Origin: Lytechinus variegatus
Taxonomy: Eukaryota > Echinodermata > Echinoidea > Temnopleuroida > Toxopneustidae
DNA: 64,000 nt
Reading direction: 5' to 3'
NCBI RefSeq assembly: GCF_018143015.1
Contig: NC_054746.1
Location: 33,197,129 to 33,261,128, forward strand
Positions 1 to 64,000 of this stretch are shown here, one piece after another. The notes under the pieces are model-generated. The model was not told the origin of the DNA, ran no database searches, and saw only the letters and a list, made by a program, of their open reading frames with translations. How positions within the stretch are numbered: the stretch's first letter is position 1; the number at the start of each line of letters is the position of its first letter. The position numbers were made by a program, and so were the translations under genes.

Positions 1-505
1 GGGCACCAATTCTTTCTTATTTCTTATAGTGAGAAACATGTCCTGCGCAAAAGGAATACATGCGGCGGAAATTATTTCCATAATTTGGGAATCATATTGA
101 GGATAACAAGTTATTCAATATTTCTTTTTCTGAAACCATTATCAGATCAAATGTTTCATTACAAGAGCTATTGATTATCATAGGCATGTTTGTATTATCT
201 ACAGAGTACAGAACTATAAAGAAGTCAAGTGTTTAAAACTACAAAATCAGTTTCATTACTTAATTAAATATTGATTGTGCAATATGGCCCTAAAATCGAA
301 ATGGAAGGCAAAAATCCTTTGAAATTTAAATATCCCATGCTCCAAAACTTCCGAGTGTCACGCATAAATTCTGGGGAGGAAGCTAGGGGCCAGGTCCCCT
401 TGGTTAAGTAAAAGGGAGGCGCCAAAAAGAGGAAGAACAGGAAGGAAACGAAAAGGGTGAGAAAAAAAAGGAGTGGGAAAGAGAGAAGGCGGTGAGATAG
501 GTGGC
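1..505. repeat. Satellite core copy 1 (5' part cut by window edge)
   Basis: This copy begins within the GTGAGAAACATGTCCTGCGC segment. It passes through CATGCGGCGGAAATTATTTC and a CAATATGG block and ends in a purine-rich GGAAAGAGAGAAGG run. Confidence 0.8.
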
Positions 506-1740
506 GCCGACTTGATGTTCGATAAAGGGGGCGCCGAATCAATGTTTAAACTAAAGGGGTGCCGAATCGGTGTTCAGCATAGGTGGGGGCGCCAAACTGA
601 TAAACAATCTGGGAGCGCCGTATTGATATTTTGCCTAGGGGTGCCGAATTGATGTTCGATAGAGGGGCGCCGGATTTATGTTCGCCCGGGGGGCGTAAAA
701 TGGACATTTGACACAGGGGCGCCAAATCGATGTTCGACACGGGGGGCGCCGAATTGATGTTTAACCTAGAGAGCCAAATTGATGTTCGACCTGGGGTCGC
801 CGTATTGATGCTTTACCTAGGGGTGCCGAATATATGTTCGACATAGGGGCGCCGAATCGCTGTTTGCCGGGGGTGTCAAATTCTTATTTGACCCAGAGGC
901 GATGTTCGAACTAGGGATCGCCGATTGATGTTTTACATAGGGGCGCGAAATTTCTGTTTGCCCGAGGGGGGCGTCAAATTCATATTTGACACAGGGGCGT
1001 CGAATTGATGTTTGACATAGGGGTGTCGAATTAATGTTTAACCGAAAGGGCCAAATGGATGTTTAACCTGGGGTCGCCTATTGATGATTTGCCTAGGGGT
1101 GCCGAATATATGTTCGACAAAGGGGCGCCGAATTGATGGTCGCCCGGGGGCGTCAAATTGATATTTGACACATGGGCGCAGGATTGATGTTCGACATAGG
1201 GGCGCCAAATTGATGTTCGACAGAGGGGCGCCGGATTTATGTTCGCCGGGGGGGGGGGCGTAAAATTGATTTTTGACACAGGGGCGCCAAATCGATGTTT
1301 GACATGGGGTCGCCGAATTGATGTTTAACCTAGAGGGCCAAATTGATGTTCGACCTGGGGTCGCAGTATTCATGCTTTACCTAGGGCGGACGAATTGATA
1401 TTCGACATAGGGGCGCCGAATTGATGTTCGAACGAGGGGGCGCCAAAATATTGTTCGACCAAGGGGTGCCGAATAGATGTTCGAGATATTGGCGCCAAAT
1501 CGGTGTTTGCTCGGGGGGCGTTTGATATTTGACTCAGGGGTGCCAAAATGATGTTCGACCAAGCGGCCGACTTGATGTTCGACAGAGAGTGCCGATTGAT
1601 GTTCGTACTTGGGGTGCCAAATCTATGTTCGACACAGGGGCACCGAATCGATGTCCGATCTAGGGGGAGGGGGCGCCGAATTTGTATTTGGATTTTGGGG
1701 GCGCCAATCTTATATTCTATCTGGGGCACCAATTCTTTCG
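505..1740. repeat. 27-bp minisatellite array 1
   Basis: This holds about 45 degenerate units with GGGGCGCC starts and TGATGTTCGAC centres, and indels. Because 27 is a multiple of three and the unit lacks stops in minus frames, spurious periodic peptides (SNINSAPL, RTSIRRP, EHQFGAP) appear. Confidence 0.88.
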
Positions 1741-2120
1741 AATTGGTAGTTTAGTGAGAAACATGTCCTGCGCAAAAGGAATGCATGCGGCGGAAATTAT
1801 TCCGATAATTTGGGAATCATATAGAACTATAAAGACGGCAAGTGTTTCAAACAACAAAATCAACTTCACTCCTTACTTACTTTGTGCAATATGGCAAAAA
1901 AAGTCGAAAAGGAAATCAAACATCCTTTGAAATTCAAATATTCCATGTTCCAAAACTTACGAGTGTCACGGAAATATTCTTGGGAGGGGGCTAGGGGCAA
2001 GGTCTTTTTTGTAAGCTACAGGGGTGGCGCCACTAGCAGGAAGAAGAGAGAGGAAATGAAAAGGAAGAGATAAAAAAAAAAAAAACAAAGAATGCAGTGG
2101 GAAAGAGAGAAGACGGAAAG
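1740..2120. repeat. Satellite core copy 2 (internally shortened)
   Basis: This copy shares the AAACATGTCCTGCGCAAAAG start and the purine-rich end with copy 1. It lacks the TATTCAATATT...GATCTACAG middle part, jumping from GGGAATCATAT directly to AGAACTATAAAGA. Confidence 0.8.
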
Positions 2121-3030
2121 GTAGTTGCCGCCGAATTGATGTTCGATAAAGGGAGCGCCAATATTATGGTCGACCTTGGGTTGTGTAACATAGGGGAGCT
2201 GAATCAATGTTTAACCTAAAGGGGCGCCTAATCGATGTTCAGCACAGGCGGGGTGCCGTATTGATATTTTGCATAGGAGAGCCGAATTGATGTTCGACAG
2301 AGGGGCGCCGAATTGATGCTCGCCCGGGGGGCGTCAAATTGATATTTGACACTGGGGCGACGAATCGATGTTCGACATAGGGGTGCCGAATTGATGTTTA
2401 ACCGAGAGGGCACAATTGGTGTTTAACCTGTGGTCGCCGCATTGATGATTTGCCTAGGATGGCCGAATTGATGTTCGACATAGGGGAGTCGAAATGATGT
2501 TCGAACTAGGGGGCGCCGAAATTTTGTTCGACCAAGGGGTGCCGAATTGTTGTTCGCCCGGGGAAGGGGCGTCAAATTGATATTTGACAGAGGGGCGCCA
2601 AAATCATTTTCGACTGGGGGGCTGACACTATGTTCGACATAGGGGTCGCCGCATTGATGATTTGCCTAGGATGGCCGAATTGATGTTCGACAAAGGGGAG
2701 TCGAAATGAAATTCGAACTAGGGGGCGCCGAAATTTTGTTCGACCAAGGGGTGCCGAATTGTTGTTCGACATATGGGTGTCGAATCGATGTTCGCCCGGG
2801 GAAAGGGGCGTCAAATTGATATTTGACAGAGGGCTGCCAAAATTATTTTCGACTGAGGGGCTGACACTATGTTCGACATAAGGGGCGCCGATGGATGTTC
2901 GAACTTGGGGCGCCGAATCTTTGTTCGACATTGGGGCACCGAATCGATGTCCGATTTAGGGGGGGGCACCAAACGTGTATTCGATTTTTGGGGCGCCAAT
3001 CTTATATTCCACCGGGGGCACCAATTCTTT
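2120..3030. repeat. 27-bp minisatellite array 2
   Basis: These are degenerate 27-bp units. A block around 2440-2640 is repeated almost verbatim at 2640-2880, showing local unequal exchange. Confidence 0.86.
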
Positions 3031-3550
3031 TGAATTGCGAGTTGTAGTGAGAAACATGCCCTACGCAAAAGGAATACATGCGGCGGAAACTATCCCGATA
3101 CTTTGGGAATGATATTAAGGATTACAAAGTATTCAATATTATTTATTTTTATGAAACCATTATCAGATCAAATATCTATACAATTACGTAATGTTTCATT
3201 GCAAGAGCTATTGATTACCATACGCATGTTTATATGATCTACAGAACTATAAATAAGTCAGGTGTTTAAAACTACAAAATCAACTTCAGTACTAAATTAG
3301 ATATCGGTTGTGCCATATGGCAAAAAAATCGAGATGGAAGGCAAAAATCCTTTGAAATTTAAATATCCCATGTTCCAAAACTTGCGAGTGTCGAGGAAAA
3401 TTCTGGGGAATGGAAGCTTAGGGCCAGGTCCCCTTGGTAAGCGAAAATGGGGGCGCAAAAAGAAGAAAAGAGAGGAAAAGAAAAGGGTGAGAAAAAAGAA
3501 GAGAAAGCAGTGGGGAAGAGAAAGCAGTAGGAAAGAGAGAAGGGGGAGAG
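3030..3550. repeat. Satellite core copy 3
   Basis: This is a nearly full core. It includes the AATATCTATACAATTACGTA and GTTTATATGATCTACAGAAC segments and a long GA-rich end. Confidence 0.82.
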
Positions 3551-4345
3551 ATAGGTGACGCGAAGTGATGTTCGATAAAGGGAGCACCGAAATAATGGTC
3601 CACCTTGGGGTGATTCGACATAGAGGCGCCGAATGAACGTTCAACCTAAAGGGGTGCCGAATTGTTGGCGCCAAATTGTTGTTCGACATAAGGGTGCCGA
3701 ACCGATGTTCGCCCGGGGGGCGTCAAATTGATATTTGACATAGGGGCGCCGAATAAATGTTTAACCTAAAGGGGCGCCGAATCGATGTTCAGCATATGTG
3801 GATGTGGGGGCGCCAAATTGATAAACAACCTGGGGGCGCCGTATTGATGTTTTGCCTAGGGGTGCCGAATTTATGTTCGACATAGGGGCGCCGAATTTAT
3901 TTTTTTAACCAAGAGGGCTTAATTGATTTTCAACCTTAGGTCGTCGTATTAATGCTTTGCCTAGGGTGGACGAATTGATGTTTGACATAGGGGCGCCGAA
4001 TTGATTTTTTTTTAACTAAGAGGGCCAAATTGATGTTCAACCTTTGGTCGCCGTATTGATGCTTTGCCTAGGGGTGCCGAATAAATGTTCGACATAAGGG
4101 CGCCGAATCGATGTTCGCACGGGGGAGGGGGCGTTAAATTGATATTTGACACCGGGGCGCCGAAATGATGTTCGACCAAGCGGCCGACTTGATGTTCGAC
4201 ATAGGGTGCCGATTGATGTTCGAACTTAGGGCGCCGAATCTATGTTCGACATAGGGGCACCGGATCGATGTCCGATCTAGGGGTGGGGACGCCGAATTTA
4301 TATTCGATATTTGGGTTGCCAATCTTATATTCTACCGGGGGAACC
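3550..4345. repeat. 27-bp minisatellite array 3
   Basis: Units continue from the core's purine end and finish with the recurrent CCAATCTTATATTCTACCGG terminal variant that precedes the next core. Confidence 0.86.
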
Positions 4346-4801
4346 AATTCTTTCGAATTGCTAGTTTAGTGACAAACATGTCCTACGCAAAAGGAATACA
4401 TGCGGCGGAAATTATTCTGATAGTTTGGTAATCATATTAAGGATTACAAAGTATACAGTATAATTTCTTTTTCTGAAACTATTTTTAGATCAAGTATCTA
4501 TAAGATTAAGTAATGTTTCATTACAAGAGCTATTGATTACCATACGCATATTTGTATGATCTACAGAACTATAAAGAAGGCAAGTGCTCAAAACTACAAA
4601 ATCAACTTCAGTACTAGATTAAATATCGGTTGTGCCATATGGCAAAAAAAATCGAGATGGAAGGCAAACATCCTTTGAAATTGAAATATTCCATGTTCCA
4701 AAACTTACGAGTGTCATGAAAATATTCTGGGGAGGGGGGCTAGGGGTCAGGTCCCCTTGGGAAGCGAAAAGAGAGGCGCCAAAAGGAGGAAGAAAAGAGA
4801 G
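4162..4801. repeat. 640-bp tandem duplication, first copy
   Basis: Sequence from 4162 repeats almost perfectly from 4802 (offset 640). It starts in the last minisatellite units and runs through core copy 4. The second copy was later split by the hAT-type insertion at 5148-9343 and resumes at 9344. Confidence 0.85.
4345..4801. repeat. Satellite core copy 4
   Basis: This full core is truncated at GGAGGAAGAAAAGAGAGGAA, where it joins directly to minisatellite sequence (ATGATGTTCGACC). This is the junction of the 640-bp duplication. Confidence 0.82.
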
Positions 4802-4990
4802 GAAATGATGTTCGACCAAGCGGCCGACTTGATGTTCGACATAGGGTGCCGATTGATGTTCGAACTTAGGGCGCCGAATCTATGTTCGACATAGGGGCAC
4901 CGAATCGATGTCCGATCTAGGGGTGGGGACGCCGAATTTATATTCGATATTTGGGTTGCCAATCTTATATTCTACCGGGGGAACCAATTC
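4802..4990. repeat. 27-bp minisatellite array 4 (duplicated)
   Basis: This is a copy of 4162-4350 with only one or a few base changes. Confidence 0.85.
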
Positions 4991-5147
4991 TTTCGAATTG
5001 CTAGTTTAGTGACAAACATGTCCTACGCAAAAGGAATACATGCGGCGGAAATTATTCTGATAGTTTGGTAATCATATTAAGGATTACAAAGTATACAGTA
5101 TAATTTCTTTTTCTGAAACTATTTTTAGATCAAGTATCTATAAGATT
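4985..5147. repeat. Satellite core copy 5, left part, interrupted by a transposon
   Basis: This matches core copy 4 up to TCTATAAGATT, where the hAT-type element begins. The remainder follows at 9344-9705. Confidence 0.85.
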
Positions 5148-5751
5148 CAGTGTTGTAGTCAAGGCTCAAACCTTCAAGGCCAAGGCCAAGGCCAAGGCTT
5201 TAATACCCAAGGCCAAGGCTTCAATAACCAAGGCTGAGGCCAAGGCATGGAAACCCAAGGCCAAGGCCAAGGCCTGAAAACCTCAAGGCCAAGGCCAAGG
5301 CATTTCAATTGTACAATACATGGAAAAAAAAAATTAGACAACAATGCTTAGGCGGCATACATGACACACAGGACCAATGTATAAAAGGTGTGAGCGAGCA
5401 AAATTTTTGACCCTTGTACATTTAAAACGAAAATAATTTCATGATAGATCATGTAGATTTAGACATAAAAACATTTAATTATTGTTCTAGGCGATTCACA
5501 TTGCAATAATTATTATTACCAAGGTGATCTGATCCTGGCATGCCCATTCTCAACATATGTCTTTCTCCTCTACCTGGTACAGGGGAGGCAGAATGTAATT
5601 TTTTTTGGGGGGGGGAGGTCAAAGCAAAAAATGCACTTACAATATAAGTCAAAATGAAAATTTTGGTGCAGTTCAGCAAAGCTTTTATAAGGGATTTCCA
5701 ATTGATAAGACAGATATTTTGATTTAGGCTTTAATTTCCCGCTATAGAAAG
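5148..5751. repeat. Left-end unit 1 of the hAT-type element
   Basis: This 604-bp unit starts with the terminal inverted repeat and CAAGGCC cluster and ends CCCGCTATAGAAAG. It has TTTAATTATTG where units 2 and 3 have TTTGATTATTG. Confidence 0.88.
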
Positions 5752-6354
5752 CAGTGTTGTAGTCAAGGCTCAAACCTTCAAGGCCAAGGCCAAGGCCAAG
5801 GCTTTAATACCCAAGGCCAAGGCTTCAATAACCAAGGCTGAGGCCAAGGCATGGAAACCCAAGGCCAAGGCCAAGGCCTGAAAACCTCAAGGCCAAGGCC
5901 AAGGCATTTCAATTGTACAATACATGGAAAAAAAAAATTAGACAACAATGCTTAGGCGGCATACATGACACACAGGACCAATGTATAAAAGGTGTGAGCG
6001 AGCAAAATTTTTGACCCTTGTACATTTAAAACGAAAATAATTTCATGATAGATCATGTAGATTTAGACATAAAAACATTTGATTATTGTTCTAGGCGATT
6101 CACATTGCAATAATTATTATTACCAAGGTGATCTGATCCTGGCATGCCCATTCTCAACATATGTCTTTCTCCTCTACCTGGTACAGGGGAGGCAGAATGT
6201 AATTTTTTTTTGGGGGGGAGGTCAAAGCAAAAAATGCACTTACAATATAAGTCAAAATGAAAATTTTGGTGCAGTTCAGCAAAGCTTTTATAAGGGATTT
6301 CCAATTGATAAGACAGATATTTTGATTTAGGCTTTAATTTCCCGCTATAGAAAG
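5752..6354. repeat. Left-end unit 2 of the hAT-type element
   Basis: This is a nearly identical 603-bp copy; differences from unit 1 are mainly in a T/G homopolymer. Confidence 0.88.
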
Positions 6355-6957
6355 CAGTGTTGTAGTCAAGGCTCAAACCTTCAAGGCCAAGGCCAAGGCC
6401 AAGGCTTTAATACCCAAGGCCAAGGCTTCAATAACCAAGGCTGAGGCCAAGGCATGGAAACCCAAGGCCAAGGCCAAGGCCTGAAAACCTCAAGGCCAAG
6501 GCCAAGGCATTTCAATTGTACAATACATGGAAAAAAAAAATTAGACAACAATGCTTAGGCGGCATACATGACACACAGGACCAATGTATAAAAGGTGTGA
6601 GCGAGCAAAATTTTTGACCCTTGTACATTTAAAACGAAAATAATTTCATGATAGATCATGTAGATTTAGACATAAAAACATTTGATTATTGTTCTAGGCG
6701 ATTCACATTGCAATAATTATTATTACCAAGGTGATCTGATCCTGGCATGCCCATTCTCAACATATGTCTTTCTCCTCTACCTGGTACAGGGGAGGCAGAA
6801 TGTAATTTTTTTTGGGGGGGGGAGGTCAAAGCAAAAAATGCACTTACAATATAAGTCAAAATGAAAATTTTGGTGCAGTTCAGCAAAGCTTTTATAAGGG
6901 ATTTCCAATTGATAAGACAGATATTTTGATTTAGGCTTTAATTTCCCGCTATAGAAA
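6355..6957. repeat. Left-end unit 3 of the hAT-type element
   Basis: This third near-identical copy leads directly into the element's unique interior at 6958. An open frame in this unit and its sisters is a repeat artefact. Confidence 0.88.
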
Positions 6958-7717
6958 GCATAGCGAGCAAGTGGTTTTGAAAAAAAAATCAATTTTGAAG
7001 TTGTAAAACTTGATTTTGGGTCAATTATGGTGCTAATCACTGTTAAAGGGCATCCTTGCGAGATGTTGTAATAAGATGTAATAAGAAATGAAATTTAAAT
7101 ATTTTGAGCTGTTTTTGTAATCATGAAAAAGGTGTGCATCTTACTAAACAAATTAACGCGAGCACAAAACACAAGCTGAAATTTTTACTGACCAGAAAAG
7201 GAAGCAGTTCTGGACTGCATTTAGTGACTCATAAATAGGATACATAACTTACCAATTAAATAATGCGAGCGCAAAGCGCGAGCTCAAAAATTTGTAATAT
7301 TTCGACCTAAAAACTAGACATTCTAAGCATTTTTTTGTGTAAATTGAATGCGAACCTTACTTAACAATAATTTATGCAAGCACAATCCAAAATTTGTTGA
7401 TTTTGAAACCTACAATTTTGCTCTGTATGCCATGCTTGGCCCCTCAAAATTTTTGGCTCATCATGCCATTGATGCCATAGCCCATTTGGAAATGACGAAA
7501 TTGAAGTTTGTGTTCAAGTTTACCGAATCTTTTCAGAATATCATTAAGACTTAAAACATTCTTGTTGGTCAAAGAAAATAATACAAGGAAAACCTAATGG
7601 AATAGAAATCAACCTTGTTATCATTCTTTAGAGTAAGCTATTTTTAAAGTATGAAAATTGTTGTCAAAATTGCAGTCAGATCTGTCAGAATTATTCCTGT
7701 CATAAAATCAGTATAAT

Positions 7718-8906
7718 CAGTGGTGTACCGTGGGTCACGACATTGGGGGGCACCAGCAAAAACTTGGAACTGCCTAGTGAGCTCGCAAAGTGCGCCCAGT
7801 TGCCAGGTATACTGACCTAATAGAGATATTTTTATAAGGACAGTGCCAATAAACGGACATGTATCTCACTAGTCAAATAATGCGAGCGCGAAGCGCGAGC
7901 TTAAAATTTTTGATATTCAAACCTAAAAAGGGACATTACAATCAATCTTTTGTAATCATGATACGTACCTGTCTCGCTAAATAATGCGAGCGCGAAGCGC
8001 GAACTGAAATTTTTGTAAATATTGACCCCAAACAGGAAGATTTTAAGGACTATATTTTAGGAATCTTTTATCTATTAAGATTATACACATCTCACCATAG
8101 TCATTTAATGGGAGTGCCAATAAGCGCTTCCTGATTTTGTTAGAATTACATCTAAACATGCACATAAAGCACTTGTAATCATGATTAACATACCCATCTC
8201 ACTAATCAAATCTTGCGAGCGCAAAGCGCGAGCTGAAAATTTAGGAAATTCAGACCTGAAGAGTGGCATTTTAAGGCTTGTTTGTAGGAATTCAAGAACA
8301 CCTTACGTAGTTCACTAACCAAATGATGCGAGCGCGAAGCGCGAGCTGAAAATTTTTGATATTCAGATCAGAAAACAGAAAAAGAGACATTTTAAGGACT
8401 CATTCTAGGAATTGATGGAGAGCAGACATCTTTCACCAATCCACTACTGCGAACGTAAGCACAGACAGGAAATGTTTTATATTAAGACCTTAAAATGGGA
8501 CAATCACTTAAAGTATTCATGAAAAAGAAGCATACTATTGTTCATGTAAAAGAATAACTCTAAGTGCGAGGAAATATATTTGGTAGTTTGGTGTATATTG
8601 ACTTGAAAACGGGAGGTTTTAGTATTACAGGATTATATATCTCGGTAAACAGACAATGGGAGCACCAGGAACAATGAAGACATAATATATGCCCTGAGCC
8701 AATTATGTTTCATTTATATGAAAAAAATGTTTCTTATGTAATGTAACATAACATAATTATGACATTATAATGAACATTAATGTCTTCTTTCCCACTACGT
8801 TTCTCTTCCTTTCTCCCTCTTTTCCTCCTTTTTTTTTTAGTCAGCCGATAGGGGGGGGGGGCATGTTGGCACGTGCCCCCATGCCCCCCCTGTAATTACG
8901 CCACTG
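7718..8906 (+). mobile_element. Nested non-autonomous hAT-type element with GCGAGCGCGAAGCGCGAGC units
   Basis: The ends are CAGTGGTGTACC and ATTACGCCACTG. The flanking 8 bp are AGTATAAT (7710-7717) and ACTATAAT (8907-8914), one mismatch. The interior has repeated 100-200 bp units, each carrying a GCGAGCGCGAAGCGCGAGC-like core. Related copies are at 58388-59829 (same strand) and 13587-15120 (opposite strand). Confidence 0.8.
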
Positions 8907-9343
8907 ACTATAATCCTAATCATAATTATTATTGATATTGTCATTATCCTTATTAGTCATGATTACATCATATTACCAATAAATAATATTAATTTTCATC
9001 ATTTCTCTTTGTTACATAATTATGTGATGATAATTGCAATTGATGGCACTGCTAAGTACACTTACTGCTTCTGCTGCGGCTGACTGGTAGTATTTAGTGT
9101 CATTAGATGTACAGAACAATTGAAACATTTATAATTACTTTTATAAAACAAATGAAAGTACAAAATACAAAATGCCTTGAAAAAGCCTTGAAAATGCCTT
9201 GAAATTTCAAGGCTCAAAATCCTCAAGGCCAAGGCCAAGGCCCTCTCAAGGCCAAGGCTTGAATGTTCAAGGCCAAGGCTTTGAAAAAATAGGCCTTAAG
9301 GCGCCTTAAGGCCAAGGCCGAGCATCAAGGCACTACAACACTG

Positions 9344-9705
9344 ATAAGATTAAGTAATGTTTCATTACAAGAGCTATTGATTACCATACGCATATTTGTA
9401 TGATCTACAGAACTATAAAGAAGGCAAGTGCTCAAAACTACAAAATCAACTTCAGTACTAGATTAAATATCGGTTGTGCCATATGGCAAAAAAAATCGAG
9501 ATGGAAGGCAAACATCCTTTGAAATTGAAATATTCCATGTTCCAAAACTTACGAGTGTCATGAAAATATTCTGGGGAGGGGGGCTAGGGGTCAGGTCCCC
9601 TTGGGAAGCGAAAAGAGAGGCGCCAAAAGGAGGAAGAAAAGAGAGGAAGGAAAAGGTGAGAAAAAAGAAGAGAAAATAGTGGGAAAGAGAGAGGGGGAGA
9701 GATAG
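9344..9705. repeat. Satellite core copy 5, right part
   Basis: The core resumes after the transposon with AAGTAATGTTTCATTACAAG and ends in the GA-rich segment before the next array. The first 8 bases are the target duplication. Confidence 0.83.
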
Positions 9706-10083
9706 GTGGCGCCGCATTGGTGTTCGATAAAGGGGACGCCGAAAATACGGTCGTTCTTGGTGTGATACGGCATAGGGGCGCCGAACCAATGTTTAACCTA
9801 AAGGAGCGCCATATTGATGCTCAGCATAGGTGGGGCGCCAAATTGATAAACAACCTGGGGCGCCGTATTTATGTTTTGCCTAGGGTTGCCAAATCGATGT
9901 TCGACATACGGGCGCTCAATTGATGTTGGAACTAGGGGACGCCGAAATTTTGTTCGACCAAGGGGTGCCGAATTGATGTTCGACATAAGGGCGCCGAATC
10001 GATGTTCGCCCGGGGGGACGTCAAATTGATATTTGACACAGGGGCGCCGAAATGATGTTCGACCAAGGGGCCGACTTGATGTT
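9705..10083. repeat. 27-bp minisatellite array 5
   Basis: Degenerate units run up to an abrupt switch at CTTGATGTTCTGGGGAGG, where array sequence jumps into the 3' part of a core. Confidence 0.84.
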
Positions 10084-10215
10084 CTGGGGAGGGGGGCTAG
10101 GGGCCAGGTCCCCTTGGGAAGCGAAAAGAGAGGCGCCAACAGGAGGAAGAAAAGAGAGGAAGGAAAAGGGTGAGAAAAAAAAGAAGAGAAAGCAGTGGAA
10201 AAGAGAAAAGTGGGA
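10083..10215. repeat. Satellite core copy 6 (3' fragment only)
   Basis: Only the last ~130 bp of the core is present, starting CTGGGGAGGGGGGCTAGGGG. Confidence 0.8.
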
Positions 10216-10800
10216 GAGATAGGTGGCGCCGAAGTGATTTTCGATAAAGGGGACGCCGAAATTATGGTCACCTTGGGGTGATACGACTTAGGGGCGCCGA
10301 ATCGATGTTCAGCATAAATGGCGGCGTAAAATTGATAAACAGCCTTGGGACGCCGTATTGATGTTTTGCCTAGGGGTGCCGATTTGAAGTTCGACATAGG
10401 GGCGTCGAATTAGATGTTCGCCCGGGGGCGTCAAATTTATATTTGACACAGGGGCGCCGAAATGATGTTCGACCAAGGGGCCGACTTCATGTTCGACATA
10501 AGGGACGCCGATTGATGTTTAACCTAGAGGGCCAAACTTTGTTCAACCTCGGGTCGCCGTATTGATGCTTTGCCGAGGGTGGCTGAATTGATGTTCTACA
10601 CAAGGGCGCCAAATTAATGTTCGAATAATTTGGCGCCGAAATTTTATTCGACCAAGAGGTGCCAAATCGATGTTAACCCGGGGGCGTCAAATTGATATTT
10701 GACACAGGGGCGCCGAAATGATGTTCGACCAAGGGGCCGACTTGATGTCCGACATATTGGCCCCGATTGATGTTCGAACTTGGGGCGCCAAATCTATGTT
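10215..10800. repeat. 27-bp minisatellite array 6
   Basis: This array uses the same ordered variant units as arrays 3 and 5, including three CGAAATGATGTTCGACCAAG types. Confidence 0.84.
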
Positions 10801-10802
10801 CA

Positions 10803-11245
10803 ATTATTACATGTGGCGGAATATATCCCGATAATTTTGGAATCATATTAAGGATTACAAGGTATACAATATATATATTTCTTTTTTATGAAACGATTGT
10901 AAGATCATTACAAGAGCCTTTGGTTACCATAGGCATGTTTGTATGATCTACAGAACTATACAGAAGGCAAGTGTCTAAAACTACAAAATCAACTTAACCG
11001 CGTAATTAATGAAATATCGGTTGTTCAATATGGCAAAAAATCGAAATGGGAGGCAAAATCCTTTGAAATTTAAATTTCAGATGTTCAAAAACTAACGAGT
11101 GTTATGCGCTTATTCTGGGGTTGTTAGGGGCCCGGGGCCCGTGTAGGGAATCAGGGGATCCCAGAAGGAGGAAGAAAAGAGAGGAAAGGAAAACGGGGAG
11201 AAAAAAAAGAGACAGCAGTGAGAAAGAAAGAGAGAAGAGGAAAGA
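10803..11245. repeat. Satellite core copy 7 (diverged)
   Basis: This starts at ATTACATGTGGCGGAATATA, lacks the GAGAAACATGTCCTGC start, and has an altered GA-rich end. Confidence 0.78.
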
Positions 11246-12290
11246 GACGAGGCACCGAAGTGATGTTCGACCTAGGGGGAAGGGGCGCCAAATTGTTTTT
11301 TTTACCCTGGGGCGCCAAATTTATGTTCGATATATGTGGCGCTGGAATGATGGTTGACCTAGGGGTGATCCGATATCGGGGTGCCGAATCAATGTTCAAC
11401 CTACATGGGCGCCGAATTGATGTTCTACATAGGGGTCCCGGATTGATGTTTGACCAAGGGCGCTTAATCGATGTTCAACCTAGGGGCACTGAATCGATAT
11501 TCAGCCTAGGCGGGGGCGCCAAGTTGATGTACAACCTGGGAGCGCCGTATTGATATCTTGCCTAGGGGTGCCGAAATCGATGTTCTCCATAGGGGCGCCG
11601 AATTAGTGTTAGCCCTGGGGGTGGCGTCAAATTGAAAAATTAGACACAGGGGCGCCGAATTGATCTTTAAACTAGGGAGCGCCAAATTAATGTCTAACCT
11701 AAGGGGGGCACCAAATAGATTTTCGACCAAGGGACGCCGAAATGATGTTCGACCTATGGGGCGGCGATATTGATATTCATGATAGGGCCGCTGAATTAAT
11801 ATTCGACAAAGGGGCGCCGGATTGATTTTCGGCTTAGAGTGGCGTCGAAATGATGTTCCACATAAAAGCGAGTAATTGATATTCAACCTAGGATCGCCGA
11901 ATTGATGTTCAACCTGGGGAGAGGGTCGCCGATTTGATATTCGACATAGGGGCACCGAATTGTTTTGACCTAGAGGGTGCGCCGAAATGATGTTCGACCA
12001 AGAGGCGCCGAATCGATGTTAGAGACAGGGGGAGCTGAAGTGATGTCCACCTAGCGGGAGCAGAATTGATATTCTACATAGGGGTGCTGAATTGATATTC
12101 GATACAGGGGCGATTATTTGATGTTCTACCTAAGGGCGCCGAATCGATGTACAACCTAGGGGGAGGCGGCGAATTGACGTTCGACCTTGGGGCGCCGAAT
12201 TGATATGCGACCAAGGGGGCGTCGAATCGATGTTCGACAAAGGGGCATCGAATTGATGTCTAACCTAGGGGGCGAAAAAATGAGATACAT
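11245..12290. repeat. 27-bp minisatellite array 7 (more diverged)
   Basis: Units still show GCGCCGAATTGATGTTC centres, with more substitutions and indels than arrays 1-6. Confidence 0.82.
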
Positions 12291-12553
12291 GTTTTGCCCA
12301 AAGTGATTACATGTGGCGGAAAATATCCTGATAATATAGGAATCATGTTCAAGATTACAAAACAGTACAAAATCATTGTTCATGCCAGTATGTATTCTGA
12401 AACCATTATAAGATCAAATATCTATAAAATTACATAATGTCTCATTATAAGAGCTATTGGTTACCATAGGCATGTTTGTATGATCTACAGAACTATACAG
12501 AAGACAAGTGTCTAAAACTACAAAAACACCTTAATTGCTTAATGAAATATCAT
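12290..12553. repeat. Satellite core copy 8 (diverged, partial)
   Basis: This carries GTGATTACATGTGGCGGAAA through GAACTATACAGAAGACAAGT, then passes back into minisatellite without the GA-rich end. Confidence 0.76.
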
Positions 12554-13305
12554 TTTCGCCGAATTGATGTTTAATCGGGAGAAGGGGCGACGGAGAAATG
12601 TTTAACCTAGGGGCGCAAAATTGATGTTCGGTGTAGGGGCCGCCGAAATAATGGTCGACCGAGGGGCGATCTGACATAGGGGTGCCGAATCAAAGTTCAA
12701 CCTAGGGGGCGCCGAATTGATATTACACCTAGGGGTGCAATTGATGTTCGACATCGGGGCACCGAATCGATGTTCAGCCTAGGGGGCGCCAAATTGATGT
12801 ACAACCTGTGGGACGCCGTATTGATATTTGATAGAGGGGGCGCCGAGTTGATGTTCGACCAAGGGGCGCCGATTCGATGTTCATCCTAGAGGGGGCCGAG
12901 ATGATGACTAATGGGCGCCGAATTGATGTTCGACATTGTGGGCGCCGTATTGGTATTTTAACTAGAGGCGCTGAATTGATGCTCAATAAATGAGGGGGCG
13001 GAATTGATATTCTACCTAGGGGCAGCGAATGGTGTTTTACCTAATTGATGCTCGACATAGGAGGAAGTTCCGTATTATTGTTTTCACCAGGGTCGCCAAA
13101 TTTGTTCCATATGGTGGTCGACGAGTTGATGTTCGACCTTGGGGCGCCGAAGTGATGTTCTACATGGGGGTACCGAATCGATGTTTAGCCTATGAGGGGG
13201 TGCCGAATTGATGTTCACCTTGTGGGAAGGGGGGCGCCGAATATATGTTTTGCCTAGGATGCCGAATTGATGTTCGACATAGGGGCGCCGAAATGATGTT
13301 AAAGT
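12553..13305. repeat. 27-bp minisatellite array 8 (edge of satellite)
   Basis: These most degenerate units mark the right edge; the last clear one ends near 13300 at CGAAATGATGTTAAAG. Confidence 0.8.
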
Positions 13306-13586
13306 TAAACCTACTCAAGAAGAAGAACAAAATATAGTATATTCACGTTTCATTTCATTCGATTCATCGGATACGCATTGTCTTTATGGTTACAAAGAGT
13401 ACGTAGAATGTCAATTTTTCTAGTCGGAAAATGGAATATTTCAGCTCACGATTCGCGCTCGCATCAGTTGTTCAATCAGATACCTATTCTATTTTCATTT
13501 TCCGATCTGAAAACTGGACACAAGGCGCTTTTTTATTTTAATTTGAACGGGAGGAGTGAATGAAACGAGGTCATCATAGGGCTATA
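13306..13586. other. Non-coding spacer between satellite and transposon
   Basis: This is AT-rich with one degraded CAGCTCACGATTCGCGCTCG motif related to the neighbouring hAT-type family. No gene was recognised. Confidence 0.5.
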
Positions 13587-15120
13587 CAGTGGCATATTCT
13601 CGGGGGATGAGGGCACGTGCCCCCCCCCCCATCGGCTGGCAAAAATAAAATAAAAATACGGGGAAAGGAGAAAAAGAGGGAGAAAGGAAGAGAAACGTAG
13701 TGGGAAAGAAGCTATTGTTCATTATAATGTTACATCATTTTTATTATATGTTATGTTACTTTATATTACGTAAGGCTCTCAATTATAATAATTGCAGAGG
13801 GTGCAAAACACCTACGCAAGGCTTGTTTGTACACTGTTAAAAAAAACTGATTTTACAGAAAAAGGGAGATTTTGCAGAAATAACAAATAACAGAATTATT
13901 CTTTAAATCTATTAGAAAAAAAAACAGGAATTTTTCTGCAATTTAACAGAACAAGTCTGTTTAAAAGGGGGAAAATGTTTTTTTATTTAATGAAATTTGT
14001 AAGGTTTCATACACAAAATACCAATTTCCTGTCAGATTACGCAAAATCTGGAAAGATTACAAGTGTTCGCGAGACTACATTGGTTACCAATATGGCAGAG
14101 AATAGCATTCAAAGTCTTACTTATCATTTATACAAGCACTTCTTGGTCAAGCTCCTGGCTACATTACAGAATTATTGAGGTTCAAAATCAGTAATCATGT
14201 TCGTAATTTGCGCAGTTCAACGGATCCTCTGCTTTTACAGATTCCATCCTTCAAAACAAAAGTAACACTCGGTGATTTTTTTAAGTCAATATACACTAAA
14301 TATATTTCCTCGCACTTCGAGTTATTGTTTTATGTAGTGACAAATGCTTCTTTTTCACGACTACTCAAAGTGATTGTTTCATTTTAAGGTCTTAGTATGA
14401 AACATTTCCTGTCCATGCTTATGTTTGCATTAGTGGATTGGTGATACATGTCTGTTCTTCATAAATTCCTAAAATCAGTCCTTAAAATGTCCCCCTTTCT
14501 GATCAGAATATAAAAAAAAAATCAGCTTGCGCTTTGCACTCGCATCATTTGGTTAGTGCGATGCGCATGATGATCACGATTACAATGACTACAAAAAGTG
14601 TTTCATGTGTTTCGATGTAATTCTAACAAAATCAGCAAGCGCTTGGCACTCGCATTAAATGACTATGGTGAGATATGTATACCCTAAAAGGATTCCTGAA
14701 AAGATAATTCTTAAAATATCCCTGTTTGGAGTCAATATATACAAAAATTCAGTTCGCGCTTCGCGCTCGCATCATTTGATTAATGAAGTACACATGGTCT
14801 TCGTGAATTTATACAAAAAAACCTTAAAATGGTTTTCTTCAGGTCTGAATTTCCAAAATTTTCAGCTCGCGCTTCCCGCTCGTAATATTTGATTAGTGAG
14901 ATGCGTTTGTTAATCATGATTACAATCATACAATGAATACAAGTGGTTCCTGTGTTTAGATATAATTTTAACAAAATCAGCAAGCGCTAGGCACTCGCAT
15001 CAGATGACTATGGTAGATATGTACACTCTGAATGGATTCCTAACATACCCTGGTTTGGGTCAATATATACAAAATTTCAGCTCGCGCTTCGGGCTCGTAT
15101 TGTTTGTTTAGCGAGACAAG
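13587..15120 (-). mobile_element. Inverted, truncated member of the GCGAGCGCGAAGCGCGAGC hAT-type family
   Basis: The left edge CAGTGGCATATTCTC...GGGCACGTGCCCCC is the inverse of the right end of 58388-59829. Reverse-oriented CTCGCGCTTCGCGCTCGC units follow (14500-15100). Homology stops at about 15120 without a second terminal repeat, so it is truncated. A LINE fragment and AT-rich filler occupy about 13800-14290. Confidence 0.72.
14055..14285 (+). pseudogene. LINE reverse transcriptase C-terminal fragment
   Basis: Conceptual translation in two frames gives LHWLPIWQRIAFKVLLIIY, then GQAPGYITELLRFKISN and LRSSTDPLLLQIPSFKTK. These match the conserved tail after the reverse transcriptase domain in non-LTR elements (usual form LHWLPV-R-KVL, APSYL, YNLRSS). 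One frameshift near 14135 separates the two parts. It sits inside the inverted hAT-type element. Confidence 0.75.
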
Positions 15121-15151
15121 TAGATTAAATTTTGTGTGTATTTGTAGGTAG

Positions 15152-15343
15152 CCTACAGTTGATAGCACTCTAAAAGGGATAACGTATCGCATTGGAGATG
15201 TATGGCACGATGGGGGACAGAGCTATACTGCTGCAGTCTTTGATCTTAGTCTGGCCAAGAAGATTCTAAGACTGGAGTTCCAACAGGCAACAAATTTATT
15301 CAAGCAGTTGTTCATTTCTAAAGAAGCACAAAAGAAGCAATAA
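15152..15343 (+). CDS. Possible terminal exon of an unrecognised gene
   Basis: An open plus-strand frame without ATG follows two possible acceptors (GGTAG at 15151 or CCTACAG at 15158) and runs about 61 codons to TAA at 15341-15343. It reads through GITYRIGDVWHDGGQSYTAA and FDLSLAKKILRLEFQQA to KEAQKKQ. An upstream in-frame TAG lies just before the acceptors. The base composition and amphipathic Lys/Leu/Gln-rich end look more coding-like than the surroundings. I do not recognise the family. If real, earlier exons must lie outside the window or be lost, because everything upstream is satellite and transposon. It could instead be a pseudogene or transposon piece. Confidence 0.4.
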   Translation, partial: PTVDSTLKGITYRIGDVWHDGGQSYTAAVFDLSLAKKILRLEFQQATNLFKQLFISKEAQKKQ

Positions 15344-18188
15344 GGACCTTTTCATGTCCGCCTTCGAAGCCGCCAGTTTCAGTGAAGAAATCCGAGGGTG
15401 AAATTTTACGAATATCCACTTGTACCTATCTAATTTCCTTAAATTTTGAATGCATGACAAAACATCAATAACCAAGCACTATTACGACGAGATATTTGCC
15501 GAGATTGTGTCAATCAACCTTTAATTAGTGAAAAAAAAAAGAATTTATTGACATTTATTGAAACTAGATTTCAACACTTTTCCGATCGTTTGCGGCGAAT
15601 GAAGATTTCAAATGTGGTCAGTGGAATATTTTTGTTCATTACTGTGCCAGATGAGTGCCCGCACATGCCCATCAGACGAGCAAATTTGAGTCATATTTCA
15701 TGACATATTACATAGTTTATTTTCGCATGCCTCCGAATTATGTACTACACATATAACCAGACTTAGAAACGGCGAAAAGGTAATTATCATCACAAAAGCA
15801 TATTTCCCTTTATGTATGACCTATAGCTGCGGAGTCATGCGAGAATCATTTGTCTGCACAATTGCAAGAGATGTTGAGCAAAGTGCATGCCTGACATACT
15901 TTCTGCTGGCGGCTTTTAACCTTGTTCAAAGAGATTTTATTTGCTGTTACTCCATTTCATTTGAAACCTCCTTGGTCTGGCATATAAATTGATAGGTAAG
16001 TATCCTTTCTTGTTCTATATTTTAATAAGTAACCAAATTCAAATTAGACATTTGATACAAATGGGTTATCAGCGTACTGTCAATTATTCTTGAACAGAAG
16101 GCATTTTTAGAGTATGATTCTCTATACGTGACTGTGAAATGTTTGTAAAGACAAGTAACAGCTCTTTTCTATCACCTTTCTTATCAGGCCTACTTTCTCC
16201 TGGTGTTGTTGAATTTTCATGTAATATGTATGTTTATTATTTATGTATTTTTACTTATTTGATTCATTGTGACTTGATTTGCCTAGCAAAGAGCAAGTTA
16301 TATGATATGGCTTTCTTGCAATTCCACAATATGTTGAACCTTACTACCGGACCTTACTATTTTTTTCTTCTCGAGACTTCAGTATAGAATACGAAATGAA
16401 TTATCACCGCTTCAATTTTAGTTGCTCATGAAAATTATAATGGTGACATAGATCAGTGTAATTATTTATCCTTACTCGCATCGCATTGTATTCGACGTAA
16501 AGATGTAGTTCATCGTTTGTTTTCATTTTTTATGAATGGTTATTACCATTTTGATGTCATAATGAATTGTTTGAAAAAAATACATATCTGCATTCAAAAT
16601 AACTTATCATTGTCTTATACGGAATGTGTCATGGCGCCATCATAAGAATTCACGATATCGTACATGGTGTATAGGCAGATATAAAAATAACATACAGTAT
16701 GGTGAAAAGCTGTCACCTGTAAAATGGTTGACACGTGTTTTTATGAATTGTGCCGGGAATTTGTGACGAGTTTCTACTTTTTCAGTTCAATCGAATTTTA
16801 ATTTTAACAGCTATTTATTGTCTCAAAAGTTAAGAATCAAACATTGAATTTGATATTGCAAGTGGGATGACTGTATGATTTATATTGTCTGAGATAAATT
16901 ATGGGTAATGTATACATATATAATCATATAATTTCCGAATAAGGAAATGAATAGAATATTCCTTTACATTGCTTTGTAGCACGAAAACCAGTGCACCGGT
17001 CATTTTCTTCACACCCTCTTACCCTAACAGATTTTTGCCCTTTCTGTGAAATAATTGAATATTTCTCTCATCATTATCTCCATATCTTCAATTCCTTATA
17101 TTTGACAAAAAAAATAAATACAGTTGCAGATTTTCAAATCACTTTATAATATTAACAAACTGTAAAATATTTATTCAATATAAGTTTGGAGAAAATAATA
17201 ATACAAATATCTACTTTAAAACATACCATTCATAAACATTACTTTGTGGTTCATGATAATGGATGTAAAATACGAGTTCCAGCATACATCGTTGCATAAT
17301 TAAACTGCAATTCCTGATGACGGTTTTGCGTAATCACAAAGAGTAATAATTATTGTTAGAACTTTCACTGGGGAGGGGCACCGATATGAAGAGGAGAGAT
17401 TTTTTGTGGGGGGGACTTGTAAATTGATTGCGAACATCCCAGAAATCGGCGTGGGACCCTTCCCCTTCAAGATGGGTCATTCACTAGGCCTATATAGTAT
17501 ATTGTCATGCAATCATACGTTTTCTTTGATTTTTTTGTAAACCTACAGGCCTTTCGAAATTGACGTTCTTGCGGAGGAGACTCGAGGGTCGCTGAAAGAG
17601 GCTGGGGACCTTTCATTAAAAAAAAATATGGGCTTCAATCTTTTTTTTTCTATTTTCACATCATCTTTGTCACGTCGACTTGACTTGCATGTCTTTACAT
17701 GTCCAATCTAAAATGAAGAGAGTCGAAATATGGCCCATTCGGTTCAATCATTCTCATTATAAAAGAAATATTGCATCCGGTATCCAAACTCAATCCTTCA
17801 ATTCTTTTGACGCGTGCCATTGCTTCCAAGAGGTGATATTTTCGCGGATGCCAAGTAACGGAATTCACGAAAACTAGGTAGCAAAAATATTCAAACTAAT
17901 ACAGGGACGATATTCACCTGCATGGGTTCATATTGTTCTCCAAGCTAACGCCCAACACGTTACCGTAACGAAAACTCCCTGACTTGGGAAAATGGAGGAA
18001 GAAAGGGCAGTGGTGATATTTGGAAAAAAAACTAATAAATGTAATATTTTTATGAATCATGTGAGAGAACGCTTTAATTTCTTTTTAATCAATCAAACAT
18101 GCTTCTCATTTCCTACAAACCTCTTATCTTTGTTTGTGTTATATTTTACATTTAGATAATTTAGCTCGAGTTAGCATGCGCCCCTGCA
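15344..18188. other. Non-coding, no gene recognised
   Basis: AT-rich intergenic sequence with short open frames lacking domain features. A G-rich stretch at 17370-17460 resembles degraded transposon ends. Confidence 0.5.
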
Positions 18189-18199
18189 CCCCCCCCCCC

Positions 18200-18248
<49 letters not shown>
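18189..18248. repeat. Compound microsatellite C(n)-(TC)n-(AC)n
   Basis: A C run is followed by about seven TC and more than fifteen AC units, just downstream of SPEC3-like gene A. Confidence 0.95.
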
Positions 18249-18250
<2 letters not shown>

Positions 18251-18385
18251 TCTCAATCTCAATCCCAATGCATGTAGAAACATATATCGTTACCACGAAC
18301 ATTAAGGAAGCTTTAGTTCTGAAGGCAAGGAGTCTCTTGCGATAAATCACCTTAAAAATAGATATATTCCTATTATTATCAGGCA

Positions 18386-18810
18386 CTATGACTTCTTTGG
18401 AGGCAGTTCACTGGCCGTATATGGCGGAGGCTGCTGATGTTGATCTGGTTGTTGATAAGGGTTGTAAGCAGGTTGCTGAGAATAGTTGCTCTCAAGTGGT
18501 GGTGCCGTTCCCTGAAGAGGAGGGGCGTGTCCCTGTTGAGGAGGCGGGGCATATCCTTGTTGAGGGGGTGGGGCATATCCTTGTTGAGGGGGTGGGGCAT
18601 ATCCTTGCTGAGGAGGAGGGGCATAACCCTGATGCGCCTGAGGAGGGTAGCCCTGTTGCGGGTTCTGATAACCATGTTGCAGAGGTGGTTGAGGGTAATA
18701 TGGCTGGGGTTGTGGTGGTGGTTGTGTTTGAGTGATCGTGACTGCCTGCGGTCCTGGGTTTCTAGTCGTTACCAGAGTAGTCGTTGTTTTGTTGGTCTGA
18801 GCATAATCAT
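18386..18810 (-). CDS. SPEC3-like A, exon 3 (Pro/Gln/Tyr-rich tail)
   Basis: The acceptor is ATTTTAG at 18811 and the stop is TAG at 18386-18388. The exon encodes a low-complexity tail with consecutive QGYAPPPQ units encoded by 24-bp repeats, and a PPPY motif near the C-terminus. Long open frames on the opposite strand here are shadows of the repeat. Confidence 0.87.
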
Positions 18811-21800
18811 CTAAAATCATCAAAAAACAAAGACAAAGTAATATTCAATGAAATGACAAACTGACCTAGAGCATGTAAAAGCAACAGCAGAAATTTAAAT
18901 GGCTTCTTTGATTTTATTCTGAAAATATCCCTTACACTCTAAATACTATTACCCAATATTTGGTAAAATGGGAACATGTATGCTTGCTGGGTGAATGGTA
19001 CCAAATACTTTGCAAATTCTACGCAATCCAATGTTTTCCCAATATGGGGGGGGGGGATAACACGGCAAACATGCCTGTTCCCTCTCTACCCAATATTGGG
19101 TAAACTTTTACTCAATCTTTTTGTTAGAGTGTATCATCCAAGAGTTAGTCATTGCCCTTAAAACAGCACATGATAATCATTCAGGGCCTTCCTCTCCTTG
19201 GATCACTCGACATGTCACACAGTTGCAAGTGTTTTCTCTATCCTCAGAGTAGTCATATCTCGGCAAGGTACTTTGCATCGTCATGTTCGGACACGACAGC
19301 TAGGAGGCCCATGCCCCCCCCCCCCTCCCTCATGCACTCTAAAAACAAATCAGTAAAAAATGACTGGTTAATAGGGTCAGCTGGGAGCAACTGTTATTCT
19401 AGTCATATTTGACTATTTTCTAGTCATATTTTACTAGAAAAGAGTTATTTCTGACTAGAATATATGTCAGAAATGTGAATATCAGTGATTGCCATATCAG
19501 TTGCTCCCAGCTGACTACTGGTCTAGTCAATTTGACTGATTTGTTTTAAGAGTGTGACCCATCATCATCCATGTCAGGTAATATTGGTCGTACATATAGG
19601 ATCCATGGTCCTACCATAATCTAGTCGTTTACCTCATTTTTACTTCAAAATTTTCGGTAAGAAAAAATCCACTTGCTGCGTCGCAGTGACAATGTTTGCC
19701 AACTGTCTGAAGAAGTTGCAGATTTCACCAAAGAGAGTGGCCAAGATATTTCATTTTTGTATCAAATTAAAATTCATGAGAAGGGGATATCTCTACAATC
19801 CCCCCCCCAAAAAAAAAAAAGCTAAAAAGTAATTTAATTGCATCTGATTGCTTCTATGATCTTTAGGAGCACACCTTTCAAGATATCAGGTAAACTTTTA
19901 ATCAAAAGAGAATGCCCGTAATTCGTAGTCTACCCGCAGGATACAAGGGGTGAAAAAGTAGAACATAATTATTGTGCATAAGATTTAGGCCTATCATGTA
20001 CGTGCTCTGATTACTGCTTTTATGAATATAATAAAAATCATTTTAAATTAAATACATTTTGACTTACGTGACATGCCGATGAATGCGACTCCCCACATGA
20101 TGGACCAGATCCAACCTACTAGAATAACTGTCAATACTAACTGGAGGAGACCTACGAACACATTGAGACACATCGTTCCACATTTACCCAATCCAGACTG
20201 CCCAGGGTTGCCACAGCAGAACACTGTAAATCCAGCAATGATAGTGCCTAAGAAAGTAAGAAGTGAGAAAAACAGAAAATGATAATTCTCCATATCATAT
20301 TGGACCTATAGCGTACCTATGTCATAAATCTTTTCGAATATCAAATTACACACAAAGAAAGGTTTTTGGCCGGGTCATTTTTTAAGGCAGGTGATCGGTG
20401 TTAATCTATCTTGATTGGGATGATAAAAAAAATCTCCATCTGGCGCACTAAGAATATTATTTTGGATATGTTCACTATAGACTTACGCCGTCAGGAGCGG
20501 CGTCGAGATAGGGGCAAGGCGACTATATAAAGCATGTAAGGTTCATACCTTTTCTCATTTGAATATTCGAGATACCACAAGAGTTACACGGCCCGAAACT
20601 TTCCCTTACTTCCCTCACTATAAAAATAAAAGGTTAAATCATTTAATATTTAAAAGGTTGAATGAGTGACAATCTTTTGTAAATGTTGCTTTTACCACTT
20701 TAAATGGTGCGACCCAACACTCGTCCTTCATTTTTCTCCCTCTTACAAATTGAAATATCATACACGGATATCACCTCCCCCCCCCTGCCACGTACTGCTA
20801 ACCTGAATGAAGCATTCAAGGTACATTTACACGAATCAAATTGCACTAAATCAGATATACATTACTGAATATATAATCACTTGCGAAGACGGACTGTCAT
20901 TGTATCATGACAAACCAATTTAAATATGCGATCATAGTAAATGAGCAGAATGGACGACCAAGAATGATTGAAATAATAACTTTTCTTATTATTCCTTCTT
21001 TCTAACGAAAGCAGACTCATTGCTGCGAAATTCTAGTTTATACCAGCTTTTAACCCAAACATCAACGATTAAGTCAGTATACGCGGGCTGAAATTACATC
21101 GTAGTCTAGTTTTTTTTTTATAGAAAATGAAACAGGTTAGGAATATGAAACAATAAGCGATTTTTTTTGTTTAGCTCATTTAGAGTGAACGAAACTGTAA
21201 TTGTAAGATTATGTAAATCATAATTACTCCGCCTCCTCTTACAAGAATATGTTGTTGGTCAATAATAGTTCGCTGTTGTTTCCATGGTTACCATGATTCA
21301 TATCCCGCAGTTTATTAAGGTTCTGGCTTCGGCAAGGTTATTACAGGTAGAGAGAAGAGAAGAAAGTGATGTGAGTAGTCACCGTGATTCATCATGAATT
21401 GAATTAAAATCTTAAAAGAAATTTAAAGTTCACCAAAATGAATAGAACATTATGAAAATCAGGTTTTGTTTATCAATGGCTTATTGTTGAAACTTTCGAG
21501 ATTTTCGGATCAGAGGCATGCACTGATCCATGATCATTGCTATAATTGACAATGCCAAGCAGACAAGTTCGATTTTGTTCTCGTATCCATGGCAACTCCG
21601 TTGACTCCTTCCTGGAATGAACCGCAGGGCTATAAGTGTCTCTGTCAAATAATGATTACAATATCATGTCGCAATAAAGTACTGTTGTATACGAATAGAT
21701 TACCGGACTTTGGGAACGGATGTTTTTTAGAGATGTGAAATAAATGAATTTGAATTTGACTTCATGTTGCACTATGGTGGAGGATTAGTTACTAAACATA

Positions 21801-23836
21801 CTATATATTCTAATTATTTTCATCGATTAAAGTGAGTTCGAAGTCAAATTGACAGGCTGTAGATCCAACTTTATAACAAATATCATTCATTAACATGTGT
21901 TCATCTGATACAGAGCCCTTGGGTGACATAAAACTTTAACTTGAACTTGATAAAAAAATCTATAACTCGTCCCCTCTTCTTATTAATCTTTCCGGAAACT
22001 TATAAATCGTAGATTTTATAGAGTATAATTTATGCCCGCTGAAATATAAACACTAATGAAACATTGTAAATAATATTTAAATACGGGTAAATCATAAGCT
22101 AATAAAAACTTAATCAGTGTTAGATTATATCTCTTGTCTTTTTAATTCAGAGAACAGGAACTCATCCATCAACGATCTCATAAAATGTCAGATAATACCC
22201 GGAATATATCTTACTTTTTTAATTTGTGTATTTCCCTCTTTATATGCGGGACCATTATTTGAAATAGCCTGATTAATGCTTTATCATGTTGAAAGATCTT
22301 TTGATGAATAAATATCAAGTAAATAAATGATAAATATAGTCTTTGAGAAAAGCATGTAATGAATGATTTCTGCTTTCTATTCAGGAAGATTTCTTTATCA
22401 TTGTACAGTAAATAATTAGAGGGGAACAATGGCGGACCCCCCCCCCCTTTTTTTTTTAAAGTTTGTTTATGGAATGGAAACCCTTATTTTGAAAAAAAAA
22501 ACATTTTGCTAAATAACCCTCAGCAATCCTGGATCCGCCACTAGATGGGAACGTTGTGTCATAAAGACGCATTATTTTCGTATAAATCGCGTAATACCAA
22601 GAATGTATTTATAATTCTGTTTACAGATTGTCCGGCGTTCCTGTATTTGTTCTTTCTATTCAAGTTGACTTCATCAAACTACACACCCTTTGATCAGGTA
22701 ATATGCCTGTACACAGCATGCACTTGAACGCTTCAATCATGGATATATGCTTCAATGCATGCTATAATACACCAACAGGACGGTTTGTCACTTTGTTGTT
22801 CGTCCAATCAACCCAATTTCCGTTATTGAAACGACATGTAGTTGACATGATCAGACCTGTTATGAAGGCAACAGCATATACGCGAAGGGTATGAAAACAT
22901 AAGTGTCACATATAAATACCCATTTGCTTTAACTGATGAGTTTATAGGCCTATGAGATCAACATAATAACTGTTTTCGTTGCGTCTAACTATAGACCTGT
23001 CTAAAGAGTCATTATGGATCCGGAGGGGCGGATCCGGGATTTCAAAATTGCAGGGGCACGAGTTGCTATATTTTGTTTATGCAGAGTTTTCATTGAAAAA
23101 CATTTTTTTTTTAATTAAAAAATATCAACTTGAAACAATCCACATGTCCCCTGTCGGTATGCGTACAAGGAACCATGTACTATTCCAGTTTCTCCCATTA
23201 TATTCATTCAGGGTTGGGGTATTTTCAGAACCCTTATATAGGACTCGGAGCGCGCGTGGCTTAGGTTCAACTTTGTTTGTTCAGGTGTACTTAGCTCCCG
23301 AAAAATGACGCTAAATGTATTATGAAAAAAGTCTAACATTCACTAATATGAATATTATTCTTCTGCAAAAATATATTTGATGCGTGGGCCGATGTACAAA
23401 CATTGATGATCCGAAAGAGCGAGTGGGCCTTCATACTTGATGAGCATGATGAGAGCCACTGATATTTGCTATGCAATTGTAAACAAATAAAGACCCGGAT
23501 AAAGACCCAGTATAGTATGAATATAGGCATACCGGGATACCGACTTAAAAATGCAGGCTGTGGGGTCCGGTGTGGGTGCATACTCAATCCATAAAAATTA
23601 ATTGAATTGCAATATATATCATTATGAGCAATATGCTGGTAGAGTTAAATCGTATATCACATCTTACCTAAACCAGGAGCGAAAATATTGAAGATGAGAC
23701 AGAACACAGCCATAACCATAGGCATGGCAGGGATCGCAGCCCGACAGGCATTGCCTTCTTTCTTGTGTATTACCACCGAAGTCTGGACAGCGGGTTGGGT
23801 CGGTGCTAAAACAACCGTCGTTTGTTGTTGTGCCAT
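18386..23836 (-). CDS. SPEC3/Stum-family two-pass membrane protein, paralogue A (3 exons)
   Basis: The coding sequence joins 23836-23668, 20247-20068 and 18810-18386, giving 257 codons plus stop. Every junction has GT/AG and intron phases are 1 and 1. The ATG at 23836 has G at -3 and +4. The protein has a short Gln/Thr/Val-rich N-terminus, then the family signature NACRAAIP (residues 29-36). A first hydrophobic segment spans about 38-66, including PGLGT and the GF-VFCC-NPGQS block. A second membrane segment spans about 84-113 and ends in VGWIW. A cytosolic-type Pro/Gln/Tyr-rich tail follows, with tandem QGYAPPPQ units and a PPPY motif near the end. The family includes sea urchin SPEC3, linked to ectodermal cilia, and Drosophila Stum, linked to mechanosensing. 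Membrane location and family are well supported; the exact role here is inferred. It lies in tandem with a sister gene at 27814-32442. No clear poly(A) signal was found close to the stop. Confidence 0.88.
18934..19133. mobile_element. Small inverted-repeat element (ACACTCTAA ends)
   Basis: About 200 bp starting ACACTCTAA and ending TTAGAGTGTA, with inner inverted copies of TACCCAATATTGGGTAAA-like sequence. It lies in intron 2 of SPEC3-like A. Confidence 0.6.
19335..19556. mobile_element. Small inverted-repeat element (CACTCTAAAAACAAATCAGT ends)
   Basis: Left CACTCTAAAAACAAATCAGT and right ACTGATTTGTTTTAAGAGTG pair with each other. Inner GTCAGCTGGGAGCAACTG and CAGTTGCTCCCAGCTGAC pair again, giving a long hairpin. 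It lies in intron 2 of SPEC3-like A and resembles the element at 18934. Confidence 0.68.
20068..20247 (-). CDS. SPEC3-like A, exon 2
   Basis: This 180-nt exon lies between a TTTCTTAG acceptor and a GTAAGT donor. It encodes the VFCC-NPGQS block and the second membrane segment ending VGWIW...GMS. Its length and phases match exon 2 of the neighbouring paralogue exactly. Confidence 0.9.
20248..23667. other. Intron 1 of SPEC3-like A
   Basis: AT-rich intron with a MITE-like element at 22427-22543 and a degraded transposon end near 23018-23040 (GGAGGGGCGGATCCGGG). No extra coding exon was recognised. Confidence 0.65.
22427..22543. mobile_element. Short hAT-like MITE
   Basis: The ends are CAATGGCGGACC and GGATCCGCCACTA. 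The flanking 8 bp are GAGGGGAA and GATGGGAA, one mismatch. The interior is mostly homopolymer C, T and A. Confidence 0.55.
23668..23836 (-). CDS. SPEC3-like A, exon 1
   Basis: This 169-nt coding exon starts at MAQQQ and ends in phase 1 before a GTAAG donor at 23667. It encodes the N-terminal tail, the NACRAAIP signature and the start of the first membrane segment up to PGL. An upstream in-frame TTG is not a credible start. Confidence 0.87.
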
Positions 23837-24365
23837 CACTTTAATATGGTACAAAAATATACACTGCCACAGTCACAACATTGGCGGGCCTATATGTCAA
23901 CCGGTGTTTGTTGCGACACAGTCGTAGATGTTCAGTTATCAGACGTACACGGTACGATGCTATAATACAGACGTAAATGCAGACGACATACAGTTCATGC
24001 AAGGCCGAACTGAGCGTTTATTATTGTTGATCGTTATGATACACGATCACTTTACAGTCTGCTGTCACGGTCGTGAATGTATATGCAAGTACAACGCAAT
24101 ACCGGTACATATTGCCGAGTTAGTTTTATGGTAAAAATGCATATAGTTATCGAAGATTCGGGGTTTTGTTTGGAGCTCAGTTGAAATCGATTAAACGGCG
24201 CTAGAAACTTTACATTTTGAGACAGTTATAATCTAAATTCTTTGGACAAATTCGCAACAGTTGAAACATTCAAAGTGCGGAAAACGGACGTTTAATTCAG
24301 GGGCTGCGGGGCCTTCTCATGGAGGGGGGGGGGGGGCTTAAAACCAACATGATATTGAGCTTCAC
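23837..24365. other. Upstream region of SPEC3-like A
   Basis: This stretch would hold the 5' UTR and promoter of the gene on the minus strand. No convincing TATA box or upstream exon could be assigned. Confidence 0.4.
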
Positions 24366-24931
24366 TTAAAGGTCAAGTCCACCCCAGAAAAATGTTGCTT
24401 TGAATCAATAGAGAAAAATCAAACAAGCACAATGCTGAAAATTTCAGCAAAATCGGATGTAAAATAAGAAAGTTATGACATTTCAAAGTTTCGCTTATTT
24501 TCAAAAAAATAGTTATATGAAAGCCAGTTACATCCAAATGAGAGAGTCGATGATGTCACTCACTCACTCACTATTTCTTTTGTTTTTTTATTGTTTGAAT
24601 TATACAATATTTCAATTTTTGCGAATTTTAAGATTAGGACCTCCTTGCCTGAAGCACAAAATGTTAAAATAATGGAATTCCACGTTTTCAGGGAGGAATG
24701 AAACTTCATTTCACATGAAAATGACGAGAAAATCAAAATATTTCATATTTCATATAATAAAATACAAAAGAAAAAGTGAGTGAGTGATGTCATCAACTCT
24801 CTCATTTGGATGAAACTGGCTCGTTCATATAACTATTTTGTTGAAAATAAGAGAAATTTTAAAATGCCATAACTTTCTTATTTTACATGCGATTTCGATC
24901 AAGTTTTTGTTGGGGTGGACTTGTCCTTTAA
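24366..24931. mobile_element. TTAA-flanked fold-back element, copy 1
   Basis: TTAA plus AGGTCAAGTCCACCCC at the left and GGGGTGGACTTGTCCT plus TTAA at the right. The inner halves are also inverted copies (GTAAAATAAGAAAGTTATGA against its complement). TTAA target sites suggest piggyBac-type mobilisation. Two sister copies are at 48210 and 57439. Confidence 0.75.
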
Positions 24932-25334
24932 CTAAAATCATAAAAGGGTAGATAAAGTTATGCGACCCAGACCTCTATAGATTTTCTTGGTTTTTTCTCC
25001 CTCTCACTCTCTCCGACCCCCTCTCCCCCCCCCCCCTCTTCTCTCTCTCTCTCTTTCACTCTCCCCTCTCTATTACCCCTTATTTATTCGCTTAATTCAT
25101 GAACATTCATGAGGCCTCTCTCCCCAGCATTTTGACCTAACATTTTGGCCTTATTTTCCACTACAAAATCGCACAGGCTTGAGGTGACTGGTCACAATGA
25201 AAGACGGGAATTGGGGCAGTAATAAAGGTCCAACATTTCAAACAACAGATTTTGCATAGGCCTGTCATCAAACTTACTGGGAATTTTATGAGAGTTGTCC
25301 ATCAAACGTTAAATTTGTTTCATTGCTGTAAATA

Positions 25335-25420
25335 TTTGTATATATATATATATATTTTTATCAATTTGGATATATATATATATATATTTACATATATATA
25401 TATTTACATATATATATAAA
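25335..25420. repeat. (TA)n-rich microsatellite
   Basis: Three short TA runs are separated by ATTTTTATCA and ATTTACA. Confidence 0.9.
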
Positions 25421-27813
25421 ATGTTGGAAAATCTGAAAGGCTATTTAATGTAACCATGGTAACTAGACAGCATGAGTTGTATGTATGAGGAAAAATAAAA
25501 ACGTTCTCGAACTCGAATTATAAAATCTAAAAAAGGTAACGTTTTAATGGTTTAAGGCATGAATCTTTATTCATACATTGACCTACTAAATATCAGTATA
25601 GGCCTATCAAATATTCTACTAGTGAAAGCGATACCATGGAACAATGGAAAGAAAAACATCAGTTCATATGCTACAAAATTGTACATTACCGAATTACTTT
25701 TTTTTTCGTTTACATATTGATATATTTTCATCAATACAAATGTATACCCGCAGTCTATCACCATGGTCTAGTACAATACGATATAATGAATGGCAGTATT
25801 AAGTCAAAGACGAGTTGATAGATATTAAAGATATATAATAAAACTGCAGTGAAGGGAAAGAGCGTCACGCAGCAATAAAATTTACATTTATTTTTATGCG
25901 AGAGAGCATAGCGACAGAGCGAAAAAACGGCCAACAGTTCATAGTAAAACTTAGCTTCATGGTACACCTATTACCCTATAAACTTGAATACAATATAGCA
26001 AAAGTTACTCATTAATAGATACAATTCCCAACAGCTCCTGAATCTAAAGGGGGTGTACAACTCCCCATTGCATTGAGGAGCAAACCCTGAAATATTTTAC
26101 ACTTTGTTGGCTTTTCAAAAGACAGAAGGGTCAAGGGATAATGATCATAAACATTTTGATCAAGAAACAGTGTATGTCATCGGTGGTCTTGCATTGTATA
26201 ATCAAACAAAAATGGAAATTAATTAATTACTGATACAGAAATGAAAGACACTTATATAAATACAGTCATTTTAACTTTAGTAATTATTGTCATTTCGTGC
26301 TAATGAAAAGTGTTAGAGACTATCAAAATTCCAAATGGATAAAAATATTTTTAAAAAACTTTTGAAAAGGGTTTATATATAAAGTTTATATGTAGTTTTC
26401 GTTTGTAAAAATATACAATTACATGTAGGCCTATATTAGCAAAATATCCGAGAAAGCGACATATTCATGATAGATGAAAGACATTTTAAAGGCATCCCTG
26501 GAACATGTGAAGGCCATAAAACTTTGAAGAATGTGCAATTTTTTGTACCTGTCAATTCTGTTAGAAATTCGAATTTTATATTTGAGATGTCAAGTGCTTC
26601 TCCCTGAAATGATTTTGTTTTTCTTAAAAGGGATCCTTTTGACACTTTTCTTACAAGTTATGGCACATCAGAATGCTCCAAAGATTTTACCCTGAAATTT
26701 AAGGTTTATGCTTGATAAATGACTTTATATCAATCATACCTAAAAGAGCAAGTATACAAAATATCAGCATTTTGGTTGGGATTCCGACCAAAACATATTT
26801 CGTTCCTAAATCGCAATTACGTTTCTAAAAAAAATTCAATTTCATATTATCCACGCCATGATAGTTTTTAGGACATACACATTCATATAATGTGATGATA
26901 AAATGGTAAAGTGACCAACACTTTGGTGCGATTTTAGCCGGATATGATTATGACGTCACTCGTTTCACTAAGTACAAAACATTGCTCATGCGGTGCAGAA
27001 TGTCCCAGAATTATGAGATGGATAGATGAAAATAGAAAGGTAAGGAACATGAAATCAATTCTTTAGTATATCATCTTTTTTCATGAATATTGACAAACAA
27101 AATGACGCACAGCATTCCAGTGAAATGTAAACTAAAGTTGATGGGCCCAATACAATGCCTATAGAGCGTTTGATTGCATTGCTTATTATGTGCAATAAAT
27201 CTTACAAACAAAATGTACGATCAATTTAAGGTTTTTATTTCGTAAAAGAGTTTTAAGGCTAATTCCATAGATAGGTGTCAAATTTTTCTTGGTGTCTCGT
27301 AGACATGAGGAACTTTGAACTATAAAAATCATCATGATTGCTGTCAAGACTATCATAAAACTACAAATATAAACCAAAAAAGAGAACATCATATATCTAA
27401 TGTGAGGTCTCATCTAAGATTCTCTTTTATTTATATTTAATATCATATCTTGTGCAATGTATTTTATTGTGATTTTTATACGGTAAATAAAACCAAACCA
27501 AACCAAAATACCCTGAAAGAATACATATGGGTCTACTAGCTGTTCATCTTATCAAAGTCATGATAATGATAATGGTCTCAGTAGCTTAATTCTTAGGTAG
27601 ATGGGACACCAATAATGTCATACATTTGCCTCTTTGATTGTAGAATTTTCCATAATTAGTTGTATTAATATTGTATAAATTACTCAAAATCTACAGTAAC
27701 AGATTTTCATTGTGGTGTCTATAAACAGGTCTAAAAGCATGTTTAATTCCAATCCCACGCCAAAACGAATCGGGAGAAAATGAGAAAATATTGCCTCACT
27801 GTGTTAAATCTCT
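25421..27813. other. Intergenic between the two SPEC3-like genes
   Basis: AT-rich with an (AAACC)n stretch at 27487-27506. AATAAA-type signals for gene B on the minus strand are at 27426-27431 and 27463-27468. No gene was recognised. Confidence 0.55.
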
Positions 27814-28064
27814 CTAATGTTTTTCCTCAATGTTGTAAGAAGGCGGTGCGCCGTATGGTGGCTGCGCTTGCCCGCTCGGTTGACCGTAACCTTGTGGTTG
27901 CATTTGAGGGTTGTAGCCTTGTTGTGGGGGTTGGTTGTAGCCTGGTTGATGTGGTTGAACGACTTGCATCTGTTGTGGTTGTTGTGTGTTAATCACAGTG
28001 GACGTGGTGACTACGGAATTGCCCTGGGTCACTGTTGTGAGTGACCCAGGGTTGTGGTACTCAG
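27814..28064 (-). CDS. SPEC3-like B, exon 3
   Basis: The acceptor is TGTCACAG at 28065 and the stop is TAG at 27814-27816. The exon encodes a Gln/Pro/Tyr-rich tail with a PPSY motif near its end. An open plus-strand frame over the same bases is a compositional shadow. Confidence 0.86.
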
Positions 28065-28831
28065 CTGTGACATAATAATTCAACACATTTATGAATTAAC
28101 GCAAATGTACCAAATTATAAACATCGTACAAAGGCATGGGGAACATTGTGATTACATAATAATTTCTATTTAAAAATAGGCCTATAATTCAAAATATGGA
28201 TAACTTTATAATCATTGAAAAAAAATACCTGAAACTGGCCAAACAAATTTTGAATGAAAGCTATATTCTGGCTAAGCAATTAAGATTTAGTGATAGATTT
28301 TCACAAGAAATGTAAATATTGTATTCAAACGTTGGCTTATATTTTCACTATCAAATACACCTCAACGGTTATCACAATTACATTATGATATATGCATAAT
28401 TATATTTTTTATAATAATAATGAAAGTGGGTTAATGAAGAGCGCTCACGACGACTGTCAGATATGACACTCCTGCAGACACTCCGCAATTATTGCAATCT
28501 TTAGCAAAGCTGCAAAGGGCCCTTTTGATTGGCAAAATGCCTATATAGCTCTAACGTTTAATATGTAACGATGTGTGTGTATATTCAAGTGAGTTTACCT
28601 GACATAGCAACCATGATAGTACCCCAGATGATAGCCCATATCCATCCGACGATGAACAAAGTGAGGAACAATTGAAGGATTCCAACCCAGAAGTTCAGGC
28701 AGAAGGTACCCACCTTACCCCCATCACTCTGGCCAGGGTTGGCGCAGCAGAAGACCGCGAAACCAGCCACAATAGTCCCTGTATATATAAATTAAGAAAG
28801 AGATATGAAAATTAAGAAGGGATAAGGTTGT

Positions 28832-28865
<34 letters not shown>

Positions 28866-31800
28866 TAGAATCTGGTCCTTAATCACGCTCTCATAATAGG
28901 GGCTAATCCGTTTAGAGTGAATTTTAGCTACAAAATGACCTTAAATCCACTGTTCACGCCAAGCGGACTCATTTTATTCGCAAATTAGCCAAATAGCTCT
29001 ATGACAATTACAGTGTATACTTTCTTGCAAGTAAGGAATTTGAAATTATAAAGATATATCTTTTGCAAAATAGTACAAGTGCTGTGGATCTAGATACGAT
29101 TCTCGAGTCTGTGAACAGGAAGATCAACGTTTCAAGTTATTCCGTAGCATTAATCATTGTTATCATTATCATTATTGTTGTTGTTGTCGCTGTTGTTACT
29201 ATCGTCATCATCATAATGATTATCATAAAAATAATATTCCGCATTTATATAGCGCTTAACACATCGGAACGACGTCTCTAAGCGCTTTACAGACATATTA
29301 TTACCCCGGTCATCGGATCCTTGCATGCCCGCATACAATGTATGCACCTTCTCCATCATTCATGCCATCATCTCTATTATCATTCTTGCTACTTTTATTG
29401 TTACTGTTGTTTTTATTATTATGATGGTTGAATATTTGTTAACAATAGGTTATTGACACGCCCCCTTCTCTTGTAGAATTATCAAATCAAATAAAATAAA
29501 AACCCATCAGAGTCATGTAATACAAATCTTAAACAAAGTGCCAGTTATGGTAACGATCTTAAGATGAGTTTTGACAGAATGTAAAATGACTATAACAAAA
29601 GTGTTTTTGTATAGATTTGATTTATGTGCAAAATTATTCTAGGACAACATGTATAATAACTGAGAATGGACAAAATATCCATGTCAGGTGGCGGGTCTTT
29701 ACAAAAATGAAACATTATCCCTGTGTTGCTATGGTGATCATAAGAGTATGTACAATCAATCGCTAAGCTTTCAGTTTTATGGAGCACTGAAGGTCTATGA
29801 TCATGACTCTCTTAACTCGAAAAATTCTGTTTTCGCTTTAATTCCTTGGTGGTGCAAATATTCACCATGCAACCATGTAGTCACTTAAGAAACATACGTA
29901 TGTGTTACAAATCATATCACTTCCATTCATAAAGTTAGCGTTATAAATGAGTTCAAAATATGATTGTAGTCTATGCGAGGGGTGAAAAAATGTTCACATT
30001 GTGCGCGAAACATGAAACTTGGCACACATGATAAAAAAAAAATCCTAAAAAAAATCCAGGGATGGTGTCGAAATTAACGCAAACTAATATAGCAACGATT
30101 GCTAGGGAACATATTTTCATTATCAACCAATGCATATGATGGCTATGGACCAAAAAATATTCAATGGTTATGATCCGTGTTAGCATTTGTAACTTCATAT
30201 TTCATATCAACACTATTTTGAAACTGTGTTGCCATGGTAACGGTATATCATAACACAATTAGTGTGTAAACATCTTGAGGATGGAACTACATCTTCATTT
30301 TACAACCTATGCTCCCAAAAATTTGGCCCATGTACATACTGTAGGTCTTAAGCAAAAGATGTGCAAGACACTATTTCCTCATTTCTCAGAAATTATGTTG
30401 CCGTGGTACCATATAATATAGCCAAAAATCCAGGAAAACTCATGGCGGATAAAATTACTTCCCCAGTTTTCATCCAGAGCTCATGCATGGAAGATAGCAC
30501 ACATATTAATCTTTGGGGGTAAAGACATGCTTTGAAAAGATGAATAATTATTCACAAATAACACCATTTAAAAAAACTCTATTGGTTAAGTGACGCTGCC
30601 GCTCCTGTCGCCACCGCCGCCGTTTACATCGCCGACGAATGCAAGAAAGGGAGGGTGAAATATGGTATAATTATCTGAATATTCTGCCAAAACCTATTAA
30701 AAAATAAATTTTTGTATGAGAACAACAACTTTGCTTGCACGCTTCGTTCACTCTCAGCTTTTATAAAATGTTGCCTCATACATTATGTCTGCCTCTCAAA
30801 ATGTTTGACTTATTGCACTTGTCATTGATCAAATTAATTTTGTTATAATACACCAGACCAGAATTTCACTTATCTTTACGATTTTATCAATTTGACATCT
30901 AAAATAACTTTTATTAGCAAACAATGTACTAAGTATTTCAAATGTGAATTGATTTATGTTTACAATTTTTGATGTCGTTTAATCTCTGAATTTATTAAAA
31001 AAAACTGTTGAAAATATTTCCATTCAGCAAATACTTTCCATTTCATTTGCATCAATGTACTTTTTTCCATGATTGGGAAGTTTTTATTGTGGTCTGGGAT
31101 GGCATATTAATTTTGCTTAAGGCACCCTATTCCTAATCATTATAAAGACAACTTTATTCATTCTTATCTCAACTGTAACCAATGAATAAATGATTTTTTT
31201 AGTGAACACATTTCAAATATTTAATCTCCCTTTTCTCCTCTTGGTTTGAAAAGAAACATGGTTTTAGACACCATTCAGTCTTCCAACTACTGAAAATTTG
31301 CTCGCTAGCTTTGTTCGCTCGCATATTACTGTGCGCGGTCAGCCAACTGTAATTCAGTATTTTATGTCACACTTAAAACCGTTAAAACATCCTTCGAAAA
31401 AAATATGATATAGGCCTTCACTATCACCACCAAATGTGATAGATGATAACATTATGTACATATTTATTTACCCCACATAAGTTGATGATTGGATGCCCCG
31501 AAATTAGGAATTACCAGTTCAATATGATATCCCCCACTTCTCGGATCGGATTTCACCAATGATTTTTATGTTGCAATAGTATACAGAATACTATCATGGA
31601 AATTATTATAGTAGCCACCTGGAAGCGACATTTTTCAGGCCATTCTTTTCTGGGGGGGGGGGGGTCATCTTGGATGTTTTGTTAACATCTAGGAAAGTTA
31701 ATAAAGTTGTTTTGGTTTATTTCTTGCATGGGTGGCAACAGAGGGATAACTGCCCTCAAAATGCCTGTTGTTAGGGCAATTTTGTTACTTTGTAACCGTT

Positions 31801-32442
31801 GCTGAGGAATGTGTTGGTAATTTTTGGCACCACCCTTGAAAATCATCAGTATGAGATGAAGAATAATTGTGCCAGGTTTCATGCTCGTAGCATTTTCTGA
31901 ACAAAAGTCGTCGCCTGGACTTTACGGTCTTTAATAATTATGATCAAAGGGGAAGGTCTACCCATAAAAAGCATGCATGTATGTAAACATTTTTACTCGC
32001 TATTTATTTCATGGAACAAAAAACTTACGTAAAAAAAAAAGATTTTATCCACTTGCTCTGACGGTCTGATTATCAGATGGCGATGATGAATTTCACTTGG
32101 CCAATACTGTTAATCTGGTCTAATTTTTAGGTCAAATTCACAGATTTGAAAATGAAAAAAACACTAGAAAATGGACTAATGCACTTCGTGCGGTCTGGTC
32201 TTTGTATACGGTTCCAATGACGACATTAGGTAGAACTTATTAGAGAGAAAATATATACAGAGAATATTTTACTTACCAATTCCAGGGAAAATGATATTTA
32301 TAATCAAGCATGTAACGGATAGGGCGATGTGCATGGACGGTATGGCAGCACGACAAGCATTGGGTTCCCTGGTGTTTTGATGAACAACTACTGTCTGGGG
32401 TTGCGCGGGCGCCACCACGACTGTTGGATTGTTACTCGTCAT
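27814..32442 (-). CDS. SPEC3/Stum-family two-pass membrane protein, paralogue B (3 exons)
   Basis: The coding sequence joins 32442-32277, 28778-28599 and 28064-27814, giving 198 codons plus stop. All introns are GT-AG with phases 1 and 1, as in paralogue A. The start at MTSNNP has A at -3; the frame stays open upstream, but homology with A supports this ATG. The protein carries NACRAAIP (residues 28-35), a first hydrophobic segment reaching PGIGT, an AGFAVFCC-NPGQS block, a second membrane segment with VGWIW, and a Pro/Gln/Gly/Tyr-rich tail ending in a PPSY motif. The tail is about 57 residues shorter than in A and lacks the perfect octapeptide repeats. The role is inferred from family members tied to cilia or mechanosensory membranes. 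AATAAA-type signals on this strand occur about 350-390 bp past the stop (27463-27468 and 27426-27431), but their use is unproven. Confidence 0.88.
28599..28778 (-). CDS. SPEC3-like B, exon 2
   Basis: This 180-nt exon has a TATATACAG acceptor and a GTAAAC donor. It encodes VFCC-NPGQS and the second membrane segment with VGWIW, collinear with exon 2 of paralogue A. Confidence 0.9.
28833..28862. repeat. (CT)n microsatellite
   Basis: About 15 uninterrupted CT units in intron 1 of SPEC3-like B. Confidence 0.95.
29236..29340. repeat. Dispersed repeat with TATATAGCGCTTA and AAGCGCTTTACAG
   Basis: The two GCGCTT-containing blocks are followed by ATTATTACCCCGGTCATCGG and TGCATGCCCGC. The latter half resembles part of the triplicated hAT unit (TTATTACCAAGGTGATCTGA...GGCATGCCC), so both derive from a common dispersed repeat. 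Confidence 0.6.
29540..29640. repeat. Dispersed repeat fragment shared with 56435-56535
   Basis: GGTAACGAT, then an AGATGAGTT/AAATGAGTT block, ACAGAAT and an AAGTGT block occur in the same order and spacing at both places. Copies are diverged. Confidence 0.45.
32277..32442 (-). CDS. SPEC3-like B, exon 1
   Basis: This 166-nt coding exon ends in phase 1 before a GTAAGT donor at 32276. It encodes a Val/Gln-rich N-terminus, NACRAAIP and the first half of membrane segment 1 up to PGI. Confidence 0.86.
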
Positions 32443-33849
32443 CTTGATATAAATTGACCAGAAATTCAGAGCGAATTCACAAAATATGAAATGAGAATTA
32501 AAACCCAAGTGAAGCGAAAGAAATGTATATACGGAACGATATCTGTTGACGAGACGGTAAAGGTATACTGCACATGCAAATCCTCCCGGAGAGCAGTGTA
32601 AGAGGTTTTGGCAAAGACAGGGTTGAGAATGAAATGAATGATGTTGATTCGATATAAATAGACATGAGAAATTGGGAAAATATTTACCAAGGTACATGAT
32701 GGCTCAAGTTCAAAGGATAGGTAAATAGAGAGTTATGGAGAGAAATCGAGTGTGAGAGTGAGGATTAGAGGGTGTGAGATAGAGGGAGAGATGTGGAAAA
32801 AATAATAAGTTGAGTTATGTGTAGGAGAAAAGGAGGGGGGAAGACTTTGTAGGCAAGTCCCGGAGGCAAGTACCTGTTTATAGAAATGGATATTACAGAG
32901 GAATTGGGAAAGATGAAAATAAAAAAAGAGACATCATGTAAAAATATGAAAGTATTCAAACTCCGAAATCTGTCAAATAGTAGATGAATAAATGAGAATT
33001 AACTATCTTTTGATGTTGTTGTTCTTTCCCCGTTTTCCCCTTCTCTTCTTTTTCTTTTCACTGCTTCAAAAATGGCAAGTGGCTGTTGCCCCTCCTGTAC
33101 TCCCTGAGGTGCGATCCCCTTTCTCCTTTTGACCCAAATAATAGATACTTCTTTCTCATGGACAATAATTTTATTGGGAAAGTTATCTAGAAATTTTGAT
33201 TTCGGACATGACAGCATTATATAAGAATTCCGGTCACAAGACAATGAATAATGGAGAGGCAATCTGTTGAAAACGGTGGTTTGAGTCGAGCTAAATGTCG
33301 CCACAATGGGATACACATTTTTCTCGCAGAAGTCTTATTTTATCATACAGTTGATAACGCAGAGAGTTTGATGAATCTTACAGGCTCGCGGTTTCATTTA
33401 GGAGAATAAAAACAAAAAGGCCTAGAAATGACACAATTAAACATCCGATCTTATCATTGAATTCGACTATTTTTCCAGCGATGTACCAAAAGACAATGAC
33501 GCTGGATTCGGTTTCAAGATGATCTTTGTGAGATACCTTTCTTATGCACGTCAAAATTATTATTCAAAATATTCTTTCTCAATGATCCTTTAAGACTGCT
33601 CTTTAAAAAATCACTCTCTAGTTTGAAAAAGCTAAAAATGATTTAAAGCTATTTAAAATCTAAAAACAATAGAATACCACACGAAAAATACATTACAATA
33701 CCGTGATATAAGTTTTAAAATACTTTTATTTTAATGATTCATAGAGATCGATAATCATTTTACATTCCACGAAAGACGAAGCAGGGTGTCTATATCTATA
33801 TTTTACATACGTCAGATAAAAGAAATTTATATTTTCACTGTGCATAGAT
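32443..33849. other. Upstream region of SPEC3-like B
   Basis: It includes the putative promoter and 5' UTR of the minus-strand gene, plus purine-rich sequence at 32700-32860. A 105-codon minus-strand frame at 33316-32999 has no recognisable domain and is not called. Confidence 0.45.
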
Positions 33850-33930
33850 GATAATGATGATGATGATGATAATGATGATGATGTCTATAATAACAACACT
33901 AATAATAATGATAACGATAATAATGATGAT
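33850..33930. repeat. (GAT)n-rich microsatellite
   Basis: Runs of GATGATGAT with AAT interruptions. Confidence 0.9.
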
Positions 33931-34210
33931 ATCAGCGATTATAACATGGGCTATTCATTTTATCCATCAACCTTTGGCAGTATATAAACCTACACTTATT
34001 CCATGATTGTATATGGATGTTTTTCCAATTTTGGAGAAATAAATAAGTTCTTTGGCCACGATGTATTTAATAATAATTAGCGTTGTTTTCTTACTTTCTT
34101 GGAGCTAAGACGCAACGTTGGAAGAGGTTTGAAGCTGTAAAACATAAATATTGTGGCGTTTCATAATAGTTCATACAACTATTTCCTTTGTTAGTATATT
34201 GAATCTATTG

Positions 34211-34463
<253 letters not shown>

Positions 34464-34713
34464 GATTGCATAAAGCAAAGTTCTTTAACTTCTAAATTCA
34501 ACTCTTGAAACGGGGGATTTCTCTCGCTCGTTCGCAACGCTCGCTCACATACATATTTCTAAAATGCCTGCAGACCCTCTCCTCTTTTCCCATCTTATCC
34601 CTATAGCATTGCAGTCCCTGGTTGAAACCCACAGGAAATAATTCAAATATAAGTCTCATTGGACTGTTTGAATATTTTGTTATGTGATTTTTGTTAGCTT
34701 GGTCCCTATATAC

Positions 34714-34978
34714 GGGTCGTGTGGTCCAGTGGTTAGAGCATTGGACTCATAATAGCAAGGTTGTGAGTTCGAATCCCAACTCTGCCATTGTCTCCACTTT
34801 GATAAAAAGGCCCAAGAATGATATCTGTCGTCTATTACGTCAGCCATTATGACTGATAAACCTAGACGTTAAATGTTTCCAAGGTAATTGGTTATATACC
34901 AGCTTTGCGTTTACCAGCTAAAATGCTGTCCTGCCGAGTTCCTACGGGAGTTACCACAAACAGAAACAGAAACAGAAT
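34714..34978 (+). mobile_element. tRNA-derived SINE, copy 1
   Basis: A tRNA-like head (34714-34787) has an A-box-like TGGTCCAGTGGTTAGAGC, a CAT anticodon-like triplet at 34748-34750 and a B box GAGTTCGAATCCC. A ~190-bp unrelated body and an (AGAAAC)n tail follow. A second copy on the other strand shares head, body and tail, so this is a SINE and not a tRNA gene. Confidence 0.82.
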
Positions 34979-35012
34979 ACACGCTCTGTTCCCATAACAA
35001 TCACTTTTGCAG

Positions 35013-35092
35013 TCAAACCCTCAAGGTCAAGGCCTGGATAGGGCGTGAAAAAATGGATGAAAACATCAAGGCCAAGACCAAGACTAACGTAT
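35013..35092. repeat. Degraded CAAGGCC-type hAT end
   Basis: CCTCAAGGTCAAGGCCTGG and CATCAAGGCCAAGACCAAGA resemble the ends of the element at 5148-9343. Confidence 0.5.
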
Positions 35093-35770
35093 TTCAATTA
35101 TTACGACGTAAAGAACAAGGAGAATAAAGCTAGGTATGTACAAAAATATAGATAAAAGATGAGCTAATAAATGTCCTCGGTGCCTGTTCATATTAAACTC
35201 ACCGAGTTGTATCATTTTCAGTACAATGATTCGACCTTTGTTTTCTTTATTTGCAGTAATTCCAGATGTATAGAGACCTAACTACTGGTAAGTTGGCTTA
35301 TATACTGAGAATCTAGTGAACTTGTAGTTCTATCTCTTAGCTAGTGAGAAAAACGGGAGAAATTGCATAATCAAATACTCAATACATGCACATTATATGC
35401 ACACGTGCGATTATGAAACGATAAAGAAACAAGTGTTTGAAATAATACAGCTTTCTTGTCATCTTTCGCTTTTATCCTGCCTTGAAACCATAGTAAAAGA
35501 AAGATCAATGACAAACAACATTGACAAAAGAACGAGTAAAAATTGATTTGGCTTAGTTTATGTTTGTCAATCTGAGACGCTAAATAAAATATACAATTAG
35601 AAAAGATCTTTCAACATAAGTGAATTTAACTGATCATTGCCATATTCACGAACCAGTATCTTTCATGCCAGTATGCACTTCGAATCGCTCTTAGATTACA
35701 ATTTGCGTGCATTTTTATAATCTCATTTGGCAAACCATGTTCAGAGTTCTCGCGCATGCTCCGTATTAAG

Positions 35771-35961
35771 CAGGGGCGGATCCAGGATTTTCCAAAGGGA
35801 GGGGGGAATTTTTCGGAGGAAAAAATTGACAAGCCCCCCCAAAAAGGTCTTCAATTTCAAAAGAGGGGGCACACTTCTGTTTTCATGGCAATTTTGATTT
35901 TGCTTCTGAAGGGGGGGGGGGGGCACATGCCCGCTGTGCCTACCCCCTGGATCCGCCAGTG
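35771..35961. mobile_element. hAT-type MITE with perfect 8-bp target duplication
   Basis: The ends are CAGGGGCGGATCCAGG and CCTGGATCCGCCAGTG. They are flanked by GTATTAAG on both sides (35763-35770 and 35962-35969). At 191 bp and without coding capacity it is a clean MITE. Confidence 0.85.
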
Positions 35962-35969
35962 GTATTAAG

Positions 35970-37386
35970 AAATAAGAGTGTGTGTTTGATATCATTTACG
36001 CGTCGGCAATTATGACTTTGAGCCACCCTCAAATCTTTGTGAAACACCCTTGTCATTTTCTGCATGAGTTTAATTATGCTTACCCAGACTAATTAAAATC
36101 GTGCAAATAATAACATGAAGATAAGCAACTGAACAGAAAATCAAATCTATTGAACATAACAAATCATTAAATAAGTATTTTAGAAAAAATAATGAAGCCC
36201 CAAATTAAGAAAATGTCATGTGGAAAGGGATGTAAATAACGGATTCAGAAGTAAACAGATAACAAAAAAAGCAAAGTAAACGTTGCATTACGCATGGTTA
36301 ATGTGTTCTTTACAATTACATATTTTGCGCATGGAAAATACCTAGGGTTACATTGTAAGGGCGTATCGGAGCAGAACAAGATCAACAACATGACAATTAA
36401 AGGTAAAATCCTCTGGAATGATAAAAGAGGGGGGTTATCGAGGGGTTACCAACGCAAGAGCTATGCTATATTATGGTTTAACGTGCAGAAAATATACCAT
36501 TCCCTTAATAATACTTCGTATACGAATTTCGGAATTTAAAGAGTATTATATATATGTATACTGTATATTTATACCTGCGAATGAGTCCCATTACTCAAAT
36601 GTTTGATATACTTTCTTAGTGGATCCACGCTCTACAAGCAATGCTTTTTTAGTGGACCCCCTCATTTCCATATCAGATTCTGTTAAAACTATTTTACAAA
36701 TATCGTGGAACTTGTAATTGATTTGTATATTCATTTTTATCATATTTCATTTGTATTTGTTTAAATTTATAATGTGTGTTTGATTTGTATTTACTTATAA
36801 TGTTGATAATGGAAATGGAAAATAAAACTTGAACTTCTGTTCATAAATATAGATTGGGATGATATCAACAAGGGATGATAATCAAATATCATTCCATAAT
36901 GCTTGCATTGGATATATTCACCTCCCATCCACTATCACCCTACCACCGCTGTTTACTCATCTCGAAGATTCTTAGTGTTGATTAAGTCAAATGCTATCAT
37001 GGATGTTGTCTTGTACTGAATTTTATTAAGTTGGTGTTACACGGAGGCCCTGTGCTTTCTTTCATAAAAGACCAAATTTAATATTTTGCCAAAATACACA
37101 CCCATTTTAATGAAATGATGCGTTCGTTATTCCGAAGGTTCGAATACGTCGAAGGTTAAATCGATGGGTCCTTTATTCCGAATGTTCGTTAGTCCAAAGA
37201 TTCATTGGCCCGAAAACGAAATAAGGTTCATTAGTCAGACTGTGAATTGGTTCAAAAACGAAATAAAGTTAGGTATTACCAATGCCCCATGCCATCTAAA
37301 CTTCTATTTAAAAAATTGGAAATCTTAGTTTGGCCATTAGTTTCGCCAAATTTTACACAATGCATATTTCATATCATTCAAAAGAT
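35970..37386. other. Non-coding; degenerate TTCGTTAGTCC-type repeat near its end
   Basis: No gene recognised. At 37125-37270 short units like TTATTCCGAA-GGTTCG and GTTCGTTAGTCCAAAG recur, a degraded minisatellite. AATAAAACTTGAACTT at about 36822 looks like a retroelement tail. Confidence 0.5.
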
Positions 37387-37884
37387 CATTTAATTTTCTT
37401 TAATATGATACCCTACATGATATGATTATGGTTCGCATGGAGGTGCAGTGCTCTCAATGTTGGGCAAGGTCAAAATTCAAAAGTTGCAAAATGACACAAT
37501 ATTGAAAGTCACTGTTCTTTTTTTTCCTGTTGGTAATGTAAGCAACTTTCTCAGCGGTTTCTTTTGTTTTCATGGACCTTAACATTGATATTAATATGGA
37601 TTCAAACACACATCTGCACAAGCAAACACATAACATGCCTGGGTATTTCAAACCATGACTAAAACTATTTTGTCTCGCAGATCTCTGTTTCAATGTTGCA
37701 TGAAAACAAAAGAAACCGCTGAGAAACTTGCTTACATTGCCACAAGGAAAAAAAAACAGTGACTTTCAATATTGTGTCATTTTGCAACTTTTGAATTTTG
37801 ACCTTGCCCCACATTGAGAGCACTGCACCCCCATGCGAACCATAATCATATCATGTAGGGTATCATATTGAAGAAAATTAAATG
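37387..37884. repeat. Inverted repeat, ~187-bp arms
   Basis: Left arm 37387-37574 and right arm 37699-37884 are inverse copies (for example AAATGACACAATATTGAAAG against CTTTCAATATTGTGTCATTT). A 124-bp loop separates them. It may be a fold-back element; no clear target duplication was found. Confidence 0.85.
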
Positions 37885-38912
37885 GCCTATCCATTGGTAT
37901 CAACTAGACATTAATAATCACTAAAACCGAGGAGAGATTATCGATCAAAGTCAGATTTCCAAACTTTTTTTTGAGGGGCTTATATAGGCCTATAAGTACG
38001 CATGTCAGCTGTGGCTGTAGGCCTGCTGCTCGGTCGTTCCGCTTTTTCATTCATCGTTGTTGGCAAGCATGCTTTCATTTAATATCACAATCTTTCTGCT
38101 GAAATATGATTCAAAGCAACAAACAAGTGTCAACTCATACGTGACATTTTTATTTGAATTAAACATTGTAAAGAGGTGAATGGTTTTGTAAGATCTAACT
38201 TAGAATTTAACATAGGCCGTAGAGGAAATAACATTTCCTTATTTTGCTCTTCATGAAAGCTTGTATGCCTTAATATACAGTGGGAGAGAAATTATAATAC
38301 TATGACTGTATGAACTTTTTTTAAGATAGAACATTTTCATCTAGATCTTTTATTATAACACCCTCTGAATTAAGATTCAATACCAAAACTGAGTAAAATT
38401 TGGACGTGCTTAGTGCCGGTTGAAACTTGGAATTGTTTTTTCACCTTCGTGGTTTTAATTTCTCAAAATAATGCTCTGTGGGCATGATGGGTTCACAATC
38501 CCTTTTTTTTAATTATGTGTTTTATTGGTATTCAAAATCACATATAATCACAATATTTACAGGTAATTGGAAATGATTTGAAACAGTTCAAAAGCAGTAA
38601 AATCACAAAACAAAGATGAAATAAAAAAATAAGTGGAAAAAAAATAAAAAGGGTGACATAAATCAAAATAAAACATTGGACGATACAGGTTACTCTATAG
38701 GGAATGCACATCGTGATGAATTTATATGTATAATCATTTGTAGCTTATTACTCTGTGCATTGTGCAAGTCTCAATTTAAGATACAAAAACAAATAGAATG
38801 GAAAAGGGGGAACTACCTGTATCTAAAATAAAAATCATATATCAAATCGCCACTTCTTAAAGTGTACAGTGAATTTCTTTCTTTTCTTGGCTAGGTGATG
38901 CTCAATTTCCTT

Positions 38913-39279
38913 TTATTTCTTCACAAAACTTTTAAAAAAATCCACATTTGGTAAGGTGTTCTTGAATTTACAAATATAAATATAATATTTGGCCAATAAT
39001 AAAAGACAAGTAACAAATCTATCCGTTGATACACCAAACAATTTGTGAAAATTAGTGAGATTGAAATCTGAAATATGTTTTTTTATCATATAGTCAATAG
39101 AAGATTCCAAATTGGGGTTCACAATCCAATAAACGGATGGCCATGTGCATTCTAGAATTGCCTTCGATTTTGAATCTTGATTCATTTTTATCATCATGTG
39201 CATAGAAATGTTTGACCTTTTGTATTACAATTGCCGAGCTTATAGTTTTTATTGACGTAGTCATTAACATGATTAACAC
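38913..39279 (-). pseudogene. Probable LINE ORF C-terminal remnant
   Basis: Two overlapping minus-strand frames give CLLLLAKYYIYICKFKN followed by LPNVDFFKSFVKK. This resembles the LLGKYYIYKCK C-terminal motif of some non-LTR reverse transcriptases. No RT core is left. Confidence 0.5.
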
Positions 39280-39656
39280 AAGCTCTTTTTGATAAAAGTA
39301 TAAATTATAATCATGTTAATCATGGTACATTTATTTTAGACCATTGGAGGAAAGAACCTGGTTATTTCAGATTATTTTTGTTTTTTCATTTTTAATTTTC
39401 CTGTTTACAAATTCGAAGGATGTTAAAGTAATATTCATTCTTGTTGTTGCTAACAGTATTGGAAAGAGGACGTAAGCTAGTTCAATGATGAATTGAGTTA
39501 GATTTATTTACTAATTCTACAGTATGAACATGACCTGCCGCCATTAGAGCTTTCTTCTTGTCTAAATGATCTATCCGGTAATTTTAAAATGATAAACGAT
39601 GTGTTTTACAGGTGTCGGTCAAATTTCGGAATTGGTTCCTAACTTCGTGGTATATA

Positions 39657-39658
<2 letters not shown>

Positions 39659-39698
<40 letters not shown>
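39659..39698. repeat. (TA)n microsatellite
   Basis: About 20 TA units. Confidence 0.95.
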
Positions 39699-39701
<3 letters not shown>

Positions 39702-40490
39702 TTTTAAGAATTCAAACAGAAATATAGATTGTAAATCTGGATTTAAAAAAAAAGATTTTTAAAAATCTTTGAGGATTTGTAATTGATCCATTGATCTGTT
39801 TGTGCTTGGTTACTCTAGACTTATTTTTGATTATTTAAGTGTGAACATGACCTGGATCTCGGTAAAATATTCCTTTTATTCATTTCTCCGGAAATGTATA
39901 TACATAAGCAAGATTAAGGATTTTTTTTTAATCTCGCGGTTCATTTCGGAGTAAAAAAAGAATCTATTATAGTAACTCCATTGATTAAAAAGAACAAACA
40001 AACCTGTGACATGTGACTGTGATGAATTCTAAATTATCCAGTAAACTGCCCATTCTGGATTTATTTGGGAATTTTGGATTTAATGACAATCTTGTGTTAA
40101 CCTTTGTGTACATGTTAATGCCATGCTTGTGCATTATTTACAAAGGCTTATTCTTAACTGCAAAATTTCCTTTCTGTTTTGAAGAAGAAAAAAAATCATT
40201 ATTAACCATAATCATACGTGTACATTGCTGTTTTAAGGACAAAAAGAGGAAAAAACTTTGTAATTGTCGTTCACTGAGGACGTATATATAGGACATAGTT
40301 ATTTGTAAAAGCAGTAACCATTCTACATAAGAAAAAGATAGCTTTAGTTAATTTATGGTTTTGACAAATAAACTATGATTAATGTAATGTGTGATCATGA
40401 TCTGGATCTCAGACGATCATTCTTTTTATTCATCAATTCACCGGTATTTTGAATAAGCCAAACAAACTGCATACCAGGTGTAAGAGTACC

Positions 40491-42015
40491 AGGGGCCGAT
40501 TGCACGAAAGGGTCTTTGCAATGACCGTCTTTCGTGTCGCCCATCTTTTATGATGCGCCATGTGAAACACATTTTAAATAAATCATCTGCAAATATCTTT
40601 CATTCGTCCGTTTGATTAAACAAAATATTTGTTTATAAAATTTATTTATTTATTTATTTATTCATTTTGTTTTATTTATTTTATACTGCAGGGTAGGCCT
40701 GTTCAGTTCTTAAAACTGCTTTACAAAGGCGCCCTGCAGTTTAAAATACATGTCAAGATAAATATAAAATATATCATCAAAAAACATTCAACGTCAAAAA
40801 TACAAAATACAAACTATTTAACATCAGAAACAATTAACATAAAAAAATTTAGAGTGGGAAGTGACAATCTAAACATACAAGTACATAGCATTGTAAATCA
40901 ATGGAATATTATTTCGCTCTTCATCAATTCGTATGAAAGGCTTTGCATAATTTTTTTAAAAACTAACAAGGAGGTACACGTACAGGCTTGTAAATTTGAA
41001 GGAAGTGCATTAAATAATTTGGGTCCGAAATATGCGAAAGATTTTCTTTTATATTCAGTTCTAGCTTTGGGAAGCTGAAGGGGGCATCGCAAAGAAAAAC
41101 GTGTCCTGTATTTCACGGGCCGTTTACATACTAAAGGTTTTAAATAATTTGGAACTAAATTGTTCATTATTTTATATACAAAAACACAATACTGATATTT
41201 TATACGCTGATCTACTGATTGCCACTTCAGTGACTGCAACAGAGATATTTGTGATGTATTATAATCTTTTTTCAAAAGCATCCTGGCATATTTATTTTGA
41301 AGTTTTTGTATCTTATCTAAATGTACTTTTGCACTGCTTCCCCAAGATGTACTACAGTAATCAATGTAAGGTAAAATCATAGAAAAGTACAGCTTCTTCA
41401 TGATATCAAAGGACAGTAAATGCTTAATCCGCCTTATACAACCTATTGCTCGAGATATTTTACAAACGATATTAGTAATATGTTCACACCAAGTCAAGCC
41501 CGGATCGAGCATGACACCTAAGTATTTAATCTTTTTTACATTTTCTAATTGTATGTTCCTGAATTTCACTGGCAAATGAGCACCCCTCAACTTTTTCTTT
41601 TGACCAAATACCATGGCTTTTGTTTTTTGCGGGTGTAAATGCATATTATTTAAGTCTAACCATTTACATATTGAATCAAAATCATCTTGCAAATACTTTT
41701 GTACCTCCTTAATTGATTCACCGTGATTAAAAATGGCGGTATCATCAGCATAAAGAGACATTTTAGAATGTACATGCAATTTCAAATTACACATGTCATT
41801 AATAAAAATACAAAATATCAATGGACCCAATATAGATCCTTGTGGAACACCTGATGTGATATATCATGAAATTGTATAAAATTTGATTTAAAAGCAAACT
41901 AACAAATCTTATTCTTAATTATGAATTTCAGAAACACCCCGCCTATAGCGTATCATAAAAGATGGGCGACACGAAAGACGGTCCTTGGAAAGACCATTTC
42001 AAGCAATCGGCCCCA
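40491..42015. mobile_element. Inverted-repeat element enclosing a LINE fragment
   Basis: The left terminal block, AGGGGCCGATTGCACGAAAG through ATCTTTTATGATGCG (40491-40557), is matched by its complement at 41948-42015, ending CAATCGGCCCC. The ~70-bp inverted repeats bracket the minus-strand LINE at 40628-41866. No target duplication was seen, so the LINE may have inserted into an older small element. Confidence 0.7.
40628..41866 (-). mobile_element. 5'-truncated LINE (non-LTR retrotransposon)
   Basis: The minus-strand open frame begins near 41862, abruptly inside the reverse transcriptase (SGVPQGSILGPLIF), and continues about 320 codons to a stop at 40898. It has the catalytic YADDTAIF box and the C-terminal thumb region through to RCPLQLPKARTEYKRKSF. 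A 3' UTR of ~220 bp ends in a (AAAT)n tail (40635-40680). The frame is intact from truncation to stop, implying a fairly young copy. The clade is not assigned. Confidence 0.85.
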
Positions 42016-42216
42016 GGTTTATTTAAATGTACGAACACCACAACTACATTCGAATGCCTATTCACCTTCACCCAGTTTTCTGGGAAGCATGCCCTGAATA
42101 ATTTGAATTTGTGGTCACCATTATCCTATTCTATACAGGGGAGGCTTCCCAGCTTGTTTTATTCACGGGAGCTCACCCAACACTTTGATGCTTATTTACA
42201 CTTTGAAAATTAGAAT

Positions 42217-42387
42217 GTTAAATCAACATTTGAAAGGTTGGAGGAGTGACAACTTTTTCCAAATGTCCAACCTTTTATAAAGCTGAATCCAACATTTTAA
42301 GTGTTGGGTAGAACCATTTAAAGTGGTAAATGCAATATTTAGAAAATGTTGTCACTCCTCCAACCTTTCAAATATTTAGTTAACATT
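42217..42387. mobile_element. Small hairpin element (AGGTTGGAGGAGTGACAAC arms)
   Basis: Left AAAGGTTGGAGGAGTGACAA pairs with right TTGTCACTCCTCCAACCTTT. A related half occurs at 20600-20720 (AAAAGGTTGAATGAGTGACA). Confidence 0.65.
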
Positions 42388-43214
42388 TTGTAGTACAAAA
42401 TATTTACGATGCAATGGACATCATAGATAAATGCCAATGTTTACCTGATGACTTTTCATGTGTTTGTGCTATTTTTCTTCATAGGAATGTGTATAACTAG
42501 TTTTTCTTTATCCAATTATTCTTCTCTCCAGGTCATTCCCTCGCAGACACTCACGAGCACACGGTCTCTACAGGAAACGACTTTTTTTACATTTCGGTTT
42601 TTTTTCTCTTTCAATTCCCAGTGATTGAAAATTTCCCATTTTTAGTGTTGAATGATGATTAGTTTTACATTTTGTTTAGGCCGAACAACGAAACCCAAAA
42701 TACTAACTACAATTCTTCTTTTGAAAATCTCGTATCAATGGAGATGAATTTAGCTGCAGATTTAAATGAAAATAACGTAAATAATTATCCAAGTTCGAAT
42801 TACTTAACAATAAATCAATATATTTTTTAAAATACTTGCAAGATTTTTCTATTTTTTAAATACTTGCAAGATTTTCTACAAAATCCGGTTTTTTATAATA
42901 AAGATTGTTATATAGTAGGTGACTTTAATATAGACATATCTAAATCTAATCACAATAGATCACACGAATGTTTGGATATCAGGCTTTCATCATCCTTTTT
43001 ACCATTGATAACAAAACCCAGGGTTACTAACCAATATTCAACCCTAATTGATAATGTTTTTCGTAATGTTTCTCCCTTACCCGAGTCTGGAATAATTTTA
43101 TCTGATATTTCTGACCATTTCCCGATATGTTCAAGAACTCCGTTTAGGTTAGCAAAAAATGATACCCGCAACATAAATTCCGACGACTAACACCAAATAA
43201 TTTACAGAGCTTAA

Positions 43215-45996
43215 CCCTAAAAAGACTGGGGGGGGCTGATTCAGTCCCCCCCTCGACATTTTTCGCGATAACTCTGCCGTGCGAAATTTTTTGACCGCGT
43301 CGCTCGCTGACTTTTTATTTTTAAGTCTTGCGCAACTTTTGAGATAAAAATTGTGCCCCCCCCCCGGGTACGCGGCTCCGAAATTACGCAACATTTTGTA
43401 AGTGCATGCAGACCCAAAATTACTCAAAAACGTTAATTTGTGTACAAATCCAATGCAAATAGTGTTTTTAGCCAAAATTCATAAATGTATCATTATTTTT
43501 CCTTTTACTGCTTAAAATCGATTAATTTTATATTTTTTGTGGTCAAAATAAAGTACCTGACAATTTCCATTGAAAAAACAATAAAAAACAAAAAGTCGAA
43601 AAACACAGAAATACATAAGAAATTTAGAAAACAATAGAATACATAAGAAAATAAATGTGATATTGAAATTTTTTAAAAATCAATTTGATCAGATGCCTAT
43701 CTAGAGTAGGTAAAACAAAAATTAGCATTTCAGGGGCATTATTTTATTAATTAGAGCAAACTTATGATTTTACGCATAAATTAGCATAATTAATGAGACA
43801 TGAGATTTTTTGCAGAATTTGATGTTATAGTTTTGTAGATAATGTCATGGGTAATGCGTGTGCCAATTTTCGTCGCGATCGCGCGATCGACGGCCGAGAT
43901 CATAAGGGGGGGGGGAGTATGGAAGCAGGAGACCGTCAAAAACACGGATATACGTCGTGTCGTAATTCAATTTACTACACGACGTAAATAATTACGTAGT
44001 GTAGTAATTCGAATTACTACACGACGTAAATAATTACGTAGTGTAGTAATTCGAATTACTACACGACGCAATTCCGAATTACTGCCCAACGATTTAATGT
44101 CATGACGTTAAATGAATTAGTGTCGCTACATCAAATAATTAAGGTCGTGTAGTAATTCGAATTACTACACGACGTAAATAATTACGTAGTGTAGTAATTC
44201 CAATTACTACACTACCTAAAGAATTACGTCGTGTAGTAAATAATTACTACACGACGTAATTCCGAATTACTGCTCAACGATTTAACGTCATGACGTTAAA
44301 TGAATTAGTGTAGTGACGTTAAATCAACCAATGAGACCGTTCGTTATATGAGCGCAATGCGAAGAGCTGAGACTACAGAGTATTGTACAGGAACGTACCG
44401 GCAGGAAGTTAGTTGGATGTCCTGACTAATCTCTTGGTGCCGCCAGTGGATAGAGTAAAAAAAAACAAGGAGAGAGAGATTACATAATAGGAGAGAGAGA
44501 AGCGAAAGGGGGAGATTGGAAAGAAAAGAAGGGGGAACGGGAGAGAAAGAGAAGGGAAGTTAGTTGGATGTTCGATATTCGATATTCAAACTGTGAAGTT
44601 GGTTTGATATTCAGGTTCGATATGCAAACGCCTGTGAAGCTGGACCATTTTTTTTTTGTGTGAAATCGCCATTTTGTTTCCGCTCAAGCGCGATCGCATC
44701 AATTGTATAGGTGTATACCCATCGTGTTCATGATTACAAAAAGTGCTTAGAACGTCCAGATATCAAAGCTCTTCGGCTCGTGAGATATCATCTTCATGGA
44801 CCAATTAATTATGCAAACTGCTAGTCCTTAACAGGTCCCTTTTCAAGTCACTGATTAGAGACTACATTTAAAATAAAATTTAGCTTGCGCCCCACGCTCT
44901 GTTTTTTAAAAAAATGTGTGTCACCCTCCCCCTGGCCCCAAAATGTTACTTTGTCTCCTCCTAGGTTAAAAACCTTGGTGCCGTCACATGCCACGGACCC
45001 GATCAGCATAGCACTGCCCCCCCCCCAAAAAAAAAAGTTCTACAACCGAGAATAGCAAATGATAATAGGAAAGAAAGGAAAGAAAGATGAAAGATACGTC
45101 ATTTTATGCATACCATGTCAAAATCAATCTCAAAGTTAAAGTTTTTTTCTCTCGCTGGCTCGAGACTTATTATTAAGCAAATTTTTGCTGCATGCGCCAT
45201 CATGTGCCCCCTCTTTTTGTTCTTATAACGCACTGAGCTTGGGGCTTCGCCCTATTGCTCGGGGCACAATCATAAAACATCCTGTTCATACAATGATATG
45301 ACCCCTCCGTTCTCCCTTCTCTTTCTCTCCCGTTCCCCCTCCTTTTCTTTCCAATCTCCCCCTTTCGCTTCTCTCTCTCCTTGTTTTTTTTTTACTCTAT
45401 CCACTGGCGGCACCAAGAGATTAGTCAGGACATCCAACTAACTTCCTGCCGGTACGTTCCTGTACAATACTCTGTAGTCTCAGCTCTTCGCATTGCGCTC
45501 ATATAACGAACGGTCTCATTGGTTGATTTAACGTCACTACACTAATTCATTTAACGTCATGACGTTAAATCGTTGAGCAGTAATTCGGAATTACGTCGTG
45601 TAGTAATTATTTACTACACGACGTAATTATTTAGGTAGTGTAGTAATTGGAATTACTACACTACGTAATTATTTACGTCGTGTAGTAATTCGAATTACTA
45701 CACGACCTTAATTATTTGATGTAGCGACACTAATTCATTTAACGTCATGACATTAAATCGTTGGGCAGTAATTCGGAATTGCGTCGTGTAGTAATTCGAA
45801 TTACTACACTACGTAATTATTTACGTCGTGTAGTAATTCGAATTGCTACACTACGTAATTATTTACGTCCTGTAGTAAATTGAATTACGACACGACGTAT
45901 ATCCGTGTTTTTGACGGTCTCCTGCTTCCATAGGGGAGGGGGCTGAATCAGCCCCCCAGTCTTCTTAGGCATCGAAATAGCCCAGTCTATTTAGGG
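43215..45996. mobile_element. piggyBac-like TTAA element with a 0.64-kb-arm palindrome
   Basis: Flanked by TTAA (43211-43214 and 45997-46000). The ends CCCTAAAAAGACTGGG and CCCAGTCTATTTAGGG are inverted repeats; the CCCT start and TTAA target fit piggyBac-type elements. Just inside, G-rich hairpins (GGGGCTGATTCAGTCCCC type) lie at both ends. No transposase frame was recognised. Removing the element leaves one TTAA and re-opens the LINE frame across the junction (NLQSLKDGLEDADWSEAF), which confirms both boundaries. Confidence 0.82.
43918..45932. repeat. Large inverted repeat inside the TTAA element
   Basis: Arms 43918-44557 and 45313-45932 are near-perfect inverse copies. The outer half of each arm is a chain of smaller palindromes built from GTAGTAATTCGAATTACTAC and ACGACGTAAATAATTACG. 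The ~755-bp spacer contains unrelated repeat-like DNA. Confidence 0.88.
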
Positions 45997-47776
45997 TTAA
46001 AAGATGGTCTTGAAGATGCGGATTGGTCTGAGGCGTTCAGTTCTCAAGATACAAATACAGCATATAATATATTCATGAAAATTTTTACTTCACATTTAGA
46101 TAGACATGTACCAATGGTCAGTAAATGTAACAATAATCATGATAATAAAAAGAGTCCGAGACTTCCTTGGACATCGAAATCAGTATTACGATCAATTAAT
46201 CGCAAAAACAACTTATACTATGCCGATAAAATTACTCGCTCAGAAAAGTCACATCGTAAATATACTACATATACCCTCACTAAATTATTGCGGAGTGAAA
46301 AACGAAAATATTTCACAAATCTATCAATTCGTTTCAAAAACGACATCAATAAACATGGAAAACAACAAACACTGTCATAAATAAACAAAGCATACAAGCA
46401 CGCATAAAACAATAAAGCACAATAATGTTGAAATTCATGATTCTTTTCGTATAGCTGATATATTTAATCAATACTTTAAACAAATCGGAAAAAGTCTTGC
46501 AGACAATATACCATGAACACAAAAGAAATATACGGATTTCATTTACCAACCAAACCCTAATTCTTGATTTTTAGTACCAGTACATAGAAATGAAATAAGA
46601 GGTATAGTGAACTACTTAAAAAAAAACAAAAACAAAAAAGCAATGGTCACCATGGTATTGACAATATTTTATTAAAGAATGTTATAGAATATATTTTTGA
46701 TCCATCAGTATACATATTCAACCTTTCTTTAAGTAATGGCGTCATGCCTAACAATATGAAAATATCAAAGATAATACCAGTGCACAGTGCACTTTGTCTA
46801 AAGTTATATGGAAAGGGTGATCTACACAACTTATTAAATTTTTTGAATAAATATAATATAATTTCTGATTTTCAATTTGGATTTCGCAAAAAACGGTAAA
46901 TATCATGCCACTCTCTCATTTATTGACAATATCAGAAAAGCTATTGACAACTTTGAACATACAATAGGTGTTTTTCTGGACCTCTCCAAGGCCTTTGACA
47001 CTATAAATCATGAAATACCTCTCTACAAACTTGAAAATTACGGAGTTTTTGGGAAGGCCTTGGAGTGGTTCAGAAACTACCTCGTAAATCGTAAACAATT
47101 CGTGAGCATAAATGAACAAAATCCTTCACTACAAAATGTTAACTGGGTGTTCCCCAAGGCAGCCTCCCAGGCCCTCTTTCATTTATAATCTATATAGATG
47201 ACATCCAGAACTCCTCTGAAATATCTTATGTCCTTTTTGCAGATGATTCAAATGTACTCTACTCTCATCCTAGCCGCGATATTTAAATCAATGTACTGAA
47301 CACTGAACTGGATAAATTGGTACATTGGATTAGGGCTAAAAAATTGTCAATTAATGTACAAAAAACGAAATGCATGCTTTTTAGCAATTCTTTGGAACAA
47401 TTGCCATTTAACATTAAATTGGACAATATAGACATTAAAGTTGTTACTACAACAAAATTTTTAGGTCTCATAATAGACAACAAATTATCTTGGAAAACAC
47501 ACATTGACTTACAATTATTGTCGTACAATATCACACAATATTGGTTTTATCAACAAAGATTTTTTTTTTCCAACTTCCTCCCTAAAAATGCTTTATTCAA
47601 CATTAATTTTACCATATTTAAATTACGGAGCAATTCCCCAAATATGGGGGAAATACACACTCAACCTACCTAGATAGAATATTGCTTTTACAAAAGAAGG
47701 CATTGCGTGTTTTCCACATGTGCTGGAGATCTCACACAGATGAGTTGTTTTTTAACAATAACATTCTAAAAAACAG

Positions 47777-47805
47777 TTCAATTCAATTCAATTCAATTTT
47801 ATTCA
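47777..47805. repeat. (TTCAA)n tract
   Basis: Short TTCAA repeats are followed by TTTTATTCATTTC. On the minus strand this reads AATAAAATTGAATTGAATTG, like a retroelement tail, and could also serve as the poly(A) signal of the methyltransferase gene. Confidence 0.6.
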
Positions 47806-48038
47806 TTTCACTTCCATCAAACAAAAACAAATTGTATACCATATATATAAACATAAGTTAATCAGTTAAACAATAATATGTATCAGTTAAACAATAATAT
47901 GTTACCACCCATATTTAATTCTTCATTTAACAAAAACAAATCTCTTCACAAATATCCCACAATTAATAAAAGTGCTGTTGGATGGCCTCGACGGCTGGAA
48001 TTTAGAGCTTGCAATTATTTTCAAATTAAGATGTTTAA

Positions 48039-48138
48039 TTAATGTTTATCAGGTTTTCTCGCGAGTCTTACAAAGGCAGGCATTTTAGACTTCACCATGG
48101 TGACATCGGGTTCTTCGGCGCCAAGAATGGACATAATG
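48039..48138 (-). CDS. Methyltransferase last exon
   Basis: This 100-nt exon follows a (CT)n tract and a TTTACAG acceptor, and ends in TAA at 48039-48041. In phase 2 it reads SIMSILGAEEPDVTMVKSK and ends VRLARKPDKH. This fits the final beta strand (usually LLGRK-like) of the family. It lies about 7.2 kb from the preceding exon; the intron holds three large repeats. An AATAAA-type motif on this strand occurs at 47798-47803. Confidence 0.75.
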
Positions 48139-51100
48139 CTGTAAAGAGAGAGAGAGAGATCTGCTGAGGGATGTTTCACAAAGAGCTAAGTATGACTTAA
48201 GAGTCACTCTTAAAGTTCAAGTCCACCTGAGAAAAATGTTGATTTGAATCAATAGAGAAAAACTGACAAGCACAATGGTAAAAATTTCATCAAAATCGGA
48301 TGTAAAATAAGAATGTTATGACATTTCAAAGTTTTGCTTACTTTAACAAAATACTTATATGAACGAGCCAGTTACATCCAAATGAGAGAGTTGATGATGT
48401 CACTCACTCACTATTTCTTTGTTTTTATTGCTTGAATTATACAATATTTCATTTTTTACGAATTTGACGATTAGGACCTCCTTGCCTGAAGCACAAAATG
48501 TTAAAATAATTGAATTCCACGTGTTCAGGAAGGAATGAAATTTCATTTCACATGACAATGACGAGAAAATAAAAATATTTCATATAATAAAATACAAAGT
48601 AAATAGTGAGTGAGTGATGTCATCAGTTCCTCATTTGCATACCGATCGAGATGTGCATATAACTGTTTTTGTGAAATACAGCGAAACTTGAAAATGCCAT
48701 AACTTTCTTATTTTACATCCGATTTTGATGAAATTTTCAGTATTATGCTTGCCGGAACATTGAATTTTTCTCTTTTTATTCAAATCAAGTTTTTATGGGG
48801 TGGACTTGTCCTTTAAATGCCTAGATGGATGCGGTATAAAAGACATCATCGCATTGGACAGATAATGCCGAGAGCCTAGAGGACGCACCCTACTGCGTAT
48901 TAATACCCCCATCTCACTAGATGGCGATTCCGCTCCGATCGTCAAAAATCGACAAAGCGTGGTATATCGTAGCTTGAACGTGGCTTGATCTTTTCAATCT
49001 TCTCCGTCGTACCTTGATCTTTTCTGAAGCGGCAAGGATCGCCACCATCTTCCTGGTCGCCACTAAATTTTGAACATGTTCAAAACTTAGGCCCCCATCT
49101 CACTAGGATGGCGATCATGGCGACCATGGCGATCTGTCTAAATCCCGCAAATCGTAGCAGAATCGTCCTCGAATTCTATTTTTAGCCTGCGAGTCGATTG
49201 CACTACAACTTCACTGCGACGGACCTGCGCTGAAGGCGATGGTAATACGCTGGTAGTACGACGCTGTCACTCTCTTGCCACGATTTGAGGCAGATGTGAT
49301 GCGCTGCTTCTGCGATCAAAGCGACCGTACAACGAGGCCCATACGCTAATTAGGACCTCGGTACGGTGGTGCTACGAATGGAACGATTGTGTTACGTTCA
49401 TGATGGGCTCTTGAAACGATTTCAAGCAATCGGCATATTGATCGCGGCACATGAGACATTTTTCAGTCGATCGCCAACCTCCGACCAAGATGGATGTCCA
49501 AAATTTGGTTGGACTTATACATCTTAGCATTATACAACAACTTCAATTAGAAGTTGAATACGAGGACCTGATACGAGGACAGTAGAAGGAGGAGGCCAAA
49601 AAGATACTGGGTCCGATCCTGGCTGTCACTTAAGTCATAATATACAATATATATTAAAATTTCACTCAAAAGATGTCGATGAGCCTAATAGTTAATATGA
49701 GGAATGCATCCATAATTTCATAAAAGAGCATAAAAATGTTTTATATTTTGTTCATTTTTTTCCACAAAAGTTTGTCACTCGAAATTGTTAGGTAAATTCC
49801 TTTCAAATTTGCTTTCAAGAAGTACATGTAGTCTACTGATGTGAGAGCACTCATAAGGGGGGGGGGGGCACAATGCCAGAATCCCCATAAAGTGTGCTTT
49901 CCCAATCAATACATCAGTGATCGAATCATTAAAATTTTAATATTGTTTACTGTCACTGTAGTTAGAATTCATTCTATTTTTAAAACATATTCAATTTATA
50001 TATTTTTGCGGAGGTAACCCATTTCGTCATCAAGACATGCGAGCGTCTTTTTCTTCTCTCTTTCAAGCTGGCTCAGCAGTTAGATTTTCATCCTCCTACT
50101 ATACCTCCTCCTCCTCTTCCTCTTCCTCCTCCTCTTCCTCCTCTACCACCACCATAACCTCTTGTTCGCTTCCTCTTGGACCGCCGGCATAACAGATTGG
50201 GCAGCTTCCCTTTTTGGTCCTTTTTCTGGGAAGTATATTTGAAAACGTCGTGGTGTCGCCTCGTAATCTGTTGAAAATGTGATAATCCGCTACCATCGGC
50301 ACGTTGTTTCATAGCAGCGCAGACGGTCGCTGCTCAATCGCTGGCCAGTCATCAGCGGCGCAGCAAAAGCGCAACGCGAATGCCTGCAGCGGGCTGAGAA
50401 CGTGTGCCACATGCCACCCAAAGGGAAAGCGTCGTGGTGGAAACGGTGTGAAGCGTGTCGAGCGCAAGGCAGTCGCCTCGTAAACGGAAGCAGCGTAGCA
50501 GAATTGTCTTGGGAACGGGCCTGAAAGACACGGGCGATCGGTGCCGCTTTTAATGCGCTTCTACTACGCTTTGTGCGTTGAAGCTTCGTTACAGCTACGA
50601 ATATGTCGTTTGTAATACGCTCTTGACTCGATTATGATGCGCTTTAGCACCTCCGCGATCTCGCTACGTAAGTTTTGAACATGTTCAAAATTTTGTGGCG
50701 ACCAGGAAGATGGTGGCGATCCTTGCCGCTTCAGAAAAGATCAAGGTACGACGGAGAAGATTGAAAAGATCAAGCCACGTTCAAGCTACGATATACCACG
50801 CTTTGTCGATTTTTGACGATCGCAGCGGAATCGCCATCTAGTGAGATGGGGGTATTACGTAGCGAGATCGCGGAGGTGCTAAAGCGCATCATAATCGAGT
50901 CAAGAGCGTATTACAAACGACATATTCGTAGCTGTAACGAAGCTCCAACGCACAAAGCGTAGTAGAAGCGCATTAAAAGCGGCACCGATCGCCCGTGTTT
51001 TTCAGGCCCGTTCCCAAGACAATTCTGCTACGCTGCTTCCGTTTACGAGGCGACTGCCTTGCGCTCGACACGCTTCACACCGTTTCCACCACGACGCTTT

Positions 51101-54100
51101 CCCTTTGGGTGGCATGTGGCACACGTTCTCAGCCCGCTGCAGGCATTCGCGTTGCGCTTTTGCTGCGCCGCTGATGACTGGCCAGCGATTGAGCAGCGAC
51201 CGTCTGCGCTGCTATGAAACAACGTGCCGATGGTAGCGGATTATCACATTTTCAACAGATTACGAGGCGACACCACGACGTTTTCAAATATACTTCCCAG
51301 AAAAAGGACCAAAAAGGGAAGCTGCCCAATCTGTTATGCCGGCGGTCCAAGAGGAAGCGAACAAGAGGTTATGGTGGTGGTAGAGGAGGAGGAGGAAGAG
51401 GAGGAGGAGGTATAGTAGGAGGATGAAAATCTAACTGCTGAGCCAGCTTGAAAGAGAGAAAAAAAAGACGCTCGCATGTCTTGATGACGAAATGGGTTAC
51501 CTCCGCAAAAATATATAAATTGAATATGTTTTAAAAATAGAATGAATTCTAACTACAGTGACAGTAAACAATATTAAAATTTTAATGATTCGATCACTGA
51601 TGTATTGATTGGGAAAGCACACTTTATGGGGATTCTGGCATTGTGCCCCCCCCCCCCTTATGAGTGCTCTCACATCAGTAGACTACTTCTTGAAAGCAAA
51701 TTTGAAAGGAATTTACCTAACAATTTTGAGTGACAAACTTTTGTGGAAAAAAAATAAACAAAATATAAAACGTTTTATGCTCTTTTATGAAATTCTGGAT
51801 GCATCCCTCATATTAACTATTAGGCTCATCGACATCTTTTGAGTGAAATTTTAATATATATTGTATATTATGACTTAAGTGACAGCCAGGATCGGACCCA
51901 GTATCTTTTTGGCCTCCTCCTTCTACTGTCCTCGTATCAGGTCCTCGTATTCAACTTCTAATTGAAGTTGTTGTATAATGCTAAGATGTATAAGTCCAAC
52001 CAAATTCTGGACATCCATCTTGGTCGGAGGTTGGCAATCGACTGAAAAATGTCTCATGTGCCGCGATCAATATGCCGATTGCTTGAAATCGTTTCAAGAG
52101 CCCATCATGAACGTAACACAATCGTTCCATTCGTAGCACCACCGTACCGAGGTCCATACGCGAATTAGGACCTCGTTGTACGGTCGTTTTGTTCGCAGAA
52201 GCAGCGCATCACATCTGCCTCAAATCGTGGCAAGAGAGTGGCAGCGTCGTACTACCAGCGTATTACCATCGCCTTCAGCGCAGGTCCGTCGCAGTGAAGT
52301 TGTAGTGCAATCGCCTCGCAGGCTAAAAATAGAATTCGAGGACGATTCTGCTACGCTTTGCGGGATTTAGACAGATCGCCATGGTCGCCATGATCGCCAT
52401 CCTAGTGAGATGGGGGCCTTAACTGATCAGATTTAGTTCGCGTTTCATATCGTGAAGGCGTCAGCATGAAGGTGCGACTCTAGAATTATTATAGGTCATA
52501 CCTAAATCTTTGTGAAACACACCCGATCATTATGTTATCAAACTCATGTGAATACAAAATATTGCTCCTGCAAGGCCGAGCGTTACAGGTACTCATAAGT
52601 GAATGTTTAAGATATTCGTTATTTCATTTTTGCCTTAGGCCCTGTTACAACCGATAATGTCGCACCAACGCATAATGTCGCAGCAACGCATAATGTCGCA
52701 GATTGCGACATTATGCCAAGAGCGTCCGACGCATAATGTCGCAGTCAACGCATAATGTCGTAGTTTTTCTAACGCATAATGTCACATGTCGCAACGCATA
52801 ATGTCGCAGCAAATCGTCAACGCATAATGTCACATGTCGCAAACGCATAATGTCACAGCAGTATTTTCTTCAGGACTCGAGCTTCAGATAAGATATAAAA
52901 CATGCTTTTACTTAGTATTTTGAGGCACGAAAAAGAGAATTAAATTATTTTGAAATCAAGATTACTCTTTGTATGAATATTTGTCGCTTTATTGCCATTT
53001 CGTCTACTGCCTTTTCCCCACTTTCACAGGGTCTGATATCATTTCGTCCAACAGTAGTTAGTCAACTATCAACATAGTCCTATAACCATTTCGTCTACCA
53101 TCTCGTCTAATAGCCAGTTGGTCTAATAGCCGTTGTGTTTATTATCATTTAGTCTAATTGTATTTTTTTCAGTTGGTCCAATATCCATTTTGTCCAATAT
53201 CATTACGTCTATTACCTTTTGGTCTAATAGCCAATTGGTCTAATAACCACTTGGTGTACTCTCATTTTCGCCCATGTTCCATTTGGTCTAAATTCAGTTG
53301 GTTCGCTATGACTTTGTCTCAGCCCATTTCGGCTAACAATCATTTGGTATCGTTGCCATGGGTCCAATCACCATTAGGTCCTATCACCGGTTCTAGGACA
53401 ATTACCCCCGGACAATCACCCTTCCGGACAACTACCCCTGACAATTTTACCCGCCCGAGGACAATTACCCCCTGAGGACAATTACCCCCCGAGGACAATT
53501 ACACCCCGGACAATTACCCCCGGAAAATTACCCCCCAAAAAATTATCCCCGAGAACAATTTCCCCTCAGACAATTACCCCCTGGACAATTACCCCCTAGA
53601 CAATTACCCCCTAGACAATTACTCCCGGACAATTACCCCCTGTAAAACTAGCCCCGAGGACGATTACCCCCTGAGGACAATTACCCCCCCAGACAACTAC
53701 CCCCTAGGACACTTTCCCCCGGACAATACGCCCTGGACAATTACCCCCGGACAATTACCTCCCGATGACAATTACCCCCGGACAACTACCCCCGGACAAT
53801 TACCCCTTAGGAAAATTCCCCCCCCCCGAGGACAATTACCACCGGGAACAATTACCCTGCCCCGGGGACAATAAGCCCCTAGACAAAGGGAGTGCACAGA
53901 GTCAGGGCCTAAATAGTAAAATTACAAGGCGTTCTTGTGTATATTATCTTTGCATATTTTTTTTGCTTACTGTATTAAAACTAAAGCCACATCTTAATCT
54001 GGAATGTGCACCGATTGTTTCATAATTCTTAGCTTCTTGTTAGATGAATTGTTTTATAATAACAGGTTTATAGGTTCTTCTTGTCAGTAGTATTGATGGT

Positions 54101-57100
54101 TGCGTTACCGAGCTTTGAAGGTGTCTACCTGTGAAGGTGTCTTTTTAACGTTTTATCTATTTTCCTGAAATTAAACCCCAAATGAATAAAGAAAAAATCA
54201 GATCAGTTGGAATCAGAGAAATTAGGCATTTGTGATTATTATGTCTAATCGTGTCTTCTCATGAATGTTCAATTGTTCTATGAAAACTTATTATGTGGGC
54301 CAGTTTACACATTTTTGATGTACATATGCGTAGCTATATAGCGCAAGCCCCCACCGCCATTTTTCATGATGCAGAAGGCATTGCTAAACAAAAAAAAGAA
54401 GAAAAAAGGCGGAAAAGGAAGAAAAAATGAAAAAGAAGAAAACGAGAGAGAGGGAGAGAGAAAAAAAAGGAGAAAGAGCGATATAAGAGAGAAAGTTATT
54501 AACATAAGATAAAGTAGAAATATATTGAAAACCTGTGCCACCGACCAAGACCGTTACAATGGTTCACGCCCGGGGGGGGGGGCACTCAGTATATAATAAT
54601 TTGCCGCGGAGGGGACCCCCATTTTTACACTCAATATCCGTTCCAAGGCATAGCATCTTTGTCTTATTGAGAAAAAGAACAAAGAAAGCCGCTCCAAAGC
54701 AAAGCAATTTCTTCTTATCGAGAAAAAAGAAGAAAGAAATCCGCTCCAAAGCTTGTCATATTTTTTGTTACGCCGTTCCGGTCGCACTGATCTGCTACAA
54801 TGAGCTGCAATTTTGGTGAAATGCGGCCGCAGAGCGCTGTCCGACCTTCACCTCTGCGCGAGCGCACCCGGCGGACGTGCCGCCGGGCTAGCTCCATCAT
54901 GCACGCATGTCCGTTCCACAGGGATGCATAAGCACTGACACGCTGGCGATCCGTTCCTAGGACCCCGTTTTTTGTCTCGCCCGCGGCACACCCCAACCAC
55001 TTTTTTGGTCGAGTGCTCCCTTCCCCCCCCCGGGGGTCACGCTTGATTCGATGTGACATTATGCGTTGACGATTTGTTGCGACATTATGCGTTAGAAAAA
55101 CTACGACATAATGCGTTGACTGCGACATTATGCGTTGCTGCGACATTATCGGTTGTAACAGGCCCTACGTTTTTCCTCACACAAAAAATTACTTTCACAA
55201 TGATATTGAAATGACACATTTCGTTTTGCCTCCATCCCCTCCATAAAAAAATACCTAAGTGCAGCTCCCGCACTTCTGCCGGATTTGCCCGCTTACCTCT
55301 GTTTAAAGTCAGTAAAATATGAAGTTCCTGGGTTGTCCTTTATGAATTCAACAGCAACGGCATAAGTTTTAATACACTCAATATAATCCGTAATCGAGAT
55401 ATCATATTGCAATTCTACGTTAACGCTGAAAGATAAAACATAAGAAATAAACAGTAACATTGTTGCTGTTGATAGAATAAAGATATTAAACAAAAATGTT
55501 AAATAGCCTGTTGAAGTTGATCGACAATAACCCACTAAATTAAATTTTAACGAATATAATGTACGAGCTTTAAAGAATAATGATGAAATAAGGTGATTTG
55601 GGTATATAGTTCACTCTAACTTGAGATGTGCACTTTGTGTGATATTGGTGAATTGTATACGCAAGCAGTCTGTAAAACGTGGTGCCAATAGTCAGATCGC
55701 AGGACTGGTCCCTGTGCTATTGAGCAAATAGGCCAGATTAATCCAAATCATCCCATAGCTGAATCCTTCTCCCTACAAAATCTCGAGATTCATGAGATTT
55801 TATTTCTCGTAGAATTTACCTACGTTAACCACAAGTCAAATTAAATATCAATGCACCATGAGATATATTATCTATTTATTTTGTATACAATATTTTGATA
55901 AAGAAGAGAATTTCTGGCCTGAAAATGTGCCTAAAAACTGAATTTTCTTCCTCTGTTTTCTTTTGTAAAAAACTTTTAGGGCTGTGGGCTGAGCATAAGA
56001 TATGCAAAGTCCGATCATCCCAGGAGGGGTTCACTGCCAGTAGACACTAAAACAGACGAAGGTGCTGGTAACTCCTTGAACAGACGAGTCAGTATTATCA
56101 TGATTATGTACGGCCAAAAATACCCGGAACAAGTTGGAATGGTTTTTCAACACTTTTTGGTACTATTTGAGCCAAGGAATTACATAATATACATTTACCA
56201 AAATCCCCGTCTGCAGATCTGGGAAAGTGGTTATTTTTAAGATGGCGTCCAATATTGCTGCCATTCACTGAAAATGAATACAACTCACTCATTATCCACC
56301 CTAGAATCCTATTTCGGTTCATATTCCATGGCCTAAAGGTTAAAATAATTTGTTGATACAGCTTAGAGTGAGTGAATATAGGCTGCCGTGGGCTAAAAAT
56401 CCACAATTCATCTATTACTTAATTAAAGGTAAATGCTAGTTTTGGTAACGATATCAAAATGAGTTCGTACAGAATCCAATGAAATGACCACCAAAGTGTC
56501 TGTTTGTATTAATAAAACGCATGTGCCAAAGAATTCTGGAAGAAATTTTGTAATTGCTGAGAAATCAGCAAATAAGCGCAGGAATCGGGTAGGGCGTCGG
56601 GCCCGACGCCCTAAGCAATAATCATACATTGTCCCACGTGCGCTTATCTGTGTTGGGGATCTCCGGTGTGAACATTTTTCAGCGTAGATTTCAAGATTTC
56701 ACAAAGTTCAGTTAATGTAACTGTACCAGATCTAGATCCTCGATGATATACTGACAATTAAGCCTTGTTTTACAGACTTTCTCATGAAATCAGTGTTTAC
56801 TGCAACTACTGGAATTTCTTTTTAAGTGGCGTTATATTGGTTTCTATTCAAGTTACAAGGACAGTCAGTGGTCTAGTGGGTCCAAAATTTCAAGATGGCT
56901 TCAAAAATGGAGTTTAAAATGGTTTTTATATACTTAAAATGGGCAAAGCTCACTTCAAATCCACATGGGAGTTATGATCTGGGTGTCTAGACCGTGGTTT
57001 CAGTGGTCAAAATACATTATTGGGACAAGTTACAAGGACTGTCAGTGGTCCAATATGTTTTTTTTTAATGGAGTCTAAAATCGCTGTTGCTACTTAAAAA

Positions 57101-60100
57101 GCCCCGACATAGTTTGCTCAATATCCAGGAATATGATTTTTGTGTCTGTATCATGGTTACATGGGTCAAATAATACATTGGGACAAGTAATAAGGAAAGT
57201 CAGTCGTCTGTTATGTTAAAAAATCCACGATGGCTTCCAAAAATTGATTGCAAAATGGCTGCTAAATCTTAAAGCGGACATAGCTCATTTCCTATCGACC
57301 TGGGAGATGCGATTACGGCGTCTATAAATGGTTTCAAGGGTCAATCAATTTATCTCTGTGTTTCCCATTTTATATTCATGCTGCCATGTCTTGCCATTCA
57401 ACATTTATTGAACTTTGTACTTACATTACAAACTGCAGTTAAAGGATAAGTCCACCCCAGAAAAATGTTGATTTGAATAAATAGAGAAAAATCAAACAAG
57501 CATTATGCTGAAAATTTCATCAAAATCGGATGTAAAATAAGTTATGACATTTTAAAGTTTCGCTTACTTTTCACAAAACAGTGATATGCACAACTTAGTG
57601 ACATGCAGTGACATGCGATGATGTCCCTCACTCACTATTTCTTTTGTGTTTTTATTGTTTGAAATATACAATATTTAATTTTTACAGATATGATGATATG
57701 GACCAACTTGATTGAACCATTAAGTATTTAACAATGCTCATTCCACATGTTCAGGGAGGAATTAATTGTTGTTGCACTCGACAACAGGGAGAACATTTTA
57801 ATATTTTATATTTCATATAGTAAAATACAAAGTAAATAGTGAGTGATGTCATCAGTCTTTTCATTTGCATACCGACAAGGATGTGAATATATATTCTTTT
57901 GTGAAATTAAGCAAAATTTTTAGATGTCATAACTTTCTTATTTTACATCCGATTTTTATAAAATTTTTGGTGTTATGCTTGTTGGATTTTTCTCTTTTTT
58001 ATTCCAATCAACTTTTATTGGGGTGGACTTGTCCTTTAAATCTAAGGTTATCTATTATGTATTATTATTGACACAACTTGAGATATATTGTCAGTCAAAT
58101 TTGTATTTTTTTCATCGCACATGCCCTAATGATGTGTTTGTAAATTTCTTTGAAATATAACCCCTCTTTTTTATTATGCATGCATCTATGTTCCTTTGTT
58201 CCATTCTGAATACTGAATAAAGTGTTGAAGAAAAAAATAGGATACGTTACAAGGACATTCAGTGGTCTGGTTTAACAAAAAATCCAAGATGGCTTCCAAA
58301 ATTGATTTTAAATTGGCTGCTGATATTTAAAACGTACACATCGGCCTGGGAGATGTGATAACCACAAGGAGAGTCAGGTGTCAAATACAGTGGCGTACCG
58401 TGAGTCACGGCATTGGGGGGCACCAGCAAAAATTTTGAGTCACCTAGTGAGCGCCTGTAGCGCACTTAGTTGCTAGGTTTGCTGATCTAACAGAGACATT
58501 TTAAGGACAGTGTCATTAAACGAATATGTATGTCACTGATGACAAAGTGCGAGCTGAAAATTGTTTATATTCAGACCTAAAAAGGGACATTATAAGCAAA
58601 TTTTGTAATCATGATATGACCTGTCTCGCTAAACAAACAATGCGAGCGCGAAGCGCGAGCTGAAATTTTTGTATATATTGACCCCAAACGGACATTTTAA
58701 GGGCTATATTTTAGGAATCTATTAAGAGTAGACATATCTCACCATAGTAATATAAAGTGCCAAGCGCTTGCTGTTTTTTTTTAATTAAATGCATCCAAAC
58801 ACATAAAGCACTTGTAGTAATTGTAATCATGATTAGCCTTCGCATCTCACTAATCAAATATTGCGAGCGCGAAGCGCGAGCTGAAAATTTAGGAAATTCA
58901 GACCTGAAGAGGGACATTTTTAAGGTTTGTTTGTAGGAATTCACGAAGACCATACATATTTCACTAACCAAATGAAGCGAGCGCGAAGCGCGAGCTGAAA
59001 TTTTTGTACAAATTGACCGCAAACATGAATATTTTAAGGATTATTTTTTAAAAGAATCCATTGTGAGTGCACATATCTCACCATAGTCATCAAATGCGAG
59101 TGTCAAGCGCATGCTGATTTAGTTAGAATTACACATAGAGACATACTTTTTGTAGTTATGATTATCATACGCATTTCACTAGTCAAATATTGCGAGCGCG
59201 AAGCGCGAGCTGAAAAATTAGGAAATTCACACCTGAAGAGGGGCATTCTAAGGCTTGTTTGTAGGAATTCATGTAGACCATGCGTATTTCCTAATCAAAC
59301 GATGCGAGCGCAAGCTAAATTTTTTTATATTCAGATCAGAAAAAAGGGACATTTTAAGGACTGATATTAGGAATTCATGAAGAGCAGACATATCTCATTA
59401 ATCCACTATTGCGAACGTAAGCGCGGACGGGAAGTATTTTACATTAAGACCTTAAAATTATATGTCACTACATAAAACAATAATAATTCGAAGTGCGAGG
59501 AAATATATTTGGTGTATATTGACTTGAAAACGGGAGGATTTAGTTCAACAGGATTATATATCTCGTTAAACAGACAATGCGAGCATCAGGAACAATGAAG
59601 AAAAAGGCCCTGAGCAAATTATGTTTCATAAAGTTATATTTTTTTTCATGTAATATAACATATAATTATAATGTAATATAACATAATTAACAATAATTTC
59701 TTCCTTCCCACTACGTTTCTCTCACTTTCTCCCTCTTTTTCTCTTTCCCCCCGTTTTTTTTCCTTTTTTTTGGCCAGCCGATGGGGGGAGGGGGCACGTG
59801 CCCCCATGCCCCCCGTAGTTACGCCACTGGTCAAATATGTTGAAAATCCAAGATGGCTTTAAAAAATGGGGTCTAATAAATCGTCACTCATTTCATGAAG
59901 TGGCACAAATGCGCGCGGATACAAAAACTCATGTTTCGAGTAAAACGCAATTGAATGTTTAAAATTTTTGAAACCATCTATTTGGTTAGTTGCCTATAAC
60001 TACATAAACACAATTAATTTCATATGAAACGAAAGTGGGGAACTTCCGCCTTTCAACCTAACCCAAATTAAAAAAAGAAGGTGAAATATTAAGGCTGTGG

Positions 60101-63094
60101 TGATAGAAAATATGGTGTCAAGAAGCCCGTAGCTCGCACTGTTTAAATATGGCTCATTATATTAGCACACATTCAGAAATAAAGCTAATAAGAAGTAACT
60201 GTGACGACTACCCCTTCAAAGAAACAAACAAAAATCATCTTTGAGCGGCCGATCGAGGAAATATGGGTGATTTTTTTTCACACCCCCCCCCCATTGGCGG
60301 AAGCTGGATCTGCCCCTGCTATGGTTACAACCAGTATGTGTCGCAGCGTCGCAATAGAGAGTTTTAGCTCCGTGACCCACGACGAATTCAAGGACATAGC
60401 AAATGTATTAAAAATTACCGTCACGTGACAGCTGGGAGGAAGTAGTTTAGGGCTTGATCATCGCACATTCATGAAGACATGCATCCGTTTCTCTGAAATA
60501 CCGCAAAATCTTTATTATTCCTTGTCCGAATTTGATGAAAATGTTCAGTGTTTTCTCTTATTACGTTTCATCTGTTCAAATAACACTACATTAAGCCCAA
60601 TAATTACCATTTTTGGTCATCGAACGGCACTTGTAAAGTGCTGTATCCATCTTTTGTATGTTGATACTGGATTGGTGAATAGTCCTTCAAGTGTACATTG
60701 TTCTCCTATAAAGAATATAGGTAAAAACCGAATACTAAGACTGTAATTTTTCATAAATTATAATCACTTCACACCACGTGCATCCAGATGGGAGAGAGGA
60801 ACCCTGGGAACCATGCCCCCCCCCAAAGAAAAAAGATAAATTGCAACCAAGAAAAAAAAGAGTAAATCAAATAATAGGAAGAAATAAATATTGTAATTTC
60901 CAGAGCATTATGTCAATGTATTTCAAAATTTTATTTTTCTATTACATAGGTCATCTTTTTTTTTATTTGACTCCTTTGAAAATTTTGGTTTATTACCGTA
61001 TTGTGTTTTTTTTTACACTTGAAATGAAAGTTCTATTGCGGCTGATGTGCAATATGATCAATAACAAATAATATTGAATATAAGGAATTTATGACCACAT
61101 AGAATCTTAAATGAAAATGAAACCCTTGAAACAGGAAAGCTTGTGCAAAAACAGAAAAATCAAAGAAACAGATAAATAAAAGTTTGAGAAAAATGGAATG
61201 AATGATAAGAAAGTAATGAGTATTTGAAGTTTAGATCATTATTGTAATGTAGATCCTCCCATTGGCAATGCGACAAAGATGTGTGCTATCACACGTGAAC
61301 ACCTTTCCCATTACTTTTCTATATTCACTTTAAATTCCTCTTTTATCACATACATCAGTAGATCATGTATTCTTTCTATATAGGAGGGCATGTAATACAC
61401 ATTTTCAAAGAATACATTATGGATAAAGAGTTTGTATCACCCTAAAAAGAGCAAAAATTATACATTTTCGGGGTATTTTGTAGTCCAACAAAGGGAAAGT
61501 TGACATGTGACATCACAAATATTTGTTGCATTGCCAGTAGGAGGACCTCCATAGCATTAGTGATCACAATATTCAAATGCTAATAACACAAACGTACAAT
61601 GTGAAATTTAGAATGTTAAATTCAAACTAACCAGTTCGAAAGTTATGATTTTTTTTCGGGGAGAGGGGGAATTTGGAAAAAAAATCATTGTGCTGTCTTT
61701 AATTCATACAAGTAATTTATAGATAAAAACATGTAAAATAAAATACCTGATCGCACCCTGATTCATATCATCTGTTCCATCATTTTTGTGTAAGTTCTTA
61801 GTACCAAACCATAGAAAAATTGACCGGCTGGCTATAGCTTACATTCCACTTTCCCGGCTGTTTAATTTCGGCCCTAACCGCTGCCCATATAAATTTACCC
61901 GAAAGTTAAGCGCAAATTACACGGCCTTTTGTAACAAGCCCACATTGTCCAGCTTTATCTTTAATGAACTTACATTGCAATAACAAAATTGTGTAACAAA
62001 CTTACGTAGTCGAAATATGACTCAATACAGTCATCCAGTTTCTTCCTTATCGCTTCATTTGGATGGTCGATGTAAAGATGGTGAAATCCTAAGACAGCAA
62101 GGCATCCGTTAGGTTTGAGGACGCGATCAACCTCCTTGGGAAATATTGACCAGTCAAAGTAATGGCTTGCACTGGCCGATGTAATAAGATCCAATGAGGA
62201 GTCGGCAACAGGTAAATCTTCTGCTTTGCCAACACTTAAAAAGAAATATGACAGTTTTGCCTTTGTCATTCGATGAGACTATTTTGTATATACTTTCTGT
62301 TTCTGTTTCTGTTTGTGGTAACTCCCGTAGGAACTCGGCGGGACAGCATTTTGCTGATAAACGCCAAGCTGGTATATAACCAATTACCTATGAATAGTGG
62401 CTGACGTTATAGACGACAGATATCACTCTCGGGCCTTTTTTCAAGGTGGAGACAATGGCAGAGTTGGGGTTCGAACTCACAACCATGCGATTATGAGTCC
62501 AATGCTCTAACCACTGGACCACACGACCCGCTTTCCCAGTCCCCAACCAAGCGTGTCAACGAGTGTACTAGGTGGTAATTCCAATTCATCCCTTAATGCC
62601 AAACAGGATTTTTCTGTTTCATTAATAATTGTTTCGATGAATTGAATTGAGAATTACCGTGTTGATAACTATCAGCAGGCAAGCGTTATTATGATTAAAG
62701 TTACCCGAAATACTGGTGTAAATATATAAAAATAATACAGCAAAAATATTCTAGCTATTGAAGGGCCAGTTGCACAAAAAACATGTCAGATGCAAGTTGA
62801 TTTTCAACCAATCAGATGGGCGCATTTAAGAATTTTTCTCTGCAACACACTCCTTTCAAGAATGATGCAGATTATTCATACATACCTATCTTAGACCCCC
62901 GACAAAATAATAAGGACCAAAATATATATTTACCTGAAAGACACATTCTGGGGGTTTTGAGCTGCCTTTGCAACACCTATCTGCGCAGGACTAATGTCAA
63001 CTCCCAATACATCATTGAAGTAAGGTGACAAGGACCGTGTTAATTGGCCAGACCCACAGCCGATATCAAGGGCAGTCTCAAATGGCTTCTTTCT
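48039..63094 (-). CDS. Class I SAM-dependent methyltransferase (Methyltransf_11-like), 3' five exons; 5' end outside window
   Basis: Five exons (63094-62934, 62234-62006, 60705-60608, 55425-55297, 48138-48039) join with consistent phases (2, 0, 2, 2) into 238 codons plus stop. The first visible exon begins in phase 0 after a TTTTCACAG acceptor, so the N-terminal exon, probably some 30-45 residues, lies beyond the window. The sequence shows SAM motif I (LDIGCGSG), the acidic post-I strand (GVDIS), and a motif II/III region (AEDLPVADSSLDLI). C-terminal segments follow: a VPFDD stretch, ITDYIECIKTY...NPGT, and a final strand near VRLARK. The layout matches the widespread small-molecule-type methyltransferases related to yeast Crg1; the substrate is unknown. 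Introns 3 and 4 are large and full of repeats, including a 3.5-kb palindrome. Uncertainty lies mainly in substrate and first exon. Confidence 0.82.
48210..48816. mobile_element. TTAA-flanked fold-back element, copy 2
   Basis: TTAA plus AGTTCAAGTCCACCTGAG at the left and GGGGTGGACTTGTCCT plus TTAA at the right, same family as 24366-24931. It sits about 70 bp upstream of the last methyltransferase exon, inside the intron. Confidence 0.75.
49090..50671. repeat. Palindrome arm B
   Basis: This starts GGCCCCCATCTCACTAGGAT and ends CGATCTCGCTACGTAA. It contains small open frames (minus strand 50088-50312) mirrored in the other arm. Confidence 0.88.
50855..52418. repeat. Palindrome arm B'
   Basis: This is the inverse of 49090-50671. 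It starts TTACGTAGCGAGATCGCGGA and ends CCTAGTGAGATGGGGGCC. Mirror frames lie at 51214-51426 on the plus strand. Confidence 0.88.
52985..53395. repeat. ~20-bp minisatellite, TTTGGTCTAATAGCCA type
   Basis: Degenerate units such as CAGTTGGTCTAATAGCC and CATTTCGTCTACC. The same family forms 63270-63735. Confidence 0.85.
53395..53885. repeat. ~15-bp minisatellite, GGACAATTACCCCC type
   Basis: About 30 degenerate units of GGACAATTACCCCC with small spacers (CGAG, CTA). It follows the TTTGGTCTAATAGCCA array directly. Confidence 0.9.
54600..54780. repeat. Dispersed repeat with CCGCTCCAAAGC units
   Basis: Three ~60-bp units (CCGTTCCAAGGCATAGCATC, CCGCTCCAAAGCAAAGCAAT, CCGCTCCAAAGCTTGTCATA), each followed by a TATTGAGAAAAAGA-type stretch. 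Open frames here are shadows. Confidence 0.6.
55297..55425 (-). CDS. Methyltransferase exon: C-terminal helix region
   Basis: This 129-nt exon lies between a TATCTTTCAG acceptor and a GTAAGC donor, phase 2 to 2. It encodes VNVELQYDISITDYIECIKT and NPGTSYFTDFKQ. The pattern resembles the conserved DYI-x-W-S-x-NPG helix of this methyltransferase group, although the usual Trp-Ser is not evident. Confidence 0.8.
56435..56535. repeat. Dispersed repeat fragment shared with 29540-29640
   Basis: TTTTGGTAACGATATCAAAA, ACAGAATCC and CCAAAGTGTCTGTTT are in the same order as in the 29.5-kb copy. Confidence 0.45.
57439..58039. mobile_element. TTAA-flanked fold-back element, copy 3
   Basis: TTAA plus AGGATAAGTCCACCCC and GGGGTGGACTTGTCCT plus TTAA; it has inner inverted halves like copies 1 and 2. 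Confidence 0.75.
58388..59829 (+). mobile_element. hAT-type element with GCGAGCGCGAAGCGCGAGC units and perfect target duplication
   Basis: The ends are CAGTGGCGTACCGTGAG and GTAGTTACGCCACTG. Perfect 8-bp flanks GTCAAATA lie at 58380-58387 and 59830-59837. About five internal units contain the GCGAGCGCGAAGCGCGAGC core (58639, 58861, 58977, 59190 and a degraded one near 59301). It is 1442 bp without a transposase, so non-autonomous. Confidence 0.87.
60608..60705 (-). CDS. Methyltransferase exon: short linker exon
   Basis: This 98-nt exon lacks an ATG and was found by expecting a phase 0 to 2 link between its neighbours. It has a TTTATAG acceptor and a GTAATT donor. It encodes 32 residues ending GYSTLQVPFDDQK. 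The split TG|C codon joins perfectly to the next exon. The aromatic residues before VPF resemble this position in related enzymes. Confidence 0.72.
60706..62005. other. Intron 2 of the visible methyltransferase gene
   Basis: AT-rich intron. A short MITE-like or microsatellite-free stretch; no conserved element or exon was recognised. Confidence 0.5.
62006..62234 (-). CDS. Methyltransferase exon: core Rossmann fold
   Basis: This 229-nt exon lies between a TTTTTAAG acceptor and a GTAAGT donor. It continues the frame as S-VGKAEDLPVADSSLDLI, then HYFDW, EVDRVLKPNG and IESYFDY. The RVLKPNG turn is typical of Methyltransf_11 domains. Confidence 0.87.
62294..62530 (-). mobile_element. tRNA-derived SINE, copy 2
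   Basis: The tRNA-like head (62456-62529, minus strand) has the B box GAGTTCGAACCCC and a CAT anticodon-like triplet. The body and (AGAAAC)n tail match copy 1 at 34714-34978. It is in intron 1 of the visible methyltransferase gene. Confidence 0.82.
62934..63094 (-). CDS. Methyltransferase exon with SAM motif I
   Basis: This 161-nt exon runs from a TTTTCACAG acceptor to a GTAAAT donor, phase 0 to 2. It encodes RKKPFETALDIGCGSGQLT, then GVDIS and NVSF. The glycine-rich loop DIGCGSG is the SAM-binding motif. Confidence 0.87.
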
Positions 63095-63269
63095 CTGTGA
63101 AAAGATCAAAATTAACACTCTTCTTGTCTTTCAAAATTAAAATGTTATGTATCATTATAGCCAGAGGTCTAATCGTGAAAATGGTCGGTAGAACAGTTGT
63201 GCTCAAAAGTTAGTGAACCCACCACGAAATATACTTTTTTCATGCTGAGTGTTGAATGTAGACAAGGTG

Positions 63270-63735
63270 AATTATCGGATGGTCTAATACCACTTGGTCT
63301 ACTTATCAATCAGTTCGTCCAACTTCACATAGTCTGAAACCATTCCGTCTGCAACCTGTTCGTCTAATATCCAATTCGTCTAATTTCCACGTTAGTCTAA
63401 TACCCAGCAGTTGGGCTAAAACCATTTAGTCTAATTACCAGGTTGTCTAACATCATTTGGTCTAATTTCCACTTCGGCTAATTTCTACTTAGTCTAATTT
63501 TCATTTCGTCTAATTGTCATATGGTTTAATGGCCATTTGGTCTAATTTCCACTTGGTCTAATTTCCATTTAGTCTAATGCCCACTTGGTCTATTAGCCAA
63601 ATCGGGTCTATCGACCAGTTGGGCTAATCGTCAATTGGTCTAGTTTTCATTTCGGCTAATTGTCATATGGTCTAATGATCGTTTGGTCTAATGATCGTTT
63701 GGTCTAATTCACACTTGGTCTAATGTCCATTTTGG
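63270..63735. repeat. ~20-bp minisatellite, TTTGGTCTAATTTCCACTT type
   Basis: About 22 degenerate units such as CATTTGGTCTAATTTCCACT, the same family as 52985-53395. It lies just upstream of the first visible methyltransferase exon. Confidence 0.87.
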
Positions 63736-63741
63736 ATCAAA

Positions 63742-64000
63742 GAAATTATTTATTATGATTCATTTGATTTAACATTATAATAAATGCAGCATGCATCAAC
63801 ATGTTAATTATATGTCGCCAGGATCCGTAGGGGTAGGGCTATTGGCGGGCGCAAAACCTCTCCGTGAAGGACTACCGATTACGAGATGGTCGCTCATAGT
63901 CCCTCGTGAGTTATTCTACTCAATTATAATTCTTATAATTAGGCCCATATCGATTATGATTATCTATGAAAATTATATCAAACTCATAATCATTACATCG
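63742..64000. other. Window end, nothing recognised
   Basis: No exon fitting the missing phase-0 methyltransferase N-terminus was found here. Confidence 0.4.

Follow-up and report, generated by a model that had tools for sequence, protein, structure and literature searches.

Interlocked inverted repeats in an intron of Lytechinus variegatus explained by a young non-autonomous transposon nested in its own copy

The interlocked inverted repeats found in an intron of the sea urchin Lytechinus variegatus are almost certainly the product of two copies of the same transposon, one of which inserted, in inverted orientation, into the other. They lie within the window, the stretch of 64,000 nucleotides that was analyzed (C7:33197129-33261128, in a genome of 869.6 Mb and 33 contigs). 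The event is clearly real, well explained and ordinary, namely a young non-autonomous transposon nested in its own copy. The nesting shows in the presence of both family ends on each of two units, the TTA repeat around the inner unit, the uninterrupted target that is visible in the inner copy, the dispersed single copies and the empty relative of the outer site; evidence against it was not found. In this way, a strange-looking interlocked palindrome becomes a readable two-step history.

Self-comparison of the window confirmed the interleaved inverted repeat reported in a first-pass annotation of this DNA, with arms that are 97-99% identical and with outer limits exactly at 48904 and 52418. The interleaving stood, but the order of the segments did not: instead of A-B-A'-B' it is B-A-B'-A', with the short arm first. 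The short arms, B (48901-49089) and B' (50669-50857), are 98.9% identical over 189 bp (BLAST E = 1e-92) and the long arms, A (49089-50671) and A' (50855-52419), are 97.2% identical over 1,586 columns (BLAST E = 0), so that chance is excluded for both pairs. The TTAA that was said to bound the whole structure is indeed present on both sides (Table 1). The terminus CCCCCATCTCACTAG is common to all segments as had been noted, but not located at every segment edge: the window has exactly four occurrences (at 48906 and 49092 on the plus strand, and at 50838 and 52402 on the minus strand), one per segment and at the outward end thereof. The pseudoknot-like appearance follows from the off-centre placement of a full inverted copy within another copy.

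Table 1. Features of the nested pair and of the flanking exons (positions within the window)
Feature	Position	Strand	Evidence
TTAA, left edge of outer copy (target sequence)	48900..48903	.	empty paralogous site (L081) with a single TTAA
Left part of outer copy (segment B) with left end TACCCCCATCTCACTAG; final 3 bases TTA	48904..49089	+	
TTA, left target-site duplication of inner copy	49087..49089	.	
Inner copy (segments A and B') of 1,765 bp with both ends, inverted relative to outer copy	49090..50854	-	
TAA (TTA on minus strand), uninterrupted equivalent in inner copy of the site hit in outer copy	50669..50671	.	junction alignment
TTA, right target-site duplication of inner copy	50855..50857	.	
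Right part of outer copy (segment A') with right end ...GATGGGGGCC	50858..52418	+	
TTAA, right edge of outer copy	52419..52422	.	
28-bp hairpin, inverted in outer copy only	52148..52175	.	1 of 38 readable copies (41 in total)
Same 28-bp hairpin in inner copy, orientation usual for the family	49333..49360	.	
Last coding exon, methyltransferase	48042..48140	-	tblastn with P0121, 33/33 residues identical
Preceding exon, methyltransferase	55299..55424	-	95% identity over 42 residues; donor CAGAG/GTAAGC

When the inner copy and one TTA are taken out, an outer copy of 1,747 bp remains. The two copies can be aligned over their full lengths, with 1,722 matches, 22 mismatches and 6 indels, including one of 12 bp and one of 6 bp. 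Four of the substitutions and two of the indels fall within a single 28-bp micro-inversion. The removal of one TTA restores the outer junction without a gap, and the restored sequence is the same as the site that is present once and uninterrupted within the inner copy itself, over 25 bases before and 40 bases after the join; a single difference lies just before those 25 bases. The history was then almost certainly as follows. A cut-and-paste DNA transposon of around 1.75 kb, non-autonomous and with ends TACCCCCATCTCACTAG... (left) and ...CTAGTGAGATGGGGGCC (right), entered an intronic TTAA. Later, a second copy of the family entered the first in the opposite orientation, at the TTA at positions 184-186 of the latter, and duplicated that TTA. 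The outcome is segment B, the reverse complement of B plus A', and then A', which reads as B-A-B'-A', and an allele without the inner copy would be expected to carry TTTTGAACATGTTCAAAACTTACGTAGCGAG at the junction.

A genome search with 48904-50600 as the query yielded 318 candidates, and the best 40 were scored. Among these the element was recovered, besides the window, at no fewer than 39 dispersed places, which were taken with around 250 bp of flanking sequence (more in two cases). Segment A was followed by B' in one unit in 38 of them, the exception being L031 (C1:32535893), which has no B end. All 39 were colinear with the inner copy at 98.1-99.2% identity and 34 had both ends complete (incomplete were L028, L031, L039, L047 and L053); L040 has an internal deletion of around 240 bp. 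The B' end alone gave 182 candidates, where all 40 that were scored matched at 100% and 22 of these (window included) spanned all 189 bases; the one extra place that was read, L080, proved to be a full copy. At L057, a nearly full copy is accompanied, at a distance of 51 bp, by a right-end fragment with the same orientation. Further copies of the element thus exist at 39 or more other places, as dispersed single units, and together with the family ends and the target duplications they support the origin by transposition that had been suggested.

The same inventory bears on the view, implied by the first-pass annotation, that the structure is one unit with interleaved arms. A single foldback element of this kind, mobile as a whole like TU or Galileo, would have long inverted arms and the TTAA on both outer sides, as the locus does. 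Yet none of the 39 other places listed had the arrangement B-A-B'-A', all being single units, and the single unit carries terminal repeats of only around 25 bp, which are imperfect. We therefore regard a foldback unit as extremely unlikely.

The two copies of the nested pair appear to have arrived separately. Compared with the consensus of the family, 14 bases are derived in the inner copy and 16 in the outer one, 10 of these 16 lying in the micro-inversion in the family alignment. Only one of the 29 derived bases in total is shared, and that one is present in 7 of 41 copies (the 39, the inner and the outer one). Given that the inner and outer copy have no private variant in common, they represent two separate insertions, and neither gene conversion between the arms nor an assembly fold, both of which had been proposed, agrees with these data. 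In the family alignment the distance between inner and outer copy is 1.60%, against a family mean of 1.37%; the 28 mismatches behind the former stem partly from the misaligned micro-inversion and the pairwise alignment gives 22. Both copies have closer relatives elsewhere (the partner ranks 30 and 19 of 40), which, like the lack of shared private variants, disfavours a local duplication. The 28-bp hairpin represents a micro-inversion between short inverted repeats, observed for the outer copy alone.

Long and highly identical inverted arms are the typical look of fold artefacts, and the locus has such arms. Nevertheless, a folded (palindromic) read joining both strands of one element, in the library or the assembly, would yield X-X' and not B-A-B'-A'. 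Moreover, the copies differ by the 22 substitutions and 6 indels given above, the remaining derived bases, 13 inner and 15 outer, are unshared (10 of the 15 being in the micro-inversion), there is an exact TTA repeat at the junction and the ends of each copy match those of the dispersed copies, all of which leaves an artefact with a negligible probability. We attach equally little weight to a rearrangement that derived the second copy from the first by inversion, by break repair or through the insertion of a circular form: the circular permutation of an inverted element would also produce B'A', but the inner copy is bounded exactly by the family ends with TTA on either side, and it has no private variant in common with the outer copy. 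The nesting of two independent insertions is also fairly recent, in line with the initial reading, as the 41 best-scoring copies diverge by 0.11-1.22% from their consensus. Because the compared copies were the best-scoring candidates, older copies may exist and the true spread is wider.

To describe the target site, we collected 36 copies with both ends, 34 from the genome plus the inner and outer copy of the window, and read their flanks in the orientation of the element. Matching 3-bp flanks were found for 26 of them (14 TAA/TAA and 12 TTA/TTA), whereas five copies had TAA/TTA, two TTA/TAA and three (L040, L051 and L057) flanks that did not fit. An equal 4 bp on both sides was observed for the outer window copy only, in the form of TTAA. 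The elements piggyBac and Kolobok have TTAA as their target, and the outer copy resembles them in this respect; however, with TTAA on both sides in 1 of 36 copies and matching 3-bp TWA flanks in 26, a duplication of the piggyBac/Kolobok type was rejected for the family. A search with the joined outer flanks recovered an uninterrupted relative of the outer site on contig C15 (L081), 99% identical and with TTAA once, so that an empty TTAA site, as looked for on the basis of the initial reading, does exist. Since this empty relative has TTAA once, the duplication of the outer copy is either TTAA, or TAA with an extra T, and not the result of a changed middle base.

The copies with mixed TTA/TAA flanks make up 7 of the 33 that have TWA on both sides (L023, L030, L035, L036, L038, L058 and the window copy 48904-52418). 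Mixed flanks are far more frequent than point mutation would give: with 0.8% change at the middle base, one in three being A-T, the probability of 7 or more among 33 is 5e-10. For piggyBac, carry-over of the donor flank is known. A similar process, in which the transposon carries its old 3-nt flank as an overhang and the mismatch in the middle is settled after insertion, would be a rather doubtful explanation here. Full carry-over would lead to around a quarter of mixed copies, considering that TTA and TAA are about equally common, and the observed fraction is 21% (95% interval 9-39%). Against it stands the empty site of the outer copy, which points to a duplicated TTAA of 4 bp or to an additional T. 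In addition, 45 of 46 insertions of mPing flanked by TCA had TTA or TAA (PMC4561436), which also counts against carry-over. The mixed-flank copies may help to understand the cutting and joining steps of Harbinger-type elements.

The TWA duplications and the short terminal repeats are consistent with a PIF/Harbinger-like element that is non-autonomous. As described in PMC4482050, the PIF/Harbinger pattern consists of insertion at TWA with duplication of these 3 bp, and of short inverted ends, of which the first base is usually A or G. In the present family a 3-bp TWA duplication is found as matching flanks in 26 of the 36 copies (7 being mixed and 3 not fitting), and the ends form imperfect repeats of around 25 bp, where the right one starts with G when read inward and the left one with T. 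The latter, as well as the outer duplication of TTAA instead of a clean 3 bp, speaks against the label. Autonomous members of the superfamily encode a DDE transposase and a Myb/SANT protein. The longest ORF of the element (112-113 amino acids in both copies) had no Pfam match at E 0.01, implying that it is at most a non-autonomous member, which most likely was moved in trans; a transposase of the PIF/Harbinger type is the probable agent. The corresponding domain, DDE_Tnp_4, is common in the genome, with at least 150 loci (150 scored of 458 candidates). Among 20 of these 150 that were read with flanks of 1.5 kb, a length that is possibly too short, none showed the terminus within 2 mismatches, and a BLAST comparison of the family consensus with the same loci gave just four matches of 15-23 bp (best E 0.008); these results, like the missing Pfam match, count against the label. 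As none of the 20 loci carries the terminus, the name PIF/Harbinger is one that we infer. Around a fifth of the DDE_Tnp_4 places listed (32 of 150) had an open frame of 340 amino acids with near-equal scores (112.9-117.4 bits), which is suggestive of a recently amplified Harbinger-type family.

Some comparisons with known systems can be made. Plant MITEs include nested or multimeric insertions, with one family member inside another. The locus is alike in that a family member lies within a family member, and it is the one complete nested pair: no other was seen at the 39 other places listed, where L057 has a partial neighbour. Foldback elements include TU of sea urchin. The long inverted arms at the locus resemble those of TU, Galileo (PMC4168063) and Tetris (PMC4079207); here, however, the arms derive from two copies and are not the terminal repeats of one element, the repeats within a single mobile unit being the short ones mentioned above. 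Non-autonomous PIF/Harbinger elements (Tourist-like, e.g. mPing) share with the family the 3-bp TTA/TAA duplications (PMC4482050), the short terminal inverted repeats and the many near-identical dispersed copies. The differences are the size of the element (~1.75 kb), the left end, which starts with TAC and not with A or G, and the mixed flanks. A description of the element was not encountered in the titles and abstract openings of literature on foldback and Harbinger elements, sea urchins and self-insertion. Searches with the letters of the terminus in papers, with the longer terminus and with the internal palindrome in viral contigs and in Rfam at gathering thresholds returned no match; the bare 15-mer recurred in 12 stretches of viral contigs, none of which continued as the element over the next 20 bases. 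What emerges is a young and well-defined transposon family of a sea urchin, for which the ends, the target and an empty site are at hand.

The location inside a methyltransferase gene was borne out. The protein that the exons match best, P0121, is a putative methyltransferase of Lytechinus variegatus; its first 36 residues excluded, it maps in pieces to the minus strand at 63094-62936, 62236-62006, 60705-60610, 55424-55299 and 48140-48042. Since the last two pieces enclose the nested pair, it is located in the last intron. Judged from base pairing, transcription of the intron from either strand would yield an RNA in which A and A' form complementary arms of around 1.57 kb with a 183-base loop, consisting mostly of B', with which B might pair only in part. 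The inverted pair could therefore, in principle, give an RNA duplex of around 1.5 kb from the intron, as the first-pass annotation had also envisaged.

Several other repeats and frames were observed in the window. The same intron holds a degenerate tandem array of 14-15-bp units (GGACAATTACCCCC) at 53392-53886 and further arrays with units of 16 and of 18-23 bp at 53096-53376 and 52654-52861. A tandem repeat with a spacing of around 604 bp occurs at 5148-6960 (99.6% identity between 5148-6356 and 5752-6960), surrounded by degenerate arrays of 26 bp that are located between 637 and 13185. The arms of an inverted repeat at 43918-45932 (640 bp, 96% identical) contain tandem units of 42 bp of the GTAGTAATTC type. 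For a reverse transcriptase frame in the window, the 120 matches listed carried no informative names. Finally, the ORF at 32272-32703 (minus strand) matched Spec3 just under the curated cut-off (26 versus 27 bits, E 1.3e-5), and the frames at 20048-20305, 23657-23872 and 28585-28791 are similar to it by eye, which suggests a gene cluster.
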